64,000 bases of DNA, from positions 1 through 64,000 of the IMG/VR virus record IMGVR_UViG_3300008259_000014; one strand, 5' to 3'. Of this stretch, positions 1 through 64,000 are shown in pieces. The position numbers and the translations under genes were made by a program. Every line of letters begins with the position of its first letter. Position 1 is the stretch's first letter. This DNA is from a virus. Below the pieces are notes generated by a model, which worked only from the letters and a program-made list of their open reading frames with translations, did not search any database and had not been told where the DNA came from.

Positions 1-353
1 GATCTATATTCATCAGTTTGAACAACTGCATTGTGATTTTCTTTTTCCTTCTTTTTTATATTGGAAAAATAATTATTTATAATATCCATGTCACAATCTG
101 GAATCGAAAGATATTCTATAAAATTAGTTATGTTAAAAAATTTTTTTCTAAAACTAAATAAATCTTTTGCAAGGCTATCTTCAAAATAATAAGCAAAATA
201 TTCTATAGATGAAGATGAGATTGGCATCTCTTTTTTTCCAGAGACTTTCTTTTTTGGATAGCCTTTATTATTTGTAAATTCTTTTTTTAGCTTTATATTA
301 AAAACTGGAATATTATTTTTTATATTATAAGATATATCAAAGTATTCTATCAT
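1..353 (-). CDS. Hypothetical protein, C-terminus cut by the window edge
   Basis: I do not recognise this gene. The reading frame is open from the ATG at 353 to the window edge, giving at least 117 residues. The protein is rich in Lys, Asn, Phe and Tyr (it starts MIEYFDISYN) with a very basic stretch around residues 24-42. The start is supported by an AGGTGG ribosome binding site six bases upstream. That site and the first two bases of the start codon lie inside a perfect 21-base inverted repeat, so translation may be controlled by RNA folding. It follows the recA-like fragments on the same strand. No domain can be named from the visible part. Confidence 0.6.
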   Translation of the reverse strand, partial: MIEYFDISYNIKNNIPVFNIKLKKEFTNNKGYPKKKVSGKKEMPISSSSIEYFAYYFEDSLAKDLFSFRKKFFNITNFIEYLSIPDCDMDIINNYFSNIKKKEKENHNAVVQTDEYR

Positions 354-409
354 TTTCCACCTGGTGTATTCTAAATACAAATAATAATAGAATACACCAG
401 GTGGAAAAT
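352..409 (-). promoter_or_regulatory. Perfect hairpin burying a ribosome binding site
   Basis: Bases 352-372 and 389-409 form a perfect 21-base inverted repeat with a 16-base loop. On the minus strand the 3' arm contains the AGGTGG ribosome binding site and the first two bases of the ATG of the downstream gene. No T-run follows the hairpin, so it does not look like a rho-independent terminator. An RNA switch for translation or an RNase III processing site are the simplest readings (inference). Confidence 0.6.
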
Positions 410-666
410 TAAACCTTATATCTTATTTTTACTTTTGTAGTAAAAGGATCAACGCATTCTGGATTTCCCCACATTTCACCTGGATTTACTCTTACTTGGT
501 TGATTGCAATCATAGCAACATTTGCGTCTGCAATTCCAGGCGTTAGCTTCTTTAACTCTACCGTTAGAAATCTTGCAACTGCTGCCATCAAAGCTTTTCC
601 AACTTCTGCCTCAACCTCCTGTGGTACCTGTAAGTTTGCAATCGAATCTAATACAATAACTCCCAT
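409..666 (-). CDS. RecA/UvsX-like recombinase, C-terminal fragment (frame-broken)
   Basis: This fragment carries the second half of a RecA-type ATPase core: a Walker-B-like strand VIVLDS near its start and the L2-region motif INQVR followed by GEMWGNPE, which matches the INQIR...GVMFGNPE of RecA. The frame stays open upstream to about 732, overlapping the end of the N-terminal fragment in another frame. It stops soon after the L2 motif, so the last core strands and the C-terminal domain of cellular RecA (about 350 residues) are missing. Either the gene is decaying or the sequence has an indel. The family call is firm; whether a working protein is made is not. Confidence 0.65.
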   Translation of the reverse strand: MGVIVLDSIANLQVPQEVEAEVGKALMAAVARFLTVELKKLTPGIADANVAMIAINQVRVNPGEMWGNPECVDPFTTKVKIRYKV

Positions 667-707
667 CTTTCCACAGTTTAAGGAAACTTTCTTTTTTGTA
701 GAAGGGT

Positions 708-1073
708 TTACATATGATATAGTCTGGCCTCTCTATCATTATCTACTCCAAACTTTGCAGCCCATTCTGCAGAGTATGTATACTCTGCATCAATAAATGC
801 AACGCAATTTTCTGGATCTTGTGCCTGCCAATTTGCCATTGCAATTAATGCAAGCAATGTCTTTCCTGAGCTTGGGGCTCCCGCAAGTTGGATCAACCTT
901 CCTCTTGGCCATCCGCCTATTCCAATTGCCCTATCCAAAGAAGGCGTTCCAGTTGGTACAGTGTCTGTGTGTATTGTCTGATCTGGTCTTACAACTGATT
1001 CAGATCCAAATAAATCCTCTAAGCTTTTCCAAGCTTCTGAATCTGACAATAACTTCTCTTCGCCTTTAGCCAT
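708..1073 (-). CDS. RecA/UvsX-like recombinase, N-terminal fragment (frame-broken)
   Basis: The 121-residue product has the RecA-type N-terminal ATPase region: PTGTPSLDRAIGIGGWPRGR before a Walker A motif GAPSSGKT at about residues 66-73, then VAFIDAE matching the FIDAE strand of RecA. The frame ends after EARLYHM, and the rest of the core continues in a different frame downstream. A -1 type shift between 708 and 732 would join the two parts into about 221 residues. RecA-type proteins form filaments on single-stranded DNA and drive strand exchange. The SSB, RuvC-like resolvase and SbcCD genes nearby fit a recombination role. Its start follows chaperonin 1 by 9 bases. Confidence 0.7.
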   Translation of the reverse strand: MAKGEEKLLSDSEAWKSLEDLFGSESVVRPDQTIHTDTVPTGTPSLDRAIGIGGWPRGRLIQLAGAPSSGKTLLALIAMANWQAQDPENCVAFIDAEYTYSAEWAAKFGVDNDREARLYHM

Positions 1074-1082
1074 TATTTCTCC

Positions 1083-2729
1083 TTAGTATTTGTGGTTTAA
1101 GTTTGCGTTTTCTGGCGGCCTCCATCCTGCCGGCGCTTGCCAGTCAGATTTGTTAACCGGTGAATCAGAAACTATCGCTTCTGTATTTATAAGCAGCAAT
1201 GCTATGCTTGTCGAGTTTTCTAGAGCTGTTCGTGTAACTTTTTTTGGATCAATAACACCTGATTCAATCAGGTTTTCCCACTTCATGGTTGCGGCATTAA
1301 AACCAATTCGCCAGTCTTCAGTTTCGATGGTCTGCTTTAGTATTTGCTCAGCGTCTTGATGGGCGTTTAATGAGATTTGCATTAAAGGCTTTTTGCAAGA
1401 TTCCATCAATACCTCTGCAGCTTCCTTGAAATCTTCTGGAATTTTAGACTTATCTATCATCCTTACAGCTCTAACAAGAGCTGTTCCGCCACCGGGAACA
1501 AATCCCTCATCAATTGCTGCTTTTGCAGCAGATAAAGCGTCCTCTAGTCTATCTCCTTTTTCTCTTAACTCCAACTCAGTCAAATAGCCAACGCATATAA
1601 CTGCTGTTTTATTTTGAAGAAATTCAATCCTCTTTCTTAGATCTAACCTTTCTGTATCTCCAAGATTTTCTTTTATATCATGTGCATAAAATGCAAGTTT
1701 ATGCTCTAGTCTTTTTATATCTTTTTTTCCTTCAACAATATTTGTTACATATTTATTTACTGATATTCTTTTTGCATATCCAAGATCACTTAGTGATGCA
1801 GCTGATAATTCTATTCCGTTTGCAGATCCAAAAACTTTTGCTCCAGTAAGAATGGATAAATCATCTAGCCATTCATTTTGATGCTGACCGGCAAATGGTG
1901 GAATTTCCGTTGCTACACATTGCAGCCTACCAAGTTTATTATTAGCAACAAGTGTTGCCAAAGCCTCTTGCTTTAGAGCCTTGCATATAATTAACAATGG
2001 AGCTTGGCTGTTGCTCAGCTCATTTAATAACGGTAAAAATCCATTTAAAGATGCTATCTCTTGATTTGCAATCAATATTCTTGCATTTTCAAATACAACA
2101 TCTGACTTGCCATCTAGTAAAAAGTTTGATGTTATATAGCCTTTTTTATACTCAAGACCCTCTGTCACACGCACGTACGTGCGTGTACCTGCTGAGCCTT
2201 CTGCCAATACAGTTCCCTCTAGACCAACCTTCTCAAATGCTTCTGCAATTGCAGAGCCCATATCACTATCGTTATTTGCTGATATTGTAGCAATGTTTCT
2301 TAGCGAGTCAATATCTTCAATTTTTGTTGTTAATAAGTCTAAGTTTTTAACTATCTCGTCTCTTGCCCACTCAAGACCTCTCTTTAGCTTTAAAGGGCTA
2401 TAACCTGTTGATATAAGCGTGTCACCTCTTTCAAATATTTCTCTTGCAAGTACTGTTGCAGTAGTTGTTCCATCTCCCGCCATATCTGCTGTCCTTCCTG
2501 CTGCTTCTTTTACAAGCTGACAAGCCAAGTCTTCAACTGGATCTAGTAGAGTTATCTCTCTAGCAACTGAGACCCCGTCTTTTGTGATTACTGGCGCACC
2601 AACAAATTTTTTCAAAATTACATTCTTTCCCTGTGGACCCATAGTTACTGCCACCGTTTTTGCAAGCTTATCCAATCCACTCTTTAATCTCTGTCTTGCA
2701 TCATTTGCATAATATAAATCTTTTGACAT
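1083..2729 (-). CDS. GroEL-like chaperonin, copy 1 (divergent)
   Basis: A 548-residue 60-kDa chaperonin that would form ring assemblies for ATP-driven folding. The nucleotide-binding motif GDGTTTATVLA is intact and the second conserved ATPase region appears as LEDALSAAKAAIDEGF followed by PGGGTAL. The apical region is more diverged than in the second copy at 48122. The C-terminus ends in NLNHKY and lacks the GGM-repeat tail of E. coli GroEL. I placed the start at 2729 because AGAGG sits just upstream of that ATG; a longer frame begins six codons earlier. It lies 11 bases after the RuvC-like gene. No GroES-type co-chaperonin is visible in the window. Confidence 0.93.
   Translation of the reverse strand: MSKDLYYANDARQRLKSGLDKLAKTVAVTMGPQGKNVILKKFVGAPVITKDGVSVAREITLLDPVEDLACQLVKEAAGRTADMAGDGTTTATVLAREIFERGDTLISTGYSPLKLKRGLEWARDEIVKNLDLLTTKIEDIDSLRNIATISANNDSDMGSAIAEAFEKVGLEGTVLAEGSAGTRTYVRVTEGLEYKKGYITSNFLLDGKSDVVFENARILIANQEIASLNGFLPLLNELSNSQAPLLIICKALKQEALATLVANNKLGRLQCVATEIPPFAGQHQNEWLDDLSILTGAKVFGSANGIELSAASLSDLGYAKRISVNKYVTNIVEGKKDIKRLEHKLAFYAHDIKENLGDTERLDLRKRIEFLQNKTAVICVGYLTELELREKGDRLEDALSAAKAAIDEGFVPGGGTALVRAVRMIDKSKIPEDFKEAAEVLMESCKKPLMQISLNAHQDAEQILKQTIETEDWRIGFNAATMKWENLIESGVIDPKKVTRTALENSTSIALLLINTEAIVSDSPVNKSDWQAPAGWRPPENANLNHKY
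2166..2188. repeat. Alternating purine-pyrimidine tract containing a 20-base perfect palindrome
   Basis: All 23 bases alternate strictly between pyrimidine and purine, and 2167-2186 is a perfect palindrome centred on CGTACG. It lies inside the chaperonin 1 coding region (encoding a Thr-Arg-Thr-Tyr-Val-Arg-Val stretch in the apical domain). Such sequences can adopt Z-DNA or cruciform forms under negative supercoiling; that part is inference. Confidence 0.7.
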
Positions 2730-2740
2730 ATTAACCTCTC

Positions 2741-3304
2741 TTAACAAAGTGTATATTGATTTTTGCTATCAGTTTTGATTATTGTAGCGATCCCAACAGC
2801 AACTGCATCGGCTTCATCTTCAAGTTCTTTTTTAAAAGTACCCTTCTTGGTTGGAATGCGATTAAATCCTTTTAACGTTTTTACCCATTCATAAACTTCT
2901 TCCTTTGAAGAAATCTTTGTGCCAGAAAATTTTGATAAAACGCTTCTAAGCGATAAGACTCCAAGCTTTTCTGGTACTTGTTTTGTCTTAACTATGCAGG
3001 CCATTGTTATAGCTTCGTTAAATACGGATAATACTATTATTGTCTTAGCCGTTGATCTTCCTGCTGCAAATCTTGATACGTAATCTTCAATTATTATTCT
3101 ATCTGGCTTTTTCTGATCTATAAGATTTGATATAATTTCCTGACCCTTTAAGGCTCTCATTGCTAATGAAAGTGGATTAGCCTCAGTTCCTTTGGGCGGC
3201 TTAATGTGACCGTGAGACTCAATTTTTATTTGATAATTATCAATTGTCAAAAGTGACCAGCCTATTGTCGAAGACGACACATCAAGCGATAAAACTCTGT
3301 TCAT
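2741..3304 (-). CDS. RuvC-like Holliday junction resolvase
   Basis: The 187-residue product has the RNase H-fold pattern of RuvC: an N-terminal VLSLDVSSSTIGWS strand with the first catalytic Asp at residue 8, a second acidic strand RIIIEDY at about residues 69-75, and a C-terminal DEADAVAVG motif at about 163-171 holding the remaining acids. Members cut four-way DNA junctions; phages use them in recombination and to debranch DNA before packaging. Its AGGAG ribosome binding site follows directly after the T-run of the terminator at 3320-3357. It starts a cluster with chaperonin 1 and the recA-like fragments. Confidence 0.85.
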   Translation of the reverse strand: MNRVLSLDVSSSTIGWSLLTIDNYQIKIESHGHIKPPKGTEANPLSLAMRALKGQEIISNLIDQKKPDRIIIEDYVSRFAAGRSTAKTIIVLSVFNEAITMACIVKTKQVPEKLGVLSLRSVLSKFSGTKISSKEEVYEWVKTLKGFNRIPTKKGTFKKELEDEADAVAVGIATIIKTDSKNQYTLC

Positions 3305-3319
3305 AACACTCCTAAAAAT

Positions 3320-3357
3320 AAAAAGGTTACATAGATTTTACTCTATGTAACCTTTTT
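3320..3357 (-). terminator. Rho-independent terminator after the SSB gene
   Basis: A 16-base perfect stem (3320-3335 with 3342-3357) has a six-base loop. On the minus strand it is followed by TTTTTATTTTT, a classic intrinsic terminator. It lies 12 bases after the stop of the single-strand-binding protein gene. Because the stem itself ends in A and T runs it may also work weakly on the other strand. Confidence 0.88.
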
Positions 3358-3369
3358 AATCACTTAGGA

Positions 3370-3981
3370 TTATGACTCAAAATCAAAGTCGTAATCGTCA
3401 CCCTTTTGAGCAGCCTTTTGAGCAGGAGCCTTGCCGCCCTTCTCTCCAGACCAACCCATAAACTCTAGAATATCTGCAACTGGTGAAGGAGAGATAAACT
3501 TGTCTACGTTGATTCTATCGTTGAATTCCTGATATCTGGTTTTAATCTCATCAGGAACTGCCTCTTGTGGATTTGGTGTAACGCTATATAGTGGCTGTGT
3601 GCCCTTTGGAGCTCTGGTGATTGTTAGGTCGTAGTTGGTAACCTTGCCCCAGCGCTTATTCTTGGTAAGCTGTGTGATAGAGTTTAGAACTTGAGGTCCA
3701 ATCTCTAGCAACTTATAGGACTCGGATTTACGATCTAGGACTTTAACAAACCAGCGAGCTTGCTTTTTGAAGCCGGAATCCTCTAGCCTACGAACTAGAC
3801 CGGGATTTGTAGTAGGACTATTGAATTTCTTCTTGGTCTTACCATTCTCTGCCCAGTGAATGTAGAACTGGATTGGATTACCCATGACTCTTACAGTGTT
3901 TTCGCCTTCCTCAAGCTTCATAAAATCTGATTTACCGCTTGAAACATCAGCATCATTCCAGTCAATTTCTCCTACCTGCAT
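3370..3981 (-). CDS. Single-stranded DNA-binding protein, gp32-like
   Basis: This 203-residue protein resembles the phage gp32-type helix-destabilising proteins: an N-terminal basic and hydrophobic segment, a middle region with KKKFNSP and GLVRRLEDSGFKKQARWFVKVLDR that fits the OB-fold core, and a flexible tail ending in DDYDFDFES. Such acidic tails recruit replication and recombination partners. The start at 3981 has a strong AAGGAG site. Codons look richer in G and C than in the neighbours, as expected for an abundant protein. A terminator follows directly. Neighbouring recombination genes support the role. The Cys/His zinc site of T4 gp32 is not obvious. Confidence 0.75.
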   Translation of the reverse strand: MQVGEIDWNDADVSSGKSDFMKLEEGENTVRVMGNPIQFYIHWAENGKTKKKFNSPTTNPGLVRRLEDSGFKKQARWFVKVLDRKSESYKLLEIGPQVLNSITQLTKNKRWGKVTNYDLTITRAPKGTQPLYSVTPNPQEAVPDEIKTRYQEFNDRINVDKFISPSPVADILEFMGWSGEKGGKAPAQKAAQKGDDYDFDFES

Positions 3982-4025
3982 GTTATATCTCCTTATTTTT
4001 GGCTTGTTTTGTTTTGTTTGCTATG

Positions 4026-4038
4026 CCGCACAATGCGG
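4026..4038 (-). promoter_or_regulatory. Small hairpin in the SSB leader
   Basis: CCGCA and TGCGG pair around a three-base loop in the 75-base gap ahead of the SSB gene, followed on the minus strand by repeated AACAAA units and the AAGGAG site. It may stabilise or regulate the SSB mRNA. T4 gp32 is known to regulate its own translation through a leader structure; a similar role here is only an analogy. Confidence 0.35.
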
Positions 4039-4056
4039 ACTTATGTTCCACTTGTA

Positions 4057-4605
4057 CTATTCCCAGTTAATTTGACCATCTGTTTCATCAGAATCATCAG
4101 GAATTTCTATATTTCTATAATCATCCACTGCTCTTCCGAATGAAACATCGCTCGAACTCTCTATGGAGTAGTCTCTCTTTAGGAAAGTTTTAAATGCATA
4201 ATGCCATCCCGAAAAATAGCCTGCTTTATGTTCAAACCATTTCTTAGTAGCCTTAGCCATTGTCAACTTATTACAAACGGCAATATAATCATCATCAGCT
4301 TGTGCAAACCACTCTTTATCTTTTGATGTTTTATGTCCGTTATCTTTTGCTTTTGAAAGGGCCGCATTTGACCATGCTTTATTCCTCTCACTTTCTAGAA
4401 GTCCAATATATCTGTCTACAATAGAAATTTTATCTTGACAGAAATTTTGTCCTTCTAAGGTGTAAACCAAACCTCTTTCGGCTAGATTAAGGTCGATTAC
4501 ACCAGATGTTGGCATTTTTGCTGCCAACTTATCAATAAAGGATATGTCAATCTCCTCTATTGAAAAATTTTCCAAGCTTAGCGCGTCTTTAATTTTTCTT
4601 GTCAT
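4057..4605 (-). CDS. Hypothetical protein, possible UvsY-like recombination mediator
   Basis: The product is 182 residues. A helical charged segment, roughly residues 60-150, ends in KATKKWFEHKAGYFSGWHYA followed by a basic FLKRDY stretch. This order (long helix, Trp-containing segment, basic helix) recalls T4 UvsY, which loads recombinase onto gp32-coated DNA, and the gene sits directly upstream of the gp32-like gene. The resemblance is loose and I rate it as a hint only. The start at 4605 is chosen because GAGGAAGGA lies four bases upstream; an in-frame ATG five codons earlier has no such site. The tail is acidic. Confidence 0.4.
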   Translation of the reverse strand: MTRKIKDALSLENFSIEEIDISFIDKLAAKMPTSGVIDLNLAERGLVYTLEGQNFCQDKISIVDRYIGLLESERNKAWSNAALSKAKDNGHKTSKDKEWFAQADDDYIAVCNKLTMAKATKKWFEHKAGYFSGWHYAFKTFLKRDYSIESSSDVSFGRAVDDYRNIEIPDDSDETDGQINWE

Positions 4606-4915
4606 CGCGTCCTTCCTCATTTATTATAATCGGCCCGGCGGCGGTGGCAACTTTTTTTTCAAAATTTTCAATCGCGGCAAGTTTCTCGTCGATAGTTCGC
4701 ATTCTTTGCGTGAACATAACATTCAGCATAAAGAATATTACTGCCATTGGAGTCGATCCATCTAGCGGGGGCTGAACGGATATTATATGACCATTGTGAT
4801 TTGTTTCAAACAAATCTTTAAAATGATCTTTGCCATATTTTTCAACTAGTGCCTGATAATATGAAAATTCACTAGTTGACAAATCGAGCCTTTTATTTGC
4901 AACAGCTTTTATCAA
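4589..4915 (-). CDS. Hypothetical protein, 108 residues
   Basis: I do not recognise this gene. It encodes a mostly helical protein with a hydrophobic stretch PMAVIFFMLNVMF at about residues 56-68, too short and isolated to call a membrane protein. A charged helical segment and a basic C-terminus follow. It overlaps the next gene by 17 bases and its start overlaps the stop of the preceding zinc-ribbon gene by 4 bases (ATGA type), so the three genes are probably translated together. Position between the polymerase and SSB genes suggests a replication-linked role, but that is only context. Confidence 0.6.
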   Translation of the reverse strand: MIKAVANKRLDLSTSEFSYYQALVEKYGKDHFKDLFETNHNGHIISVQPPLDGSTPMAVIFFMLNVMFTQRMRTIDEKLAAIENFEKKVATAAGPIIINEEGRDDKKN

Positions 4916-5424
4916 CCAACTCTCCTTACCGAGAATCCAGGATTCTTAGTTAGAATTTTATTGTTTTTGTATGCATTTTTTAGCTTTTGAACTTTCAAAT
5001 CAACATCGGTAGGGAGATCCATGCTAGCACCATCCCACTCATCCTCATTAAAAGATGGATCATCCATCTCTCCCTCTGCTTGATTTACATCATCGTGCAT
5101 TCCTTCCAACTCTTTTACAACTTCATTCTCTACTTCTTCCCTTATTGCTTTTAAGTCATCTTCTTCGGTATTTTCTTTTATCTTAATTCTCTCTGGTTTG
5201 CTCTTAAAGAATTCAGAAAGAATAAATAATGATAAATCAAACAATACATCGTTATCAAGCTTTTGTCCAAAGTCCTGCTCTAGTATTTTTTGTTTTATAT
5301 TTTGCAATCTTCTAGTATGCAAATCTCCCATCAAAGGAGATCCACAAGATGGACACATATTCTTATTAAGTGCGTGCCTCATTTTTGATGAGACTTCAAA
5401 TTCACATATAGGACATTTTATCAT
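4912..5424 (-). CDS. Zinc-ribbon protein of unknown function
   Basis: The first 30 residues hold two Cys pairs, CPIC and CPSC, spaced about 20 residues apart as in a zinc ribbon (MIKCPICEFE ... NMCPSCGSPL). A helical middle part and a very acidic segment (about residues 90-140) follow, ending in a basic tail with KNPGFSVRRVG. The layout suggests a nucleic-acid or protein adaptor. The start overlaps the stop of the DNA polymerase gene by 4 bases, so it is translationally coupled to it, and it overlaps the next gene in the same way. Function not assigned. Confidence 0.65.
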   Translation of the reverse strand: MIKCPICEFEVSSKMRHALNKNMCPSCGSPLMGDLHTRRLQNIKQKILEQDFGQKLDNDVLFDLSLFILSEFFKSKPERIKIKENTEEDDLKAIREEVENEVVKELEGMHDDVNQAEGEMDDPSFNEDEWDGASMDLPTDVDLKVQKLKNAYKNNKILTKNPGFSVRRVG

Positions 5425-8400
5425 AATTGCCTCCCATAAACTCTCTCTAGAGTTGATAATACCAAATCCTTCTCTCCCATGTATTCACTTACTTTACAAA
5501 TTGCCTTAAAAGGGATTCCGTCAGTTAAGTGTGTCCTAAACTTTTCGTAATCTTCCGCCCATAAAGTTAATCCTGACGTATTTCCATAAGCATCTTCTAC
5601 TATATATTTGGCAAACTTCTTTCCAAGGTTCTTACCTTGTTTGATCTTAAATTCCTTCTTCATTGCCTTAATAATGGCCTCTATTCTTATTTTTGATCCA
5701 GCTTCTAAATTCTTTATATCGCTAAATTTTGTAATAGAATAGCCTCCAGTGAAGAAGCCCTTAAATGCCTCATGCAAACTTCCTGATATTGATCTCCCAA
5801 GAGCAATTCTTTCATTTATAAGAAGAGTTTTTCTATCCCACTCTTCTACTTCTTTGCTTATAACAACTTGAAGTGATAAGTCTTTAATTACAGCAGTCAT
5901 TTCATCATTAAAATATTTTTCAATATTACTACTCTTTACCGCAACCTCTTGAACCTCATCTGTTATCTCGTCATCAACAAACTTGATATCTTCTAACTCC
6001 TGATCCTCTGATTCGTCATCCTCTGGAATTGCTTTGGCAAGATGCTTCTTTATAAGATTATTAATCTTAACTCTGTAGTCTTGATAATTCTCATGGGCAT
6101 CTTTTCTTGTTATGCCAAGGGAATCAGTTGCTCCAGCTTTTGCAAGAGCCTGAATAACATTTTTTCTTAAGTGCTTTGAAGGATTTCTTGCTAAGAAATC
6201 AACAAAGTTTATGTAGGGTCTGTTTACAAGGATGTTATCGGCAGCCTTAGATCCAAGACCTTTTATTGATGACAAGCCAGATGTTATCTCCCTTTCTCCT
6301 GTAATTTTATTCAAGTTATCGCTTAAATTTAAGTCAGGTGGAAGAACTTTTATATCCATCTTTCTGCACTCATCAACGTATTCTTGCATTTTGTCGCTAT
6401 TTGGATCTTCTGAGTTTAAGAGAGCGCACATGAATTCAGTTGGATAATGATATCTTAGCCAAGCTGTATAATATGATATAAACGAATATGATACAGAATG
6501 GGACTTATTAAAACCATACGAACCAAACGGCTCTATCTCTTCTTTCCATATTTTTCTTGCCAACTCATATGACATCTTGGAATACTCCATACAGTCTTTT
6601 ATAAAGTTAGCTTCGGTCTTCAAAACTAGATCTTCATCCTTTCCCTTTAGCTTTGTAATCTTTCTTAAATTATCTGCTTGATTCAGATTCCATCCAGCGC
6701 AATCCTTGGCTATAACCATCATTTGCTCTTCATATAGAGTTATTCCATATGTTTTCCCTTGAGCCCTCTCTAATGATGGATGTTTATACTTTACTGGCTC
6801 TATGCCTAGCTTTCTATTTACATATGTAGCTCTTTGATCTGCTGGGCAAGAAGGCCTTCCCAAGGCGTTAATAGCTGAAATTTCTTCGATATTCTTTGGC
6901 TTAATCTTCATACAAAGAGGTGTTAGAGAAGATTCTAGCTGAAAAACTCCAGCGGTCTCGCCCCTTCCAATCATATTGTAGACCTCTACGTCATTAAAGT
7001 CAATATCCTTGGTTGATAGCTTTTTGCCAGTAGTTTCTTTTATAATTTTAAAAGCAGTGTCTATTACCGTCAATGTTTGAACACCAAGAATATCCATCTT
7101 GATAAGACCGTTATCCTCACATCTTGTCTTTTCCCACTGAGTAACAACCTTTCCTTCTTTTTCATCTACTCTGAGTGGTGCAACCTCATAAAGATCCTTG
7201 TCAGAGATTACAACGCCTGCTGCGTGCACTGACCAATTTCTAGTTAATGACTGTAGCTTTTTTGAGTACTCATATAGGTCTGGATACTTTGACATATACT
7301 TCTTTACTTCATCTGACATATCCATTGCATCATCAATTGAATCAGCATCTGGCATTGCAGCAGTTATATTATTTGCAATTGTAAATGCAGTTGATTTATC
7401 ACCACCAAGCTTTATACTTCTTGCAATATCCTTTACGACTACCTTTGGAGATAAGGTTGACCAGTTTGAAATAGAAGCTACTTTACTTTCTCCGTATTTA
7501 TTTTTAATATATTCTTTTACAGTTCCTGGGTCCGAAAAGTCAGAGTCAATATCAGGAAATGATTTCTTTTCTGCATTTTGAAATCTCTCAAAAAGAAGAT
7601 CATATTCTATTGGGTCAACATCAGATATTCCAGTTAGAAAGGCAACAAGTGAGCCTGCGCAACTTCCGCGGGCAGGCCCAACGGGCATTTTTTGCTTTGC
7701 CCAGTTGACATAGTCTGCAACAATAAGCATGTAAGATGAGAAGTTTTTATTTTCCAAAACTGATAACTCGGTCTTTACTCTTTCCCAATATTCATCTTTC
7801 TTTTCTTTATCAAAGCTAGCAAGCTTTTCTTTAAATCCTTGGATACACTTATATCTTAAGTAAGCTTTATCTTCAGCCAAATCTTTTGTAGACTTTTGCT
7901 TCCACTCTAGGAATTCTTTGTAGTCTAACTCATCCTTAACTGGATAGGCAGGAAGGATTGCTCCCCTTGGCTTTATATAAGAAGGCTCATCACAGGAGTT
8001 TAGAATGGATATTGTATTTTCCATACCTTTTTCTGCAACTTTTCTTCCAAAGAATCTTGTAATTTCCTCTGGTGATTTTAGATACATATCTTGTACGCCA
8101 TACCTGAATCTATCAGGATCATCTACTGGCTTTTTATCTTTAATTGCCAACATCAGATCGTGGTACTTTGCGTGATCCTTATCTCTATAGTGAGCATCAC
8201 ATGTAATTACATATGGTATACCATAATCATGTGAATACTTCAACATTGCTTCGTTTAGCTTTACTTGGTTAACTTCTTTTCCATCCTTTTGAGTGGCTAA
8301 AAGCTCATGAGGCTGAAGCTCCAAAAAGAACCTGTCTTTAAATATTCCATGGAATCTTTTTATATAAGATTCAGCAAGTGCAACGTCTTGATTTGTAATC

Positions 8401-8843
8401 AGTGTTTTTCCAACCAAACCATTTGAGCATGCTGTTAAGGCTATTACTCCTGAGTTAGCCTGCTCTATATGCCTCCAAGAAAGCCTTGGAGTTTTCTTTC
8501 CCATATAGCCAGAACTTGTTTGATTTTGATATGCCCAATAATTTAGCTTTAAAATATTTCTATAGCCTTCTTCATTCTTTGCTAATAAAACAAGATGATA
8601 AGATTTCCTATCAGTCTCGTCATCTGCAAAGTAAGCCTCCATGCCTGGAATTAGCTTAACTCCTGTTTCTTGACTTGCCTTATAAGCATCATATATCGCA
8701 GTCATTGTTCCGTGGTCAGTAACCGCAACACCTGGATGTCCAACTTCTTTTGCTCTTACAAATAGATCCTTTACATCATTCATACCGTCCAATGGCGAGC
8801 CAAGCTCAGTATGATTGTGCAATGATACAAACTTTCCAGACAT
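5421..8843 (-). CDS. dnaE: DNA polymerase III alpha subunit (DnaE type)
   Basis: A 1140-residue C-family replicative polymerase, close in length to bacterial DnaE. The PHP domain opens the protein (SLHNHTELGSPLDGM, then VAVTDHGTM near residues 39-47). The palm carries FPDIDSDFSD at about residues 430-440, matching the two catalytic Asp of the PDFDVDF motif, and IKMDILG near residue 582 supplies the third. Later come a fingers/helix-hairpin-helix region and a C-terminal OB fold, seen as TGGYSITKFSDIKNLEAG. No proofreading exonuclease domain of the PolC type is inserted. It overlaps the zinc-ribbon gene downstream. A bacterial-type replicase in a phage is uncommon but known in large phages. Confidence 0.96.
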   Translation of the reverse strand: MSGKFVSLHNHTELGSPLDGMNDVKDLFVRAKEVGHPGVAVTDHGTMTAIYDAYKASQETGVKLIPGMEAYFADDETDRKSYHLVLLAKNEEGYRNILKLNYWAYQNQTSSGYMGKKTPRLSWRHIEQANSGVIALTACSNGLVGKTLITNQDVALAESYIKRFHGIFKDRFFLELQPHELLATQKDGKEVNQVKLNEAMLKYSHDYGIPYVITCDAHYRDKDHAKYHDLMLAIKDKKPVDDPDRFRYGVQDMYLKSPEEITRFFGRKVAEKGMENTISILNSCDEPSYIKPRGAILPAYPVKDELDYKEFLEWKQKSTKDLAEDKAYLRYKCIQGFKEKLASFDKEKKDEYWERVKTELSVLENKNFSSYMLIVADYVNWAKQKMPVGPARGSCAGSLVAFLTGISDVDPIEYDLLFERFQNAEKKSFPDIDSDFSDPGTVKEYIKNKYGESKVASISNWSTLSPKVVVKDIARSIKLGGDKSTAFTIANNITAAMPDADSIDDAMDMSDEVKKYMSKYPDLYEYSKKLQSLTRNWSVHAAGVVISDKDLYEVAPLRVDEKEGKVVTQWEKTRCEDNGLIKMDILGVQTLTVIDTAFKIIKETTGKKLSTKDIDFNDVEVYNMIGRGETAGVFQLESSLTPLCMKIKPKNIEEISAINALGRPSCPADQRATYVNRKLGIEPVKYKHPSLERAQGKTYGITLYEEQMMVIAKDCAGWNLNQADNLRKITKLKGKDEDLVLKTEANFIKDCMEYSKMSYELARKIWKEEIEPFGSYGFNKSHSVSYSFISYYTAWLRYHYPTEFMCALLNSEDPNSDKMQEYVDECRKMDIKVLPPDLNLSDNLNKITGEREITSGLSSIKGLGSKAADNILVNRPYINFVDFLARNPSKHLRKNVIQALAKAGATDSLGITRKDAHENYQDYRVKINNLIKKHLAKAIPEDDESEDQELEDIKFVDDEITDEVQEVAVKSSNIEKYFNDEMTAVIKDLSLQVVISKEVEEWDRKTLLINERIALGRSISGSLHEAFKGFFTGGYSITKFSDIKNLEAGSKIRIEAIIKAMKKEFKIKQGKNLGKKFAKYIVEDAYGNTSGLTLWAEDYEKFRTHLTDGIPFKAICKVSEYMGEKDLVLSTLERVYGRQL

Positions 8844-8886
8844 ATTTTCCCCTTTTGCATAGATTTTAAAAAAACACTGTCTTTTG

Positions 8887-8919
8887 AAAAAGAAGAAGGC
8901 CGCAATATTGCGGCCTTCT
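8887..8919 (-). terminator. Rho-independent terminator
   Basis: A perfect 26-base palindrome at 8894-8919 (AGAAGGCCGCAA arms) is followed on the minus strand by TTCTTTTTC. It lies 10 bases after the stop of the 98-residue gene at 8930-9226 and separates it from the DNA polymerase gene. Confidence 0.85.
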
Positions 8920-8929
8920 ATTTAATTAT

Positions 8930-9226
8930 TTACTCTCCAAACAATTCACTTATTGAATCGTGAATAGTATTAACATCATCTAAGTTAATTTTCTGTTTTA
9001 ATGCCTTAAGTGCATGACCCAGCTCCTTCTTTGGAATATTCTTAGACTCTATGAATCCATTGCTCCATTCTTTTCTGGCCTCTTGAATGTCTTTGATTTG
9101 TTGATCATATACAAGAAGTTGCTTGACATAATCTTTTACATCGTCTAGATTCCAAGTGGTCTCTGTTGAGTTTTCGTTCTGCTCGTCTGAATATACTTTT
9201 ACAACTTTTTCAAGCTTTACTGACAT
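8930..9226 (-). CDS. Small DNA-binding-like protein, possibly T4 DsbA-like
   Basis: The 98-residue product is a charged, probably all-helical protein. The segment YDQQIKDIQEARKEW followed by KKELGHALKALKQ resembles the layout of T4 DsbA, a small double-strand-DNA-binding protein for late transcription, and more distantly the GapR/DUF2312 fold. The match is short, so only a small nucleic-acid-binding protein is a fair call. It has its own terminator and a plausible promoter (9297-9324), so it forms a single-gene transcription unit. AAGGAGT precedes the ATG. Confidence 0.45.
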   Translation of the reverse strand: MSVKLEKVVKVYSDEQNENSTETTWNLDDVKDYVKQLLVYDQQIKDIQEARKEWSNGFIESKNIPKKELGHALKALKQKINLDDVNTIHDSISELFGE

Positions 9227-9296
9227 TAACTACTCCTTAGTTTTTTTATTTTGTTTTGAGATTTCTGAAACGAGGCCGCCTACGACGGCCAAGGAC

Positions 9297-9324
9297 ATAA
9301 TACGCAGCAGGCAGCCCTTGTCGA
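9297..9324 (-). promoter_or_regulatory. Candidate sigma70-like promoter for the 98-residue gene
   Basis: On the minus strand TCGACA (one mismatch to TTGACA) is followed after 16 bases by TATTAT (one mismatch to TATAAT). It lies about 70 bases upstream of the ATG at 9226 in the 105-base gap after the giant gene. A short GGCCG/CGGCC hairpin (9274-9290) falls in the predicted leader. Confidence 0.45.
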
Positions 9325-9331
9325 TATTTTT

Positions 9332-12300
9332 TTATCTTCCGATCTTATCTAGATTAGATGCCCGGAGTGATATGGCCTTCTTATTAGTATTGGCTGCTTC
9401 TTCCTTAGATGTGTGTAGTTTTAGCTTGTCTGACAATAATGTATCTACATACTTTAGTATGTATTCTTGTGAAGCATTTCCAATAGATATTGATAGATTT
9501 ACAGCACCAGTATGCTCAGCTCTATTTAAGATTTTCTTACGATTCAGCTCCTGCTTCTCATATTCTTCCTTTCTTAGAAAAAATTCTGCATTTAAAGGTC
9601 TTCCATGTAGGAAGCGAGCGCCATGAAGATTTGTTTGCTTAAGTATTTTCTGACCATCTGGATCTTGAATATCTTTAATTTCAGAAAGTCTTTTTGAATC
9701 TCCGGCATCAAAAGGAAATATATCTGATATCATATTTATTCTTGCAGAAGGCATTCCATCGGCTTGCTCTCTATCTGAGGCTATGCTAAAGTGCTTTCCA
9801 ATTATAGATGTCCATGATGGATATTTCTTAGAAATTTCTGTTGCCGAAGCAGATGCTTCCTGAGGTGAATTTTGATAAAATAATAAATTTTCATCTCTCA
9901 TCTTAGATCCAGTTATAAATTTGTACAGGTCTTTAATTACAACGTCTGCCAATTCATCAGAATTAAATTTATTGATAATTTTCTTAGCTATTAAGCTTTC
10001 AATAAGAGCTCTAACAGACTTTGAAATCTTTTTAACCAGTCCTACTTCATTATTCAGCGGATCAGAATAAGGAGATAATATGTCATAAGCATTTATATCC
10101 AAAGATATCATTCCATTTGAGATAATATTTTTGTATGAATATTTCTTGGCCATTTCATTCATTGATTTTGCAACAACCTCTAATCCATTCATTTCAATTA
10201 ACATATGTCTAAACGAGCTTATTACTTCATTTTTACCATCAATATCATCTGGATTCCAAAGCCTATGTCCACCAAATTCTGGAGAAAATGCATCCATTGA
10301 TATAAGCTTATTTATAGTTACATAGTCAAGAAGTGGAACATATCCTGATCTTCCTGGCTCTACGCCTCGAAATGGAAATTCATATCCTTCTGAAACATTA
10401 GATGATGAGCACTTTGTTGATACAACAAAAAGAGGAAGCTCTCTATATTTTGAGAATACACTCTCAATCATGATCTTGTATGTTGACTTTAACTCTGATG
10501 CTAGTTTCACAGACGCTTGACGTGCAGGCCTTCTCCTTGCAGGCTCAGATAAAGATGTATTGCTTAGCATAGTAGACAAGCCACTTCTTGCTGTAGATAG
10601 ATTTTCAAGTTTTTCAGTATATTCCTTGTATAGTGCAAATATCTTCTCAAGATATGCATTAGCAATATTGTATGGATCTCTAGCTAAAAAGTCACAAATA
10701 TCTAATGACAACATTTTTTCAGGATTGGAAACTGATGCAATTTCAACTGGTATTCTAGAATTAAAAATTGGATAAAAGGCCTGATGATCTTGTCTAGGAT
10801 CATCATCTATTGAGCCCTTGAAATCTGAGTATTCTATTGGAATAATGAATCCAGGCCTATAATATGATGTTTCATAATTATTAACAGGAGGGTATACCCT
10901 ACTTAAAGGAGTCTGCTGTGTAAACTGACCAATCGAGAATCCACTAGATGTTGCCAGACCTATATAGTCATTTACAAATTCTGTCGTAGCCTCATTTGGC
11001 GGAGAGCGAATTCCATCCTCATCAATGCCAAAAGTGTAAGGATGATAGAATGAGCTTACAGATACATCTTCTAGACGTCTAGACTCCTTTATTTTAAAAA
11101 GATTCCAATCTCCATATACATGGATGTCCATTCCAATTATAAGACTTGATATATTCTCTGCATTTGGAATTTTAGCTCTAGATAAAACAATAGCATAGCC
11201 TTCTGGAGGTACTATGTTTATTCCAAAATCACAATAAGTATGCTTAGAGTCGGCAACATAATAAGCTATATTATCCCAATCTTTAATGTCTGATCTTTTT
11301 AATATTTTTGCATTAAAAGCTGGAAGTTTTCTGAATCTATCTTTTTTGTTATAGAAATTGTCATACTTACCCTCTCTGCTTAAATCAATGGTAGTTATTG
11401 GTGGAGCAACCATACAATTTTCTATCAACTTGGATGTAATTCTTTTTTCATTATCTGTAATAGTTGCTGATTGCTCTATCTTCTTAAGAAGAGAATTAGA
11501 TATCATATCTAATGATTTATTTAGATAATTCTGATTTGCTACTGTTGTTTTTAACCCAGATAACATTAACTTATAGTCTTCAACCATAAGCTTTAAAGAA
11601 TTCTTTAGCTTATCAACAAACTCTTTTTTATCATCAAATTTTGATGCTATAGAAGTAGCTTCTCTTTCTGTTATTGCCATTCTAATAGAGGCTAGAGCGT
11701 CATCAGCTATAAATAATTTTCCGTCTGGAGCATCCTTTGACAAGATATTATCTAATGATAATAGACTTGATTGAGAAAAGTTATACCCTATGTAATTTGC
11801 AGACCTGTCGTCAAAGAATTTTCTCCAAAGATCATTTATAGATTCTGCGACGTAAATTGCAGAGCACATAGACAAGACTCTTGCTAAATATTCTGATGCT
11901 CTCATATTTGAGATACTAAGCTGTTCAACAGGGTTGGTAACAACATCTTCAATTTTAGAAGGTATTATAACAAGATCTTCAGCCTTAGTAGGCGCAGTTT
12001 TTCTGGGCTTCTTTTTTGGATCTTTGATTCTCAATGTTTTTACAGCAGAAAGTATTGCATTCTGCGCCTTTGATATATCCTCTTCGGATTCAGACTTTGC
12101 AATAACTGCGTTTATATTTGAATGCATTGCATCATCAAATATCTTATATGCAAAGTATCCCAACCTCTTATTCTTAAAGTCTAATGATTTTTCAACTCCC
12201 AATATTTTTTCAATGGAAAAAGAAAGTGATTCGATTATGCCAATAATAAGATTTTTTCTAGAAAAGATTGATATTGATTCTCCAAGAATATCATACAGTC

Positions 12301-15300
12301 TTAAATCCTGAAGAGACATATATTTATAATATTCATTGTAAAATGATATCTTAAATTCATCAATAATTTTATTGAAATCAGGAAATTCTTCTAGAGAATT
12401 GCTATCTTGCGAGCTACTGACGTAGTATGCTAATATTTTTCTTGCGGCAGAGTGAGCGATAAGGGAGAAATCTCTTATCATGCTTAGTCCTCCAGATACC
12501 AATACAGAAATCGAAGTGTGAGCCTTCATTATATCTGCTTTCATAGTTGGAGTTAATTCATCTGGATCTTCGCTACTATCAACTTCATAGCTTGTCATTG
12601 ATTCAATCTTATCAAGAACTGATGATATCTTTCCATCTTTTACGGAATCTTTTTCATGAGTAGTTCTCATTTCCAATATTTTCATTGTAGACTGGTCTAT
12701 CTTCTTATCAAAATCAGCAGAGTAAAACATATCTCCTCTAAGCTTATCTGCCGTTGGCGTTCCCCAGGCCAGGCTATTCTTAGATTGGTTTATATCATTA
12801 AATATATAATATTTTCCATTATTTTCAAAGTAATAATTTGAAAAATTAGAATAGTCACCATTCCAATTTTCTATTTTAATTCTTCCATATAATTGACTCT
12901 TTGGGACTTCCATAATAAATGGAGATATTTGATATGGAAGTCTTAAGTTCATTGTTGCATTGAAATTTTCAACTCCAGAGCTTGAAAGTACTCCTGATGC
13001 ACCTAGTTTTGCTGGAATGCCAGATGAATATGTTATATCATAAGCGTGATGAGACTTTCCAAAGTTTACAGAGTCGCCTATTGAGAATTTATGTCCACTG
13101 GAACATACAAGCTTTAAATCTTTTAGTATATCAAATGATTTAAGATTGGTAATTGAACCTGGTGATTTTCTTCCAAGATTCAAAACTGCCATCTTTTTAA
13201 GCTCTCTTAGTGTAGCGTTATCTGAGCTGGATAGCTTCTTTGTAGAAGCTTCTGCCGCATACTCTACAACTTGCTGCAAATAAGGCTGAACGTCATAAAA
13301 GTCAACACCATTACTTATAAGTATATTTACAAGATCAAATATTTTTTTATCTTTATTGCCAAAACTAGCTTTTAGTAAAGATTGCAAAGATCCATTGTCA
13401 TATGAATCTCTAACGAATGCTGACAATGATGTCACGTTACCACATACAATATATGATGCTGTCCCATCTTCTACTGGAGACTGGTCTCCAGCTTCAGATG
13501 TAGGATATGAGTATCCAAATAAGTCTTTTGATAATTGTCCAACAATACCAGTTGTTGGGAATGCTAAATACTTATACTTTGATACATCGTTTACCTTGTT
13601 TTCACTAGAAAACTTGCATGGACAAACAAATACCGTGCTAGAGTTTTTCCATCCACCAGACATTCTTTTTTCTAGCTCTTTTGTGAATGCAGCCCTATCT
13701 TCCTCCATTAGTATGCCCTTTTGAATTAGTTCATCCAAAGAATTCTTAAGAGAATTATTCTGATTTAGAGAAGTTGATGGGGCTATATTTACATCTAATG
13801 GGCTAAATCGCGTTGTCATTTTTGACATTTGATCAAAGTCAATAGACATTCCACATTTAAAATCAGTAATGGATAGGCTCTTTCCAGATATTGGTTTTGG
13901 CTTTTCCATATCTGTAAATGGACATTTAGTCTTGATAGCCTTCACTGGAGAAGATCTTACGCCAGCCTCTTTTGCTCCAAGGGTCATGAGAGCGAAAGAT
14001 CTCATTCTTAAGCCTAAATTGTGATTATCATCATTTGATGATGATATAAGTTTTTCTATTTCGGACCATGAATATGATTTTTTATTATTTAACTCGTCAA
14101 CATACCTTTTTTCAAGACCATCGGTGTCAAAGTTTAAATCATCATCAGTGATAATCGAATTATCACTGCGTCTTATTGGAAGATATAGTACTTCCTCAAA
14201 CCCCTTATCTATTGTGCCATACTTACTCTTTGCATCTTCATCCATTTTTCCTGTTCCTGCGAAAAACTCTGAATGATATATGGATTTTGTACAAGTTGGA
14301 CACTTTATATACTTCCAGCCTTTTCTTATAGAAGCTTTTGCTGCAGAGGCCGCATAGTTTATTAAGTCATTTAAATTTATTGATCTAGATATATATAATG
14401 AATAATCTTTTTGATTGTTTTTTACATCAAAAAACAATATTGTCTTCTGTCTTGAATACTCACTAAGCGAATCCATAACTTTTGTTATTGCTTCTTCAAA
14501 GCTAGCATCATCGCCACTCTTTGGTGATAGTGCTCCAAAGGCCTTCTTCATGTCTGGCTCCAACAAGTTACTTGCTGAAGACCTTGGAAAGCATATAATT
14601 GATGCAAGATAAGAAATACCTCTTGCAAGCTCGCTATCAGTTCTGCTTAATATTGTTGAGAAAAGAACTTGGCTAACATTAGGAAAGACATTTGATGAGT
14701 TCATTCCAAACTGATTAAATTGTTTTACGATATCATCAACTTTTGATAGAATAGTTCTATCTCTTTCTTTCATTGCTAGAGCTAGATCATCCAAATGCAT
14801 TGCGCAATTATATCTTTCTTTTTCAATAGATGCCCAATCATTGCTCTTTGAGTTTAATACCCTATCAGTATACATTTGTTTTATGTGCAAAATAGTTGCT
14901 TGAGCTTTTGCAATAAGTAGTGAAAAAGGCTCATTATTGACATATATCTCTATAGAGTCATTATTATTTTCTACTGATATTGTACTATTTTGATTTGGAA
15001 CAGATGCAAATGGTGGATAATAAGATGTTATATCTATTTTATTTCCATCACTTATTAATTTATTTTTAATTTCAATTTGTTCAGATAGATTTTTATCTAG
15101 TCTTCCAAAGAAAGAGCTTGAGGTATTTGCATTTTGAATAAAGTTATAAGATGGATTGGCTTCTGATATATTTTTTATAAATGCAGATGGAGCTCCTGGT
15201 GCAGACTTTCTGCCCCCTGTAGAGTCTATCTCTTCTTTTACAAAATCTCCATAATTAACATCCAAAATTTTTACAGATTTCCCAAATCTCTGATCTATCT

Positions 15301-15895
15301 GTCCAACAAGAGTTTGTGCTATCTCCTCGGGAGTTCTGGCAACTCCCGTATTAGGGTCGTTGGGGTCTAAGCCATAGAAATCTTCGTATTCAGGCTCATC
15401 ACCTGAAAGAAATAGCGCTTCAAGCTCCTCCTTCCAGAGGCCCTTTTTTTGCAGGAAATCACTAATTCCAATATCAGATATTACACTTTTTATATATACT
15501 TCTGAATTATTATTTAATAATGTTATAATAGGAGACTGCGGATTTAACTCAAAAATTAAATTAATTTCCTTTATTTTATCCTTTAAATTATATTCTGGTT
15601 GATCAACATCATCAAAAAAATATTCTATAAAATCATCTCTTGTTGCCATTTGTTTTTTAAAAGTATCTAGCAATTTTTTCATTGCAAGAAACTCTGGCGA
15701 TTGCAAACCCTTCTCTTTGGTTAAAGCTGTCAGTTTTAAATTAAATGCCTTAATTGTTGATGTTATTACTGACGAATATAAGTCTTGCAAACCTGTATTT
15801 AGTTTTGAGTGGAAATCTTCTATATCACGCAAAACATCTGGACCTGGCTTGATTGCTGATAAAAGCTTCTCTGTATTTTCAAAATTAAAACTCAT
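9332..15895 (-). CDS. Giant protein, 2187 residues, unknown function, with cysteine clusters
   Basis: I do not recognise this protein. It is by far the largest gene here. Four Cys-bearing clusters are spread over about residues 530-940: KCPTCTKSIYH, TKCPFTDMEKP, VFVCPCKF and LVCSSGHKF. These look like zinc-binding knuckles and could mark a large multi-domain fold. No RNA polymerase (NADFDGD) or helicase motif is visible. Short coiled-coil-like stretches occur in the first and last parts. The start overlaps the stop of the 441-residue gene by 4 bases. Possible roles are a large virion or injected protein, or a host-takeover protein; the sequence does not decide. Confidence 0.85.
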   Translation of the reverse strand: MSFNFENTEKLLSAIKPGPDVLRDIEDFHSKLNTGLQDLYSSVITSTIKAFNLKLTALTKEKGLQSPEFLAMKKLLDTFKKQMATRDDFIEYFFDDVDQPEYNLKDKIKEINLIFELNPQSPIITLLNNNSEVYIKSVISDIGISDFLQKKGLWKEELEALFLSGDEPEYEDFYGLDPNDPNTGVARTPEEIAQTLVGQIDQRFGKSVKILDVNYGDFVKEEIDSTGGRKSAPGAPSAFIKNISEANPSYNFIQNANTSSSFFGRLDKNLSEQIEIKNKLISDGNKIDITSYYPPFASVPNQNSTISVENNNDSIEIYVNNEPFSLLIAKAQATILHIKQMYTDRVLNSKSNDWASIEKERYNCAMHLDDLALAMKERDRTILSKVDDIVKQFNQFGMNSSNVFPNVSQVLFSTILSRTDSELARGISYLASIICFPRSSASNLLEPDMKKAFGALSPKSGDDASFEEAITKVMDSLSEYSRQKTILFFDVKNNQKDYSLYISRSINLNDLINYAASAAKASIRKGWKYIKCPTCTKSIYHSEFFAGTGKMDEDAKSKYGTIDKGFEEVLYLPIRRSDNSIITDDDLNFDTDGLEKRYVDELNNKKSYSWSEIEKLISSSNDDNHNLGLRMRSFALMTLGAKEAGVRSSPVKAIKTKCPFTDMEKPKPISGKSLSITDFKCGMSIDFDQMSKMTTRFSPLDVNIAPSTSLNQNNSLKNSLDELIQKGILMEEDRAAFTKELEKRMSGGWKNSSTVFVCPCKFSSENKVNDVSKYKYLAFPTTGIVGQLSKDLFGYSYPTSEAGDQSPVEDGTASYIVCGNVTSLSAFVRDSYDNGSLQSLLKASFGNKDKKIFDLVNILISNGVDFYDVQPYLQQVVEYAAEASTKKLSSSDNATLRELKKMAVLNLGRKSPGSITNLKSFDILKDLKLVCSSGHKFSIGDSVNFGKSHHAYDITYSSGIPAKLGASGVLSSSGVENFNATMNLRLPYQISPFIMEVPKSQLYGRIKIENWNGDYSNFSNYYFENNGKYYIFNDINQSKNSLAWGTPTADKLRGDMFYSADFDKKIDQSTMKILEMRTTHEKDSVKDGKISSVLDKIESMTSYEVDSSEDPDELTPTMKADIMKAHTSISVLVSGGLSMIRDFSLIAHSAARKILAYYVSSSQDSNSLEEFPDFNKIIDEFKISFYNEYYKYMSLQDLRLYDILGESISIFSRKNLIIGIIESLSFSIEKILGVEKSLDFKNKRLGYFAYKIFDDAMHSNINAVIAKSESEEDISKAQNAILSAVKTLRIKDPKKKPRKTAPTKAEDLVIIPSKIEDVVTNPVEQLSISNMRASEYLARVLSMCSAIYVAESINDLWRKFFDDRSANYIGYNFSQSSLLSLDNILSKDAPDGKLFIADDALASIRMAITEREATSIASKFDDKKEFVDKLKNSLKLMVEDYKLMLSGLKTTVANQNYLNKSLDMISNSLLKKIEQSATITDNEKRITSKLIENCMVAPPITTIDLSREGKYDNFYNKKDRFRKLPAFNAKILKRSDIKDWDNIAYYVADSKHTYCDFGINIVPPEGYAIVLSRAKIPNAENISSLIIGMDIHVYGDWNLFKIKESRRLEDVSVSSFYHPYTFGIDEDGIRSPPNEATTEFVNDYIGLATSSGFSIGQFTQQTPLSRVYPPVNNYETSYYRPGFIIPIEYSDFKGSIDDDPRQDHQAFYPIFNSRIPVEIASVSNPEKMLSLDICDFLARDPYNIANAYLEKIFALYKEYTEKLENLSTARSGLSTMLSNTSLSEPARRRPARQASVKLASELKSTYKIMIESVFSKYRELPLFVVSTKCSSSNVSEGYEFPFRGVEPGRSGYVPLLDYVTINKLISMDAFSPEFGGHRLWNPDDIDGKNEVISSFRHMLIEMNGLEVVAKSMNEMAKKYSYKNIISNGMISLDINAYDILSPYSDPLNNEVGLVKKISKSVRALIESLIAKKIINKFNSDELADVVIKDLYKFITGSKMRDENLLFYQNSPQEASASATEISKKYPSWTSIIGKHFSIASDREQADGMPSARINMISDIFPFDAGDSKRLSEIKDIQDPDGQKILKQTNLHGARFLHGRPLNAEFFLRKEEYEKQELNRKKILNRAEHTGAVNLSISIGNASQEYILKYVDTLLSDKLKLHTSKEEAANTNKKAISLRASNLDKIGR

Positions 15896-17217
15896 TTATT
15901 TGGCTCCAAAAATTTTCTTAAATCTCTTTCTCTTCTGTCTGAGAAAACATCATCTTCTTGATAAAGATATATGTTAAATTTTTCTTTGTAATCATTTTTA
16001 ATTGTATTTATTAGTAAATCAATTATTTTTCCTGAATCATCTAAGTGTTCAGAATCTGATCTAGTATTTGCAACTAATATTATACTATTTTCTTTACTTA
16101 AAGTTATATTGTTTACAGATCCGTAGTTTAAAGCATTATAATTGTAATCATCTTGATTCATATATGAATTAAACTCAGAAATATCTTTTATAATTATTTT
16201 TAAACTTTGAAGAGGCTGAATTGACAAAGCTTTAAAATACTCACCATTTAAATAATTATTGAAAAAATTTTTTTCAAATATATTAGTCATATCCGTGCCA
16301 TTTGTTGAAAATATCTCTATATAATATGGATTTATAGTTTCATTTCCAACTCTTTTTATATTAGTATTGAATCCATACGATCTATCTGATGATTTTTTTG
16401 GAATTACCCTTCCAAGCTCATCAAATATCAAGTTATTATCCTGAGATATTTTTGATATTTCAAATTTTTCTATATCGTCAACTATATTTGAAAGTGGATG
16501 TATTAATTTTATATAATCGTTTTCTCCCATAGTTCCGGATAATAAAAATGGCAATTCAGATATTGCATTATTAAAATATTGATAATATTTATATTTATAT
16601 TCAGAAAAAATATTAATTATGCTATCATTTATTTTTTTTAACTCACCATAAGTTATTTTTTCATGTATAATTTTTGAGGATATATTTTTTAAAGAAATAT
16701 ACATATATTTTGCAAAGCAAAACAAAAGTAATTGTATTCTAGCTCTCTTTTTTCCAATCAAAGATCCTTCTATTTTTTTTATCTTGCTTATGTCTAATTT
16801 ATCTATATCCTTTGGTATATCCTTCAATAAGGATTGCAAAGTTTTATTTTGAACTATATTTATTTCTTTTATTTTTACATCTAAAATCCATCTGCACTTT
16901 TCTTCCAAGAAGAGTATCTTTTCTTTTACTTTTGAATAATCAGTATCAGATATTATTTCTAAACTTATTTTTTTTGAATCACCGTATTTCATATCAAAGC
17001 TTTCTCTAGAAGCTTTAAAAAGTAATAGAGCAGATCTTAGCTCTTCCAATGAAGAGAAGCTGATTTTATCAAAATCATAATTGATAAAATCTTCTTCCTT
17101 CATTATAAGTCTTTTCTTATAGCCTTTTTGATCACCACTTTTTAGTATGGCTATTTTATAGGCTGCAAGCTGTTTCTCATCTTGAATATGTCTTTTGATC
17201 TTCTCTATTATTGACAT
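15892..17217 (-). CDS. Hypothetical protein, 441 residues, extremely AT-rich
   Basis: I do not recognise this gene. It encodes a Lys-, Ile- and Asn-rich protein with a long helical part in the first 250 residues (many charged heptad-like stretches such as VKEKILFLEEKCRW) and a more beta-like C-terminal part. Its base composition is visibly the most AT-rich of the window. It shares a 1-base junction with the sigma factor upstream and a 4-base overlap with the giant gene downstream, so the three genes are probably made together. It may be a partner of the giant protein (inference). Confidence 0.75.
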   Translation of the reverse strand: MSIIEKIKRHIQDEKQLAAYKIAILKSGDQKGYKKRLIMKEEDFINYDFDKISFSSLEELRSALLLFKASRESFDMKYGDSKKISLEIISDTDYSKVKEKILFLEEKCRWILDVKIKEINIVQNKTLQSLLKDIPKDIDKLDISKIKKIEGSLIGKKRARIQLLLFCFAKYMYISLKNISSKIIHEKITYGELKKINDSIINIFSEYKYKYYQYFNNAISELPFLLSGTMGENDYIKLIHPLSNIVDDIEKFEISKISQDNNLIFDELGRVIPKKSSDRSYGFNTNIKRVGNETINPYYIEIFSTNGTDMTNIFEKNFFNNYLNGEYFKALSIQPLQSLKIIIKDISEFNSYMNQDDYNYNALNYGSVNNITLSKENSIILVANTRSDSEHLDDSGKIIDLLINTIKNDYKEKFNIYLYQEDDVFSDRRERDLRKFLEPNK

Positions 17218-17990
17218 TAATATAGCTCTTTTAAAAGTTCTCTTATTTTCTCATTTTCAGATAGTCTTTTCACTCTAACGCTTGCTGCCCAGCCAGTCAA
17301 TCCAATTTCCGCAGCAGCATCTTTTATTGATATTCCATCAACGCACGTTCTTCTTAAGATGTGGGCAGTCTTACTATCTGACTCCTTTTCTATTAGATAA
17401 ATAATAGTATTAATATCAACTTCTTTTTGAGAATAGCCATCTTTTTGAAAGATTCCATCTTCATTTGCAACAACTGACTCAAAATCCGTCTGTTCCTCTG
17501 CTTCATCAGATTTCATCATAATTGAACTAAAAACTATCTCTTCTCTTGACCTTCTATAGGAATTTTGATTTTCTTTTCCACAATCAGAGCATTTTGATAC
17601 ATCAGAGGAATTCTGATTTTTAAAAATCAGAATCATTTGTCCGCCACATTCACATTTTCCATAGTCAGGCTGATCAAAGGATGTTGCATCATTTGCAATC
17701 TTATGATGATGCTTTATTAATGATATAAATTTATTTCTTATATGAGTATGCAAGAAAGTGCTAAGCTTTACGCTTTTATCATGATCGTAAGAATCAATTC
17801 CCTCTACGGCAATTCTTAATAGTTCCTGTTTTATATCATCAAAATTATAACCAGGAATATAAGCGCTTGACGCCATGCTTCTCATCAGGGGGTCTATTTT
17901 CAACAGAACCTTATCATATCCTTCTCTTTTTTCTTTTGAAATAAAGATATCCTCTTCATACATTTGAACTACGCCTTCAAAATTTTTCAT
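17217..17990 (-). CDS. Phage sigma factor with an internal zinc ribbon
   Basis: The 257-residue product has a sigma70 region 2-like segment in its first 100 residues: LRSMASSAYIPGY-type helix, FDDIKQELLRIAVEGIDSYD and STFLHTHIRNKFISLIKHH. A zinc-ribbon insert follows (CECGG and CSDCG, about residues 105-135). The C-terminus carries a region 4-like helix-turn-helix (GISIKDAAAEIGLTGWAASV and a basic helix). It should steer host RNA polymerase to phage promoters, as T4 gp55 does for late genes; gp55 lacks the extra ribbon and region 4. The start at 17990 is set by GGAGG four bases upstream and by a one-base TGATG overlap with the nuclease gene. Confidence 0.85.
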   Translation of the reverse strand: MKNFEGVVQMYEEDIFISKEKREGYDKVLLKIDPLMRSMASSAYIPGYNFDDIKQELLRIAVEGIDSYDHDKSVKLSTFLHTHIRNKFISLIKHHHKIANDATSFDQPDYGKCECGGQMILIFKNQNSSDVSKCSDCGKENQNSYRRSREEIVFSSIMMKSDEAEEQTDFESVVANEDGIFQKDGYSQKEVDINTIIYLIEKESDSKTAHILRRTCVDGISIKDAAAEIGLTGWAASVRVKRLSENEKIRELLKELY

Positions 17991-18811
17991 CAGTCCTCCA
18001 ACCAAGTTACATTTTCTACTGACTTTTCAGTTGCTGCTTCATCACCATCTTCAATCCAAACCTCTTGACAAATACTTTTAAAGTCACAAAATGAACAAAG
18101 AGCTGATGGCTTTTTTATCCATTTATCTTCATTTGTAATTAGATTTGCAGTGTTTTCGATATCCTTAACAAGATCTCTTAATTCTTCTTTAGAAAAATTC
18201 CAAGATATTTTCTTGCAATCGAGCTTTAACATTATATACTCACCTGATAGCGTTTTAGCATCTGGATACATTCTTGTTATTGCTTCTGCATAAACTTTTA
18301 GCTGCTTACTTGTCATATAAGACGCACTTTTAGATGTCTTATAGTCTACGACATTGTAGTGTCCTGGCGCAACCAAATCAATTCTATCTATAAAGCCCCT
18401 AACTTCAGTTCCTCCTATAAAAAAAGAATAAGGAACCTCTACACCAATTACATTTGGAAATCCATTAGCCTTTATATTATTTAAATAATTTTGCATTATT
18501 TTTCTTAAAAAAGGAATGCCTGGAACATCTCCCTCTGGAGACCAAGTATACCCCTCCAAGATATCTAGATCGAACTCTTTTAAACCTTCCTTGTAACACT
18601 CTTTCATTATCGAAGCAGACTCTGCCATAGTAAATGGCGAGTCGATATACTTCTTATGAAATAGCTCTAGAATTCTGTGTCCACAGGATCCAAACTCTGT
18701 ATGAATCCATTTCTTTTTGTCTATTTTTGGTTTTACAATATATGTATAATGATATTTTTTTGGACACTTTTTATAAGTATCCATAGATGATACAGATAGT
18801 TTCAATGACAT
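17990..18811 (-). CDS. Cas4/RecB-like PD-(D/E)XK nuclease with an iron-sulfur cluster
   Basis: This 273-residue protein has the RecB-nuclease pattern: an N-terminal SSMDTYKKCPKKYHYTYI (QxxxxxxxCP-like opening), then GFIDRID and VVDYKTSK at about residues 138-160, giving the catalytic Asp, acidic and Lys residues. Cys 16 together with CSFCDFKSIC near residue 236 gives the four Cys typical of the 4Fe-4S cluster of Cas4 and AddB nucleases. No cas1 or CRISPR array is present, so a role in DNA end processing with the SbcCD and recombination genes is more likely than CRISPR adaptation. Its stop overlaps the sigma factor start. Confidence 0.88.
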   Translation of the reverse strand: MSLKLSVSSMDTYKKCPKKYHYTYIVKPKIDKKKWIHTEFGSCGHRILELFHKKYIDSPFTMAESASIMKECYKEGLKEFDLDILEGYTWSPEGDVPGIPFLRKIMQNYLNNIKANGFPNVIGVEVPYSFFIGGTEVRGFIDRIDLVAPGHYNVVDYKTSKSASYMTSKQLKVYAEAITRMYPDAKTLSGEYIMLKLDCKKISWNFSKEELRDLVKDIENTANLITNEDKWIKKPSALCSFCDFKSICQEVWIEDGDEAATEKSVENVTWLED

Positions 18812-18819
18812 TTTTTTCC

Positions 18820-19713
18820 TTAGTATATCTTTGACATATGCCTATCTTCAACCCATCTAAAAACAAATCTATTTTTATCCTGATTAAAGTTTATTATTAA
18901 TTGTTTCTTGTCAACTTTTTGCTTTGATATAATCCATCTTGAATCTTTTGATTCATAATAATAAGATATATAATATCCAGTGCTTGGATCATATATTGCC
19001 CTAACTAAATTACCAGTAATTACAGCTTCAGAGCTTTTTCTGCCTTCTGCATAACCCCTGGAGGTTGGGTCAAAAGTATTCATTGGTCTATTTATAATCT
19101 TAACTATTTGATTGTCAAACTTTTCTTGAGTTGTTCCATCTATTTCTATAAATTTAGCCTTTGGATCAAAAAAAACATTTTGATCATTTGGAGAAGAAGA
19201 ATTCATTGCACTTGTATTGGCACCTCTTAAAGCAAAGTTGACAAAATCTCTAGATGTCTTTCCGTCTAAATAAGAGTCGGTTGCTATTCCTAGGTAATTC
19301 TGCCTAGATGCCATAACATCTAGCTCCTCCAATACTATTGCAGACCCCTGTGTTGCATCGCCATTCTCGTCAAATCCAAGAGTAAATACTGGATCTACTC
19401 CTGGTGGAAGAATCTTTATACCTTCACTTCCAACTAGGTATGGGCCATTTATATTCTTAAACCCAGAAGACTTAAATTCCTCTACATAAACATCAGAATA
19501 TAATGTTTCTGAGATTGCTTTTATTGAAATCTTAAATGTTGTAAGATTGTTTGGAAGATAAATCTTTGACCCTGCCAATAAAGAGTTTTCATCTGGAGTT
19601 GTACCATCTAGTGTATAGTAAACACTAGATGGTACATCTGTTGATATTGACAAATACTCTGGAATACCAAGGACTAATTCTATTGAGCTTTTTTCTATTG
19701 TTAATGTAATCAT
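18820..19713 (-). CDS. Probable virion protein with a chitobiase C-terminal-like domain
   Basis: Residues 1-75 look like a small beta domain with SVYYTLDGTTPDENS, the signature of the chitobiase/beta-hexosaminidase C-terminal fold often found in phage structural proteins. The rest is rich in Ser, Asp, Asn and Tyr with predicted strands and no enzyme motif. The 297-residue length and beta character fit a tail or decoration protein. A perfect 14-base inverted repeat lies within the coding region at 19601-19635, covering the signature. The gene sits between SbcC and the Cas4-like nuclease. Confidence 0.6.
   Translation of the reverse strand: MITLTIEKSSIELVLGIPEYLSISTDVPSSVYYTLDGTTPDENSLLAGSKIYLPNNLTTFKISIKAISETLYSDVYVEEFKSSGFKNINGPYLVGSEGIKILPPGVDPVFTLGFDENGDATQGSAIVLEELDVMASRQNYLGIATDSYLDGKTSRDFVNFALRGANTSAMNSSSPNDQNVFFDPKAKFIEIDGTTQEKFDNQIVKIINRPMNTFDPTSRGYAEGRKSSEAVITGNLVRAIYDPSTGYYISYYYESKDSRWIISKQKVDKKQLIINFNQDKNRFVFRWVEDRHMSKIY
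19601..19635. repeat. Perfect inverted repeat inside a coding region
   Basis: Bases 19601-19614 and 19622-19635 are a perfect 14-base inverted repeat with a seven-base loop. It lies about 80 to 115 bases inside the putative virion gene, so its mRNA would fold into a strong hairpin near the 5' end. It could slow translation, mark an RNase III site or be a leftover of a mobile element end. Confidence 0.6.
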
Positions 19714-19735
19714 AAAATATATTTAAATATTAGCA

Positions 19736-21844
19736 TTATCTTGCCACAAAGGTAACCTCGCTTTCTCCATTTATTTTAGTTACATTTATAATATTATCAA
19801 ATTTTTCTTTTAAGCTTTCATCGTGTGTAATAATTAATATCTTGTATCTATCTTCTAGTGACTTTATAACATTTAAGAAAAGAGTTTCAACACCGTATCT
19901 GTCAAGAGGAGAGTTAACCTCGTCTAGCAGTAGGAACTCAAGTGAAGATCCTCCGTATTTTGATGACATTTCACTCATTGCAATTCTTAGTGAAAGAGAT
20001 ATTCTAAATTGCTCTCCACCACTTAATGACTTAAAATTGCATATTCCGCCATCCTTTCTTACTTTTAGATCAAGAGTCTCTACAACTGACACGCCATCAG
20101 ATCCTGCCCTTTGAGTCTCAAGGACTATTGCTGCTGGCTCATTGCAAATATGGTTCAATATGTTATTTGAAGTTTTTTCTAAATCTTGGATTACACTTTC
20201 CAATAGCAATGTTTGAATACCAGTCTTGCTAAGTAATTTTGTTAGCTTTTCAAATACTGATATTTTTTGCAACTTTTGATCAAGCTTTTCTTTATTTTCC
20301 TTTAATGATATCATTTTTGCATCCAAGACAGATTCTCTTTCTTGCAACCTTCCTGCTAGCTTGTCTTTTTCTGATATTTTTTGATTTATATTTTTCAAAT
20401 CATTTTCCAGGTCAACAATCTTTTTTCTTAAGCTTTGAAAATCATCATTCTTTATAGAGTCTAAAAGCTTCGTCTTTTCCTCAATCTTTTCCTTTATTTT
20501 TAAAATATCGCCAGTTAGATTATCTACCTCTGCCAGATCAGAATTATATTTACCTTCTGCAACCTCAAGCTTATACTGTGCCATCTCTTTGGAATGTAAT
20601 AGCTTTTCCTGTAATCTATTCTTTTCTATCTTTTTATTTAGAGAATCAATCTGTGAATTTAAGGAATCTGCCTCTATTTTTTCATCTTGCAACTCCTTCT
20701 TTAATTTTTCAAGCTCTTCATCGCTCGACCCAACCAAATGTTTGTGCGCATCACCCGCTATATCCTGATGGCATGTTGGGCATATCCCAAGTTTAAATTT
20801 ATCTTTTTGTTCGGTTATTTTCTCTATATCTTTCTTAAGAGAAATAAATTTTGATTTATGATAAGTTAACCTTGCATTAAGCTCTGGAAGACTATTACTA
20901 TCAACAACTTCTAAATCTCCAGTTATCTTTTCTGCTATTTTTGTCAACTGCGACCTAGCCTCTTCCAAGTCTGCGGTTGACAACTTTTTACTTTCTGTCT
21001 TGGACTTTAACTTTGCTGTATTAGATTTTCCAAGCTCTTTTAAAGAAGATATTTCTGCAGTTAATCTATCATAAGCGGCAGTATCAAGCGATTGCTTTAT
21101 TGAATCATAAGTTGATCTAGAGGTTGACAATGACTCATCTAGAGATATCTTTTTTGCTTCAAGAATTTCAAGCTCTTTGGCGGTAGACTCAGAATCTGCT
21201 TTTACCTGAGCAATAGACTGAGAAACTGAATCATACTCCTGCATCAAAGCTTGCAGTATCTTTACTTCACTTGCTAACTCTTTTGCCTTTGCTTTTGAAG
21301 CCTTCTCATATCCGTCCCATCTCGATAGATCTATTATTGACTTTAATATCTCTTTCTTCTTTGAAGCTTCTGATTCTGCAAATTCTGAAATATCATTTTG
21401 TCTGAAATAGGTTGAATTTATAAAAGTTCTATAATCTAACTTGATTATATCCTCTATTCTTTGATTTGTCTCTCCTGATGTAGATCCGGATATATCTTTC
21501 CAGTCGCCAAAAGAATCTATTGTTTTTAGCTCAATTGTAGTAGTGCTGTTTGCGGCAAATCTTGTTCTTGTTACTTTATATGTCTTTCCATCATGAAGGA
21601 ATTCCAAAGCAACCTTGCATGATAGCTCTCCCCACTTAATTACATCATCCATCATAGCCACTCTGGACTTGTTAAATAAAGCCCAAACTATTGCTTCAAA
21701 TATTGCACTTTTTCCTGCGCCATTTGACTTTCTATAGTCACCTTCTGAATTTCCAATTAATAATGCAGAGTTGAAATCCGTAAAATCAACTTCTGTGTTT
21801 TTATGTGAGAAAAAATTCTCCATCACCAATCTTGCTGGAAGCAT
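19736..21844 (-). CDS. sbcC: SbcC/Rad50-like recombination ATPase (gp46 type)
   Basis: A 702-residue SMC-type ATPase. The N-terminal lobe has a Walker A ending in KSNGAGKSAIFEAI at about residues 40-53. Long coiled coils flank a zinc hook CPTC near residue 358. The C-terminal lobe has the signature LSGGEQFRISLSLRIAM and Walker B FLLLDEVNSPLD near residue 641. With SbcD it forms the end-processing nuclease complex, T4 gp46/gp47, needed for recombination-dependent replication and host DNA breakdown. The SbcD gene lies 10 bases upstream. Length is shorter than E. coli SbcC (about 1050) but normal for the phage version. Confidence 0.95.
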   Translation of the reverse strand: MLPARLVMENFFSHKNTEVDFTDFNSALLIGNSEGDYRKSNGAGKSAIFEAIVWALFNKSRVAMMDDVIKWGELSCKVALEFLHDGKTYKVTRTRFAANSTTTIELKTIDSFGDWKDISGSTSGETNQRIEDIIKLDYRTFINSTYFRQNDISEFAESEASKKKEILKSIIDLSRWDGYEKASKAKAKELASEVKILQALMQEYDSVSQSIAQVKADSESTAKELEILEAKKISLDESLSTSRSTYDSIKQSLDTAAYDRLTAEISSLKELGKSNTAKLKSKTESKKLSTADLEEARSQLTKIAEKITGDLEVVDSNSLPELNARLTYHKSKFISLKKDIEKITEQKDKFKLGICPTCHQDIAGDAHKHLVGSSDEELEKLKKELQDEKIEADSLNSQIDSLNKKIEKNRLQEKLLHSKEMAQYKLEVAEGKYNSDLAEVDNLTGDILKIKEKIEEKTKLLDSIKNDDFQSLRKKIVDLENDLKNINQKISEKDKLAGRLQERESVLDAKMISLKENKEKLDQKLQKISVFEKLTKLLSKTGIQTLLLESVIQDLEKTSNNILNHICNEPAAIVLETQRAGSDGVSVVETLDLKVRKDGGICNFKSLSGGEQFRISLSLRIAMSEMSSKYGGSSLEFLLLDEVNSPLDRYGVETLFLNVIKSLEDRYKILIITHDESLKEKFDNIINVTKINGESEVTFVAR

Positions 21845-21854
21845 GTATTCTCCT

Positions 21855-23018
21855 TTAGCTAATTATATCTTTTGCTTCTTTTAGAATTTCTTCTTTAAAG
21901 ACTTTGTCCAACTCTTGCGATTCTAAGAATGCTTTGAATATAGAAATGTCATCAGAGTGATTTAAAACACTTTCATTTTTAACTACTCTTTTAATTATTG
22001 GCTCTATAATAATCTTTGATACATAAAAAGATCCAAGCTCGTAAAGTTTAGATTGAATGACATTTCTTTCAATAGCTGGTACAAACTTCTCTTCTACAAG
22101 AATTTTTAACCTAACCACTTTATTATTTAAATCAAATGATTCAATCTCTGAGTTTAAGGCGGAAACTATATTGCTAAAGTCAAAGCCAGATAAATCAACC
22201 ACTTTGTCAGCAAGATCTCTTATAGGAAGCTTTATTGTTTTCAGGTCTTTGTTTTTAAAGTTGTAATCAAACAAAAACTTATCTATATTCATATCTCCAA
22301 AATTTGTTCTCTCCATAGAGCCTGTATATATTGCAGTTACAGATTCATTTTTTAGCTTTCTAGAGTTATGAAGATGTCCCATCATTGCAATATCGCATCC
22401 CTCAAATGATGCAGGATCTATCATAACCTCTGATCCACCATAGTCCTGATATGAACCTTCGTAAAAGAAGTTATGACCAACTGCAATGATCGGATCTTTA
22501 TTTTGCAAATATTTTATGTTTGCTTTTATCTGATTATCTAATGCAATTGATTGCTCTTTATTATTCTTTCCTGCAAACATCCTTCTATCTCTATATGGAA
22601 TTAGAAACAGGTTTGCTGATTCGCCTGATGATGCCGTAAAATGTATCATCTTTGGATCAATAAGAACTTTTACGTTTGCAAGCTCTGCGCAAGAAAGGGA
22701 TAGTATAGAGCTTGTATAGCCGTTGCTTGTCTTTTTATAGTCATGGTTACCCATGATGATAAAGGAGGCTACGTTTGCATTTGAGAGCCTTTTAAAAGCC
22801 GCATCTGCTATAGCCATATGCTCAAGCGTTGGATTTCTAACCTCGAACAAATCTCCTGTCTGGATAAATAAATCTGCCCTTGTATCAATTGCATAATCTA
22901 CAATCCAATTTAGAGTTTTGGCATAATCATCAACCCTTGTGTTTCCACCGTTTTTATTTGGGCCTCCCAAACCAAACACAGCTCCAATGTGTACATCTCC
23001 GCAAATAACGGCCCTCAT
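21855..23018 (-). CDS. sbcD: SbcD/Mre11-like nuclease (gp47 type)
   Basis: The 387-residue product is a metallophosphoesterase with the full set of motifs: ICGDVHIG at residues 4-11, QTGDLFEVRN, IMGNHDYKK, VGHNFFYEG and MMGHLHNSRK. These bind two metal ions at the nuclease centre of the Mre11/Rad50 complex. The C-terminal part, less conserved, would contact SbcC. Its ATG overlaps the stop of the primase zinc-finger gene by 4 bases and the partner ATPase follows after 10 bases, so the three are one operon. Confidence 0.95.
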   Translation of the reverse strand: MRAVICGDVHIGAVFGLGGPNKNGGNTRVDDYAKTLNWIVDYAIDTRADLFIQTGDLFEVRNPTLEHMAIADAAFKRLSNANVASFIIMGNHDYKKTSNGYTSSILSLSCAELANVKVLIDPKMIHFTASSGESANLFLIPYRDRRMFAGKNNKEQSIALDNQIKANIKYLQNKDPIIAVGHNFFYEGSYQDYGGSEVMIDPASFEGCDIAMMGHLHNSRKLKNESVTAIYTGSMERTNFGDMNIDKFLFDYNFKNKDLKTIKLPIRDLADKVVDLSGFDFSNIVSALNSEIESFDLNNKVVRLKILVEEKFVPAIERNVIQSKLYELGSFYVSKIIIEPIIKRVVKNESVLNHSDDISIFKAFLESQELDKVFKEEILKEAKDIIS

Positions 23019-23563
23019 AGATCAACTCCTTTTAGCATAGCATATTCTCTTATTTTATCTAGAATCTTTAAAGCACCACTAACATCATATTGATCTAGTG
23101 AGTCTATTTTCTGATCAACGGCCTTTGAAAGATTATCTATCCACTCTTCTTCATCTTTTAAGTTATTATACAGATATCTGAAAGCTTGAGATATTTCCAT
23201 TAATATGGAAAAGTTACTTGTCTTTATATCAAACTCTTGAGTATCTGGCTTTATAGCCGGATCAATCATATTAGATAGATCAATCATCGCCTTTGAAAAA
23301 TCTACTGAATTTATAAGCATATAAAAATCAATAGGATTATTGCTGGCGCCACAACCAAAGCAGTAAAAATTATTATTTACAGAATCTATAAATAAAGATT
23401 TTGTTCTTTCCTTTCCTCCGTTATGAGTGGAGAACGGGCATTTGCACCTGTGTGTGAAATTTCCAGAAAGCGACTGCTCTACTGATATTGAATAAGATTC
23501 GCAAAGATCAAGTATTCTCACTAGTTTTAAAATTTGATTTTTAGAATACCTTCTTTTTTCCAT
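23015..23563 (-). CDS. Stand-alone DnaG-type primase zinc-finger protein
   Basis: The product is 182 residues. Residues 30-85 match the CHC2 zinc-binding domain that opens bacterial DnaG primases: CKCPFSTHNGGKERTKSLFI, then NNNFYCFGCGASNNPIDFY. The rest is helical and there is no catalytic Toprim domain (no EGxxD or DxD pattern). Such a fragment could supply template recognition for a primase encoded elsewhere or by the host, or be a relic of one. It is cotranscribed with sbcD and sbcC. The start at 23563 follows an AGGGAG-type site. Confidence 0.75.
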   Translation of the reverse strand: MEKRRYSKNQILKLVRILDLCESYSISVEQSLSGNFTHRCKCPFSTHNGGKERTKSLFIDSVNNNFYCFGCGASNNPIDFYMLINSVDFSKAMIDLSNMIDPAIKPDTQEFDIKTSNFSILMEISQAFRYLYNNLKDEEEWIDNLSKAVDQKIDSLDQYDVSGALKILDKIREYAMLKGVDL

Positions 23564-23658
23564 TGGACTCCCTTTATATTACAATCTGAACAATTTATTA
23601 GGGAAGTTGCTTTTATTAAGAATATTGGCGCAAAACCTTGCCGCCCAATAGCAAAATA

Positions 23659-23678
23659 GCCACCTGGTTTTGGGTGGC
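23659..23678 (-). terminator. Weak terminator-like hairpin
   Basis: GCCACC and GGTGGC pair around an eight-base loop. On the minus strand it is followed only by TATTTTGC, so termination would be partial; the T8 run lies on the other side, better suited to the plus strand where no gene ends. It lies in the 140-base gap between the 118-residue gene and the primase zinc-finger gene. Confidence 0.4.
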
Positions 23679-23703
23679 AACATTTTTTTTAGTAATTAGA
23701 ATA

Positions 23704-24060
23704 TTATGTTTTTTGCTTCTTAAGCCTTTCTATTTCTCTTTTCAAGTTTAAAATATCAACTTCAAGCTTTACATTATCATCCTTTACTTTCAATATAGAT
23801 CTCAGGCAAAGAACTATAAGGCCAAATATTCCCTCGCCTGGATTGTTTGTATCCAGCTCGTCAGCAGCAACTAAAAGTCTATTTAGTGTAGATACAACAT
23901 TATTTTGATAAGAGGTTGTTTGATTATCAGGATGCGTCTTGTCAACCAATAAAGTTTTAAAATCATTTATTGCAGACTCTGCTTTCTTTTTTATTGCTCC
24001 CTTTTTCATATCAAGATAATTAGATCCTGGATTTCTTATTTCTTCCGACACTTTCAACAT
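23704..24060 (-). CDS. Hypothetical helical protein, 118 residues
   Basis: I do not recognise this gene. It is helical, with a C-terminal coiled coil (EVDILNLKREIERLKKQ). The start is uncertain: AAAGGAGG abuts the ATG at 24060 with no spacing, so the in-frame GTG at 24051, nine bases from that site, may be the real start. The gene overlaps the previous one by about 40 bases. It lies between the tail-fibre-like region and the SbcCD operon. A hairpin follows its stop. Confidence 0.6.
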   Translation of the reverse strand: MLKVSEEIRNPGSNYLDMKKGAIKKKAESAINDFKTLLVDKTHPDNQTTSYQNNVVSTLNRLLVAADELDTNNPGEGIFGLIVLCLRSILKVKDDNVKLEVDILNLKREIERLKKQKT

Positions 24061-24370
24061 CCTCCTTTAATACCATCATTAGATAAACTCCACAGTTTTT
24101 ATGCATCTTTAAAAAAGATTGTATACCTGGAAGCTTATTATCATCTAAAACTTTAAAATTTTTAAACAAAAGATTTATTATATTTCCAACTACTTGTGTT
24201 TCAGTGCAAGGGCCGTCTATTAGCTTTGCAGTATTTTCTATAAAGTTTATAGCTTTTTTATTATCATAAATTTTCTCTATATCAATTATTGGGTTTGCTA
24301 CAGAATTACACTGAATCATATCGCATTCATCATAATAGCCATTGCATCCTAATATTAAATAAGCCTTCAT
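24020..24370 (-). CDS. Hypothetical protein, 116 residues
   Basis: Not recognised. The N-terminal half has five Cys in the first 55 residues (GCNGYYDECDMIQC, later GPCTE), and the rest is helical with a basic end. The Cys spacing does not fit a known zinc motif that I can name. It begins 14 bases after the tail-fibre-like gene and overlaps the next gene at its C-terminus. A phage accessory or structural role is possible from context only. Confidence 0.55.
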   Translation of the reverse strand: MKAYLILGCNGYYDECDMIQCNSVANPIIDIEKIYDNKKAINFIENTAKLIDGPCTETQVVGNIINLLFKNFKVLDDNKLPGIQSFLKMHKNCGVYLMMVLKEDVESVGRNKKSRI

Positions 24371-24384
24371 TGAAGCTCCAAATA

Positions 24385-25821
24385 TTAATTAGCAAAGTTT
24401 GGAAGAGACCCGCCCATTAAAACTGACCATATTATAACGTTTGATTCATTATACATTGATATAATTTCAGCCCATTCACCAGCCTCTATATGTAGAGTTG
24501 TACTTGAAAGCAATCCATTTGCATGAGTTTCTATTCCTCCGGCCCAATGTATATCTAAGTGTCCAATACCATGATTTGCTACAGATATAACTCTTCCAAG
24601 CTCTAGAGCTGGGTTTTCCAGCTCAAAGGTAAATCTAGTTCCCTGATCTAACGGAGAGTATCTGTAATATCTATAATTTAATGATGCATCATTTACAGTC
24701 TGAGTTACTGTAGAAGCCATTGTTCTAACTCCTCCACAAAATAACTTTGATTCATATCTTGTATATGATCTTAGATTTATAATGCTAGAGTCAGATTGTG
24801 ATCCTATATTTATAGTTGACTTAGCTAGGCCAGCTTTGTTAGAAGTTGCAATATTTACAACTTGTTCAGCAGTATTAGAGTTTCCTATATTTATATTTGA
24901 ATTTTGATTAAAAATATTTGCAGCAATATCTGTTAACGACCTTATATCACCAATGTCTATCCTTAGATATCCAATAGTTACCATAACGTTTCCACTGTCA
25001 TCTATTGTTACAGAAGAGTCCTTTATAATCTTTCCTGTATCACCACTGTATCTTGCTATTGCATTTGGGGTGGCAGATGCTGGACCAACAACATCTCCTA
25101 AGTTCTGAGTTATAGTAACCCACTCTAATCCAGAACCACTAATATTATTTGCTTTTAAAAACTTTCCATTTGCTCCAGCAGGAAGAACAGCGAAATCTGT
25201 TCCGTCAAAAGTCAGCAAGTCGCCCTTTGTAGTAAATGGCACTAAGTCATCCAAGGTTGGCATGGCAGGAATTGTTACATCTAATCTTATCTCGTCATCA
25301 ACTACAGAGACACCTATATCATTTAGTCCAATGATTTTTACTATTTGATTTTCTAATGATAAATCATTTTGAAGCGTAAGCTCTGCTATACCGGGATCTC
25401 CTTGTATAGCTGAAAGTGTGTACTCTGTATCTCTTGATGTTATCCTAACTGAGTTATCAATAACACTTCCAAGAAATGAAATATTATCTCCAGCAACAAG
25501 ATTTATTATGCTTGATGCATTATCTGCATTTATTGTTAAATCTCCATCCGCAGCGCCCGTTCCATACTCTGAAAGCTCGATACTTGAATATATGCCGCCA
25601 TCTATATTTGTTATAGCCAACATCCCTTCAACATCTGTTGATAGATCTATCTTTTGCGCATGTCCGTCCAATCTTTGCCCGTCATGCTTATGACCATAGG
25701 CTGGATTTCCAAGTACTGTTAATCCATTTTGTGCATAGTAAAATGTATTCATAAAACTGCCTGTTAAGACAGTCCCATTGTCTGTAAAGTAAGTTAGCTT
25801 ATTGCTATTATTAGAGGCCAC
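24385..25821 (-). CDS. Tail-fibre-like structural protein
   Basis: The 478-residue product is Gly-, Asn-, Ser- and Thr-rich with repeated short strands, the pattern of phage fibre shafts. Phrases such as NAIARYSGDTGKIIKDSSV followed by TIDDSGNVMV, and INIGNSNTAEQVVNIATSN, are typical of phage tail-fibre and appendage proteins. An N-terminal HKHDGQRLDGHAQKI stretch resembles the HxH segments that bind metal in some trimeric fibres. The C-terminal 100 residues may form the tip. No chaperone domain is visible. It follows the HU gene by 9 bases on the same strand. Confidence 0.75.
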   Translation of the reverse strand: MASNNSNKLTYFTDNGTVLTGSFMNTFYYAQNGLTVLGNPAYGHKHDGQRLDGHAQKIDLSTDVEGMLAITNIDGGIYSSIELSEYGTGAADGDLTINADNASSIINLVAGDNISFLGSVIDNSVRITSRDTEYTLSAIQGDPGIAELTLQNDLSLENQIVKIIGLNDIGVSVVDDEIRLDVTIPAMPTLDDLVPFTTKGDLLTFDGTDFAVLPAGANGKFLKANNISGSGLEWVTITQNLGDVVGPASATPNAIARYSGDTGKIIKDSSVTIDDSGNVMVTIGYLRIDIGDIRSLTDIAANIFNQNSNINIGNSNTAEQVVNIATSNKAGLAKSTINIGSQSDSSIINLRSYTRYESKLFCGGVRTMASTVTQTVNDASLNYRYYRYSPLDQGTRFTFELENPALELGRVISVANHGIGHLDIHWAGGIETHANGLLSSTTLHIEAGEWAEIISMYNESNVIIWSVLMGGSLPNFAN

Positions 25822-25830
25822 AAGAAACTC

Positions 25831-26109
25831 CTATTTTTTTAACTTATTTTTTATCTTATCACTTGGCTTGAATTTAAGTGATTTGTATGGCACCAATAGC
25901 ATTGGCTCTGATGTTTTTGGATTTCTAACTGGCCTTTCCTTGTGGTCATAGAGAAAAAATTTTCCAAAACCAACTATAGAAACTTCTTCATCGTTTAACA
26001 GAGACTCTTCAATATATTCAAAGATCTCTTCAACAATTTTGATACTTTCTTTTGCTGTAACAAGATTTTTCTCAGAAATTTTTCTTGCTATATCTTTTTT
26101 ATTGATCAT
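25831..26109 (-). CDS. HU/IHF-type DNA-bending protein
   Basis: The 92-residue product matches the HU family: two N-terminal helices (MINKKDIARKISEKN to about residue 40), then VSIVGFGKFFLYDHKERPVR and NPKTSEPMLLVPYKSLKFKPS, which is the beta arm and the conserved RNP-x-T-G-like turn region. HU-type proteins bend and compact DNA. The start at 26109 is preferred because AGGA lies seven bases upstream; a GTG seven codons earlier lies inside a CG-rich tract. That tract of alternating purines and pyrimidines directly precedes the ribosome binding site. Confidence 0.9.
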   Translation of the reverse strand: MINKKDIARKISEKNLVTAKESIKIVEEIFEYIEESLLNDEEVSIVGFGKFFLYDHKERPVRNPKTSEPMLLVPYKSLKFKPSDKIKNKLKK

Positions 26110-26119
26110 ATGCAAATCC

Positions 26120-26154
26120 TGTGCGCACACGCGCGCGTGCGTGCGCGTGTGTAT
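26120..26154. repeat. Alternating purine-pyrimidine tract before the HU gene
   Basis: Thirty-five bases alternate strictly between pyrimidine and purine, mostly CG and TG steps, in an otherwise AT-rich genome. Arms at 26126-26134 and 26143-26151 can also pair as a hairpin with an eight-base loop. CG/TG alternation is the classic Z-DNA-forming sequence. It abuts the HU ribosome binding site, so it could affect transcription or translation of HU (inference). Confidence 0.75.
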
Positions 26155-26169
26155 TTTTTATATACATGA

Positions 26170-26385
26170 CTAAGAAGAAGCAGATGCTTTTTTCTTTTTC
26201 ATATCTTTGATAGCATCATCTAATTGCTTTGGATTAGAGATAAAGCTATCAACAAGGTTGTCTACCTCATCAGTATCCATATCTTGTAGGCTAGAATCGC
26301 ATATTTCATAAAGTTCTTCTAACTTTAACTTTATATTATTTCTAAGATTTTCTTGCGACTTATTAGTTGGTTTGTAGTCAGACAT
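26170..26385 (-). CDS. Hypothetical protein, 71 residues
   Basis: A small acidic helical protein with a lysine-rich tail (DMKKKKASASS). Not recognised. The ATG overlaps the stop region of the HNH gene by 8 bases, so it is probably translated together with it. The gap to HU holds the alternating CG/TG tract. No motif suggests a function. Confidence 0.5.
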   Translation of the reverse strand: MSDYKPTNKSQENLRNNIKLKLEELYEICDSSLQDMDTDEVDNLVDSFISNPKQLDDAIKDMKKKKASASS

Positions 26386-26773
26386 TAAAATTCTCTTCTT
26401 TATCTCTAGATTTATTAACTATACTCTTGCATATATCTATCATATTTGATTTTGACATATCCAATTTAAAGCTATTTATGCAATAAGCACACCATACTAC
26501 ATTCCCCTTAATATATCCTAGCTCTGAGTCCAGCCTATCCAAAGTCATTTTAAAATTATCGTGAAGATTTTTTTCAGATTTCTTGACGATATTAATGGGA
26601 AGTCCTGAGTAATAACATTTGCCAGATTGCTCTTTATACAGCTTTTTAATATAATCTAAATCAATTTCAAATTTCAAACCTTTTTTGGTTGATCTTTTTT
26701 TTGCATTGTTTAATGCTTTATTAAACATTAGATTTGGATTATCATTACACCTTGCATTCCAGCTTTTACTCAT
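26378..26773 (-). CDS. HNH endonuclease
   Basis: The 131-residue protein has the phage HNH pattern: EQSGKCYYSGLPI at about residues 49-61, then MTLDRLDSELGYIKGNVVWC and an Asn in CINSFKLDMS. In this family an Asp replaces the first His of the classical motif and the LDR/N/K residues bind the metal. Free-standing HNH genes in phages are often homing endonucleases; others help in DNA packaging. No intron-like break is visible in the flanking genes. It lies between the KH gene and the 71-residue gene. Confidence 0.75.
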   Translation of the reverse strand: MSKSWNARCNDNPNLMFNKALNNAKKRSTKKGLKFEIDLDYIKKLYKEQSGKCYYSGLPINIVKKSEKNLHDNFKMTLDRLDSELGYIKGNVVWCAYCINSFKLDMSKSNMIDICKSIVNKSRDKEENFNV

Positions 26774-26776
26774 TGC

Positions 26777-27028
26777 TTACTCTGCTGGCTTATTAAAAAC
26801 ATTAACCATTACCTTGGTTCCCATTTTTGCCCCTGCAGCTTTAGCAACAGTTCTTAGTGCTGATGCAATTCTTCCGTCCTTTCCTATAACTTTTCCTACA
26901 TCACCTTTTGAAACCTTAATCTGAAACAACTTGCCTTCACTAGTAGAAGGCAGTTCCTCTACAATAATTGCGCTTTGATCATCTACTATGGCTGCGGTCA
27001 TACATCTTAATAATTCAGGTATATTCAT
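26777..27028 (-). CDS. KH-domain RNA-binding protein (KhpA-like)
   Basis: The 83-residue product is close in length and layout to bacterial KhpA/YlqC. Residues 38-70 contain the KH core with the GxxG loop: VGKVIGKDGRIASALRTV followed by a helix and the last strand KVMVNVFN. KhpA binds RNA and, with KhpB, affects small-RNA and mRNA fate. Such a gene is unusual in a phage and may tune host or phage RNA. It starts one base after the Hsp20 stop codon. Confidence 0.85.
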   Translation of the reverse strand: MNIPELLRCMTAAIVDDQSAIIVEELPSTSEGKLFQIKVSKGDVGKVIGKDGRIASALRTVAKAAGAKMGTKVMVNVFNKPAE

Positions 27029-27029
27029 C

Positions 27030-27530
27030 TTAACTCTCCATTACATTGATTGAAACTTGTTTTAAACTTTTCTTTGGGATTGATACTTCTAACAACCCAT
27101 TCTTCATTGTTGCCTTTGTCTCTAATGGGTTGAAAAGACTATGAAGAGTAAATCTTACTTTAAAGTTTCTTCTTGCTATACCTCTTATTATAGATCCTAC
27201 TTGTAGTGCAGGCTTTGGATGTGAACTCTGCGCTACTTCCGCTTCACTTCTAGATTTATCTACATCATCTTCTTTTTGAAGAGAAGATTGTATCACGATA
27301 TCAGTATCGGTTGCAGATACTGATATATCTTCTGGTGAATAACCTGCAAGCGCAAATGCCATCTTTAACATATCTTCTTCCATATACTGATCGTATCTTG
27401 GAAATTTTACGTCTGCGGACTGATATTTTTTATTTAAGGTTATCTCTCTAAAAAACTCCTCATCATTCCATATAAGATCATTAACTCTTCCTGGTATTGA
27501 AGCTCTAACTATATTTTCAGTTTTACTCAT
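27030..27530 (-). CDS. Small heat shock protein Hsp20, copy 1
   Basis: The 166-residue product carries an alpha-crystallin domain: MAFALAGYSPEDISVSATDT (second half of strand pair), then GIARRNFKVRFTLHS and the closing MKNGLLEVSIPKK, equivalent to the IxI/GVLT-type end of Hsp20. These proteins hold unfolded clients in a foldable state. The start at 27530 has GGAG nine bases upstream; an ATG five codons earlier does not. It overlaps the membrane-protein gene by 8 bases. A second Hsp20 lies at 52542. Confidence 0.85.
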   Translation of the reverse strand: MSKTENIVRASIPGRVNDLIWNDEEFFREITLNKKYQSADVKFPRYDQYMEEDMLKMAFALAGYSPEDISVSATDTDIVIQSSLQKEDDVDKSRSEAEVAQSSHPKPALQVGSIIRGIARRNFKVRFTLHSLFNPLETKATMKNGLLEVSIPKKSLKQVSINVMES

Positions 27531-27825
27531 CTTTTTCAACTCCATCAGTAGTCATTACTGTAAAATAATTTCCTATTGCATCAAATGCTGTAACTACATT
27601 GTATATAGTCCAGCTAAATAAACTGGTAAGAAGTGCCAGTCCAATATAATTGGATCCTATTATTATAGATCCAATTAATCCAACCCAAAAGCCAAAGCAC
27701 ATTGGGCATGATATCCAATATCCTAGTGTATCACTCTTTCTCTTTGCAAATTCCCTTACTGGTAGGAAGATTTCGCTATGAACTATTATTAAAGTAACTG
27801 ATACAAGACAAAGCAGTGTGTACAT
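27523..27825 (-). CDS. Small membrane protein, DUF1360-like
   Basis: The 100-residue protein has an N-terminal hydrophobic segment (residues 2-16), then CPMCFGFWVGLIGSIII and a third hydrophobic stretch LALLTSLFSWTIYNVV. The ISCPMCFGFWVG motif is the hallmark I associate with the DUF1360 family of phage and Bacillus membrane proteins. Function is unknown. A good sigma70-type promoter lies just upstream (27862-27890), so this gene begins an operon with Hsp20, the KH protein, HNH and probably HU. Confidence 0.65.
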   Translation of the reverse strand: MYTLLCLVSVTLIIVHSEIFLPVREFAKRKSDTLGYWISCPMCFGFWVGLIGSIIIGSNYIGLALLTSLFSWTIYNVVTAFDAIGNYFTVMTTDGVEKDE

Positions 27826-27861
27826 TTTTCATTCCTTTTATACTATTGAATAACTAGTATA

Positions 27862-27890
27862 TTTATACTTTATATGCAGTTGATAATCAA
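27862..27890 (-). promoter_or_regulatory. Sigma70-like promoter, with a late-type TATAAATA overlap
   Basis: On the minus strand TTGATT (-35) is followed after 17 bases by TATAAA (-10), about 37 bases upstream of the ATG at 27825. The -10 also reads TATAAATA (27860-27867), the T4 late promoter core, which the gp55-like sigma factor of this window might recognise. AT-rich DNA makes chance matches common. Confidence 0.5.
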
Positions 27891-27901
27891 ACGGTTTTAA
27901 G

Positions 27902-28092
27902 ACAGCTCATTATCAATTTCGTATGTTTTTGCATGGCAGGGGGGGGGCTGTCTGCCTTTTGCAGATTTCGAATGTTTTTGCACGGCGGGGGAGGGGCAGC
28001 CCGGTTATCAATTATAATAACCGGGCTGGTTACCGCCATCTACAGATTTTTTTGTTTCAATAGTCATCTGTCCCTTACCCTTATCTATTTTG
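27902..28092. other. Longest non-coding stretch: repeats, G9 run and hairpin
   Basis: About 190 of the 267 bases between 27826 and 28092 hold structure. Two imperfect copies of a roughly 33-base unit (ATTTCG.ATGTTTTTGCA.GGC then a G-run) begin at 27916 and 27965, 49 bases apart. The first ends in nine G (27939-27947), the second in GGGGGAGGGG. A perfect 11-base stem lies at 27998-28008 and 28017-28027. A minus-strand 19-codon frame (MTIETKKSVDGGNQPGYYN) precedes the repeats with an AAGGGA site nearby, too short to call as a gene. Candidate roles are a replication origin, a small RNA or a G-quadruplex element. Confidence 0.5.
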
Positions 28093-28959
28093 TCAGATAT
28101 TGTGGTTATACTTTACCTTACCACCAAGCATGTATTCTTTGTTTTTTGATAGTTTTGAGTAAAACAACTCTGGATCTATGCCGCATAAGCCGGACATTTG
28201 TCCGTCATTAATATCTGTTACAATCCATCTGTTGGAGTTTTTGACCTGAGCAACATCTATTGAATAGAAGCTTGCCCAGTTACACTCAGATATTTTTCCA
28301 GCTATATAATTAACACAGTCTTCTGCATCAGAAGTAAATGTTGCTTTACCTGAAAACTCTGGATAACTATTTGCAAAATAGTAATTTTTAGCTATAAATC
28401 TTGGCTTAAGATTGTTTTGATTGCCAATCCAAAAAGTCCTCCATTCATTTACAATTGGAAGTCCTCCAATTGATATGCCAAATGTTTCCAGCTCTATAAA
28501 TTCTTTTGCTATTATACCCTGACTTGATAGAAGGCTATCCTCTTGAAGCCTTTGAGCTACAAGTATAGCATCCTTCTTGTTCTTAGCAAACATATGTGTG
28601 TTCCACATTTGCTTTCTGCTATTTACTCTTCCTTTTAAAAGGAAAGACTTTCCCTCTGGAAGATAGCTCATATTGTTATATACTTTTGGAATATAAGAAT
28701 TTGATTCTGATAGGTTTTCAGACCAGGTTTCACAATCTTCTATCCAATCATGTTGCTTCCTTGAGTTTATAAGTTTAGAGTCTATAATTTCAAGATCTCT
28801 GCAAAGTTCATTATAATAAGGTAATACTGAGTACCTACCTATTACAATGGAATTTTTATCCAAAGACATTCTTGATGTCTTTACTGTAAAATACTTCTTT
28901 GCAGCCTCAATTTCATTTTTCTCTCCAAGACCTTCTCTAAATAGTATTTCAATCCCCAT
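28093..28959 (-). CDS. ATP-grasp-like protein (R2K type)
   Basis: The 288-residue product has features of ATP-grasp ligase-like proteins of the phage R2K clade: LLKGRVNSRKQMWNTHMF (basic strand for nucleotide binding), IAKEFIELETFGI and a C-terminal FYSIDVAQVKNSNRWIV followed by DINDGQMSGL with Asp and Asn for magnesium. These enzymes join an acid and an amine using ATP; some phage members are proposed to modify peptides or counter host RNA. The start at 28959 has GGAG six bases upstream and overlaps the previous gene by 11 bases. The substrate is unknown. Confidence 0.55.
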   Translation of the reverse strand: MGIEILFREGLGEKNEIEAAKKYFTVKTSRMSLDKNSIVIGRYSVLPYYNELCRDLEIIDSKLINSRKQHDWIEDCETWSENLSESNSYIPKVYNNMSYLPEGKSFLLKGRVNSRKQMWNTHMFAKNKKDAILVAQRLQEDSLLSSQGIIAKEFIELETFGISIGGLPIVNEWRTFWIGNQNNLKPRFIAKNYYFANSYPEFSGKATFTSDAEDCVNYIAGKISECNWASFYSIDVAQVKNSNRWIVTDINDGQMSGLCGIDPELFYSKLSKNKEYMLGGKVKYNHNI

Positions 28960-29167
28960 TTTCAGCTCCATTCTTGCAAATATTACAAGTTACTTCTTCA
29001 TGGTAAAATGATACCCTTAGATTATCGCCACTTTCTTGTTTTAAGGTTATTATTTTTTTATACACTTGAGCTGCATATAAATAGTTCCACTCTTTGGTAC
29101 ATTTTATTTGTATATCACCTTGCGCAGCCCATGATATAGCATGCACATCTATATTATTACATTCCAT
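28949..29167 (-). CDS. Hypothetical protein, 72 residues
   Basis: A small protein with a possible strand-rich core and a C-terminal CNICKNG motif (one Cys pair), beside two other Cys. Not recognised. Its start overlaps the end of the 111-residue gene by 11 bases and its end overlaps the ATP-grasp-like gene by 11 bases, so it sits in a tightly coupled cluster and may be made in step with that enzyme. Confidence 0.5.
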   Translation of the reverse strand: MECNNIDVHAISWAAQGDIQIKCTKEWNYLYAAQVYKKIITLKQESGDNLRVSFYHEEVTCNICKNGAENGD

Positions 29168-29492
29168 CTAGTAGCCTATCTAGCCAAGAATCCTGGTCAT
29201 CATGCATCACATTATCTGGCCAATCTTGATTTTTATGGATCTCCAAGCAATCTAATTGATTAGGTTCTTCTATTGGCAATGATGAAGTAATTGAGCTAAG
29301 CCTTCTATCTATGCGCTCAAGGTCCACCACTAAAGATCCTAAAACTCTATAACTCATACTCTCTTCGTCAAGAGATTCTAATCTTTCTTCCGCCATAAGC
29401 ATTGAAGTGGCGCCCTCAAGACTCTTTAGGGTCTCTTTTTTAAGCTCAAGTAGTACAGCTAATTTTCCAATTTTTTCATAAATATTTTCCAT
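29157..29492 (-). CDS. Hypothetical coiled-coil protein, 111 residues
   Basis: The first 70 residues read as a long amphipathic helix (KIGKLAVLLELKKETLKSL and RVLGSLVVDLERIDRRLSS), and the last 30 are acidic with Asp-Trp pairs. Not recognised. It lies 3 bases after thyX and overlaps the next gene by 11 bases, so it belongs to the same operon. No specific role can be given. Confidence 0.5.
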   Translation of the reverse strand: MENIYEKIGKLAVLLELKKETLKSLEGATSMLMAEERLESLDEESMSYRVLGSLVVDLERIDRRLSSITSSLPIEEPNQLDCLEIHKNQDWPDNVMHDDQDSWLDRLLDGM

Positions 29493-29495
29493 AGC

Positions 29496-30134
29496 TTAGT
29501 ATCCAAATGCAATTAAAGTTTCTTTAAAAGGATTTTCATCAATATTTTTTACTAGACTCAACATTTCTGATGCAAGCTCTCTTACTTCCAACTGTGCTTC
29601 TGGCTTCATTCTAAGGCCTAGGAAGTGATTAAATGACCTAAAGTTAAACATTATATCCATTGTAATCTGATTGCCATATGGAAGATAAAACCTTGCAGAC
29701 TCTTTTGCCCTCTTTCTATCAACTCCTGATTTAATTAACCTATCTAAACATTCATGGTACTGCTTCAAGGCCATTTCCATAAAATGGACATAACTATTAA
29801 TCTCAGACTCTGGCCAGTCAGATGGAACTAAATACTTGTCTTCTTTTAGTTCCTTATATCTTGCTGACTCTCCATTTATAGATACCCCAATTCTATGCTT
29901 AAGAAGATGAATATGAGTTGCTGTATCTACAGTTACTAAGAAGTGTAGTGAGCTTTTCTCAAACGGAGTTTCATGTCCATTCTCTGCTAGCATTTTTAGA
30001 AGATTTGGTATTCTTTTGATTTTATCTTCTGTTAAGTTTCTACTTGTTGATGTCCAAGCAGACAAAGCGTGCTCTAAATCTCCGCCATACCAGCCCATCA
30101 ACTCAACTTTATTTACTTTATCATCTAAGTTCAT
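29496..30134 (-). CDS. thyX: Flavin-dependent thymidylate synthase
   Basis: The 212-residue product is ThyX, which makes dTMP from dUMP with methylene-tetrahydrofolate and FAD. The signature appears as KHRIGVSINGESARYKEL, equivalent to the RHRxxSxNexSxRY motif with Lys in place of the first Arg. HETPFEKSSLHFLVTV precedes it, and the C-terminal FNFRSFNHFLGLRM segment matches the folate/dUMP-binding helices. The start at 30134 has GGAG five bases upstream; a longer frame would run through the terminator at 30162-30190. With the dCMP deaminase gene it raises dTTP supply for AT-rich DNA. Confidence 0.93.
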   Translation of the reverse strand: MNLDDKVNKVELMGWYGGDLEHALSAWTSTSRNLTEDKIKRIPNLLKMLAENGHETPFEKSSLHFLVTVDTATHIHLLKHRIGVSINGESARYKELKEDKYLVPSDWPESEINSYVHFMEMALKQYHECLDRLIKSGVDRKRAKESARFYLPYGNQITMDIMFNFRSFNHFLGLRMKPEAQLEVRELASEMLSLVKNIDENPFKETLIAFGY

Positions 30135-30161
30135 TTTGTCTCCATAAAATTTAACAACGAC

Positions 30162-30190
30162 AAAAAGAGCAATGAGTAACCCCATTGCCC
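30162..30190 (-). terminator. Rho-independent terminator upstream of thyX
   Basis: GGGCAATG pairs with CATTGCTC (one G-T pair) around an eight-base loop, followed on the minus strand by TTTTT. It ends the transcript of the M16 peptidase and 159-residue genes, and shows that thyX does not start at the longer reading frame. Confidence 0.75.
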
Positions 30191-30204
30191 TCACTATGCT
30201 TTCA

Positions 30205-30684
30205 TCAACTGAGGTTGCTGCTTTTAGCTATAGGAAGTCCTGAGTTGATTAGATCAATTCTATACTTTTCAGCCTCAGCCTCATGCTCCATAAGTGAAGC
30301 TAAATACTCGCTCTCTTCTATAGTGCCTTCCATATAGTCTAGAAATAAAAATCCTGATTTTACAGCCAAAAGGTTGCACCTTTCCTTTTCTTGTGAATCA
30401 TAATAAGCAAAAGGTGATATAAGATCAATAATGCATTCACCATCTATTGTATATTCTGTGCGGGGCCATGAAACATTCACATTATTTATTTTGGTTCTTA
30501 CCAATATCCGTGTAGAATCAAACTCTAATTCATAAGATGTATGATCTCCCGATTTAATCTCAAGTGATAAGCTTTCCGTTATTTTAACACCATAATTATT
30601 TAAATCTGATAAAACACTTTTAACTCTAGCCCTATGACCTTGGCCTACATATATAGATAAAAACTCTTTAACTTCAGAAAACAT
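30205..30684 (-). CDS. Hypothetical protein, 159 residues
   Basis: Not recognised. The protein has an alternating helix-strand pattern in the middle (YELEFDSTRILVRTKINNVN, then DGECIIDLIS) and an acidic helical C-terminal part. It follows the M16 peptidase stop after 3 bases and ends at a terminator, so the two form one unit. It could be a small partner of the peptidase (context only). Confidence 0.55.
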   Translation of the reverse strand: MFSEVKEFLSIYVGQGHRARVKSVLSDLNNYGVKITESLSLEIKSGDHTSYELEFDSTRILVRTKINNVNVSWPRTEYTIDGECIIDLISPFAYYDSQEKERCNLLAVKSGFLFLDYMEGTIEESEYLASLMEHEAEAEKYRIDLINSGLPIAKSSNLS

Positions 30685-30687
30685 CTA

Positions 30688-31887
30688 TCATCCTTTTTTG
30701 CAAATAATCTTTAGCACCTTATCTTCGCTAAAGAGTTTTGCAGCCTCTTCAATAATACTTTCTTTTGTCATACTATTTATAGACTCGATAACCTTCTCTG
30801 TAGGGACATCATCAAACAATGTTCTTAGTGCGGTAGAAGAGGCTATTGATAGGGAAGATTCCATCATAGAATAGTATGATGCTCTATACTTATTCTTAGC
30901 TCTCTGCAACTCCTCATCAGAGACATACTCTGTTGAAATTTTCTTCAATTCAGAAGAGATTGCATCAATAGCCTCTTCTACATTCTTATCTCTTGTGGAG
31001 AAGTCGATCAGATAGCATCCACCGCCCTGGTAATTAAGACTAGATGATGAGATTCCATAAACCAAACCTCTATTTTCCCTAACCTCTTCAAACAATCTTG
31101 AATCCATACCGCCAGATAGAATTGTCTTTAACACAGACTGTGTTGGATTTGACTTTCCATTTGCAGATTCATTTGGATATGCTATCCAAACATATGAGTG
31201 CTCAATTCCTTCTTTCTGAGTATTTACAAGCCTTGCTTCTTTGTAAGTTGTATTTTTCCAAGAATTACTTCTGCTTATTTTGCCATTTTGCTTTCCAAAA
31301 TGGCGAGCTAACATTTCCGCTGCTTCCTTCTTAGTCTGACTGGATGCAAGGGAGACTACAGCATTTTCTCTTTTTACCTTGCTATTGTAAAATTTGGCAA
31401 CCTCATCTCTAGTGAAATTTGAAATACTCTCTTGAGTTCCAATTATTGGATTGGCCAAATAGTTTGAGTAAAAGTTCTCTGAAAAGGTGCGATATATATG
31501 GGAGTCTACACCATCATTTGTTGAAATCTCTTCTTCTTTTACAACCTCTCTTTCCCTTTGAAATTCATCCTCTGGAAAGGTTGAGTTAAAAATAATATCA
31601 GACATAATCTCTGTAACCTTCTCAATATTATCTACTGGAACAGTTACAAAGTAAGAAACTTCCTCGTAGGCGGTGTGGGCGTTTACTGATCCGCCAAGAC
31701 TAGCTATCTCTCTATTGATTTCTTTTGCTGTTCGCTTAGCTGTGCCCTTAAAGATCGAGTGCTCAAGCATGTGAGCGATTCCTGGGTTGAAAGTTTCACC
31801 ATCAGAACTCTCTGATCTAGCTCCCGCATCAAATGCAACCCACAAAGAAGCTAGTCTGCTTGGAAGTTTTGTAATCCTGTGTATCAT
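30688..31887 (-). CDS. M16-family zinc peptidase
   Basis: The 399-residue product is an M16B-type metallopeptidase. The inverted zinc motif HMLEH is at about residues 40-44, with the third ligand in REREVVKEE about 75 residues later. SRLFEEVRENRGLVYGISSS near residue 280 is the conserved substrate-handling R/Y segment of the C-terminal half. Members cleave short unfolded peptides, including signal or presequence peptides. The length matches a complete two-domain half-ring that would dimerise. Such peptidases are rare in phages; with the Hsp20 and AAA genes it points to protein quality control. Confidence 0.9.
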   Translation of the reverse strand: MIHRITKLPSRLASLWVAFDAGARSESSDGETFNPGIAHMLEHSIFKGTAKRTAKEINREIASLGGSVNAHTAYEEVSYFVTVPVDNIEKVTEIMSDIIFNSTFPEDEFQREREVVKEEEISTNDGVDSHIYRTFSENFYSNYLANPIIGTQESISNFTRDEVAKFYNSKVKRENAVVSLASSQTKKEAAEMLARHFGKQNGKISRSNSWKNTTYKEARLVNTQKEGIEHSYVWIAYPNESANGKSNPTQSVLKTILSGGMDSRLFEEVRENRGLVYGISSSSLNYQGGGCYLIDFSTRDKNVEEAIDAISSELKKISTEYVSDEELQRAKNKYRASYYSMMESSLSIASSTALRTLFDDVPTEKVIESINSMTKESIIEEAAKLFSEDKVLKIICKKG

Positions 31888-31930
31888 TTTTTCCTTTAAA
31901 TTATATATTGATTAAAATGCAGCATAATGC

Positions 31931-31957
31931 AAAAATAGGGGCCACGTGGCCCCTATT
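31931..31957 (-). terminator. Rho-independent terminator after the VWA-like gene
   Basis: A perfect 24-base palindrome at 31934-31957 with GGGGCC-CACG-TGGCCCC core is followed on the minus strand by TTTTTGC. It lies just after the stop of the VWA-like gene (its last bases overlap the region following 31960). Confidence 0.85.
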
Positions 31958-31959
31958 AC

Positions 31960-33102
31960 TTATCTAGATTTCTCTTCAATCACAACCTTTTTACCGTAGG
32001 GGAAGTTTACGGACTCATTTCTCTTGCAGAGTGCCCACAACATTCTAACCTTTGGCTTAGGAGGAAATGGTGCATAACCGTCAGTGAAGATTACAAGGCC
32101 GTCGTAATTTCTCTCATCTGCCATGGTAATTACTGGAGCAAAGTCTGTACCACCGCGACCCTTTATATTAATCTTGGCAGCCTTCTTGGAGAATGGCTCT
32201 GGCTCTCCTTGAATCTGGCAGTCAAACTGAATAAAGTCACATTTTACATGGTCAATCATTCCGTTCAACTCATTTGTAAAATACTCAAGCTCCTCACTAC
32301 TAACCGAACCAGATGTGTCAAAGGCAACAAGAAGTTGGCTTGTATAGTTTCGTTTAGTGCCTGGTGACTTAAAGCCGTATCTACGATTTGGCCTCATTCT
32401 TGTATTCTTTCGTCCAAGCTCAATTAGCTTATTGATGAACCAGCGAACCTCCTTTTTCCAGTTTACTGATGCCTTGTTTGCGGCAATGATTTGCTCAACA
32501 AGCTTGCCGGGAGTATCGCCCCAGCCTTTCTTTTCCTGAGCCTTAATTGCGCTCTCTGCAATATTCTTAATCTTCTCGGAAACAATCTCCTCATCAAACT
32601 CGTCCCACATTCCGTGGTCATCTACAGTATCCACTCCCGCATCAGCCATCATCTGCTCTATAGATTTCTTTTGCTTCTCGGCCTCGTCCTTTAACTGTTT
32701 GTAGTACCAATCTGCAGACTGATTCTCTTCAAGCTTAAAGGTCTTTGGATATACAGCGCCCTCTGGAAGCTCTGAGATATGGCAGTTGATTGCCATGTCT
32801 GCTGCGATATTGAAGCCCTTTGGGTTATAACCAGAGTGTCTAACTCGCACAAGATGGTGTAGAAGAATATGTAGCGCCTCGTGCTTAAGTACAGCTCTCA
32901 ACTGCTCTTTTGTAAGTTTTTTTACGAACTCTACGTTGTAGTAGAGTGCCAAGTCAACCTGCCTGATAACTCCTACAGCCATTGTAGGAATTGTTGTGCT
33001 TTCCATTTTATTTAGGAAGAGGAATACCTCTCCATATAGAGGCTGGAAGAGCATTAGCTGACTGATGGCTGTCTCAATTCTATCTCTGATATAACGATCC
33101 AT
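31960..33102 (-). CDS. VWA-like metallopeptidase-type protein (DUF2201-like)
   Basis: The 380-residue product joins an N-terminal metallopeptidase-like domain with a C-terminal VWA-like domain. The first has RAVLKHEALHILLHHLVR (HEALH, a HExxH zinc motif) at about residues 70-88. The second has LLVAFDTSGSVS, the metal-ion adhesion DxSxS motif, and later GRGGTDFAPV and IFTDGYAPFP. Such proteins are partners of MoxR ATPases, and the MoxR gene directly upstream completes the pair. Both genes are richer in G and C than their neighbours. A terminator follows. The substrate of the pair is unknown. Confidence 0.88.
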   Translation of the reverse strand: MDRYIRDRIETAISQLMLFQPLYGEVFLFLNKMESTTIPTMAVGVIRQVDLALYYNVEFVKKLTKEQLRAVLKHEALHILLHHLVRVRHSGYNPKGFNIAADMAINCHISELPEGAVYPKTFKLEENQSADWYYKQLKDEAEKQKKSIEQMMADAGVDTVDDHGMWDEFDEEIVSEKIKNIAESAIKAQEKKGWGDTPGKLVEQIIAANKASVNWKKEVRWFINKLIELGRKNTRMRPNRRYGFKSPGTKRNYTSQLLVAFDTSGSVSSEELEYFTNELNGMIDHVKCDFIQFDCQIQGEPEPFSKKAAKINIKGRGGTDFAPVITMADERNYDGLVIFTDGYAPFPPKPKVRMLWALCKRNESVNFPYGKKVVIEEKSR

Positions 33103-33137
33103 TAATTCTCCGTATTACTAAAAAAAATCAGATAAAT

Positions 33138-33167
33138 AAAAAAGAGGCACCTGATTCCCTGTGCCTC
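33138..33167 (-). terminator. Rho-independent terminator after the MoxR gene
   Basis: GAGGCAC pairs with GTGCCTC around a ten-base loop and is followed by TTTTTTATTT on the minus strand. It lies 16 bases after the MoxR stop, so the VWA-like gene may depend on readthrough or its own promoter between 33103 and 33137. Confidence 0.8.
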
Positions 33168-33182
33168 CCCGTGGGTTAGTAA

Positions 33183-34253
33183 CTACTTAGTTAGGTAGAC
33201 TCGCTTGATGAACTCTCGGAACTCAGGGATATCAGACCAGCTCTGAGCAATCTTCTTGGTCTTATCACCGGCAAGGCATAGAGTCCAAGTCTGAGCAACA
33301 ACATCGTTAGGGAGCATCATGATGAAGTTACGTAGGTTATCTTTCTGCTTGTCCTTGAGCTTGGCTGCGTTACGAGCGTTAGCCTCAGCGATAACTGCAC
33401 GAGATAGCTGTGCTACAACCTCGATATCGTTACAAGCGGCTTCGACCTTGCCCTTACACTCTTCGAGGTTATCAAGAACATCGCCAGGGCGAAGCTGTGA
33501 GAACTCGTTGGTTACGAACTTCTGGAACATAATTGCAATCTCTCGACCAACCCAGCCCTTTGCAACCTGGGCAAGCATACCCTGGTCATTTTCAAGGCCC
33601 ATTCCAATTACGCTATCAGATAGCGACTGCCAGCTACGGCGAGAAGGATAGGTTGAGCCAGCCTGTAGATTGCCAACAGGAGGATCTAGAAGATTGTGGT
33701 TGCGGTCGATAAACTCAACAACAGCAGGGTGAATCTTATTCTTGCGAGCCCAATCAATCCACTCTGCGGCAGTTGGATCAAAGTCGATGTGGAACCAGCG
33801 GTCATGTAGAGCAGGGTCTAGCTCAACAACGTCATAGTCAGAATCGCTGTTTACGGCTGCTACAACTCGCCATCCGTCAGGTAGCTTCTCACCGTCTAGT
33901 CGTCGGTCTAGACAGATCTCGAATACGGCCTGTAGTACATCCTTACTTGCGCGGTTAAGCTCGTCGAAGAATAGAATACCCTTACTATCAGGGTCGCGAG
34001 GCCACCACTCTTGCTTTAGGAAGCGGGTAACTCCGCGCTCTACATCGACGAAAGGCATACCCTTGATATCACCTACCTCACACTGAGAGAGTCGAACGTC
34101 CCAGAAGCCGTACTTATGACCAGTGCTCTGCTCAAGTTCAGTGGCTACCTGCTTAACTACGCTTGATTTACCAACACCGTGCTTTGCATGAAGCATGATG
34201 GACTTGGTTGAAGGCATATTCATTAGTACGTGCTTAGTTTGAACGATATTCAT
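33183..34253 (-). CDS. MoxR-type AAA+ ATPase
   Basis: A 356-residue AAA+ ATPase of the MoxR/chelatase-like branch. Walker A is HAKHGVGKSS at about residues 22-31, Walker B ILFFDELNRA at about 94-103, followed by sensor 1 VVAAVNSDSDYDVVELDP and arginine finger region ALHDRWFHIDF. These ATPases remodel or activate partner proteins together with VWA-domain proteins such as the one encoded just downstream. The start at 34253 is set by the conserved reading; GGAG lies 13 bases upstream. The gene uses CGN arginine codons and is GC-rich compared with the AGA-rich neighbours, which may reflect high expression or transfer. Confidence 0.88.
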   Translation of the reverse strand: MNIVQTKHVLMNMPSTKSIMLHAKHGVGKSSVVKQVATELEQSTGHKYGFWDVRLSQCEVGDIKGMPFVDVERGVTRFLKQEWWPRDPDSKGILFFDELNRASKDVLQAVFEICLDRRLDGEKLPDGWRVVAAVNSDSDYDVVELDPALHDRWFHIDFDPTAAEWIDWARKNKIHPAVVEFIDRNHNLLDPPVGNLQAGSTYPSRRSWQSLSDSVIGMGLENDQGMLAQVAKGWVGREIAIMFQKFVTNEFSQLRPGDVLDNLEECKGKVEAACNDIEVVAQLSRAVIAEANARNAAKLKDKQKDNLRNFIMMLPNDVVAQTWTLCLAGDKTKKIAQSWSDIPEFREFIKRVYLTK

Positions 34254-34286
34254 TTGTTTACAGTAACTCCGTTCTTGTATCAATCA

Positions 34287-34373
34287 GGGCAACAAACTAT
34301 TAAGTTGCCCCGCATTTCGTCTCGGTGCGACCACCGCACCGACACATCTATATATCCAGCATTTTTCCTGGAT
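34287..34373 (-). promoter_or_regulatory. Structured leader of the MoxR mRNA: three hairpins
   Basis: Three inverted repeats lie in the 130-base gap: GGGCAAC/GTTGCCC (34287-34310), TCGGTGCG/CGCACCGA (34322-34342) and ATCCAG/CTGGAT (34354-34373). None is followed by a T-run on the minus strand. The last may end the upstream coiled-coil gene; the others would lie in the 5' leader of the MoxR transcript and might stabilise it. Confidence 0.5.
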
Positions 34374-34382
34374 CAGCTTTTT

Positions 34383-34718
34383 TCATAGGTGGCTTTTAGG
34401 CCCGATTCTGGAATTTATTTGGCCCATCTTATCGGTCAAATCTTTCATAAGATCGGCCATATTTCTGCCGCCAGTTTGCTGCATCATCTCTGGAACTCTA
34501 GAAAGCAGAGATGAAATACCTCCATTTTCCTCAGATAATTCTCCAAAAAGATCTCCAAACTGGGCTGTAGAGCCCTCTAGTGATTCAAGTTTATCTAAAG
34601 CCAGTCTTGTCTGACCCTCAACAGTCTTAAGACTGGCTTCTATATTTGAGATTTTTTTATCCATTTTAATTAAATTTTCAGTTATTTGAACTAGTAATTG
34701 CTCTACAATATTTTCCAT
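34383..34718 (-). CDS. Hypothetical coiled-coil protein, 111 residues
   Basis: The first 60 residues form a clear coiled coil (LIKMDKKISNIEASLKTVEG with heptad hydrophobics). The rest holds GRNMADLMKDLTDKMGQINS, a second helix. Not recognised. It follows the IMPDH-like gene by one base, so the two share an mRNA. Coiled-coil partners of this kind are often assembly or scaffold proteins, but nothing here proves it. Confidence 0.55.
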   Translation of the reverse strand: MENIVEQLLVQITENLIKMDKKISNIEASLKTVEGQTRLALDKLESLEGSTAQFGDLFGELSEENGGISSLLSRVPEMMQQTGGRNMADLMKDLTDKMGQINSRIGPKSHL

Positions 34719-34719
34719 A

Positions 34720-35799
34720 TTATTTCCTTGTTCCGAATGCGTGTGATTCCTCTAATCCAGATTGGGTTATCCTGATAAATTCTGCCTCTCTAAGAGAGAG
34801 TATAGACATTGAATTTAAATATGTCATTGCAGATCTTAATCCGCCTATATATTCGTCTATTATTGGCTCTACTGGCCCTGCATATCTTAGCCTTGTTGAT
34901 ACTCCCTCTGCACATGTTCCCTTTTTTAGACCGCCCATTTTCTCTACTTGTATATCACTTGATGCCATACCGCGATATACTTTCCACATATCTCCATCAA
35001 CATCCAGCAGCTCCCCTGGTGTTTCTGCGGTTGCTGCAATAGCTCTACCTAATATAACTCCAGATGCTCCAGCTGCGAGTGCTTTTACCATATCACCTGG
35101 ATATCTAATACCGCCATCAGCTATAATGGTTCCAATTGGAAATCTGCTATCATCATCTAGATAGCAGCTCATAACAGATGTTAAGGTAGGGACTCCGCAA
35201 CCGGTTTGTATTCTCGTTTTACAGATGGATCCTCCTCCTATTCCGACCCTTACAGCGTTTGCCCCTTCATTCATTAGAAATTCATAGCCTTCACTTGTTG
35301 CAACATTTCCAGCAATTATATTAAATTCATCTTTATTACCAGCAATATTTCTTGCTTGCTTCATCATTTCTAATACATAATCTGTGTGCCCATTTGCAAC
35401 ATCAATAACTATTGTTTTTATATTTAATTCTTTTTTCAATCTTTTCAGTCTATCAACCTCTGCATCGCCTATACCTATAGCTACTGCTAGAGCATCTCTT
35501 TTGTTTTTGTTAATTTCAGAGAAGATTTTTTTCACTTCATCAATCTGCCTCTCAACAGGCATAAACCTATGAAGCATGGCCATGCCTCCAAGTCTTATAA
35601 TTTCTATTGCCATTTTATGCTCTGTTATTGTATCCATAGGGCTAGATATAATTGGGATGTCCAACTCTACATTGCCAATAAGCGTATGAGTCTTTGGATC
35701 TTTTCTGGATCTAATTGATGAATACTTGGGTATTAACATTACATCATCATATGATAATGCATTCATCATATTGTTTATTTCTTTTTTCACCATACTCAT
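34720..35799 (-). CDS. IMP dehydrogenase-like enzyme without CBS domains
   Basis: A 359-residue TIM-barrel enzyme of the IMPDH/GMP-reductase family. Near the N-terminus SYDDVMLIPKYSSI is typical. The catalytic loop reads VGIGGGSICKTRIQTGCGV with the active Cys (about residue 195), then GTIIADGGIRYPGDMVKALAAG. WKVYRGMASS keeps the Arg-Tyr-type flap of IMPDH (RGM), favouring IMPDH over GMP reductase. The regulatory CBS pair is absent. IMPDH makes XMP on the way to GTP. The start at 35799 has AGGAG five bases upstream and overlaps the upstream gene by a few bases. With PurA downstream it would split IMP between guanine and adenine routes. Confidence 0.85.
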   Translation of the reverse strand: MSMVKKEINNMMNALSYDDVMLIPKYSSIRSRKDPKTHTLIGNVELDIPIISSPMDTITEHKMAIEIIRLGGMAMLHRFMPVERQIDEVKKIFSEINKNKRDALAVAIGIGDAEVDRLKRLKKELNIKTIVIDVANGHTDYVLEMMKQARNIAGNKDEFNIIAGNVATSEGYEFLMNEGANAVRVGIGGGSICKTRIQTGCGVPTLTSVMSCYLDDDSRFPIGTIIADGGIRYPGDMVKALAAGASGVILGRAIAATAETPGELLDVDGDMWKVYRGMASSDIQVEKMGGLKKGTCAEGVSTRLRYAGPVEPIIDEYIGGLRSAMTYLNSMSILSLREAEFIRITQSGLEESHAFGTRK

Positions 35800-35809
35800 A
35801 ATGTCTCCT

Positions 35810-36268
35810 TTATTCATTTACATATATATATTCAGCTTTGTACGCAAAAGACTCTGTGTCCATGCTTATATTCCCAAGCAAGCACCACCTATCATACCAA
35901 TAATGAGAAAATTCATGAATAAGGGTTCCCATTGGTATTGGAGCATTGTCACCAACCAGCAAACATGAATCTCCTTTAACCCAAATTGTCGGGTCATAAA
36001 GTCCGAAAATTTCTTTACCTCCAACTCCAATCTCCTCCTTCCAGTATGCTATATCATTTCTATTTAGTGAAGATCTTGTTATCTCATAAATATGAAGATT
36101 CATATAAGATCTGCAATCACTTGGTTTTCTACCCATTTCTCTTAAAATCTTTTCAGAAATCAGATAACTTTTTTTTGCTGCAAAATCTATTTGCTCCCTT
36201 GTAAATTTCTTTTTTGAATAATTTTGCTCTTTGTAAACATTATATTTAATATATGATTCATTTACCAA
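35810..36268 (-). CDS. HExxH metallopeptidase-like protein, start uncertain
   Basis: The C-terminal part holds IPMGTLIHEFSHYWYDRW, a HExxH zinc-peptidase motif with a hydrophobic helix. The rest is not recognised. The reading frame continues upstream to 36400, but that part crosses the terminator at 36293-36321 and overlaps the stop of a small gene, so a start there is unlikely. No in-frame ATG with a ribosome site follows until late in the gene; the TTG at 36268 is my placeholder. A TATAAT lies 23-28 bases downstream of it in the sense direction, suggesting a promoter here and a later unusual start, or a decayed N-terminus. The frame overlaps the IMPDH-like start region. Confidence 0.5.
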   Translation of the reverse strand: MVNESYIKYNVYKEQNYSKKKFTREQIDFAAKKSYLISEKILREMGRKPSDCRSYMNLHIYEITRSSLNRNDIAYWKEEIGVGGKEIFGLYDPTIWVKGDSCLLVGDNAPIPMGTLIHEFSHYWYDRWCLLGNISMDTESFAYKAEYIYVNE

Positions 36269-36292
36269 GACACTTGATGAAAATTCTAGGTC

Positions 36293-36321
36293 AAAAAAAA
36301 GCCCCGACAAATATCGGGGCT
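36293..36321 (-). terminator. Strong rho-independent terminator
   Basis: AGCCCCGA pairs with TCGGGGCT around a six-base loop, followed by eight T on the minus strand. It ends the transcript carrying the 349-residue and 57-residue genes. Confidence 0.9.
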
Positions 36322-36347
36322 CGCTTGCGCTAGACACCCAAAGGAGA

Positions 36348-36521
36348 CTAGCCAGCAGGTAATTCATCTTTTGGAACCCTATATGTTGATATAATCTCAA
36401 CAGATAGATTTGGACTTGCTGATAGCAATTTTACATGATCCATTGGAACCTTCTTGTGATCGAAGACTGCTTTTGTATCTTTATTTACAACTCTGATATT
36501 ACAAACTTCTACATATTCCAT
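36348..36521 (-). CDS. Small hypothetical protein, 57 residues
   Basis: The frame begins at an ATG (36521) with AAGGAG seven bases upstream and ends at TAG (36348), 27 bases before a strong terminator. The product starts MEYVEVCNIRVVNKDTKAVF and ends VPKDELPAG; it reads like a small beta-rich domain. Not recognised. The ribosome site, spacing after the upstream gene (12 bases) and terminator support a real gene. Confidence 0.6.
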   Translation of the reverse strand: MEYVEVCNIRVVNKDTKAVFDHKKVPMDHVKLLSASPNLSVEIISTYRVPKDELPAG

Positions 36522-36533
36522 TTTACACTCCTT

Positions 36534-37583
36534 TTATCTTCTTCTTAATAAGTCCATATTTCTTGGTGAAAGGTTTCCGTCAAGTCTTGCTTGAACAAAG
36601 CTAACTAGTTGCTCATGCTTTGCAAGATTTGGAAGAAGCCAAGCTAAATTATCCATTGATGAATGCTGACTAATGAGTCTTAAACAATGGTAATCCTCTA
36701 CGTTTGCAAACTTCATCAATATTCTTTCAAGCTTTTCCTGTTCTAGCAGAGCGATTTTCAATTGCTCATCTGTTACATATTCTCTATCTCTATAAACATA
36801 GTAACTAGTACTATATTCTGGAAAAGGCAAAGAATCCCTTGCCATATAAGGCTCTTTCTTTGGCTTAAGCTTATGTGAAGCTATAGTATTTTGCGCTAAG
36901 CCTAGCTTCTTAGAAAGTGCCTCTATGCATGTTCTTTTGATTGAGACTGGTGAAGACTGAGAAACTTTATCCAAAATACTTTCTACAAATATATCATTCA
37001 TCATAGCATGAGATAAGACTTCATTTTTTACATCTGTATAATGAGGTGCTTTTGCAATCATATTGTATGTAGATTCAACATCCTCCTCTGTTTTTAACAA
37101 CTTTATTGACATTTGAATCCATGTATTAATCCCCTCTGGCTCTGCTCCAAGCTCTTTTAGTCTAAAAGCCTCATCTTTTGGATTTAAGTAAAAGGGATTT
37201 TTATCACGCTCAGCCATACAAGTTGAAATTCTCGCCCTAGACGATATATCCAAAGATATTTTACTATTCTCAAGATCTTTAAATAATACTTCTAAAACCT
37301 CTAGACCTTCCTCTTTGGTAAGGTAGTACTTATGATAATTTCTTGTTGCTGCAGAGATTGGAACAGAAACTAAATAGTTTCTTTTTTCTGGAATAGCTTT
37401 CCACAATTTCATAAAATTGTCCTTTGTAATAAGCCACCCATACTTCTCGCGATAGTATGTTAGCTCTGTATTTACAAGTTCAAGTATAAAGTTTGAAAGA
37501 ATGCCATCTAGTATTTCTTCTGGAAATACAATTTCTTTACTTACTTTGCTGTAAAGACTATCTTTATGTTCATTATAATCCAT
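36534..37583 (-). CDS. Hypothetical protein, 349 residues
   Basis: I do not recognise this gene. It is mostly helical, with paired helices in the middle (YNMIAKAPHYTDVKNEVLSH) that recall HEAT-like repeats, and a basic C-terminus ending MDLLRRR. No enzyme motif is visible. It follows the DHH gene by 11 bases and precedes the 57-residue gene, so it belongs to the purA-DHH transcript that ends at 36293. Confidence 0.65.
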   Translation of the reverse strand: MDYNEHKDSLYSKVSKEIVFPEEILDGILSNFILELVNTELTYYREKYGWLITKDNFMKLWKAIPEKRNYLVSVPISAATRNYHKYYLTKEEGLEVLEVLFKDLENSKISLDISSRARISTCMAERDKNPFYLNPKDEAFRLKELGAEPEGINTWIQMSIKLLKTEEDVESTYNMIAKAPHYTDVKNEVLSHAMMNDIFVESILDKVSQSSPVSIKRTCIEALSKKLGLAQNTIASHKLKPKKEPYMARDSLPFPEYSTSYYVYRDREYVTDEQLKIALLEQEKLERILMKFANVEDYHCLRLISQHSSMDNLAWLLPNLAKHEQLVSFVQARLDGNLSPRNMDLLRRR

Positions 37584-37594
37584 AGTTACCTATT

Positions 37595-38428
37595 TTATTT
37601 TTTTAGTTTTTCTAAACTAGACACAGAAAAGCCTGAAGCTCTTTTGTGTCCACCACCACCATACATTTCAGCTATCTTTGTAACATCCATTCCGTTCTCA
37701 TCAGATCTTAAGGAGAAATTATATCTATCTATATTCCAATGATAAACAGCGGCAAATGGCTTGTCAACATTAATTTTATTACAAAGTTCAGCATAGCACC
37801 AGGAGCTATTCAAAGCGGGAACTTCAAAGCCTCCTATAACAAGCGTATGCTTCTTTTCTAGCAACTTATTTAGCTGCATATCTTTAAAACGCTCTATTGC
37901 AGCACCCTGCAACAGGACATCCTTATATTTTTCACTTTCTGGATTTATCTCCAAAGCTAAATCTTTCCAAATCTCTTCTGAGTATTCAAAAGAGTCGATA
38001 TAAAGAAGTACTTTTCCAGAATCTTTTATGGAATGTCTCCATAAATCAAAATCTTCTATACAGTGAATCATATGTGGAATATTGCTATCACCAAATAAAT
38101 ACTTCCAGCTTAAATAAGCTCCAGAGTGATTTACATCATAAATAAATTCATCATAGGCCGCTCCTTTGAGATTTGCAAGCTTTCTCTCTGCCGAAACATG
38201 ATGATCTATTATTGTTAGAGAATTTGCTTTATTTTTTATTTCTATCATTTTATTTGGATCAAAAGAAAAATCAGCAAAAAATACATCTCTTCCAGAGAGA
38301 TCTATATTAAATTCTCTCTGATAATAGGCTGGAATATATTCCATACTATCGCCATACTTCATCCAAAAGGCAAACCTTGAACCAAATCCATCTCTACAAT
38401 CTGCATGATATATTAAAACTGGTTTCAT
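37595..38428 (-). CDS. DHH-family phosphoesterase
   Basis: The 277-residue product has the DHH motifs: HADCRDGFGS (motif I) at residues 9-18, FFADFSFD, then TIIDHHVS, the namesake DHH at about residues 76-78. The DHHA1 domain ends with MYGGGGHKRASGFSVS, the GGGH substrate-binding motif. Members break down nano-RNA, cyclic dinucleotides or 3'-phosphoadenosine phosphate. A phage could use it to recycle short RNA or destroy cyclic oligonucleotide signals of host defence; the latter is inference. Its ATG overlaps the stop of the PurA-fragment gene by 4 bases (ATGA). Confidence 0.85.
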   Translation of the reverse strand: MKPVLIYHADCRDGFGSRFAFWMKYGDSMEYIPAYYQREFNIDLSGRDVFFADFSFDPNKMIEIKNKANSLTIIDHHVSAERKLANLKGAAYDEFIYDVNHSGAYLSWKYLFGDSNIPHMIHCIEDFDLWRHSIKDSGKVLLYIDSFEYSEEIWKDLALEINPESEKYKDVLLQGAAIERFKDMQLNKLLEKKHTLVIGGFEVPALNSSWCYAELCNKINVDKPFAAVYHWNIDRYNFSLRSDENGMDVTKIAEMYGGGGHKRASGFSVSSLEKLKK

Positions 38429-38757
38429 GATATTGACTCTGGTGAGTGAGCAAAGTAAATATCCTCTACTAAATCACAATCATTTCTAATTATTAGTGTG
38501 ATTGCTTTTTTCATTTCTTCGATGGAGTCTGCCTGCATTAAAACTCCATTATATGTCATTTTTAGAAGATTTAAGCTTTCTAGAACGTCACACTTTGCTA
38601 CTGCCAAATGTGTTACCCCAGATTTATTTACAGCCTCGACAAGCTTATTCATATTCAGCCAATTAACTTTCCTTGCAATTCCGCTGGTTGCTTCACATAT
38701 TTTACCTAAAAAAAATCCATCCGGGCAGCCGGTATCAAAACTAATATCTAGCCTCAT
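38425..38757 (-). CDS. Stand-alone PurA C-terminal-like domain
   Basis: The 110-residue product aligns with the last third of the full PurA encoded just upstream: ARKVNWLNMNKLVEAV versus RRKVNYLNLDRLIFAL, LAVAKCDVLES versus LIISKCDVLEE, and CDLVEDIYF versus CPDVEDFYY. The guanine-recognition motif (K-C-D-V-L) is kept, but the Arg pair that binds IMP in PurA (TGRRRKV) is replaced by SGIARKV. It lacks the P-loop and catalytic domain, so it cannot be a synthetase alone. It may be a decayed duplicate or a regulatory or GTP-binding partner. Start at 38757 by GGAGA eight bases upstream. Confidence 0.7.
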   Translation of the reverse strand: MRLDISFDTGCPDGFFLGKICEATSGIARKVNWLNMNKLVEAVNKSGVTHLAVAKCDVLESLNLLKMTYNGVLMQADSIEEMKKAITLIIRNDCDLVEDIYFAHSPESIS

Positions 38758-38806
38758 AAAAACACTCTCCATTAAGTAATGGCAAATTATCTATATAAAA
38801 ATTGAT

Positions 38807-39913
38807 TTAAAGACTCAACCCCTCTACTACCTCTTTTGAGGAAGAATAATAGAAATCCTCAACATCAGGACACTCTATTGTGAGAATGTCGGAAATACAA
38901 TCTTTCATCATTTTTAACGAATCAAATGATATTAAATTATTTTTATAATACATTTTATATATCTTTACTTCTTCCAAAACATCACACTTCGATATTATCA
39001 ATTTATTTCCGCCACCAGTTTTTAATGCAAAGATAAGACGATCTAGGTTAAGATAGTTTACCTTGCGGCGGCGACCAGTGGTAACACCATATTCTTGTCC
39101 AACTTCTCCAATCTTTTCCAAATCTGGATTATCAAAAAGTGTTTCTGGAAAATCAGGATCTTCACCAGAACGTGTCTCATAAATTTTAGCTACTGCATAA
39201 ATGTTTTTTATTTTCTTTGGAGGAAAGCCAATAGAGCAAGCCGCATATGGAAGTGTCTCACTGGACGTGACATATGGATAATTTCCATAGTTTATATCAA
39301 GATAAAAACCCTGAGCACCCTCGCAAAGTATATTTCCATACAAATTTCCATCAAACAAGAAATCTCTCCAGGCCCTCTTTTTATCTCCAATCTTAAATGT
39401 CCGTTTATTGTCTATCCCGGCTATAGACTCAAATCTTACACCTGTTCTAGAATACTTTTCGCCGTAGGCTGGCGCAATGCCTCTTGAAGTTGTTCCTAGT
39501 TTCTTAGAAAGATTAGACTTATCAAAATCTATATGATTTTCAGACACAATGTGTGCCATTGGCGAAATTTTAACTAAGTCAATATTAAAACCGTTACTAT
39601 CTAGATAGATCAACTCACCCATTAGGGAGTCAAGATTAACAACGCATCCAGGTCCAATAAGAGACTTTATTCCATGAAAGACACCGGATGGAATCAAATG
39701 TGTCTTATATTTTTCACCATTTACATAGACTGTGTGGCCAGCATTTGCCCCTCCACCCCATCTAGCTACAAAATCATAATACTTATTGCCAGATCCATCT
39801 TGTGATGCTTGAGGGTCTAATTGCGATGAAAGATAAGATGAAACCTTGCCTTTACTTTCATCTCCGTAGCTAGCACCATATACAATATCAACAGATACAA
39901 CTTTGCCACTCAT
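38807..39913 (-). CDS. Adenylosuccinate synthetase-like enzyme, short type
   Basis: A 368-residue enzyme of the PurA family, shorter than E. coli PurA (432) and nearer the archaeal/phage PurZ size. The P-loop reads YGASYGDESKGKVSS; the catalytic Asp of GDEGKGK is kept (PurZ enzymes have Ser there), while a Gly becomes Ser. GGANAGHTVYVNGEKYKTHL, GTTSRGIAPAY and ILCEGAQGFYLDINYG are the usual PurA motifs, and TGRRRKVNYLNLDRL and ISKCDVLEE form the substrate and guanine sites. It would join aspartate to IMP (or another purine nucleotide) using GTP. The homing-type endonuclease gene lies directly upstream. Confidence 0.88.
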   Translation of the reverse strand: MSGKVVSVDIVYGASYGDESKGKVSSYLSSQLDPQASQDGSGNKYYDFVARWGGGANAGHTVYVNGEKYKTHLIPSGVFHGIKSLIGPGCVVNLDSLMGELIYLDSNGFNIDLVKISPMAHIVSENHIDFDKSNLSKKLGTTSRGIAPAYGEKYSRTGVRFESIAGIDNKRTFKIGDKKRAWRDFLFDGNLYGNILCEGAQGFYLDINYGNYPYVTSSETLPYAACSIGFPPKKIKNIYAVAKIYETRSGEDPDFPETLFDNPDLEKIGEVGQEYGVTTGRRRKVNYLNLDRLIFALKTGGGNKLIISKCDVLEEVKIYKMYYKNNLISFDSLKMMKDCISDILTIECPDVEDFYYSSSKEVVEGLSL

Positions 39914-40815
39914 TAATCCTCCAGAATTATTTTAAAACTTTCAATATTTATTTGCTTCTTTTTGTTATCATTAATTATAAAATGATATTTATATCCCTTT
40001 TCCTCACAGTATTTTGTTGCCGAGGCAATTTTTGCCTCATTCTTTTCTTTATATTGTTCGTACCAATATGTACTTTTAATTTCAATTAATTTTATTTTAC
40101 CATTAACATTAATTTTAAAGTCTATAAAATATCTGTGTGAATTCCCATTAAATTTATAATATAAAAAAGGACCATCTTCAATTTTTATATTGCTTTCTTC
40201 ACAAAAAGAAACAAAAAGCTTTTCGTAAGACCCTTGAACAAGTATCTTGTCGCCAAACTTTGTTTGGTAATATTCAGCCTTAGCCCTTCCGCCGCCATTT
40301 ATTGCAGCGCGCTGAGCAATCTCCGGTTTAAACATTGGGTTTTCTACCCCATATTTTTCGATGTATGTCTTTCTTGCCTTGGATAAAGTTTCTTTCGACT
40401 GGCCTGGATGCTCAACGCCATGATTTTTTAGACATGTTTTTATCTTCTTATCTTTAGTCTCTTTTAGCTGCGAAGTATTCTCCACCCCATATTTTTCGAG
40501 CATTGTTTTTTTTGATTTTTGCTTTATATGATCAAGTTGAAAATTATTTGTTACACCATATTTTTTAAATAATTCATCATTCTTCATTTTGTTGGCACAC
40601 TTTTTTGAACAAGTCTTTGTGTAGCCAGAATCTAATTCTCTAAATCCTTTGAAGTTTGTTTCAGCTCCGCATATAATACACAGCCCATCTAATTCTTTTT
40701 TTAAATGTTCATCATAATATTGTTTTAAGTTTTTATTATGTTTTAATTTTGTATGTGTTCCAAGATAATTCAACCTACAGCTAAAGCCACATTCAATGCA
40801 TTCTATATTTCTCAT
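39913..40815 (-). CDS. Probable homing endonuclease, zinc finger plus nuclease domain
   Basis: The 300-residue protein starts with Cys/His fingers (IECIECGF with HTKLKH, then CIICG and CSKKC). The middle has repeated motifs of the form KYGVxNxxQ (KKYGVTNNFQL, EKYGVENTSQL, NHGVEHPGQS, EKYGVENPMF), the DNA-binding repeats seen in phage homing endonucleases. The C-terminal 120 residues look like a PD-(D/E)XK or Vsr-like nuclease (RYFIDFKINVNGKIKLIEIK). It lies one base from purA, a likely insertion site. Its own extended -10 promoter may lie at 40831. Confidence 0.75.
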   Translation of the reverse strand: MRNIECIECGFSCRLNYLGTHTKLKHNKNLKQYYDEHLKKELDGLCIICGAETNFKGFRELDSGYTKTCSKKCANKMKNDELFKKYGVTNNFQLDHIKQKSKKTMLEKYGVENTSQLKETKDKKIKTCLKNHGVEHPGQSKETLSKARKTYIEKYGVENPMFKPEIAQRAAINGGGRAKAEYYQTKFGDKILVQGSYEKLFVSFCEESNIKIEDGPFLYYKFNGNSHRYFIDFKINVNGKIKLIEIKSTYWYEQYKEKNEAKIASATKYCEEKGYKYHFIINDNKKKQINIESFKIILED

Positions 40816-40830
40816 TATTACCTCAGTATA

Positions 40831-40839
40831 ATTATACCA
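40831..40839 (-). promoter_or_regulatory. Candidate extended -10 promoter (TGGTATAAT)
   Basis: TGGTATAAT is a perfect extended -10 element, within the palindrome GTATAATTATAC. It lies 16 bases before the start of the homing endonuclease gene, which leaves almost no leader, and there is no clear -35. The same nine bases occur ahead of the 64-residue gene at 49965-49973. Confidence 0.3.
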
Positions 40840-40864
40840 AGGTAGCGACAGTCATATAATCTCC

Positions 40865-40898
40865 AAAAATTAAAGGCCACCGCGATGGTGGCCTTTAA
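40865..40898 (-). terminator. Rho-independent terminator
   Basis: A 12-base stem (TTAAAGGCCACC with its complement, 40870-40898) and five-base loop is followed on the minus strand by ATTTTTGG. It ends the transcript of the 485-residue gene and separates it from the homing endonuclease. Confidence 0.85.
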
Positions 40899-40947
40899 TC
40901 CGGCCACCTCTGCTATGGTAACCAGGGATTAGACTGCTGCAACAAAA

Positions 40948-42405
40948 TTAAATAACGCCCTTCTTTTCGAGCTTATCTAGGCGGTTTTGCCTTGCAGAAG
41001 TTTTTCCCATATTTTTACTGGCCTGATCAATCTCCCCTCCCCTAGATTCTCTTCTGAATGGAAGTCTTTTTTGCCTTCTACTTTTATTCATAAATGTTTT
41101 AAAAGCCTCTGCTCTTGCTGAAGATACTCCAGCTCCAACAAGTCTATCTGCTAATCTGGCCACCTCTAGAGGTCCCAATGCAGCTCTAACTCTTCCGTCT
41201 CCTCTTCCTATAGGTGCTACATTTTCACTTGCTCCGTCTTTTATGTAAAACTGTGGATTTCCTGAGTTTACAGAATCTATAGTTAAGAATATCTGATCTT
41301 TTCCAAATGTTCCTATTGATACTGCTGGCCTTCCGTTTACAGTTTCAGATACTAAGCCTCCAGTTGATGCTGGTGCTGGTGTTACTGGCGCTGCTGCTGG
41401 CGTTGGTGTTACTGCGGCTGGTGCTACTGGAGTGTTTACTGCTGGAGTTGCTTCTTTAATTTCTTCAACTTCTCCATTGCTAATTTGATTATTTAGAATT
41501 CTTGCAAAATTGTTCCAATTTCTGTAATTGCCTGGGGTTAACTTCTTTTCTATTTCATTATCTTTGCTTACAAAAACCTCATTATTGCTAATAATTCTAT
41601 ATTGGTATCCATTTCTTTGATCTTTGTAAGTTTTACCAATATATCCTGCTACTATTAGAGTTGTGGCAGGTCTTACAACCGGACTTGTTTGTGCGGCGCG
41701 ACTTGAGGTCATTCTTTCTGCTAACTGATAACCATCATCTCCAGGATGTGCAATACTTTTAGGAACTCCGTCTATAGTTTCAGGAACCCTCATTGCATTC
41801 TGTTTCTCAATATATCTTTCTTGCAATATACTTATATATTTTAAGTTTTCAATTATCTTATCAACGTTTCTGTATAAACCGTATATACCTTTATTGTCTG
41901 CTTCATTAATAATTTTTATTGCAAAATTTTCAGCATTAAATGGTTTTTTTAAAAGTTCTTCAGTAGCAGTATTAACAAGATATTCTACAGATTTAGAAGG
42001 TAGACCACTAAGATCTCCTCCAGGGCCTGTTACATAATCCTCATTTAAGATTGTTCTTATATGAATTCCCACCTGTCTTTTGAGATCTTCATAGTCAGAT
42101 ATTTTCTCATCTTCTTGCGCAACTTTTATCAAATTCTTATAACCAATTCCGCTCAATGCATGATTTAACTTAATTAATTCTTTTTTCATTTCATATCCTA
42201 TCTTATAATTAAAAAATTTATTTGAAGCCAAAACAGCCTCGCCGGAATGGTCCAAATTTTCAAAACCATCCACTTCCATTGTATTAAATCCAGATTTATT
42301 AGCAGATTCAGCGTCTTCTTCTTTGAATTCACTAACTTCTACATTTTCAGAACCAGGCACATTTTGTGCTGGCATTGATAAAAGACCTGTTGCCAACTTT
42401 CTCAT
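40948..42405 (-). CDS. Hypothetical protein with a Pro/Ala/Thr linker, likely virion or assembly
   Basis: The 485-residue product has a helical N-terminal half, a Pro-Ala-Thr-Val linker at about residues 320-350 (repeats such as PAAVTPTPAAAPVTPAPAS) and a basic C-terminal tail with SRRQKRLPFRRES and Arg/Lys pairs. Low-complexity linkers and basic tails are common in phage structural proteins. Its start overlaps the stop of the HExxH gene upstream by 4 bases. Not recognised beyond that. Confidence 0.65.
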   Translation of the reverse strand: MRKLATGLLSMPAQNVPGSENVEVSEFKEEDAESANKSGFNTMEVDGFENLDHSGEAVLASNKFFNYKIGYEMKKELIKLNHALSGIGYKNLIKVAQEDEKISDYEDLKRQVGIHIRTILNEDYVTGPGGDLSGLPSKSVEYLVNTATEELLKKPFNAENFAIKIINEADNKGIYGLYRNVDKIIENLKYISILQERYIEKQNAMRVPETIDGVPKSIAHPGDDGYQLAERMTSSRAAQTSPVVRPATTLIVAGYIGKTYKDQRNGYQYRIISNNEVFVSKDNEIEKKLTPGNYRNWNNFARILNNQISNGEVEEIKEATPAVNTPVAPAAVTPTPAAAPVTPAPASTGGLVSETVNGRPAVSIGTFGKDQIFLTIDSVNSGNPQFYIKDGASENVAPIGRGDGRVRAALGPLEVARLADRLVGAGVSSARAEAFKTFMNKSRRQKRLPFRRESRGGEIDQASKNMGKTSARQNRLDKLEKKGVI

Positions 42406-42932
42406 CTTTTTACTTTTCCATTTTTTTCATTAGAGAACTCGTTAGCCATTTTTCCCAATAAGCCTCTATAGTAAGCTAGCTTTACATCCTGTGGAAGCTG
42501 CGGAATAAAAGCCTTTTCTGCTGATTCTGCTCTGCCTTCTCCACCTGGAAAATCACCAGTAGATGGATTGAAGTCTTCAATGTGAGCATGCTCATGCATT
42601 AAAACTTGAGCAATTTGACCTAGCACTTGTGCAAATTGATCTTCTGATATATTCTGCGGCATATTTGGCAATACAAAATGAATCTTGTCAATTTTTCCGT
42701 TATCATTCTTATCTGCACTTGAAACATAAGCTATTGATTCTGGCTTGTCAGATGGCTTTTGAGCATCAAAAACTATTTTATCAGCACTATTTAGAATAGT
42801 TTTTATTTCTGGCTTTAAATTCGTAATCTTTAAAAGCTCTCCCTTCATCTTCATCCAATAACTAGGAGGAGAACCCTTTGGAGGCTCATTTTGAAGCTGG
42901 GCAGTTTTATGAATCTTAAAATTATATGACAT
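42402..42932 (-). CDS. HExxH zinc-peptidase-like protein, 176 residues
   Basis: The motif QVLMHEHAHIEDFNP (HEHAH, a HExxH form) lies at about residues 110-124, with an acidic/Gly segment GDFPGGEGRAESAE after it that could supply the third metal ligand (Glu). The N-terminal part is not recognised. Proteins of this type in phages may mature virion proteins; that is inference. It overlaps the 485-residue gene by 4 bases, suggesting joint translation. Confidence 0.6.
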   Translation of the reverse strand: MSYNFKIHKTAQLQNEPPKGSPPSYWMKMKGELLKITNLKPEIKTILNSADKIVFDAQKPSDKPESIAYVSSADKNDNGKIDKIHFVLPNMPQNISEDQFAQVLGQIAQVLMHEHAHIEDFNPSTGDFPGGEGRAESAEKAFIPQLPQDVKLAYYRGLLGKMANEFSNEKNGKVKR

Positions 42933-42970
42933 ATTTTTTGACCTACAAAATAGATTATTTAATTAATAGA

Positions 42971-43321
42971 TCAATCTGTTTGTCTTGCAATCTTTAATAA
43001 TTCTGCCAAAATCTCTAGTCTTGACTTCTTTATTGTTGGAGCTCTTTTTGGCTTTCTTGCTCCACCGCCTGCTGACTGACTAGGCTTTGTTTTTTCTGCT
43101 TTTCTTTTCTTTCTTATTGAAGATTCTTCTTCCTTGCTAGAAAGCTCTCTTGTTGTAACTGGAGTTTCCTTAGTTACTCTCTTTGAAGGTCTGCATTTTG
43201 GATATGCGCCAGAATCAGCATCTGGTCTTCCGCACTCTTTATATTTTCCAGATTTATCCTTCTTAGATATATCAACCCACTTTTCAGAAAACCATCTGTC
43301 CAATTCTGCTTCTTTTATCAT
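42971..43321 (-). CDS. Hypothetical basic protein with N-terminal Trp/Cys motif
   Basis: The 116-residue product opens with DRWFSEKWVDISKKDKSGKY, then ECGRPDADSGAYPKCRPSK, a motif that I have seen in phage and viral proteins of unknown function. The rest is a Lys/Arg/Ser/Pro-rich disordered tail. The ATG overlaps the stop of the 398-residue gene by 4 bases. A DNA-binding or virion-associated role is possible but unproved. Confidence 0.5.
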   Translation of the reverse strand: MIKEAELDRWFSEKWVDISKKDKSGKYKECGRPDADSGAYPKCRPSKRVTKETPVTTRELSSKEEESSIRKKRKAEKTKPSQSAGGGARKPKRAPTIKKSRLEILAELLKIARQTD

Positions 43322-44514
43322 ATTTTTTTCTTACCTCTCCATCCACCACCATGCTCTTTATACCACTTTAGAGCATATCCATTGGCATAAGCACTAGGAT
43401 AAACGTCGTACTTCCTCTTAGCCTCTGCTATAGCCCTTGACCACAAAGGTTTGTTTGTTGGAGTTCTTTTCTTTTTTTTAGCTGCAACTTTATTTAAGTC
43501 TTTTAGAGCTTTTCCTAATTTCTTTAATAACGTATTTAGCCTTTCATCAGAGTACTTTATATTTTTATCATTATCTAATTCTATTTTTCCAGAATTTACA
43601 AGATACTTGACTGTGGCATCTATATTTTCTTTTATTTTTTCATTTAACTCTTTGACGCCAAGAATATCACATATGTCTTTATATGCAGACTCTGAAGAAT
43701 ATTTTAATGAATAATCAGTCATTGGCAAGATAACAATAAATTGATTTACATTGTCTAAACTTAAAATAGAATAATCAAATCCTCTTTCTAATCTTTTCTG
43801 CATAAACAATACAACATCTTCTGCTGTCTTGAAATTTTTGTCACCTAATACTATATTCGTAAGGTTTTGAGATGTTTTTTCAAAATTACTTTTTATTGTT
43901 TCAAAGCTTTTAGTCAAGCTATCAACCTTTGCTTCATTAAGCCTTGTTGAATAACCTTTGATTCTTGCCTTTTCCAAATCTTGTTTAGCTTTGTCTAGAG
44001 CATCTTGTGCAGAAATAAACTCAGGCTTTAGCTTTAAAAACTCTTCAAAATATGGCTTTGCATTTGTACACCAAACAGGCAAAACTCTATATTCATTATC
44101 TAGTATAGTAGGAATTTTTTCTTGTACAGGCCTTGATTCAACTTCTGCTTTTTCCTGTTTCTTTTTGGGAGTTCCATCCCATTCATTAAATATTTCACTT
44201 GGAAGGCTGCCTCCAAAAATATCTCTCATGTAGGGGTAATAATCTAGAGCTTTAAAGGCTCTTTTCCATGACTGAACTTCATTTCTATTCTCTCCCTCCA
44301 TAGAGGCGGAAAGAGTTATGAATATTGGCTTTCCTATAGTTTCAGGATCGGCACCCTTTACATTTAAATAAACTGGAGATCTTTTTTCGCCATACTCATT
44401 AATATATTTTGGAGGATGATATTTATAATGCTTCCCTCCATATACCTCTTCAAATCCGGCTCTAAGCATTAAGCGTACAAAATCTGAAGAGTCTCCAGCT
44501 AATTTATCGAACAT
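43318..44514 (-). CDS. Hypothetical protein with a DUF5872-like C-terminus
   Basis: The 398-residue product has a long helical middle (about residues 160-330) and a basic C-terminal domain ending in YDVYPSAYANGYALKWYKEH followed by GGGW, which matches the DUF5872 motif found at the ends of many phage and marine viral proteins. That short domain is probably a nucleic-acid or capsid-associated module. The rest is not recognised. Tight spacing with the downstream gene suggests an operon of virion proteins. Confidence 0.6.
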   Translation of the reverse strand: MFDKLAGDSSDFVRLMLRAGFEEVYGGKHYKYHPPKYINEYGEKRSPVYLNVKGADPETIGKPIFITLSASMEGENRNEVQSWKRAFKALDYYPYMRDIFGGSLPSEIFNEWDGTPKKKQEKAEVESRPVQEKIPTILDNEYRVLPVWCTNAKPYFEEFLKLKPEFISAQDALDKAKQDLEKARIKGYSTRLNEAKVDSLTKSFETIKSNFEKTSQNLTNIVLGDKNFKTAEDVVLFMQKRLERGFDYSILSLDNVNQFIVILPMTDYSLKYSSESAYKDICDILGVKELNEKIKENIDATVKYLVNSGKIELDNDKNIKYSDERLNTLLKKLGKALKDLNKVAAKKKKRTPTNKPLWSRAIAEAKRKYDVYPSAYANGYALKWYKEHGGGWRGKKKI

Positions 44515-44555
44515 TTAATCTCCTAAACTAAAACATAATTTTTAATTAATAGAGA

Positions 44556-44936
44556 CTATATAATAACTTTTGTACAACGAATTTTTCTCTTTTCCGCTTC
44601 TTTTATTTCCAAATCATTATCATCATAATGATGATCTATTTTCAACTCTAGAAGCTTTGAATATTTCAAACCTCCTGTAAAGTGAAAATCATAAAAATAA
44701 TTGAGCAACCCAGACTGACTTAAGAAAGATAATACAAAATTTCTATTTTCAGTAGTGTCTGGTCTTGCAGTAACTAAATAAACTTTGCCGTTAGCATAAG
44801 CAGACATAATCTCCTCAACTATTTTTTTATTTAGTTTTCCAGTCATTGAAGATCTAATTGTATCATCAAAATCAAAAGATGTATTTAGTGATGAGGCAAT
44901 TTTAAAAAGATTATTTATTTTAATCGCTCTATTCAA
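44556..44936 (-). CDS. HAD-superfamily phosphatase
   Basis: The 126-residue product has the HAD motifs: SFDFDDT (motif I, catalytic Asp pair), YLVTARPDTTEN (motif II) and HHYDDND (motif IV). The start is a TTG at 44936: GGAG lies five bases upstream and the kinase stop is one base before it, while longer frames have no ribosome site. It follows the P-loop kinase gene, so the two may act as a split version of the T4 polynucleotide kinase/3'-phosphatase. Other HAD substrates are possible. Confidence 0.7.
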   Translation of the reverse strand: MNRAIKINNLFKIASSLNTSFDFDDTIRSSMTGKLNKKIVEEIMSAYANGKVYLVTARPDTTENRNFVLSFLSQSGLLNYFYDFHFTGGLKYSKLLELKIDHHYDDNDLEIKEAEKRKIRCTKVII

Positions 44937-44937
44937 T

Positions 44938-45672
44938 TTAACTCCAGTTTGAAAATTTCTTAGATAATCTTTGAATTTCTTCATTTGAAAGATTTGGAAT
45001 CTTATCATAAGAATTATAATAATAGTGAAAATTTTCCTTAAAGAAATTTTTAAATATTTGTTTGTTTTGAGAAACCTGTTGATATTTATTTATCAATCCT
45101 TTGTCCCCCTCGACGGGGATTGATCTGTCTCTTTTCATATTTCCTTCTAGTGCCATATCCAGACTACCATCTACATATAGCATCTTTACAGAATAACCTC
45201 TTTCCATAAAAAGGTTGGCAAGCTCAATTGTCTTTGCGGAATCAGACCCAGTTATATTTATTATCAAACCCTGCCCCTTTTCGGCAGTATTTTGGTGAGC
45301 CTTGTCAATTACCCTAAAGACGTCTTCTCTAATTCTATACATTTTCTCTAATTGCTCTTCTGAGTACTCGTTCATTTTTAATGGCATTTTTTCTTTTCTT
45401 AAGAGATTCTGAAGAAAGAAATCAGAGTCATAACTTTTAAAACCAAGACCTCCCAGCACTAAGCTAGATATGGTGGACTTACCTATACCTGGAGGGCCAG
45501 CAGTTATTACAAGCTTTTTTGCGGCATTAAAATTATAGCTTGCATTTTTATAGATAATATTATCTATAATTTTTGACTCACTAAAATGACTCATTGCTTT
45601 TAATAATGAGGAAAGCTGAGTTAAATAACTCAAATAACCGTTATTTACAATTGCCTCATCTAACTCTACCAT
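44938..45672 (-). CDS. P-loop kinase, polynucleotide-kinase or zeta-toxin-like
   Basis: The 244-residue product has a Walker A TAGPPGIGKST near residue 58, a Walker B-like SYDSDFFL and a lid region with EGNMKRDRSIPVEG holding Arg residues. The fold fits phosphotransferases that act on polynucleotide 5'-ends or sugars (T4 Pnk-like or zeta). The HAD phosphatase directly downstream and the Rnl1-type ligase at 57612 make RNA end repair the best guess (inference). The start at 45672 has GGAGAGG four bases upstream. It follows a tiny 41-residue gene. Confidence 0.7.
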   Translation of the reverse strand: MVELDEAIVNNGYLSYLTQLSSLLKAMSHFSESKIIDNIIYKNASYNFNAAKKLVITAGPPGIGKSTISSLVLGGLGFKSYDSDFFLQNLLRKEKMPLKMNEYSEEQLEKMYRIREDVFRVIDKAHQNTAEKGQGLIINITGSDSAKTIELANLFMERGYSVKMLYVDGSLDMALEGNMKRDRSIPVEGDKGLINKYQQVSQNKQIFKNFFKENFHYYYNSYDKIPNLSNEEIQRLSKKFSNWS

Positions 45673-45694
45673 TGGTCCTCTCCAGAAATGTGCA

Positions 45695-45820
45695 TCACCA
45701 CGCTTCAATATTTAGCCAGGAAAATTTTCTTGGCAATTTTTTATTTTTGTTGACAAGGTTGCCAAATACGCTTAGTATATATTTAAGCAGCCTAGGTTTG
45801 TAAAATTCCACCAAACGCAT
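45695..45820 (-). CDS. Small basic protein, 41 residues
   Basis: ATG at 45820 shares one base with the TGA of the 64-residue gene (TGATG), with GAGAAGG just upstream, and the frame runs to TGA at 45695, 22 bases before the kinase start. The product (MRLVEFYKPRLLKYILSVFG then a Lys-rich helix) is a basic amphipathic peptide. Not recognised. The exact fit between its neighbours supports a real coupled gene. Confidence 0.5.
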   Translation of the reverse strand: MRLVEFYKPRLLKYILSVFGNLVNKNKKLPRKFSWLNIEAW

Positions 45821-46014
45821 CACCTTCTCTTGATGGAATTTACCCACTCCGGTAGCCTAAGTATTATCCTGCTTTCTAGCAGCCTTAGATTTCCGCCCTT
45901 CTTCCTGCCCTCGTTTAGTAGAGCTATGGCAAACGCTATAGTCCTGTTTAGTTCTTTTTTTGGTATTTTGTTTGCCTTTGCATTCAAGTGTATTAAACTT
46001 ATTATATCTATCAT
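45820..46014 (-). CDS. Small hypothetical protein, 64 residues
   Basis: The ATG overlaps the stop of the 136-residue gene (ATGA) and the stop overlaps the start of the 41-residue gene (TGATG). The product is a basic helical protein: MIDIISLIHLNAKANKIPKK, then an Ala-rich helix and ESRIILRLPEWV. A plus-strand reading frame of similar length covers the same bases, but gene order favours the minus strand. Not recognised. Confidence 0.5.
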   Translation of the reverse strand: MIDIISLIHLNAKANKIPKKELNRTIAFAIALLNEGRKKGGNLRLLESRIILRLPEWVNSIKRR

Positions 46015-46421
46015 GTATAAACAACCTTTCTAGGTCCTTTTTCAGGCTTTATCCAGTTTTTAGATATGGTAATTATATCTATTGTATTCTGCCTTATTAC
46101 TGAGAAAAACATATTAAATGCTACAGCTCTTTTTCCGCGGCTTATTGTTCTTATTTCTATAAATTCTTTTTTAGAAGGGTCTTGCTTTGAAACAAACATA
46201 TGCTTTACATTTGCTGAAGAAGCTGCAAAGTCATTTGCAATGATATCGTTTAGTTCAAAATTTCTAGTGCGACTAAAATCATCTCGGCCATTTTGGCCTG
46301 CAAAATATTCTCTGTATTTCTTTCTAACAGTTGTAGAGATCCTTATTTGTTTTCCAGAAGCACCATCTATAATGGTAGAATCTTCAATTAGTGCTGTTTT
46401 TGTAATATAATCATTGTTCAT
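46011..46421 (-). CDS. Hypothetical protein, 136 residues
   Basis: Not recognised. The protein looks mixed alpha/beta with a basic middle (TVRKKYREYFAGQNGRDDFS) and a C-terminal strand-rich part. The start at 46421 is chosen because a longer frame would cross the terminator at 46444-46471. No strong ribosome site is seen before it. Its stop overlaps the 64-residue gene start by 4 bases. Confidence 0.55.
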   Translation of the reverse strand: MNNDYITKTALIEDSTIIDGASGKQIRISTTVRKKYREYFAGQNGRDDFSRTRNFELNDIIANDFAASSANVKHMFVSKQDPSKKEFIEIRTISRGKRAVAFNMFFSVIRQNTIDIITISKNWIKPEKGPRKVVYT

Positions 46422-46443
46422 AAAGACTTGAGAAAATATTAGT

Positions 46444-46471
46444 AAAAAAAAAGGAGCCATATGGCTCCTTT
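46444..46471 (-). terminator. Rho-independent terminator
   Basis: A perfect 22-base palindrome (AAAGGAGCCAT-ATGGCTCCTTT, 46450-46471) is followed by TTTTTT or more on the minus strand. It lies 5 bases after the stop of the 110-residue acidic-tailed gene. Confidence 0.9.
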
Positions 46472-46475
46472 AATT

Positions 46476-46808
46476 TTATCCCTCTTCTTCCTCTTCCTCT
46501 TCGTTCATACCATCCTCATAGTCAACATTGAGGGCAAGAAACTTGTAAAAGGATTCATTATCTTTTATAAAGAGATCTTTTTTATCTTTGGATAGCTTCT
46601 CGTATCCAAGAGATAGGTTTACAACCTTTTTATGATCAAGATAGCTTGAAATGGCGCTTGTTTTTACACCAATGATTGTATCATCTGGCATGATAATCAG
46701 GCTTTCTACAACCGACTGATCTGCCTCCCAGTCATAGGCAGAATCCTTTAGAAATCTGCGAATATAATTCTTATGAATAGGTGATGTTAGCCATTTTACA
46801 TTACTCAT
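46476..46808 (-). CDS. Hypothetical protein with acidic tail, 110 residues
   Basis: Not recognised. The body is mixed helix and strand, with SVVESLIIMPDDTIIGVKTS suggesting a small beta sheet, and the last 15 residues are almost all Glu. Acidic tails often mimic DNA or bind basic partners. It overlaps the 334-residue gene by 8 bases and ends at a strong terminator. Confidence 0.55.
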   Translation of the reverse strand: MSNVKWLTSPIHKNYIRRFLKDSAYDWEADQSVVESLIIMPDDTIIGVKTSAISSYLDHKKVVNLSLGYEKLSKDKKDLFIKDNESFYKFLALNVDYEDGMNEEEEEEEG

Positions 46809-47805
46809 TGTACATTCTCCGCTTTAGTGTTTCTTTAGCTCTGTAAGATGAGAAGCTGACAAATCTCCAAATTGAGTCATCTGGAGCAAGCCTTGCTATT
46901 ACATCTTGTACATTCTCATGTCGTACATCCTGAAAGGTACTAAGTATTTCTTCTGTATTTTTATACAGAGAATAAATCTCAGGTGTGAAAAAAGTCTCAA
47001 CTGCAATCATGCAAGCTTGTGAGCTTTGCTCTGATCTAATCTTTCTAGCAGTCTTTTTATTCAAAAGTCCATGCTTAATAAAAACCGAGTATGCCTGACC
47101 GCGAGCAAATGGAGTCTTATGCTTAAATTCATCAAAGCAAATCTTTTTCATTGCAAAAGCAACATAATCTTTTGGAAGCAATTTTATTATTCTTTCAATA
47201 TTTGAAAAGTTAATAGGTGCAAACCTTTCGCTTGAAATACGAATTATATAAGTCCATATAGATATTGATAAAATCCTTTTTAAATCAAAAGATTCAGGAT
47301 TATTTTCTATTGATTTTAGTAGCAAGTTATTTTCATTGCTAATAAAATCAAGTGCAGTGTCACGATCTCCTGCTAGAAGATTGTTTAGATCAGCCTCTAC
47401 AATACTCTTTAGAGAAGGTAAATTATCTACATTAATTTTATACACATTAATAATATTATTAAACCATTCTCTTTGTATGCAAAAAATATCTTTATATTTA
47501 TTAAATAATTTTTCGTCACTTACAATGGCATTAATATCGCTTTTTATATTTTTGTCGTTTAAATAGCCCCAGCTAAAAGATTTTATTAGGCCAACTTTTG
47601 CAATATATTCAAACATGTCATTTGTGCTCTCAAGAATCTCATAATATGTTTTGCAACCAAAAATATGCTTTACTTCTCTAGAGCTGTCATACAGCGGCTT
47701 TGGATAAGAGTCTTCAAAAGATACTACTTCACCATCATCTTCATCTTCATCAGATGAGTCATTGCTTACTGAAACCTTTGCTGCCATGGTTAAATTTTTA
47801 ATCAT
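46801..47805 (-). CDS. Hypothetical helical protein, 334 residues
   Basis: Not recognised. The N-terminus is Ser/Asp/Glu-rich (NDSSDEDEDDGEV), the rest mostly helical with conserved-looking basic patches such as KKTARKIRSEQSSQ near residue 255. The start at 47805 has AAGGG eight bases upstream within the end of the previous gene, which it overlaps by 8 bases. No enzyme motif is visible. Confidence 0.6.
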   Translation of the reverse strand: MIKNLTMAAKVSVSNDSSDEDEDDGEVVSFEDSYPKPLYDSSREVKHIFGCKTYYEILESTNDMFEYIAKVGLIKSFSWGYLNDKNIKSDINAIVSDEKLFNKYKDIFCIQREWFNNIINVYKINVDNLPSLKSIVEADLNNLLAGDRDTALDFISNENNLLLKSIENNPESFDLKRILSISIWTYIIRISSERFAPINFSNIERIIKLLPKDYVAFAMKKICFDEFKHKTPFARGQAYSVFIKHGLLNKKTARKIRSEQSSQACMIAVETFFTPEIYSLYKNTEEILSTFQDVRHENVQDVIARLAPDDSIWRFVSFSSYRAKETLKRRMYNE

Positions 47806-48046
47806 TAAAAGTACCCTTATTTTTCTTTAGTTCTGCTAATTCATAAATTAAAGAAAGATTATTATCAATAATTGTAATTTTTGTGGTAGGGTCAAGCTCA
47901 GACCAATATATTATAATGTCTTCTACAGGAAGACTACAGAATTCTTTGTGAATCCTTTTTTCTTTTTCACTGTAAGATACTGAAAGGTTTCTTACTCCAG
48001 CTCCTACTATATATTTAAGACAATTTTCTTTTACTGAATCTTCCAT
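47798..48046 (-). CDS. Small hypothetical protein, 82 residues
   Basis: Not recognised. A helical N-terminus leads into a short beta-like segment (TTKITIIDNNLSL) and a basic helix. The start at 48046 is set by GGAG six bases upstream; an ATG four codons earlier lacks a site. It is the first gene after the chaperonin 2 terminator and overlaps the 334-residue gene. Confidence 0.5.
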   Translation of the reverse strand: MEDSVKENCLKYIVGAGVRNLSVSYSEKEKRIHKEFCSLPVEDIIIYWSELDPTTKITIIDNNLSLIYELAELKKNKGTFND

Positions 48047-48056
48047 GTTTATCTCC

Positions 48057-48091
48057 AAAAAAAAATGGACGGCGAAATATCAACCGTCCAT
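48057..48091 (-). terminator. Rho-independent terminator after chaperonin 2
   Basis: ATGGACGG pairs with CCGTCCAT around an 11-base loop, followed by eight or nine T on the minus strand. It lies 30 bases after the chaperonin 2 stop. Confidence 0.88.
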
Positions 48092-48121
48092 AAATTCCCA
48101 CAGCCCTCGATCAGGTTTTTT

Positions 48122-49729
48122 TTAATCCTTGGTTTGTTCCTTTTCAAAAATTGTAACTTCCGTTGTCAACAGCGTTCCGCAGGCGGAAGCAGCGTTTTGC
48201 AACGCAGATCTTACAACCTTTAATGGATCAATTACCCCAAGAGATACCATATCATCTGAAAATACATTGTTTAATGCATCATAGCCGCAATGAACATTTC
48301 CACTTTCAATTATCTTTTCCATGACTAAAAATGGATTCTCAACACCTGCATTTTTCATTATCTGCAAGAATGGAGCCTTGATTGCCTTCTCCATTATATC
48401 AAAACCGACAGCCTCTTCGGGAGATAGCTTAGAAGCCATTTTAACCTCTTTTAGGCGCTGTACGCAGTGAAGCAGGGCAGATCCACCACCAGATACGATT
48501 CCCTCGTCTATTGCCGCCCTGACGGCATTAATAGCGTCTTCTACTCTATCCTTTCGCTCCTTCATTTCAGCTTCGGAAACTCCACCAACCTTGACGACTG
48601 CTATTGCGCCAGTTAATGCTGATAGCCTCATCCTTAAGCTTGCTAGCTGAAAGTCAATCATAGATGGGTCTTGTAATTGGCTTTTCAAGGCATCAACTCT
48701 TTGAGCTACTGACTCTGCTGAGCCACCACCGTCTATAATTGTTGTATTATTCTTTGTAACAATAACTTTTCTTGCCGTTCCAAGTGCAGACTTATCTGCA
48801 TCTCTTAATAGATCAACCTCCTCTTGGGTAAAGAATGTTGCTCCGCAAAGAACTGCTATATCAGATAGCATGTCCCTTCTTATATCTCCAAATCCAGGTG
48901 CTTTTATAGCACAACAATGCAAAGAACCTTTGGCCCTATTGACAACTAGGGTTTGAAATGCCTCACCATCTACGTCTTTAGCAATAATTAAAATTTGCTT
49001 TCCAGACTCAGAGACTGATTGCAGTATTTTTAAAATATCTTTTGAGCTTGAAATTTTTCCATCATATACCAGAATATATGGTTTATCAAACTCTACAGTC
49101 ATTTTTTCAAAATTATTTATAAAGTTTGGAGTTAGATACCCTCTATCAATATCTACGCCATCTGAGTATACAATTCTTGTCTCAGATCCAGTTGCATCTT
49201 CTACTGTTATAGTTCCATTGTTTCCAACTGTTGAGACTACCTCTCCAACAAGAGAGCCTAAGTCTACATCGTTATTTGCAGATATGATCGCAACATTTTT
49301 AATCTCATCGTCATTAGAAACCTTACTTCTAATTGAGGAAAGCTTTTCTACTACTGCGGCAGTAGCCTTATCTATTCCTCTTTTGATTAAAACTGGATTG
49401 TGACCTGCCGCAACAAGCTTAGCTCCCTCGTTGTATATTGCTTGGGCCAAAACAGTTGCAGTGGTAGTTCCATCTCCAGCGGTTGCATTTGTAGCAGATG
49501 CTACAGCCTTAATTAGCTGGGCTCCCATATTTTTTACCTTGTCATCTAAATCTATAGCTCTTGCAACTGTTACACCATCTTTTGTAATTAAAGGTGGTCC
49601 GTATTTTCTCTCTATTGCGGCGTGTCTACCCTTTGGTCCAAGAGTTGCTTTGACTGCATTTGCTAGTATATCAAGACCCTCTTGCAGTCCGTTTCTTGCC
49701 TCTGCGGCAAACTTTACATCTTTACTCAT
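48122..49729 (-). CDS. groL: GroEL-like chaperonin, copy 2 (canonical)
   Basis: A 535-residue chaperonin closer to bacterial GroEL than copy 1. Motifs include KATLGPKGRHAAIERKYGPP, ITKDGVTVA, GDGTTTATVLAQAI and VEDAINAVRAAIDEGIVSGG with the catalytic Asp. The apical region VDIDRGYLTPNFI matches the substrate and co-chaperonin surface of GroEL. The GGM tail is absent. AAGGAG lies seven bases before the ATG. It follows a small cysteine-rich gene that has its own promoter element. Having two chaperonins suggests mixed or separate rings; no GroES is visible here, so a host GroES or a gene outside the window may serve. Confidence 0.95.
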   Translation of the reverse strand: MSKDVKFAAEARNGLQEGLDILANAVKATLGPKGRHAAIERKYGPPLITKDGVTVARAIDLDDKVKNMGAQLIKAVASATNATAGDGTTTATVLAQAIYNEGAKLVAAGHNPVLIKRGIDKATAAVVEKLSSIRSKVSNDDEIKNVAIISANNDVDLGSLVGEVVSTVGNNGTITVEDATGSETRIVYSDGVDIDRGYLTPNFINNFEKMTVEFDKPYILVYDGKISSSKDILKILQSVSESGKQILIIAKDVDGEAFQTLVVNRAKGSLHCCAIKAPGFGDIRRDMLSDIAVLCGATFFTQEEVDLLRDADKSALGTARKVIVTKNNTTIIDGGGSAESVAQRVDALKSQLQDPSMIDFQLASLRMRLSALTGAIAVVKVGGVSEAEMKERKDRVEDAINAVRAAIDEGIVSGGGSALLHCVQRLKEVKMASKLSPEEAVGFDIMEKAIKAPFLQIMKNAGVENPFLVMEKIIESGNVHCGYDALNNVFSDDMVSLGVIDPLKVVRSALQNAASACGTLLTTEVTIFEKEQTKD

Positions 49730-49748
49730 AAATTCTCCTTTATATATT

Positions 49749-49943
49749 TTATAAACAAACTTCTGATGTATCTAGATTTGTTCCATCATCTATGCAAATT
49801 CCAGTATCCAATGGTGGATTATAGCAACATGATTCTGATGTATTTATCTCACTATTACCACCAAAATTACAAGTGCTAAAAATTGAAAGTATTAACAATA
49901 CTATCATAACATCTCTTATAAATTTTGATACAAACTCATCCAT
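49749..49943 (-). CDS. Small membrane-anchored cysteine-rich protein, 64 residues
   Basis: The start at 49943 has AGGAG five bases upstream. Residues 9-28 are hydrophobic (VMIVLLILSIFSTCNFGG), a signal anchor or poor lipoprotein signal, followed by an exposed Ser/Asp/Asn part with four more Cys, two paired (SCCYNPPLDTGICIDDG). The Cys could form disulfides outside the cytoplasm. Not recognised. It lies 19 bases before chaperonin 2 and shares its transcript. Confidence 0.55.
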   Translation of the reverse strand: MDEFVSKFIRDVMIVLLILSIFSTCNFGGNSEINTSESCCYNPPLDTGICIDDGTNLDTSEVCL

Positions 49944-49964
49944 AATAACTCCTTTTTCTAGACA

Positions 49965-49973
49965 ATTATACCA
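49965..49973 (-). promoter_or_regulatory. Candidate extended -10 promoter (TGGTATAAT) for the chaperonin 2 unit
   Basis: A perfect extended -10 element, 22 bases before the ATG of the 64-residue gene and right after the terminator at 49987-50015. No good -35 is present. The match to 40831-40839 suggests a shared promoter class in this phage. Confidence 0.45.
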
Positions 49974-49986
49974 TATAGCCAAAACT

Positions 49987-50015
49987 AAAAAAGGAGGGAT
50001 TTAGATCCCTCCTTT
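49987..50015 (-). terminator. Rho-independent terminator
   Basis: AAAGGAGGGAT pairs with ATCCCTCCTTT around a TTAG loop, followed by TTTTTT... on the minus strand side (AAA run on the given strand). It lies after the 108-residue gene at 50047. Confidence 0.85.
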
Positions 50016-50046
50016 GAATAATTCTATATTTTACTTAGCATCAGAA

Positions 50047-50373
50047 TCATTCTGATTCGCTCAACTCTAGCTTATCTTTCTCTTCCTTTTCCTTCTTTAG
50101 ATCTTCTGCTCTTTGCATTCTTTTTAGCCTACCATTTGCTCTCTCAGCAGCAAAAACAATTTCATCTTCCGACAGAGGAAGAGCTAGAAAATAAAACAAA
50201 GACCTTGCGCCGTCATACATATTACCCTCCAGCGCCTGAATCTCCTTCTTAAGTCTATTTATGGTAAGTAAATCATTAAGTACGCCCACTGCGGCCTCAA
50301 TCATTTCCTTGTCAACACACTCATCGACTGTATCTCTAAACTTGTTTAGCTCTATTGCGCTCTTGATTTCCAT
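50047..50373 (-). CDS. Hypothetical helical protein, 108 residues
   Basis: Not recognised. Long helices dominate (NDLLTINRLKKEIQALEG) and the C-terminal 30 residues are highly charged (DLKKEKEEKDKLELSESE). It follows the nucleotidyltransferase-like gene by 33 bases and ends at the terminator, so the two form one transcript diverging from the plus-strand gene. Confidence 0.55.
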   Translation of the reverse strand: MEIKSAIELNKFRDTVDECVDKEMIEAAVGVLNDLLTINRLKKEIQALEGNMYDGARSLFYFLALPLSEDEIVFAAERANGRLKRMQRAEDLKKEKEEKDKLELSESE

Positions 50374-50406
50374 CTTGTACTCTCTTGATTTGTGGTTAAT
50401 GAAAAA

Positions 50407-51507
50407 TTATTTTTTTATTTTAAATCTTTTAAATGGTAGACTTTCAAATGTCTCTTCCACTAGAGAACTGGAAAAGTTTAAGGGTTTTTTATCTATAAAG
50501 CAATTAACATTTTTTCTATCTAAGAAAAGTTGTAAAACGTTTTTGTAATTATCATTATTTAAAAGAAACAATATAAATGATTTATCAATATTTTCAAGAT
50601 CTAAAAGTTTTAAAACCCTATCATGTGCTGTAAAGCTTCTTACAAATGCATTTAGATTTCTCTTATCAAGATAGTGCGTATCAGTTGTTGGTTCTGCAGT
50701 CCCAAATTTAATAGTCGCAGGGGTTAGTGCTGTTAAATTTGTTATTGATGGCACTAGTATAGATAGTGGTTCATCTATAGTCTTGGAAACCTCTAGGTGA
50801 TCTATACATTTCGTTAATGAACCCACCATATAATCGCACACAGCCTTTGTAGGCTCAAGATTGTATCTTGATTGATATTTTAAGTATCTAATGCAATTGT
50901 ATGCAAGGCTGCCGGGATGTCCATCTAATCTTGAATTGAAATTTTCGGAGAAAGATAATTTTAAGTTGCTAAAATCATCTACAGCAGACTGGTGAACATA
51001 TAATATGTTATTATTCCAGGCAACTTTGCAAATATTCAAATCAAATTCATTAATAAGATTTTCTACAGATGTAACCTTATTTCTCATAACCTGAATGGTT
51101 TCCTTTTCGGATTCTGAGGCTACAAGGAAGGTTGTTGCAAACTTACTCTTCTTTATGCAAGAAATAAGCATTTCTCTAGTATCTTGAGTGGTTGTTATAT
51201 CAATAATATCATCTTTATTAGATAACCTCATTACATCAAGTAATGCATATCTAGTTGTAGATTTTGCACCATCAACTAACCATACATCAATATCTCCGTA
51301 TTTTATTCTTTTATTCTTGCCAAGACTTTTAAGTAGCATATTAAGATGCAAGTCATAGTTTGCATCTTTAATCATAAAGTATTCTACAAATACAGAAAGA
51401 GGAAATCCACCGGCTACTACAATCCCCGGATCTATTAATTCTTTAGGGAGAAGATGTGTAATAAGTTTATTTACAAAATCATTTTCAATTTTTAGGACCT
51501 GACTCAT
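50407..51507 (-). CDS. Nucleotidyltransferase-fold-like protein
   Basis: The 366-residue product has a GG motif (IVVAGGFPLSVFV at about residues 34-46) followed 30 residues later by KYGDIDVWLVD, the G-G...D-x-D pattern of the polymerase-beta nucleotidyltransferase fold. The rest is not recognised. Such folds add nucleotides to RNA or proteins (AMPylation, CCA addition, toxins). The start at 51507 (GGAG nine bases upstream) overlaps by two bases the start codon of the divergent plus-strand gene. Confidence 0.5.
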   Translation of the reverse strand: MSQVLKIENDFVNKLITHLLPKELIDPGIVVAGGFPLSVFVEYFMIKDANYDLHLNMLLKSLGKNKRIKYGDIDVWLVDGAKSTTRYALLDVMRLSNKDDIIDITTTQDTREMLISCIKKSKFATTFLVASESEKETIQVMRNKVTSVENLINEFDLNICKVAWNNNILYVHQSAVDDFSNLKLSFSENFNSRLDGHPGSLAYNCIRYLKYQSRYNLEPTKAVCDYMVGSLTKCIDHLEVSKTIDEPLSILVPSITNLTALTPATIKFGTAEPTTDTHYLDKRNLNAFVRSFTAHDRVLKLLDLENIDKSFILFLLNNDNYKNVLQLFLDRKNVNCFIDKKPLNFSSSLVEETFESLPFKRFKIKK

Positions 51508-52513
51508 GAGAACTAACTCCAAGCATTATTTGTCGAGAAAAAATGCAATAGCCTATATTGCATCCTCCAGTGGTATTATAATCAGGAGGGCCAACGTCGG
51601 CAACACATTAACTGATGGGGAAAAGAAAAAATGGCAGAGCCTGTTAGAGGCCTGCGATAAGCCCGCTTATAGCGTTGTGCCTTTGGACAAACTTGGAGAA
51701 GAGATAAATAATAGTATTGCAAGCGGAATCAAAAAAATCTATAACTCTCTTAAAGAGATTACAGGCTCTATAATAGATCCAGAAAACTCTTACCAAGCAA
51801 GAACTGCAAAAGTAAATAAAATAAAGGCATTCTACAATATATCAAAATATAGTGGCAGAAAAGAAGATCTGCAAAAGGAAGCTATATCATTTGGAGATAT
51901 ATTTGGCAAAGGTATGATGGGAATAGGTATTATTACAGATTTAATACTATTTGGTAAAAATCTTTACGAGACATATGAAAATGGAAAAAAATTATTATAC
52001 TCATTACCATTGCAAAAATGGGGAATAGATAATGCTGCAATCCCACTTCCAAATTTTGTAAAGGAAAATGGAAAAAAATTAGAAACACTTATAAATCAAA
52101 ACAAAGAATCACCAGAAGCATTGTCAGAGCTTTTAGAAATCTCAAAAACCTTGAAGGCATATAGTAGTGATTTTATAGGAATGCTTGCAAATACTATTTA
52201 CTTATTTCTAGATGTTGTAGACCTGGCAGTTGCAGCAGGATCTGCAATGGTTTTAAAGCCATTGACAGGCTGGGTAAATTTGCTATTAGCACTACCTATA
52301 ATAGGGTATGAGATAGCAAATGAAACTATCGTAGAGGAAAGTTTTGGCAGCCCAATTGATCTTATCAAAGATATATGCGGCAATCATTTATATCAAGAGA
52401 GCAAATCTGAGGAATATTCAGAAACACAAACCAATAAATCAGAACGCTATATAACCATAGAAGATATTGAAAGACTGAGAGCAGATAGGGCGCTTAAGAC
52501 AATGGTAAACTAA
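51506..52513 (+). CDS. Hypothetical protein, only plus-strand gene, hydrophobic centre
   Basis: The 335-residue product is not recognised. It is basic at the N-terminus (SRKNAIAYIASSSGIIIRRA) and has several hydrophobic stretches (GMMGIGIITDLILFG at about residues 133-147, LANTIYLFLDVVDLAVAAGS and VNLLLALPIIGYEIA) that could be membrane helices or a hydrophobic core. AGGA lies eight bases before the ATG. Its start codon overlaps that of the minus-strand neighbour, and it ends at a two-way terminator. It may be a virion protein with a buried core, or a membrane-active protein. Confidence 0.7.
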   Translation: MRTNSKHYLSRKNAIAYIASSSGIIIRRANVGNTLTDGEKKKWQSLLEACDKPAYSVVPLDKLGEEINNSIASGIKKIYNSLKEITGSIIDPENSYQARTAKVNKIKAFYNISKYSGRKEDLQKEAISFGDIFGKGMMGIGIITDLILFGKNLYETYENGKKLLYSLPLQKWGIDNAAIPLPNFVKENGKKLETLINQNKESPEALSELLEISKTLKAYSSDFIGMLANTIYLFLDVVDLAVAAGSAMVLKPLTGWVNLLLALPIIGYEIANETIVEESFGSPIDLIKDICGNHLYQESKSEEYSETQTNKSERYITIEDIERLRADRALKTMVN

Positions 52514-52540
52514 AAAAGGCGGGTATATACCCGCCTTTTT
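52513..52540. terminator. Bidirectional terminator between convergent genes
   Basis: A perfect 28-base palindrome (AAAAAGGCGGGTAT and complement) gives a GC stem flanked by A and T runs on both strands. It overlaps the stop codon of the plus-strand gene and lies right before the end of the Hsp20 copy 2 gene, so it serves both. Confidence 0.92.
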
Positions 52541-52541
52541 A

Positions 52542-52955
52542 TTATGAAACTTTTATAGAGACTTTTGCAGATTTTTCGGCCTTGACTTTTCTTGGAATTT
52601 TAACAGAGAGAAGTCCATCCTCTACTGAGGCAGTTGCTGATGCAAGGTCCAGCAAAGATTCAGTAAGTAGCAATCTAGAGGCAACAGGCTTTGCATCCAC
52701 TCCCTTGTGTGGGCTAGCCTTTACGACTAAATAACTATTTTGAAATGAAACATCTACATTGTTTTTGTTACAGCCTGGAACATCAAGTGATGCAATAAAG
52801 ATTCCATCAACCTCTTTATATCTAAAGAGATTGGTTGAAAAAGAATCAACCAAATCTTTAAATGCTTTATCATTTTCAAGGGATTTCGAGACACCTTCAA
52901 GAATATCTTGAAAATTTCCTTGGTATGTATAGAATTTATCAAAATGTTTGTACAT
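52542..52955 (-). CDS. Small heat shock protein Hsp20, copy 2
   Basis: The 137-residue product has the alpha-crystallin pattern: GIFIASLDVPGCNKNNVDVS, then NSYLVVKASP and the closing VEDGLLSVKIPRK. The N-terminal 50 residues are helical, as usual. It differs clearly from copy 1 at 27030, so the two may have different clients or arose by separate acquisition. It ends at a two-way terminator and starts with an AAGGAG site. Confidence 0.85.
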   Translation of the reverse strand: MYKHFDKFYTYQGNFQDILEGVSKSLENDKAFKDLVDSFSTNLFRYKEVDGIFIASLDVPGCNKNNVDVSFQNSYLVVKASPHKGVDAKPVASRLLLTESLLDLASATASVEDGLLSVKIPRKVKAEKSAKVSIKVS

Positions 52956-53016
52956 TACTACTCCTTTTTGTTTTATATTTAGACACTAATTAATCACATA
53001 AATAAAAATTAAGCAT

Positions 53017-53769
53017 CTATTTGCTATTAGCTTCTAGATACAAACTAATTATATTATGGAAAAAGTTATGAACTTTTGAGATTTCAACTATCTGCTTGTT
53101 AACTAAAACTGCCGGACAATCTATTGTGTTTATAACGCGCTTTGTACTAAATGGCGAAAAGTCTAATTCTAGTAGCGGAAGCTTGTCATGAGAAAGTACT
53201 GCCCCAATGTATATAGGGTTACTATATATTCCCTTCATTATCTCCATAAGACCTATTACATTGTCAAATGTATTTATATGCGTTTGCGATAATACACAGA
53301 TTTCTGCTGCTAGCACAACTTCATCTGGATGACTGGAAACTTTTTCCAACTTAAAACTATGTATATCTATACAAGATTCGACTGCAAAATTTATCATATC
53401 ATGAAATTCCTGTTCATAATTAAATAAACTGTCAATATCATAATTGATACGTAATGTTAATTGCGCCCCAATTGAAAGACTTCCTAGAGCATTTGAATTA
53501 TCAGCAATAAGCTTTTTTAAGTCACTTCTAGCGGATAAGACTCCATCTGACTCAACTACTGACAGTGCAATAAAGTTATTAGCATTAGAGCCAGATTTTT
53601 TTATAACACTAAAAGGAATCAAGATTTTTTGATTATTAAATGTACCAAAAAATACACTCTTAAGCTTATTATAAACTTGTTTTGTAGTTAGATCAGTACC
53701 TCGCAATACAACGCCTACTTTGGATCTGTCATCTATTGATAGATACTCAACAATTCTATAATCACTCAT
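53017..53769 (-). CDS. Hypothetical protein, 250 residues
   Basis: Not recognised. The pattern is mixed alpha/beta, with SIGAQLTLRINYDIDSLFNY and many strands, and no enzyme motif. It overlaps the exonuclease gene by 8 bases, so the two are translated in step. A structural or accessory replication role is possible from context only. Confidence 0.55.
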   Translation of the reverse strand: MSDYRIVEYLSIDDRSKVGVVLRGTDLTTKQVYNKLKSVFFGTFNNQKILIPFSVIKKSGSNANNFIALSVVESDGVLSARSDLKKLIADNSNALGSLSIGAQLTLRINYDIDSLFNYEQEFHDMINFAVESCIDIHSFKLEKVSSHPDEVVLAAEICVLSQTHINTFDNVIGLMEIMKGIYSNPIYIGAVLSHDKLPLLELDFSPFSTKRVINTIDCPAVLVNKQIVEISKVHNFFHNIISLYLEANSK

Positions 53770-54595
53770 CTTTTATATTTTCCAAGGTGTTTATAAATGA
53801 ATTAAAGTATTTTTCATTTATCATTGATTTTAAATTTAATGATTCAAATAGATTGAAAATTTTATCGGAATCAAGAATACCATTGTAAAATAATATAGTA
53901 TCTTTCTCTTCTTTTAAATCTGCAAACTTTACAAGATTATATGAATGATCGTACTCCTGCTTAAATACTGGATTTTTAAGCTTTGCATTCAAAATTGACT
54001 TGTCTTTAAGCATTTTTACAGCTCCAACTTTTCCAACTCCCTTTACACCAGGTATATTATCTGTCTTGTCACCAACAAGAGCCTTATAGCTAGTATAGTC
54101 AACATCCATTCTTTGCCTATAAGCTTTCTCTATTGGATTCCAAAGAGAGACCTTATCGGATAAATCAAGAGTTTGAATAAAGTCAGTATCCGAAGAAATA
54201 ATGACTTTTTCTCCGTAAAGAGTTGTTGCCAGGTAATTAAGTATGTCGTCACACTCATGATCTGGGTGATATACAGTAATAAATGGAAAGAATTCTTTTA
54301 CTGAATCAATTATTATTCTTTTTTGTTTGTGAAAGCTTTGCCAATATTCTAATTCTTCTTTAGTTGGATCTACAAGCTTTCTATTACCCTTATACTCAGA
54401 GTCCATCTCAAGCCTTTTCTTTGGCTTTCCGTCAAGAATAAAGTAAACTCTTTCTGGGGAAAAGGTATCTAGTATTGGCTTTAAAGATTTAAAAAAGTTA
54501 TATACAATCTGATTTTCGCCATCTGCTAGGCCGCCGCCCCAATTAAATCTGGAGCGATGAATTAAATTATAGCTATCTACTAGTATTTTTGTCAT
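53762..54595 (-). CDS. 5'-3' exonuclease / flap nuclease (PIN and HhH domains)
   Basis: A 277-residue nuclease of the PolI-exo / T4 RNase H family. The N-terminal acids lie in KILVDSYNLIHR, then YFILDGKPKKR, the DHECDDILN and IISSDTDFIQ strands carry the metal-binding Asp residues, and GDKTDNIPGVKGVGKVGAVK is the helix-hairpin-helix clamp. It would remove RNA primers and flaps during lagging-strand synthesis, complementing the DnaE polymerase. Its ATG overlaps the stop of the Cys-rich gene upstream by 4 bases. Confidence 0.93.
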   Translation of the reverse strand: MTKILVDSYNLIHRSRFNWGGGLADGENQIVYNFFKSLKPILDTFSPERVYFILDGKPKKRLEMDSEYKGNRKLVDPTKEELEYWQSFHKQKRIIIDSVKEFFPFITVYHPDHECDDILNYLATTLYGEKVIISSDTDFIQTLDLSDKVSLWNPIEKAYRQRMDVDYTSYKALVGDKTDNIPGVKGVGKVGAVKMLKDKSILNAKLKNPVFKQEYDHSYNLVKFADLKEEKDTILFYNGILDSDKIFNLFESLNLKSMINEKYFNSFINTLENIKDE

Positions 54596-55257
54596 TTAAA
54601 ATAAAGAACCTTATTTTTTGAGCCATTAATTGTCGATGCATTTCCATGGACTTTAAACATTACTACTATATCTTTTGTTTTAGAATCAACCCTGCATAAG
54701 GTACAGTCATTACATGATATATCCTTCTTGCCTGGAACACCATGTCTAGCTGGGCATATAACTGCTTTTTTACCAGCCAGCATTGTTGATTTTGGAACAT
54801 TGCCATCTGCAATAATTGTAGCGGCCCAACCCATATTTGAAGCCTCTTTTAAGTCATCTATATCATTACATGATGCTCTAAAATAATTTTTTAGAGGCTG
54901 GGAGCTTTTCTCCCTCCAGGTATGAGTATACCCAACATTTATAAGTCCGGCATTTTTAACTTCTTCACATTCTTTTATCGTCATATCAACATCGTCAACA
55001 ACATCTCCGGCAACCCTATGCCTTGCAATCTTTGCAGTCTTAGCCCTAGATGTTAAAGCCTGCTTTAAAGACTTTGGCTGCAAGACTCCATTGGATATCT
55101 TTCTGCCTAAATTTCTAAGGTAGAATAAGCCCCACGCATAACAGCCTCCAGTTTTCAACTGACATGAATCTGGACATGATTCCAATGGAGAGTAGCTTGC
55201 TAAAACTTCACCTATTTTCTTATCACTTGACTTTGATACCCAATGTACTTTTCTCAT
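54592..55257 (-). CDS. Cysteine-rich phage protein (DUF7227-like)
   Basis: The 221-residue protein has Cys groups near both ends: SCPDSCQLKTGGCYAWGLFY at about residues 27-46 and CPARHGVPGKKDISCNDCTL at about 165-185. The spacing suggests a metal or iron-sulfur site. This family is seen in phages without known function; I call it DUF7227-like with caution. It starts after a long perfect hairpin (55270-55313) and overlaps the exonuclease gene. Its mixed fold with VAGDVVDDVDMTIK could be a barrel. Confidence 0.6.
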   Translation of the reverse strand: MRKVHWVSKSSDKKIGEVLASYSPLESCPDSCQLKTGGCYAWGLFYLRNLGRKISNGVLQPKSLKQALTSRAKTAKIARHRVAGDVVDDVDMTIKECEEVKNAGLINVGYTHTWREKSSQPLKNYFRASCNDIDDLKEASNMGWAATIIADGNVPKSTMLAGKKAVICPARHGVPGKKDISCNDCTLCRVDSKTKDIVVMFKVHGNASTINGSKNKVLYFK

Positions 55258-55269
55258 TAAACCTCCATT

Positions 55270-55313
55270 AATATTAAGGCAGGCGTAGTTTTTTCTACGC
55301 CTGCCTTAATATT
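55270..55313 (-). terminator. Long perfect hairpin between genes
   Basis: A 19-base perfect stem (55270-55288 with 55295-55313) and A6 loop (minus strand). The minus strand lacks a following T-run, so it may be a weak terminator, an RNase III processing site or an mRNA 3'-end stabiliser for the 82-residue gene upstream. Confidence 0.6.
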
Positions 55314-55324
55314 GTTTGTGTTTT

Positions 55325-55573
55325 TTACTCTGCTGAATCTACATCTTCGCTCAAAGCCTCATTTAGGAAGGCTCTCAAAGCTCTGGCTTCGCGGATGTTC
55401 ATTCTTACGGTTGGATCAACAATTCTCCAGTCTTCAGACTTCATAGTGATAGTGAGGTTGTTGCTACCAGCAGCCTTTGCAGGATTGCCGTTAACAATAG
55501 AGAATTGAGCGCCCTTGGTTGACTTGGTCTTAGAAACAATTTTTGCTTGAGTGGTTTGTACAGTGTTTGACAT
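55325..55573 (-). CDS. Hypothetical protein, 82 residues, GC-richer codons
   Basis: Not recognised. The sequence NLTITMKSEDWRIVDPTVRM and a C-terminal helix with Arg/Ala (REARALRAFLNEAL) suggest a small alpha/beta protein. Codons look GC-richer than the neighbours, as in the SSB and MoxR genes, which hints at high expression. AGGAG precedes the ATG. Confidence 0.55.
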   Translation of the reverse strand: MSNTVQTTQAKIVSKTKSTKGAQFSIVNGNPAKAAGSNNLTITMKSEDWRIVDPTVRMNIREARALRAFLNEALSEDVDSAE

Positions 55574-55583
55574 TTTTATCTCC

Positions 55584-55925
55584 TTAGTGGTTGTTTTTTA
55601 GCAATTCGGGATCTAGTCCCCAGTGATCTTTAATAACGCCTAGCCGCTTTAGGCTTCTGAAGTTAATTTTTGCGGCAGTACCCTCTTCCTTGTCTTCAAT
55701 CTTCTTAGTAGTATCCTCTCTTGAACCTAATAGACCTGGAACTGTTGCAAGTATTTCTGCAACCTTAATTCCATGCTCTGCACTTATTACGGCTAAGTGA
55801 CCTAGCAGCATTATTGCTAGCACATCTGTTTTTTGCATACCATTTAAATTTGCATCTTTGAGAACTTTAGACAATGATTCTATTAGCTCAATATATTCCT
55901 TCTCAGAAAGGATATTTTTTGACAT
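55584..55925 (-). CDS. Hypothetical protein, 113 residues
   Basis: Not recognised. A helical N-terminus (YIELIESLSKVLKDANLNG) is followed by a hydrophobic Ala/Leu-rich segment (VLAIMLLGHLAVISA) and a basic C-terminal part. It lies between two small genes with 10-base and 1-base spacings, in one transcript from the promoter at 56213. Confidence 0.5.
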   Translation of the reverse strand: MSKNILSEKEYIELIESLSKVLKDANLNGMQKTDVLAIMLLGHLAVISAEHGIKVAEILATVPGLLGSREDTTKKIEDKEEGTAAKINFRSLKRLGVIKDHWGLDPELLKNNH

Positions 55926-56158
55926 TACCAGTCCAAATATACAATACTGTTTATTCCGACTGTTTTTCTTGCACCAGAGTCAGCTCGATAAGTTACTGTA
56001 AGGTAATTTTGGTCTGAAGAAACTACATTACCCCACTCTCTTTTACCATAGACTTGCGCAGCCATTCTTGAGCCTGGTGTAAAGTCTACGATATTAAAGC
56101 AGAAGTGCTCATCCCAACCGTTTGGTAGTTCATCTTCCCATCTATCTTGTGAATCCAT
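55925..56158 (-). CDS. Small hypothetical protein, 77 residues
   Basis: Not recognised. Beta-rich pattern with Trp residues (RWEDELPNGWDEHF, GKREWGNVVSSD, LTVTYRADSGARKTVG), which fits a small SH3- or OB-like barrel. Start at 56158 with GGTGA five bases upstream. It is the first gene after the promoter and hairpins at 56191-56263. Confidence 0.5.
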   Translation of the reverse strand: MDSQDRWEDELPNGWDEHFCFNIVDFTPGSRMAAQVYGKREWGNVVSSDQNYLTVTYRADSGARKTVGINSIVYLDW

Positions 56159-56190
56159 TTTAATCACCAATTTTTATTTGTTAATTCGCT

Positions 56191-56263
56191 CGTGGACCCC
56201 GTCCACGACTATAGTATAGTCGGGCATTTCTAGGCGGCAATATTTTTTTTTGCCGCCTAGAAA
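56191..56263 (-). repeat. Three adjacent hairpins after the UV endonuclease gene
   Basis: Three inverted repeats in 73 bases: CGTGGAC/GTCCACG (56191-56207), CGACTATA/TATAGTCG (56206-56222) and a 14-base stem TTTCTAGGCGGCAA with its complement (56227-56263). On the minus strand the third contains the UvdE stop codon and has its A-run in the loop, so it is not a standard intrinsic terminator. The first two would be in the leader of the downstream transcript. Confidence 0.6.
56213..56240 (-). promoter_or_regulatory. Candidate promoter inside the hairpin cluster
   Basis: TTGCCG (four of six matches to TTGACA) is followed after 16 bases by TATACT (five of six to TATAAT) on the minus strand. The -35 lies in the third hairpin and the -10 in the second. 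It could drive the three small genes at 55325-56158. Confidence 0.4.
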
Positions 56264-57201
56264 GATTCCATTCTTGCGGGCAAAATTAGCTTTGTGTAGT
56301 TGATCAAAGCTAGCTCTTTTTCTTTTGCTTCGATCATACAGTCGAATTCATAATCATAGGTATTAATTAGACCTGTGATATAATCAGAATGAGCTTGTGG
56401 TTTTGATCCATCATTATAATGATCACATCTGGATTCACTATAATGAGTGGCAGGGGTTATAGATCCCCATGTACTAAGAGATAGCTCTAAAGCATCTTTT
56501 TCGCTTAGACCTCCGCTGCAAAATTTATGATGATGGTAATCAAATACAATTGGAATTCCAGATCTTGAATATATATCTTTATATAGCTCTATAGCAGAAT
56601 AAAGACCTTCTTTATCATCATTTTCCACTGTTAATCTTTTTTTAACACTATCTGATAATCTATCAAAATTTGTTAAAAACGTATTTAACGCTACAGCTTT
56701 GTCATCATAAGCTGCGCCAACATGTATATTAATTTTATTATAAGGAGTCTGTGATAGACCAATTAAATCAAAGATCTTTCCATGATTTTCAAGATCCTTA
56801 ATAGTGTTTAATACTACACTTTCAGATGGAGACGATAGCTTATTAAATGGACCAGGATGTGATGTAAGCCTTTGTCCATATGAATTAGCTAAATTTCCGG
56901 CCAACTTTAGATTAGCAGAGATTTCCTCTATATCTGGCATATCATCTATCTCATAGTGTGAAGCCCATGGAAATATGTCAGAGCTTAATCTGTAAAATTT
57001 AATATTATTAATTTGATTCCATTTTATAATTTTAACCAAGTCTTCACAATTTTGCAAAGCTAACTTGGAGGCATATTTAATACCCTTCTCATCGAAGGTC
57101 TTTTTTATCATAGTCCTATTTGTAGTAACTTTGTTTTTGGCCGGAACATTATTAGACAGGGTCATATTTATACAGGCATATCCATATCTATTTTTTTGCA
57201 T
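56257..57201 (-). CDS. uvdE: UV damage endonuclease (UvdE/UVSE type)
   Basis: A 314-residue TIM-barrel repair enzyme. YGYACINMTLS at the N-terminus, FYRLSSDIFPWASH, RLTSHPGPFNKLSS, KINIHVGAAYDD, LTVENDD and VFDYHHHK are the conserved strands holding the three-metal site. The enzyme nicks DNA 5' to UV photoproducts and some abasic sites. Phages carry it to repair their own DNA, in line with life in sunlit water. It lies one base from the dCMP deaminase gene. Confidence 0.93.
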   Translation of the reverse strand: MQKNRYGYACINMTLSNNVPAKNKVTTNRTMIKKTFDEKGIKYASKLALQNCEDLVKIIKWNQINNIKFYRLSSDIFPWASHYEIDDMPDIEEISANLKLAGNLANSYGQRLTSHPGPFNKLSSPSESVVLNTIKDLENHGKIFDLIGLSQTPYNKINIHVGAAYDDKAVALNTFLTNFDRLSDSVKKRLTVENDDKEGLYSAIELYKDIYSRSGIPIVFDYHHHKFCSGGLSEKDALELSLSTWGSITPATHYSESRCDHYNDGSKPQAHSDYITGLINTYDYEFDCMIEAKEKELALINYTKLILPARMESF

Positions 57202-57615
57202 TTATTCCTCTAATTTTATTTTTTCAACTTCAATATTGGACAATTCCAATATATTCAATCCTTCCTCTGAATATAATTCATTATAAATAACTTTATTTAT
57301 ATTTGCATTAATAATTGCTTTGGCACACATTTCGCATGGCGAATGTGTGACATACATTATTTTTTTATGATTTGATCCATAATCTAGCTTTATTAGAGCA
57401 TTAACTTCCGCATGAATAAATCCTGATTCACCAGGATACATAGATGCTCTTTTATTTTTACCGCCTTTTTCATCGCCATTATATCCAAGAGCCAAAACTC
57501 TTGTATTATCCTCTGAAACTATTATGCATCCAACTTTTGTTTTTTCATCAGAAGATCTTAATGAAACAAGATTTGCCATATTTATCCATAATGTATTCCA
57601 AGATATTCTATTCAC
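57202..57615 (-). CDS. dCMP/cytidine deaminase-type enzyme
   Basis: The 137-residue product has the zinc-binding pattern of deaminases: FIHAEVNALIKL (HAE) and VTHSPCEMCAKAIIN (PCEMC). The length and KVGCIIVSEDNTRVLALGYN opening match phage dCMP deaminase (T4 gp cd type). dCMP deaminase makes dUMP for ThyX. The two genes are far apart but complementary. Its start overlaps the RNA ligase stop by 4 bases. Confidence 0.88.
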   Translation of the reverse strand: MNRISWNTLWINMANLVSLRSSDEKTKVGCIIVSEDNTRVLALGYNGDEKGGKNKRASMYPGESGFIHAEVNALIKLDYGSNHKKIMYVTHSPCEMCAKAIINANINKVIYNELYSEEGLNILELSNIEVEKIKLEE

Positions 57616-58688
57616 TTTAAGAAACCATTTCTATATACTTTTATATATTTTTCATTTGAAATTTTTTCATTTCCAGAAAAGGCGTCACTAAGCATCCATC
57701 TTAAATCTGGATTATCAATAGCAACTTCTTTTCTACTCTTTCCTGTTTTAACTATAGATAATAAAAAGTTATAAGAGTTATCCCATTTTGATGCTTGTTT
57801 GTTAAATTCAAATGAGATATCTGTTATCTTTTGAATAACTTCTGGGTAAAACTCATCAGGAATAAAAAACTTTTTAAAATCAATTAAACCAGATATTTCG
57901 TAATCTTGCCAAATATCATGTATGTAATGATCAGAGTTTAAACTAGATATTGCTTTTGAAAGCTCAAAATACTTTAATGATTTTATTTTTAATTTAAATC
58001 CATCATCTAAGGTTACAACTATTCCTTCAAAATTGGGGTCATTATTTGCTTTTATAATTGCATAGATATCTTTTGGAGTTTTTACCAAGTATGTATTTGG
58101 CCTCTTGCATCCGAGCAAATCTGCTAGTAGATCAGATCCTGATTGGCTTAGTTCTAAGCCAGACCCTATATTTATAGATGATAAAAGTATAAGATTGTCT
58201 TCTTTATGCCTTCTACATACTATTCGATTTGAAGGTCCCACTAGCTCAAATAGCATTGTATTGTTTTTTACAAAATTCTTGTCAGCAAAAAGATCATGCC
58301 TATCGTTCCATATTTCTTTTGCCATCTTTGCCTGGCTAGATTCAAAAGATCCTCTTGTTGAAAAATGAACATCTCCATCTATAACAAATGAAATTATTAA
58401 TGATCCATCTTCTTTTTCCTGAGCAAAGGATACCTTTCTTTCCATAAAAGAAGAGTCAACTTCTTCAATATTAAAAAACTTTGTAAAAGGAATTGCTATA
58501 CACTTTTTGTTGTGAAAGACAATGCCTCTTGCCCATATATTTACATTATTCCATTTTTTATCATAAGTAACAGAATCTAAGTAATTAAACCCAACCAAAT
58601 TAGGTATGGTTGGGTGAGAAAACATAACAATATTCTTCCTTTCGACTTCTATCAAGAAGTCTTCATAAGAGGGTATTTTATTTGACAT
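57612..58688 (-). CDS. RNA ligase, Rnl1 family
   Basis: The 358-residue product is like T4 RNA ligase 1. The nucleotidyl-transfer motif reads AQEKEDGSLIISF with the adenylated Lys at about residue 90 (T4: KEDGSL). ARGIVFHN, TMLFELVGPSNRIV and FEGIVVTLDDGFKLKIKS follow as motifs III, IIIa/IV and V. Rnl1 rejoins tRNA broken by host anticodon nucleases, with a polynucleotide kinase and 3'-phosphatase. The split kinase/phosphatase at 44556-45672 could be its partner. It overlaps the dCMP deaminase gene. Confidence 0.9.
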   Translation of the reverse strand: MSNKIPSYEDFLIEVERKNIVMFSHPTIPNLVGFNYLDSVTYDKKWNNVNIWARGIVFHNKKCIAIPFTKFFNIEEVDSSFMERKVSFAQEKEDGSLIISFVIDGDVHFSTRGSFESSQAKMAKEIWNDRHDLFADKNFVKNNTMLFELVGPSNRIVCRRHKEDNLILLSSINIGSGLELSQSGSDLLADLLGCKRPNTYLVKTPKDIYAIIKANNDPNFEGIVVTLDDGFKLKIKSLKYFELSKAISSLNSDHYIHDIWQDYEISGLIDFKKFFIPDEFYPEVIQKITDISFEFNKQASKWDNSYNFLLSIVKTGKSRKEVAIDNPDLRWMLSDAFSGNEKISNEKYIKVYRNGFLK

Positions 58689-58689
58689 T

Positions 58690-59982
58690 TTATTCCTTTG
58701 AGTTATACTTATTTATAAGATATCTCATATATTTTTCTCTATAATATCCGCCATATCCCATTAAGTGCATTGTCATATCTCTTTCCTTCCAGTTTACAGG
58801 ATGGGAATTAAATACTGACTCAGGCAGTCTTAGGTAATCTCTATTCTCAGTTCCAAACTCTTTGCATCTATTTATTAGCATTGTTTGATCGCCTCCAAAG
58901 GCGTATACTGAGCTTTTATCTCCGGCAATTATTATATCAGAACACACTTGATTTAAGAGCTTCTTTGAAAAATCTGATTTTTTAAATATCATAAAGCCTG
59001 AATTAAAAAAATGCTCTAATGATGGATCTTTACATACAATAAAGCTATGATCAAAATTTTTTGCTATATTTACTATAGATTTTTCTGGGTTTGTAAAGAC
59101 AATATCAGAATCAACCCATATAACAGTTTCATATTTTTTAAGTACTTCGTTTATTGCAAAAGTCTTTGACCAGTTCCCAGGCTGATTACTTAGTATTGCA
59201 AAGTTGTAAATTTTATAAGATATTTTATGATGATCACAATAAAATTTTATTGACTCTGCAGAAAGCCTTCCTTGTGTTTTTATATTTTCTGTATACAGAG
59301 AAACAATACACGTATCAGATCCGTAGTCTTTTTCTAGTTCAATATCCTTTGTATCAATAGATACAGGAACTTCCATATTTACATATCTAGACTCATGACT
59401 AAGATCATCGTCTCCATATGAAGCTAAAAAGAACTCTTTCATTGGAGCTATAGAACTATTAAAATAAAATAAATCACGAATAGTAAAAATTGAATATTTT
59501 ATTTTTGTTGCATTTAATAGGTTTATAACGCCTTGAGAATAAGCCTGCATATCTCTTGAATTTTTCGCAGCGCATAACTCAAATGTTGTTATGGAGTTAT
59601 CTATGCTTAAAATTTTTCTTAGCAGTACTTTATTTTGATCATTGTTTCTTATTGCAAGAAAATGAAGATTTAATATTTTTGAATCTTTACTTGGAGCGGA
59701 TAGCACTATATCACTTCCGCAATATGTAATATTACTAATATCGTAATCAAGGTTATTTATAGCTGTATATGGTCCGCATACAATTACCCATTCAGCTTTT
59801 GAACTGAATAAAGTAGAATATAGTGTTCCAAGCATTATTGGAATATAATCAGAATTGGAAGCTGGATAGTCAAGCTCCTGCTGAATCAATGATATATTAT
59901 TTTTCTTGCAGTAGACTTTGTAAGTCTCCAGGCTTCTTTTGAAATCTTTATGATAAATGGTTATTAATTCTATATTTTGCAT
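58690..59982 (-). CDS. Glycosyltransferase, GT-A type
   Basis: The 430-residue product has a C-terminal GT-A glycosyltransferase region: VIWVDSDIVFTN (DxD motif for metal and nucleotide sugar) at about residues 290-301, then FIVCKDPSLEHFFNSGFMIF and FGGDQTMLINRC, as in the GT34/galactosyl transferase group. The N-terminal half may be a second GT domain, with EWVIVCGPYTA and SDIVLSAPS. It could glucosylate phage DNA or proteins, or decorate the virion or host surface; the substrate is unknown. Confidence 0.75.
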   Translation of the reverse strand: MQNIELITIYHKDFKRSLETYKVYCKKNNISLIQQELDYPASNSDYIPIMLGTLYSTLFSSKAEWVIVCGPYTAINNLDYDISNITYCGSDIVLSAPSKDSKILNLHFLAIRNNDQNKVLLRKILSIDNSITTFELCAAKNSRDMQAYSQGVINLLNATKIKYSIFTIRDLFYFNSSIAPMKEFFLASYGDDDLSHESRYVNMEVPVSIDTKDIELEKDYGSDTCIVSLYTENIKTQGRLSAESIKFYCDHHKISYKIYNFAILSNQPGNWSKTFAINEVLKKYETVIWVDSDIVFTNPEKSIVNIAKNFDHSFIVCKDPSLEHFFNSGFMIFKKSDFSKKLLNQVCSDIIIAGDKSSVYAFGGDQTMLINRCKEFGTENRDYLRLPESVFNSHPVNWKERDMTMHLMGYGGYYREKYMRYLINKYNSKE

Positions 59983-59995
59983 AACATATAAAATA

Positions 59996-60904
59996 TTAAT
60001 TAATAGACGCTAAATCATCTTCTGTATATAAGAATCCTGACGTGTAATCTCCCCTAGTATGTAAGAATAATTTAATATCTTCATGCTTAAACAAGCCAAA
60101 AAAAGCTTTGTTTATATGTTTTTCCATATAAATAAATGGAATTATTACTGAGAAGAATTCAACCTCTTTGAGTGCATCATAGAATTCTCTCATAGCTTTG
60201 GAAAACTCATAACACTCCTTATGTTTTTTTACATTTCCTACTTTTATATCTTCCTGCACAAATTTGTATCCATCAATCGCATAACACTCAGAGTTTCTTG
60301 AGTGCCATGGCTCATATACATCCTTTATATCAATACCAGTAGCAACAACCCAATATTCTGGATTTTCACGATCTGGAATCTCTCTTGGTGATTGTATATC
60401 ATATTCAAAATAATAATTTTCCACACCTATAGTATATTTTTCAAATTTTAATGTTTTACCATCTTTATTTAAGATATTAATAATATCGCCTTTTTTGCCC
60501 TCTCTCTTCATCAGATCTTTAACATTTTTGTTTTTTTCTGAAAAATTTGCTTTAGATTTTTTAAAATTGGCAAGAGCATCTAAGGCAGCCTTAAAAATTA
60601 CACCTTTTTCAGTAAAAAGATTTTCTGTTTTATTGTCTTTTACTGCAAGTAATATTTCTTCATGATTTTTTGCCATATCATATATATCTTTATATTTAGA
60701 GTATTTTATAAAAAAGTTTTTATATTTTCCCAAAATATATGTATAAGACCTAAGCTTAATTTTTATATTAACCTTTAGTAATTTATTTTTTAAATCTACA
60801 TCTTCAAGTTCCCAAATATAAGAATCAAAGATTTCTGGTGCTAGAGTTTTTTCACCTGAAAAATCATCATCAATAACGTATGAGATTGCTTTGCTATCTG
60901 TCAT
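59996..60904 (-). CDS. Cassette protein B, copy 2 (paired with a zinc-ribbon protein)
   Basis: Not recognised. The 302-residue product is a paralogue of the gene at 61260: the C-terminal 70 residues align well, FGLFKHEDIKLFLH versus FALFKHKDYKFYVH, and end YTEDDL versus YTEDEI. The N-terminal half is Lys-rich and helical. The start at 60904 (second of two ATGs) is chosen by spacing from AAGGGG. Its TGATG overlap with the zinc-ribbon gene upstream shows translational coupling within a two-gene cassette that is duplicated in tandem. Confidence 0.65.
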   Translation of the reverse strand: MTDSKAISYVIDDDFSGEKTLAPEIFDSYIWELEDVDLKNKLLKVNIKIKLRSYTYILGKYKNFFIKYSKYKDIYDMAKNHEEILLAVKDNKTENLFTEKGVIFKAALDALANFKKSKANFSEKNKNVKDLMKREGKKGDIINILNKDGKTLKFEKYTIGVENYYFEYDIQSPREIPDRENPEYWVVATGIDIKDVYEPWHSRNSECYAIDGYKFVQEDIKVGNVKKHKECYEFSKAMREFYDALKEVEFFSVIIPFIYMEKHINKAFFGLFKHEDIKLFLHTRGDYTSGFLYTEDDLASIN

Positions 60905-61266
60905 CATAGCCCCTTTTTATCAAGGTAGGTATTTTCCCATTTTTTGCACAGCTTTTCTTTTTCCGTGCTTGCAACATATTCCCTCTCCCAATCAGAATCT
61001 TCCAGATTAAGAAGAATATCGTACTCTACCTCTTTGAGGTAGTTCTCGACAGAATCTACGTATTTTACAGCTTGAACTGTTAGACATTTTTGACATCTAG
61101 CTAATAATAACTTTTGCAAAGGCTCAACTACAGCTCCATCCTCGTCAACTTTTACAAAAACCCTGCAGTTAGTTCGGCAAATTGAAACAGAAGATGGATG
61201 CAGTAACCTTGTACATTTACTGCATTTATATGTATCATTGTATGCTATACTATTTTTCACTAACAT
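60904..61266 (-). CDS. Cassette protein A, copy 2: zinc-ribbon protein
   Basis: The 120-residue product has YKCSKCTRLLHP and ARCQKCLTVQAV, a pair of CxxC knuckles about 45 residues apart, with two more Cys between. It is a paralogue of the gene at 62176: WEREYVASTEKEKL versus WHKEYLASVDKEKF and similar spacing of the Cys pairs. It overlaps protein B of the upstream copy by 7 bases, and its own protein B follows with a TGATG overlap. Unknown function. Confidence 0.65.
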   Translation of the reverse strand: MLVKNSIAYNDTYKCSKCTRLLHPSSVSICRTNCRVFVKVDEDGAVVEPLQKLLLARCQKCLTVQAVKYVDSVENYLKEVEYDILLNLEDSDWEREYVASTEKEKLCKKWENTYLDKKGL

Positions 61267-62174
61267 GAAGAAATTTCATCCTCGGTGTAAATTGATCCCC
61301 ATCCACCCTTCGTAGACATATGAACGTAAAATTTATAATCTTTATGCTTAAATAGTGCAAAATAATTATTTTTTGGAACCATTCTTGAATAAATAATTAT
61401 AAGAAAACGAGAGAAAAACTCTAAATCACTTGTTAAATCATTAAATTCTCTAGAAATTTTGATGAACTCATCACACTCTTCATAGAAGTCTATTCTATTA
61501 GAATCAAATGAAACTTCACCGTAACCCATAACAGAGTAATTTTTATTCTTAATAAAGAATGAACTATTTACAGATTCTATGTTTGAGGATACTCTATATT
61601 TTGATGAATTATCTACTTTTGAATTTGGAATAATTGCTCTTCCAAATTCATTTTCTGATATCCACAATGTATCAAAACATATAAGAGCATTTTTAATAAT
61701 ATCCCCATTATAGTGTTTATATTCTGGAGCAAAATGAATTAGCTTTTGCCTAGAGGATTGTGCAATAAGTTTTTTAACTTTTTCTTCTGATTTTTTAAAA
61801 ATCTCATATTCAATATTTCTTTTCTCAATCTTTTTATTGATCAAATCAAATATTGCATCTTTTCCACCAAAAACTGTGTCTAATTCATTAGACACCATCT
61901 TTTCCATAAAAGAATCAAAATTTTCGATTAGATCATGAAAACTTTTATATTTGCAAAGTTCAAAAAAAGTATCCGGTGATGTATTTACTATATCAATCAT
62001 AGCTTTAGAAACATCAAATATATCTATATTTAGAGTTTCAAAATGCGAAAGAAGATCAGATCTGTATTTATAAAAATAGGCATTAATAAATTCTGATTTT
62101 ATCTTTAATTGTTTTTTACCATATCGACTATTTTCTATAAATAGATTTGGATCAATATTTTGAGAATTTTTCAT
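61260..62174 (-). CDS. Cassette protein B, copy 1
   Basis: Not recognised. The 304-residue product has a helical Lys-rich N-terminal half and a conserved C-terminal domain shared with the gene at 59996: CDEFIKISREFNDLTSDLEFF versus CYEFSKAMREFYDALKEVEFF (first 20 residues compared), then FALFKHKDYKFYVH and YTEDEI. It follows its zinc-ribbon partner after one base. Confidence 0.65.
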   Translation of the reverse strand: MKNSQNIDPNLFIENSRYGKKQLKIKSEFINAYFYKYRSDLLSHFETLNIDIFDVSKAMIDIVNTSPDTFFELCKYKSFHDLIENFDSFMEKMVSNELDTVFGGKDAIFDLINKKIEKRNIEYEIFKKSEEKVKKLIAQSSRQKLIHFAPEYKHYNGDIIKNALICFDTLWISENEFGRAIIPNSKVDNSSKYRVSSNIESVNSSFFIKNKNYSVMGYGEVSFDSNRIDFYEECDEFIKISREFNDLTSDLEFFSRFLIIIYSRMVPKNNYFALFKHKDYKFYVHMSTKGGWGSIYTEDEISSC

Positions 62175-62175
62175 T

Positions 62176-62526
62176 TTATTTCTGGTCTATTATTGTTTTG
62201 ATAAATTTTTCCTTATCTACTGATGCAAGGTATTCTTTATGCCATCCATCAATATCTAAATAAAAAGTAATTATACTTTCTGCTTTCTCAAGATATTCTT
62301 GAATTGAGGAATAGTATTCTACTACTTGAGCTTGTCCGCAAGACAAACAGGCTATAGCGAGCTTCTTTTCTATTGGAAATGAGACATGCCCTTGCTCTGT
62401 GCTCTTTAGCAAAATCCTCCTATCCCTATTGCTAGGAGAGAATACGGCTGGATGAATAACTACATCGCAGAATTTGTTAATACATCGTATTGTGTCGTTC
62501 AGCGGAGCTTGCTCTATTTTGCTCAT
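62176..62526 (-). CDS. Cassette protein A, copy 1: zinc-ribbon-like protein
   Basis: The 116-residue product has CINKFC and CLSC Cys groups in the same places as the CxxC pairs of the paralogue at 60904, though the first has widened spacing. It ends with WHKEYLASVDKEKFIKTI. It is the first gene of the cassette operon, with a near-consensus promoter upstream and a GAAATG start region. Unknown function; nucleic-acid or protein binding is likely. Confidence 0.65.
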   Translation of the reverse strand: MSKIEQAPLNDTIRCINKFCDVVIHPAVFSPSNRDRRILLKSTEQGHVSFPIEKKLAIACLSCGQAQVVEYYSSIQEYLEKAESIITFYLDIDGWHKEYLASVDKEKFIKTIIDQK

Positions 62527-62558
62527 TTCCTATGTTCGCCCTTTATTGGTTCGCGGTC

Positions 62559-62586
62559 ATTTTAACCAGGTGATTACTGGTGTCAA
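62559..62586 (-). promoter_or_regulatory. Strong sigma70-like promoter of the duplicated cassette
   Basis: On the minus strand a perfect TTGACA (62581-62586) is followed after 16 bases by TAAAAT (five of six to TATAAT). The spacer contains an inverted repeat ACCAG-7-CTGGT that could be an operator. It lies 33 bases before the first cassette gene. This is the best promoter match in the window. Confidence 0.65.
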
Positions 62587-62587
62587 T

Positions 62588-62623
62588 AAAATAAAACAGC
62601 CAGTAGTAAAAAACTACTGGCTG
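62588..62623 (-). terminator. Rho-independent terminator after the AAA ATPase gene
   Basis: CAGCCAGTAGT pairs with ACTACTGGCTG around a five-base loop, followed by TTTTATTTTATT on the minus strand. It lies 24 bases after the stop of the AAA gene and just upstream of the cassette promoter. Confidence 0.88.
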
Positions 62624-62646
62624 GATAAATAGCGCAAATATAGCCG

Positions 62647-63927
62647 CTAGTAATAGCCGACACCTGCTTTGTTTGCCTTTACCTGCTTTCCAAGATTTGA
62701 CAACATTTCATTTGCAGATTCCATTATATCATCATCTCTAATTAAAGAGATATCTTCTGCATAATTTGATTTTGAAAATGCTTTGTTTGCTGCATTTAAA
62801 AAGATACCTTTCACAAAGGCCATAGAGTGGCCTATTACCATTTTTGCAACCTTTTTTGTGCAATCTTCAGTAACAGAATCATTGTTGCAGAGCTTGATTA
62901 AATACTCAGAAATTGTATCTTCAGTTGGACAATCAAATGGTATTCTCATATCAAATCTTCCAGGCCTTAGTAAGACTTCTGGATCTAATTTTTTCGGATC
63001 ATTTGCTGTTGCAATTAATATAGAATTTGTTCTTTGTGTTACGCCGTCAAGACAGTTTAATATTGCAGACAGAGAAACTTGTGTTTTAAAACTCTCTTCC
63101 TTTGAAAAGTATCTGTCAATATCTTCTAGCAATAGAATTCTTATATTTTTTGCTGTCGTGATATTTTTATCAATCCTTGGTGGAGCACTTTCTTCAAAAG
63201 AAATTGGAATTTCTGGAACAGCATATGAGTATGGAGGCTTTCTTGTCTCCAAATCTCCTAGCATCCATCTAGAAAATTCATTATCTGGATCTTCATATTT
63301 TCCAGAAAATGAAAATGATTCTACAGGTCTATTGTAGTACTTTGATATAGCTCTAATTACAGAAGTCTTTCCATTTCCTGGTGGACCATAAAGTAAATAT
63401 GATCTAGCATAGGGAAGATCTCTAAGTGTGAACCAGTTTTTTGACCTTGAAAAAAACAACACATCTTTCCTCATGGATTCTGTTTTTTCATTCCAAATAA
63501 CAGAATTCAGGTTGCTCTCATCAAGAATTGGTTTTTCTTTTATTTTAATAGCATTGATAAAGTTATCAAATAAAGAAATATTATTCTTGTCTATAACAAA
63601 ACCATAGTATGCAGAGTATACAATGCAATTAGTTTTTGGAATTTTGTAAGTATTATTACATTTTCTTTTTACAAAACTGCCGTCCTTAGAGATAGAAATA
63701 ACATTGTCAGGAAGATACTCTTCCATATTTGAAACAATTTCTGATCTTAAATTAAATGAATAATCATAGATATCTTTTATAATTTCAATAATAACTAAAT
63801 CATCAAAGTTAGAATTAGAGAATATTTTTTCTACATAAGATCTATCCTGCCTTAGCTGATCTACGGCATTTGCATCCATTATATTACTAACTATTGAATA
63901 GTTATATTTTGTAGCAATATTTAGCAT
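62647..63927 (-). CDS. BCS1-like AAA ATPase
   Basis: A 426-residue AAA protein. Walker A is LLYGPPGNGKTSVI near residue 181, Walker B ILLLEDIDRYF near residue 272, then LSAILNCLDGVTQR, IATANDPKKLDPEVL and LRPGRFDMRIPFDCPT, the typical AAA second region of homology and Arg fingers of the BCS1/classic AAA group. The N-terminal 170 residues are specific to this protein. Such AAA proteins unfold or move proteins; in phages they occur without known substrate. AAAGGAG lies seven bases before the ATG, within the end of the previous gene. Confidence 0.9.
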   Translation of the reverse strand: MLNIATKYNYSIVSNIMDANAVDQLRQDRSYVEKIFSNSNFDDLVIIEIIKDIYDYSFNLRSEIVSNMEEYLPDNVISISKDGSFVKRKCNNTYKIPKTNCIVYSAYYGFVIDKNNISLFDNFINAIKIKEKPILDESNLNSVIWNEKTESMRKDVLFFSRSKNWFTLRDLPYARSYLLYGPPGNGKTSVIRAISKYYNRPVESFSFSGKYEDPDNEFSRWMLGDLETRKPPYSYAVPEIPISFEESAPPRIDKNITTAKNIRILLLEDIDRYFSKEESFKTQVSLSAILNCLDGVTQRTNSILIATANDPKKLDPEVLLRPGRFDMRIPFDCPTEDTISEYLIKLCNNDSVTEDCTKKVAKMVIGHSMAFVKGIFLNAANKAFSKSNYAEDISLIRDDDIMESANEMLSNLGKQVKANKAGVGYY

Positions 63928-63928
63928 C

Positions 63929-64000
63929 TCATGACTCCTTTAATATACCAAGCGCTTTTGTTTGAGCTGAAAATTTATAGTCACAATATTTATTATTACA
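63929..64000 (-). CDS. C-terminal end of an upstream gene, cut by the window edge
   Basis: The frame ending at TGA (63931-63929), one base before the AAA gene start, is open to the window edge for 23 codons and reads CNNKYCDYKFSAQTKALGIL to its end. The gapless junction with the AAA start and the embedded AAAGGAG site suggest it is a real gene end, perhaps with a Cys pair. Another frame is also open for most of this stretch, so this is a modest call. Confidence 0.4.
   Translation of the reverse strand, partial: CNNKYCDYKFSAQTKALGILKES

Follow-up and report, generated by a model that had tools for sequence, protein, structure and literature searches.

Do four closely packed genes at positions 59996–62526 of a viral contig represent a two-gene unit that was copied as a whole, and what would such a unit do for the phage? 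The window analyzed here comprises bases 1–64000 of a linear virus record that is 102,310 bases long, and "contig" refers to the whole record. A first-pass annotation of the window had described the locus as a tandem duplication of a two-gene cassette, encoding a zinc-ribbon protein and a partner, with a layout not known from any described system. Its coordinates were correct, and we add the strand, which was missing from it: all four genes are located on the minus strand, in the transcription order A1, B1, A2, and B2 (Table 1).

Layout and divergence of the two gene pairs

Table 1. Cassette genes and flanking features, in window positions
Feature	Positions	Strand	Basis or remark
AAA ATPase (Pfam AAA), upstream neighbor	62647..63927	minus	homologue in G013, 44% identical
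Terminator-like hairpin with T tail, ending the upstream AAA ATPase gene	62597..62623	minus	
Sigma-70-like promoter site, TTGACA-16-TAAAAT, 11/12	62559..62586	minus	consensus match only
A1, small cysteine-pair (zinc-ribbon-like) protein, 116 aa	62176..62526	minus	ORF and similarity to A2
B1, partner, 304 aa	61260..62174	minus	ORF and paralogy with B2
A2, small CxxC...CxxC protein, 120 aa	60904..61266	minus	ORF and similarity to A1
B2, partner, 302 or 303 aa	59996..60907	minus	ORF and paralogy with B1
Glycosyltransferase-like (GT34/GT8) protein, downstream neighbor, 13 nt past B2	58690..59982	minus	

The A1/B1, B1/A2, and A2/B2 junctions measured +1, −7, and −4 nt, respectively, in agreement with their earlier description as overlapping or touching. 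The first 7 nt of A2 coincide with the last 7 of B1, and the start of B2 shares ATGA with the stop of A2; the 302-aa form of B2 is the likelier one because AAGGGG occurs approximately 5 nt before the second ATG. A1, B1, A2, and B2 are real, tightly coupled genes. A1 and A2 shared 35% identity over 111 aa (E = 4e-21), and B1 and B2 shared 27% identity over 254 residues (E = 5e-15). With both paralogies significant, the duplication of the gene pair was borne out, and the refuting outcome named in the first-pass annotation, unrelated partners or partners of a known family, did not occur for B1 and B2, which are homologous and have no known-family match. The N-terminal halves of the partners had been called divergent; divergence was indeed greater there, but the alignment reached query residues 26–303 in an extended comparison, so that homology covers most of the length. 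B1 has a helical N part and a C-terminal segment LFKHxDxK...YTED. Similarly, the cysteine-pair positions had been described as shared between the two small proteins, which holds for the second pair, CxxC in both, whereas the first pair differs in spacing, being CxxxxC in A1 (C15, C20) and CxxC in A2 (C15, C18). Identity by codon position was 0.61 at the second position versus 0.43 at the first and 0.33 at the third for A1/A2, and 0.62 at the second versus 0.46 and 0.47 at the other positions for B1/B2. These patterns are consistent with an old duplication of coding genes that remained under purifying selection.

A promoter-like site with a perfect −35 element is located upstream of A1, directly behind the terminator-like hairpin, which sets the AAA gene apart from the cassette. 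This site had been named the best promoter in the window; it is present, but it ties with eight others, given that nine 11/12 sites occur in the 102-kb contig including the one before A1, and the total of promoter-like matches showed no excess over shuffled sequence (56 versus a mean of 51.5). Based on consensus and spacing, a promoter and an operon are predicted here, and the transcript likely continues through the genes for the glycosyltransferase-like protein, an RNA ligase/tail-fiber-attachment protein (phrog_562), a dCMP deaminase, and a UvdE-type endonuclease. A reading of the upstream AAA gene, which resembles IetA, as part of the IetAS defense system was rejected: the gene scored 45.6 bits for IetA against an NCBI cut-off of 510, and no protease gene adjoins it.

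Searches for known families and remote relatives

None of the four proteins had a significant match in Pfam, PHROGs, NCBIfam, or PADLOC, and comparisons with PDB sequences were empty or returned chance matches, so the cassette is undescribed, as had been proposed. No tblastn match was found for A1, A2, or B2 among 50,697 phage records, nor for B1 among plasmid records, and scans of IMG/VR and GTDB contigs with single-protein or two-sequence patterns detected no homologue. An ORF of Pseudoalteromonas phage H101 and a match in Staphylococcus phage HH3 were chance matches, for which follow-up showed no kinship. AF2 monomer models from two-sequence alignments, B1 being among the proteins modeled, were of low confidence (mean pLDDT 52 and 44), and three Foldseek searches with these poor models as queries yielded no match at E 0.001.

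Eighteen related records, up to 335 kb in length, were found by scanning with DnaE and with the 221-aa gene at 54592–55257, and were read whole or nearly whole; the duplication and profile survey covered 2751 genes from 19 records of the phage group. The A and B profiles gave no strong match in the related records. Two weak A matches stood out, P0007 (98 aa) in G013 and P0009 (107 aa) in G018, with hhalign P values against A of 1.1e-5 and 4.3e-5, respectively, as single comparisons. A profile of P0007 and P0009 retrieved A1 (E = 2e-7) and A2 (E = 5e-5) as the top non-self matches among the 2751 genes, and leave-one-out profiles gave 6e-5 and 1.2e-4. These naive E-values are inflated because both proteins had been chosen for their likeness to A. 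In a circularity control with the 26 best A matches (325 pairs), P0007/P0009 was the best pair on every measure, and background pairs went down to 8e-6; therefore, we set the E-value aside and relied on rank and context. Both P0007 and P0009 have an overlapping gene on their upstream side, of 247 aa in G013 and 236 aa in G018; an overlapping upstream gene of 230–310 aa has a base rate of 3.8% per gene. The tendency of weak A matches to lie next to weak B matches had a permutation p of 0.034. We consider, with good confidence, that the sequences of A1, A2, P0007, and P0009 point to a genuine family. C15, C18, and C58 (A2 numbering) were invariant across the four sequences, and the fourth candidate metal ligand, C61, varied in P0007 and P0009; A is a putative zinc-binding protein.

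In comparison with the B profile, the overlapping partner in G013, P0008, had an hhalign P of 0.024 and took third place among 580, first place going to B2 itself; the partner in G018, P0010, was not detected by that profile (rank 263 of 580). Homology to B is thereby weakly suggested for P0008. Either the evolution of the partner was much faster than that of A, or the partner was exchanged. Gene order differs as well, the B-type gene preceding the A-type gene in the relatives and the contig having A-B-A-B. Thus, the linked copies that the first-pass annotation had suggested looking for in phage genomes were found in part: probable A relatives with overlapping partners occur in G013 and G018, but partner homology is weak in the former and undetectable in the latter. 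Weak "pairs" in G012 and G019 were unrelated on inspection.

A zinc-ribbon/TOPRIM-primase pair found adjacent to RecA in this phage group (e.g., G001:79303–80416) resembles the cassette in that a cysteine-rich protein of approximately 120 aa is followed by an overlapping protein of approximately 250 aa; its partner, however, resembles TOPRIM primase and is unrelated to B. The zinc-ribbon protein of this pair reached E 0.01 with a profile including uncertain members and was rejected as an A relative by reciprocal search. Using the profile of the RecA-adjacent family, A1, A2, P0007, and P0009 were absent from the best 30 matches, and the profile-profile P was 0.042. RecA itself is broken up in the window at 409–1073 (minus strand) and in G003:11275–13292. 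In G003, the first RecA ORF stops shortly after "...GDPE" followed by "CVDPFSTVVKIRYKV", and the remainder is found in a later ORF behind "...NYMANGQLNHN" followed by "TTPGGKAL", with a small ORF in between, an arrangement that resembles a split intein whose N half is very short. The RecA of the contig has the same "...NPECVDPFTTKVKIRYKV" end and a frame break at about 666–708.

Gain, loss, and duplication within the phage group

The cassette occupies a variable interval beside conserved genes. G001 is colinear with the contig in inverted order. The UvdE/dCMP-deaminase block is directly beside the sigma gene in G016, and in the contig approximately 11 kb including the cassette separates the two. 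G013 carries the AAA ATPase (44%), HNH, ClpP, lysozyme-like, and RNA-ligase genes of the neighborhood in a different order. For the unit of G018, a close comparison is provided by G010, the two sharing 60–87% protein identity around the site. Their DNA is colinear except for a segment of approximately 1045 bases in G018, from about 141743 to 142787, that encodes both the partner and the A-type protein. This two-gene unit, a clean insertion relative to G010, was gained or lost as a block, by insertion or deletion. It sits between the ClpP and ThyX genes, and G020 carries the same unit. Beside the insertion, another small cysteine-rich protein is encoded in both genomes (G018:142773–143057 and G010:65969–66199; 74% identical).

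Among the 2751 genes of the 19 records, the cassette was the only A-B-A-B arrangement of two different families; the remaining flagged cases were arrays of one family. Tandem paralogues are common in this phage group, with eight pairs on the contig, and do not necessarily point to an arms race. The tandem arrays at G009:8282–9899 and contig 88646–91039 (minus strand) resemble the cassette as diverged tandem copies in accessory regions, but each consists of one family, whereas two are interleaved in the cassette. The former comprises five paralogues of approximately 90–160 aa with "GxPxY" near the end, adjoining the sigma-factor gene, and similar copies are present in G018 (L034:3194–3833); the latter comprises three diverged paralogues of approximately 205 aa without a family match. 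Two further diverged tandem paralogues, of approximately 140 aa and likewise without a family match, are located at contig 70757–71583 (minus strand).

Two GroEL-like genes with 37% mutual identity are found at window 1083–2747 and 48122–49729 (minus strand), both conserved in related records. At window 38425–39913 (minus strand), a PurA-like gene encoding 368 aa precedes a 115-aa paralogue (39%) of its own C-terminal portion; together with an IMPDH/GMP-reductase-like gene (34720–35817) and an adenylosuccinate lyase gene (contig 64629–65945), it suggests, as judged from sequence, a phage purine pathway.

Possible roles of the gene pair

Our leading reading, held tentatively, is that the cassette is a fast-evolving, co-translated two-protein accessory module that was duplicated and diversified, and that it most likely serves counter-defense or host takeover. 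The locus would then carry, in two diverged copies, an accessory module of two genes that belongs to a large uncultured phage group. A may be a zinc-ribbon adaptor that works with B in a co-translated complex; the module would be expressed from a host-type promoter, probably early, and would bind or inhibit host factors, most likely defense components; and the second copy may have been retained because its divergence gave another target. Counter-defense or takeover appears the likeliest purpose because of the analogy with other accessory genes of phages that increase in copy number, such as tifA, a counter-defense gene that T4 amplifies under toxIN pressure (PMC9391042). By this analogy, fast divergence and duplication would be the behavior of arms-race genes. 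Like the cassette, tifA is an accessory phage gene in extra tandem copies; unlike it, tifA is a single gene whose copies arose freshly in the laboratory (PMC9391042), whereas the cassette is a pair of different genes with copies 27–35% identical and no assigned function. The families are novel, but this kind of phage accessory evolution is already known.

A less probable explanation is that A and B are nucleic-acid-binding regulators, with a zinc ribbon in A and a DNA-binding domain in B, and that they redirect transcription or replication of the host or the phage. The cysteine pairs of A, the early-type promoter site, and a weak winged-helix-like match in P0010 (PADLOC WH_III-A, E = 2.4e-4, residues 42–103) are consistent with it, but no helix-turn-helix or other nucleic-acid domain was detected in B1, B2, or P0008, and B1 and B2 are acidic, with a pI of about 6. 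We regard as unlikely the wider proposal that uncultured huge phages harbor a new family of two-protein modules, with the zinc-ribbon adaptor kept, the partner changed beyond recognition or swapped between genomes, and tandem copies that would give one phage several anti-defense specificities.

Rather improbable, in our estimate, is an ordinary lineage-specific tandem duplication of neighboring orphan genes, in which the G013 and G018 matches are fortuitous and no shared function links A to B. The contig alone holds eight tandem paralogue pairs, selection of the candidates made the naive E-values for the remote A relatives too favorable, and B is undetectable in G018; A and B, however, were duplicated together with both copies kept, and the G013 and G018 matches exceed the selection background, both with overlapping partners.

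Zinc-ribbon antitoxins exist, MqsA being an example, and MqsRA-type systems pair a zinc-ribbon antitoxin bearing a helix-turn-helix with a RelE-fold toxin. A toxin-antitoxin or superinfection-exclusion type of module, in which one protein harms or blocks and the other restrains, would accord with two overlapping genes that are gained or lost as a unit, and the MqsRA-type pairs share with the cassette a small two-gene unit with a CxxC...CxxC protein. Nevertheless, this reading is improbable: A and B had no toxin or antitoxin family match in Pfam, NCBIfam, or PADLOC, the cassette differs from MqsRA in having no helix-turn-helix or RelE-like toxin match (Pfam, NCBIfam), the partner, at approximately 300 aa, is large for a typical toxin, and gene order varies across genomes. 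Least probable is a role in surface variation, together with the downstream glycosyltransferase and RNA-ligase/tail-fiber-attachment protein, for although the cassette is on the same strand as and closely spaced to the GT-like and phrog_562 genes, all four proteins look soluble (Kyte-Doolittle average of no more than about 1.0 over the most hydrophobic 19-residue stretch) without a signal or membrane segment, the G018 unit lies away from GT and tail genes, and the glycosyltransferase-like protein has no homologue in the related records.

If it is merely a lineage-specific duplication, the cassette is ordinary. If the two-protein accessory module is real, it would be an orphan pair that standard family searches have missed, its tandem copies would naturally allow two specificities to be compared within a single genome, and G018 and G010 would do the same for presence and absence. 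New counter-defense genes have come from fast-evolving accessory units of this kind.
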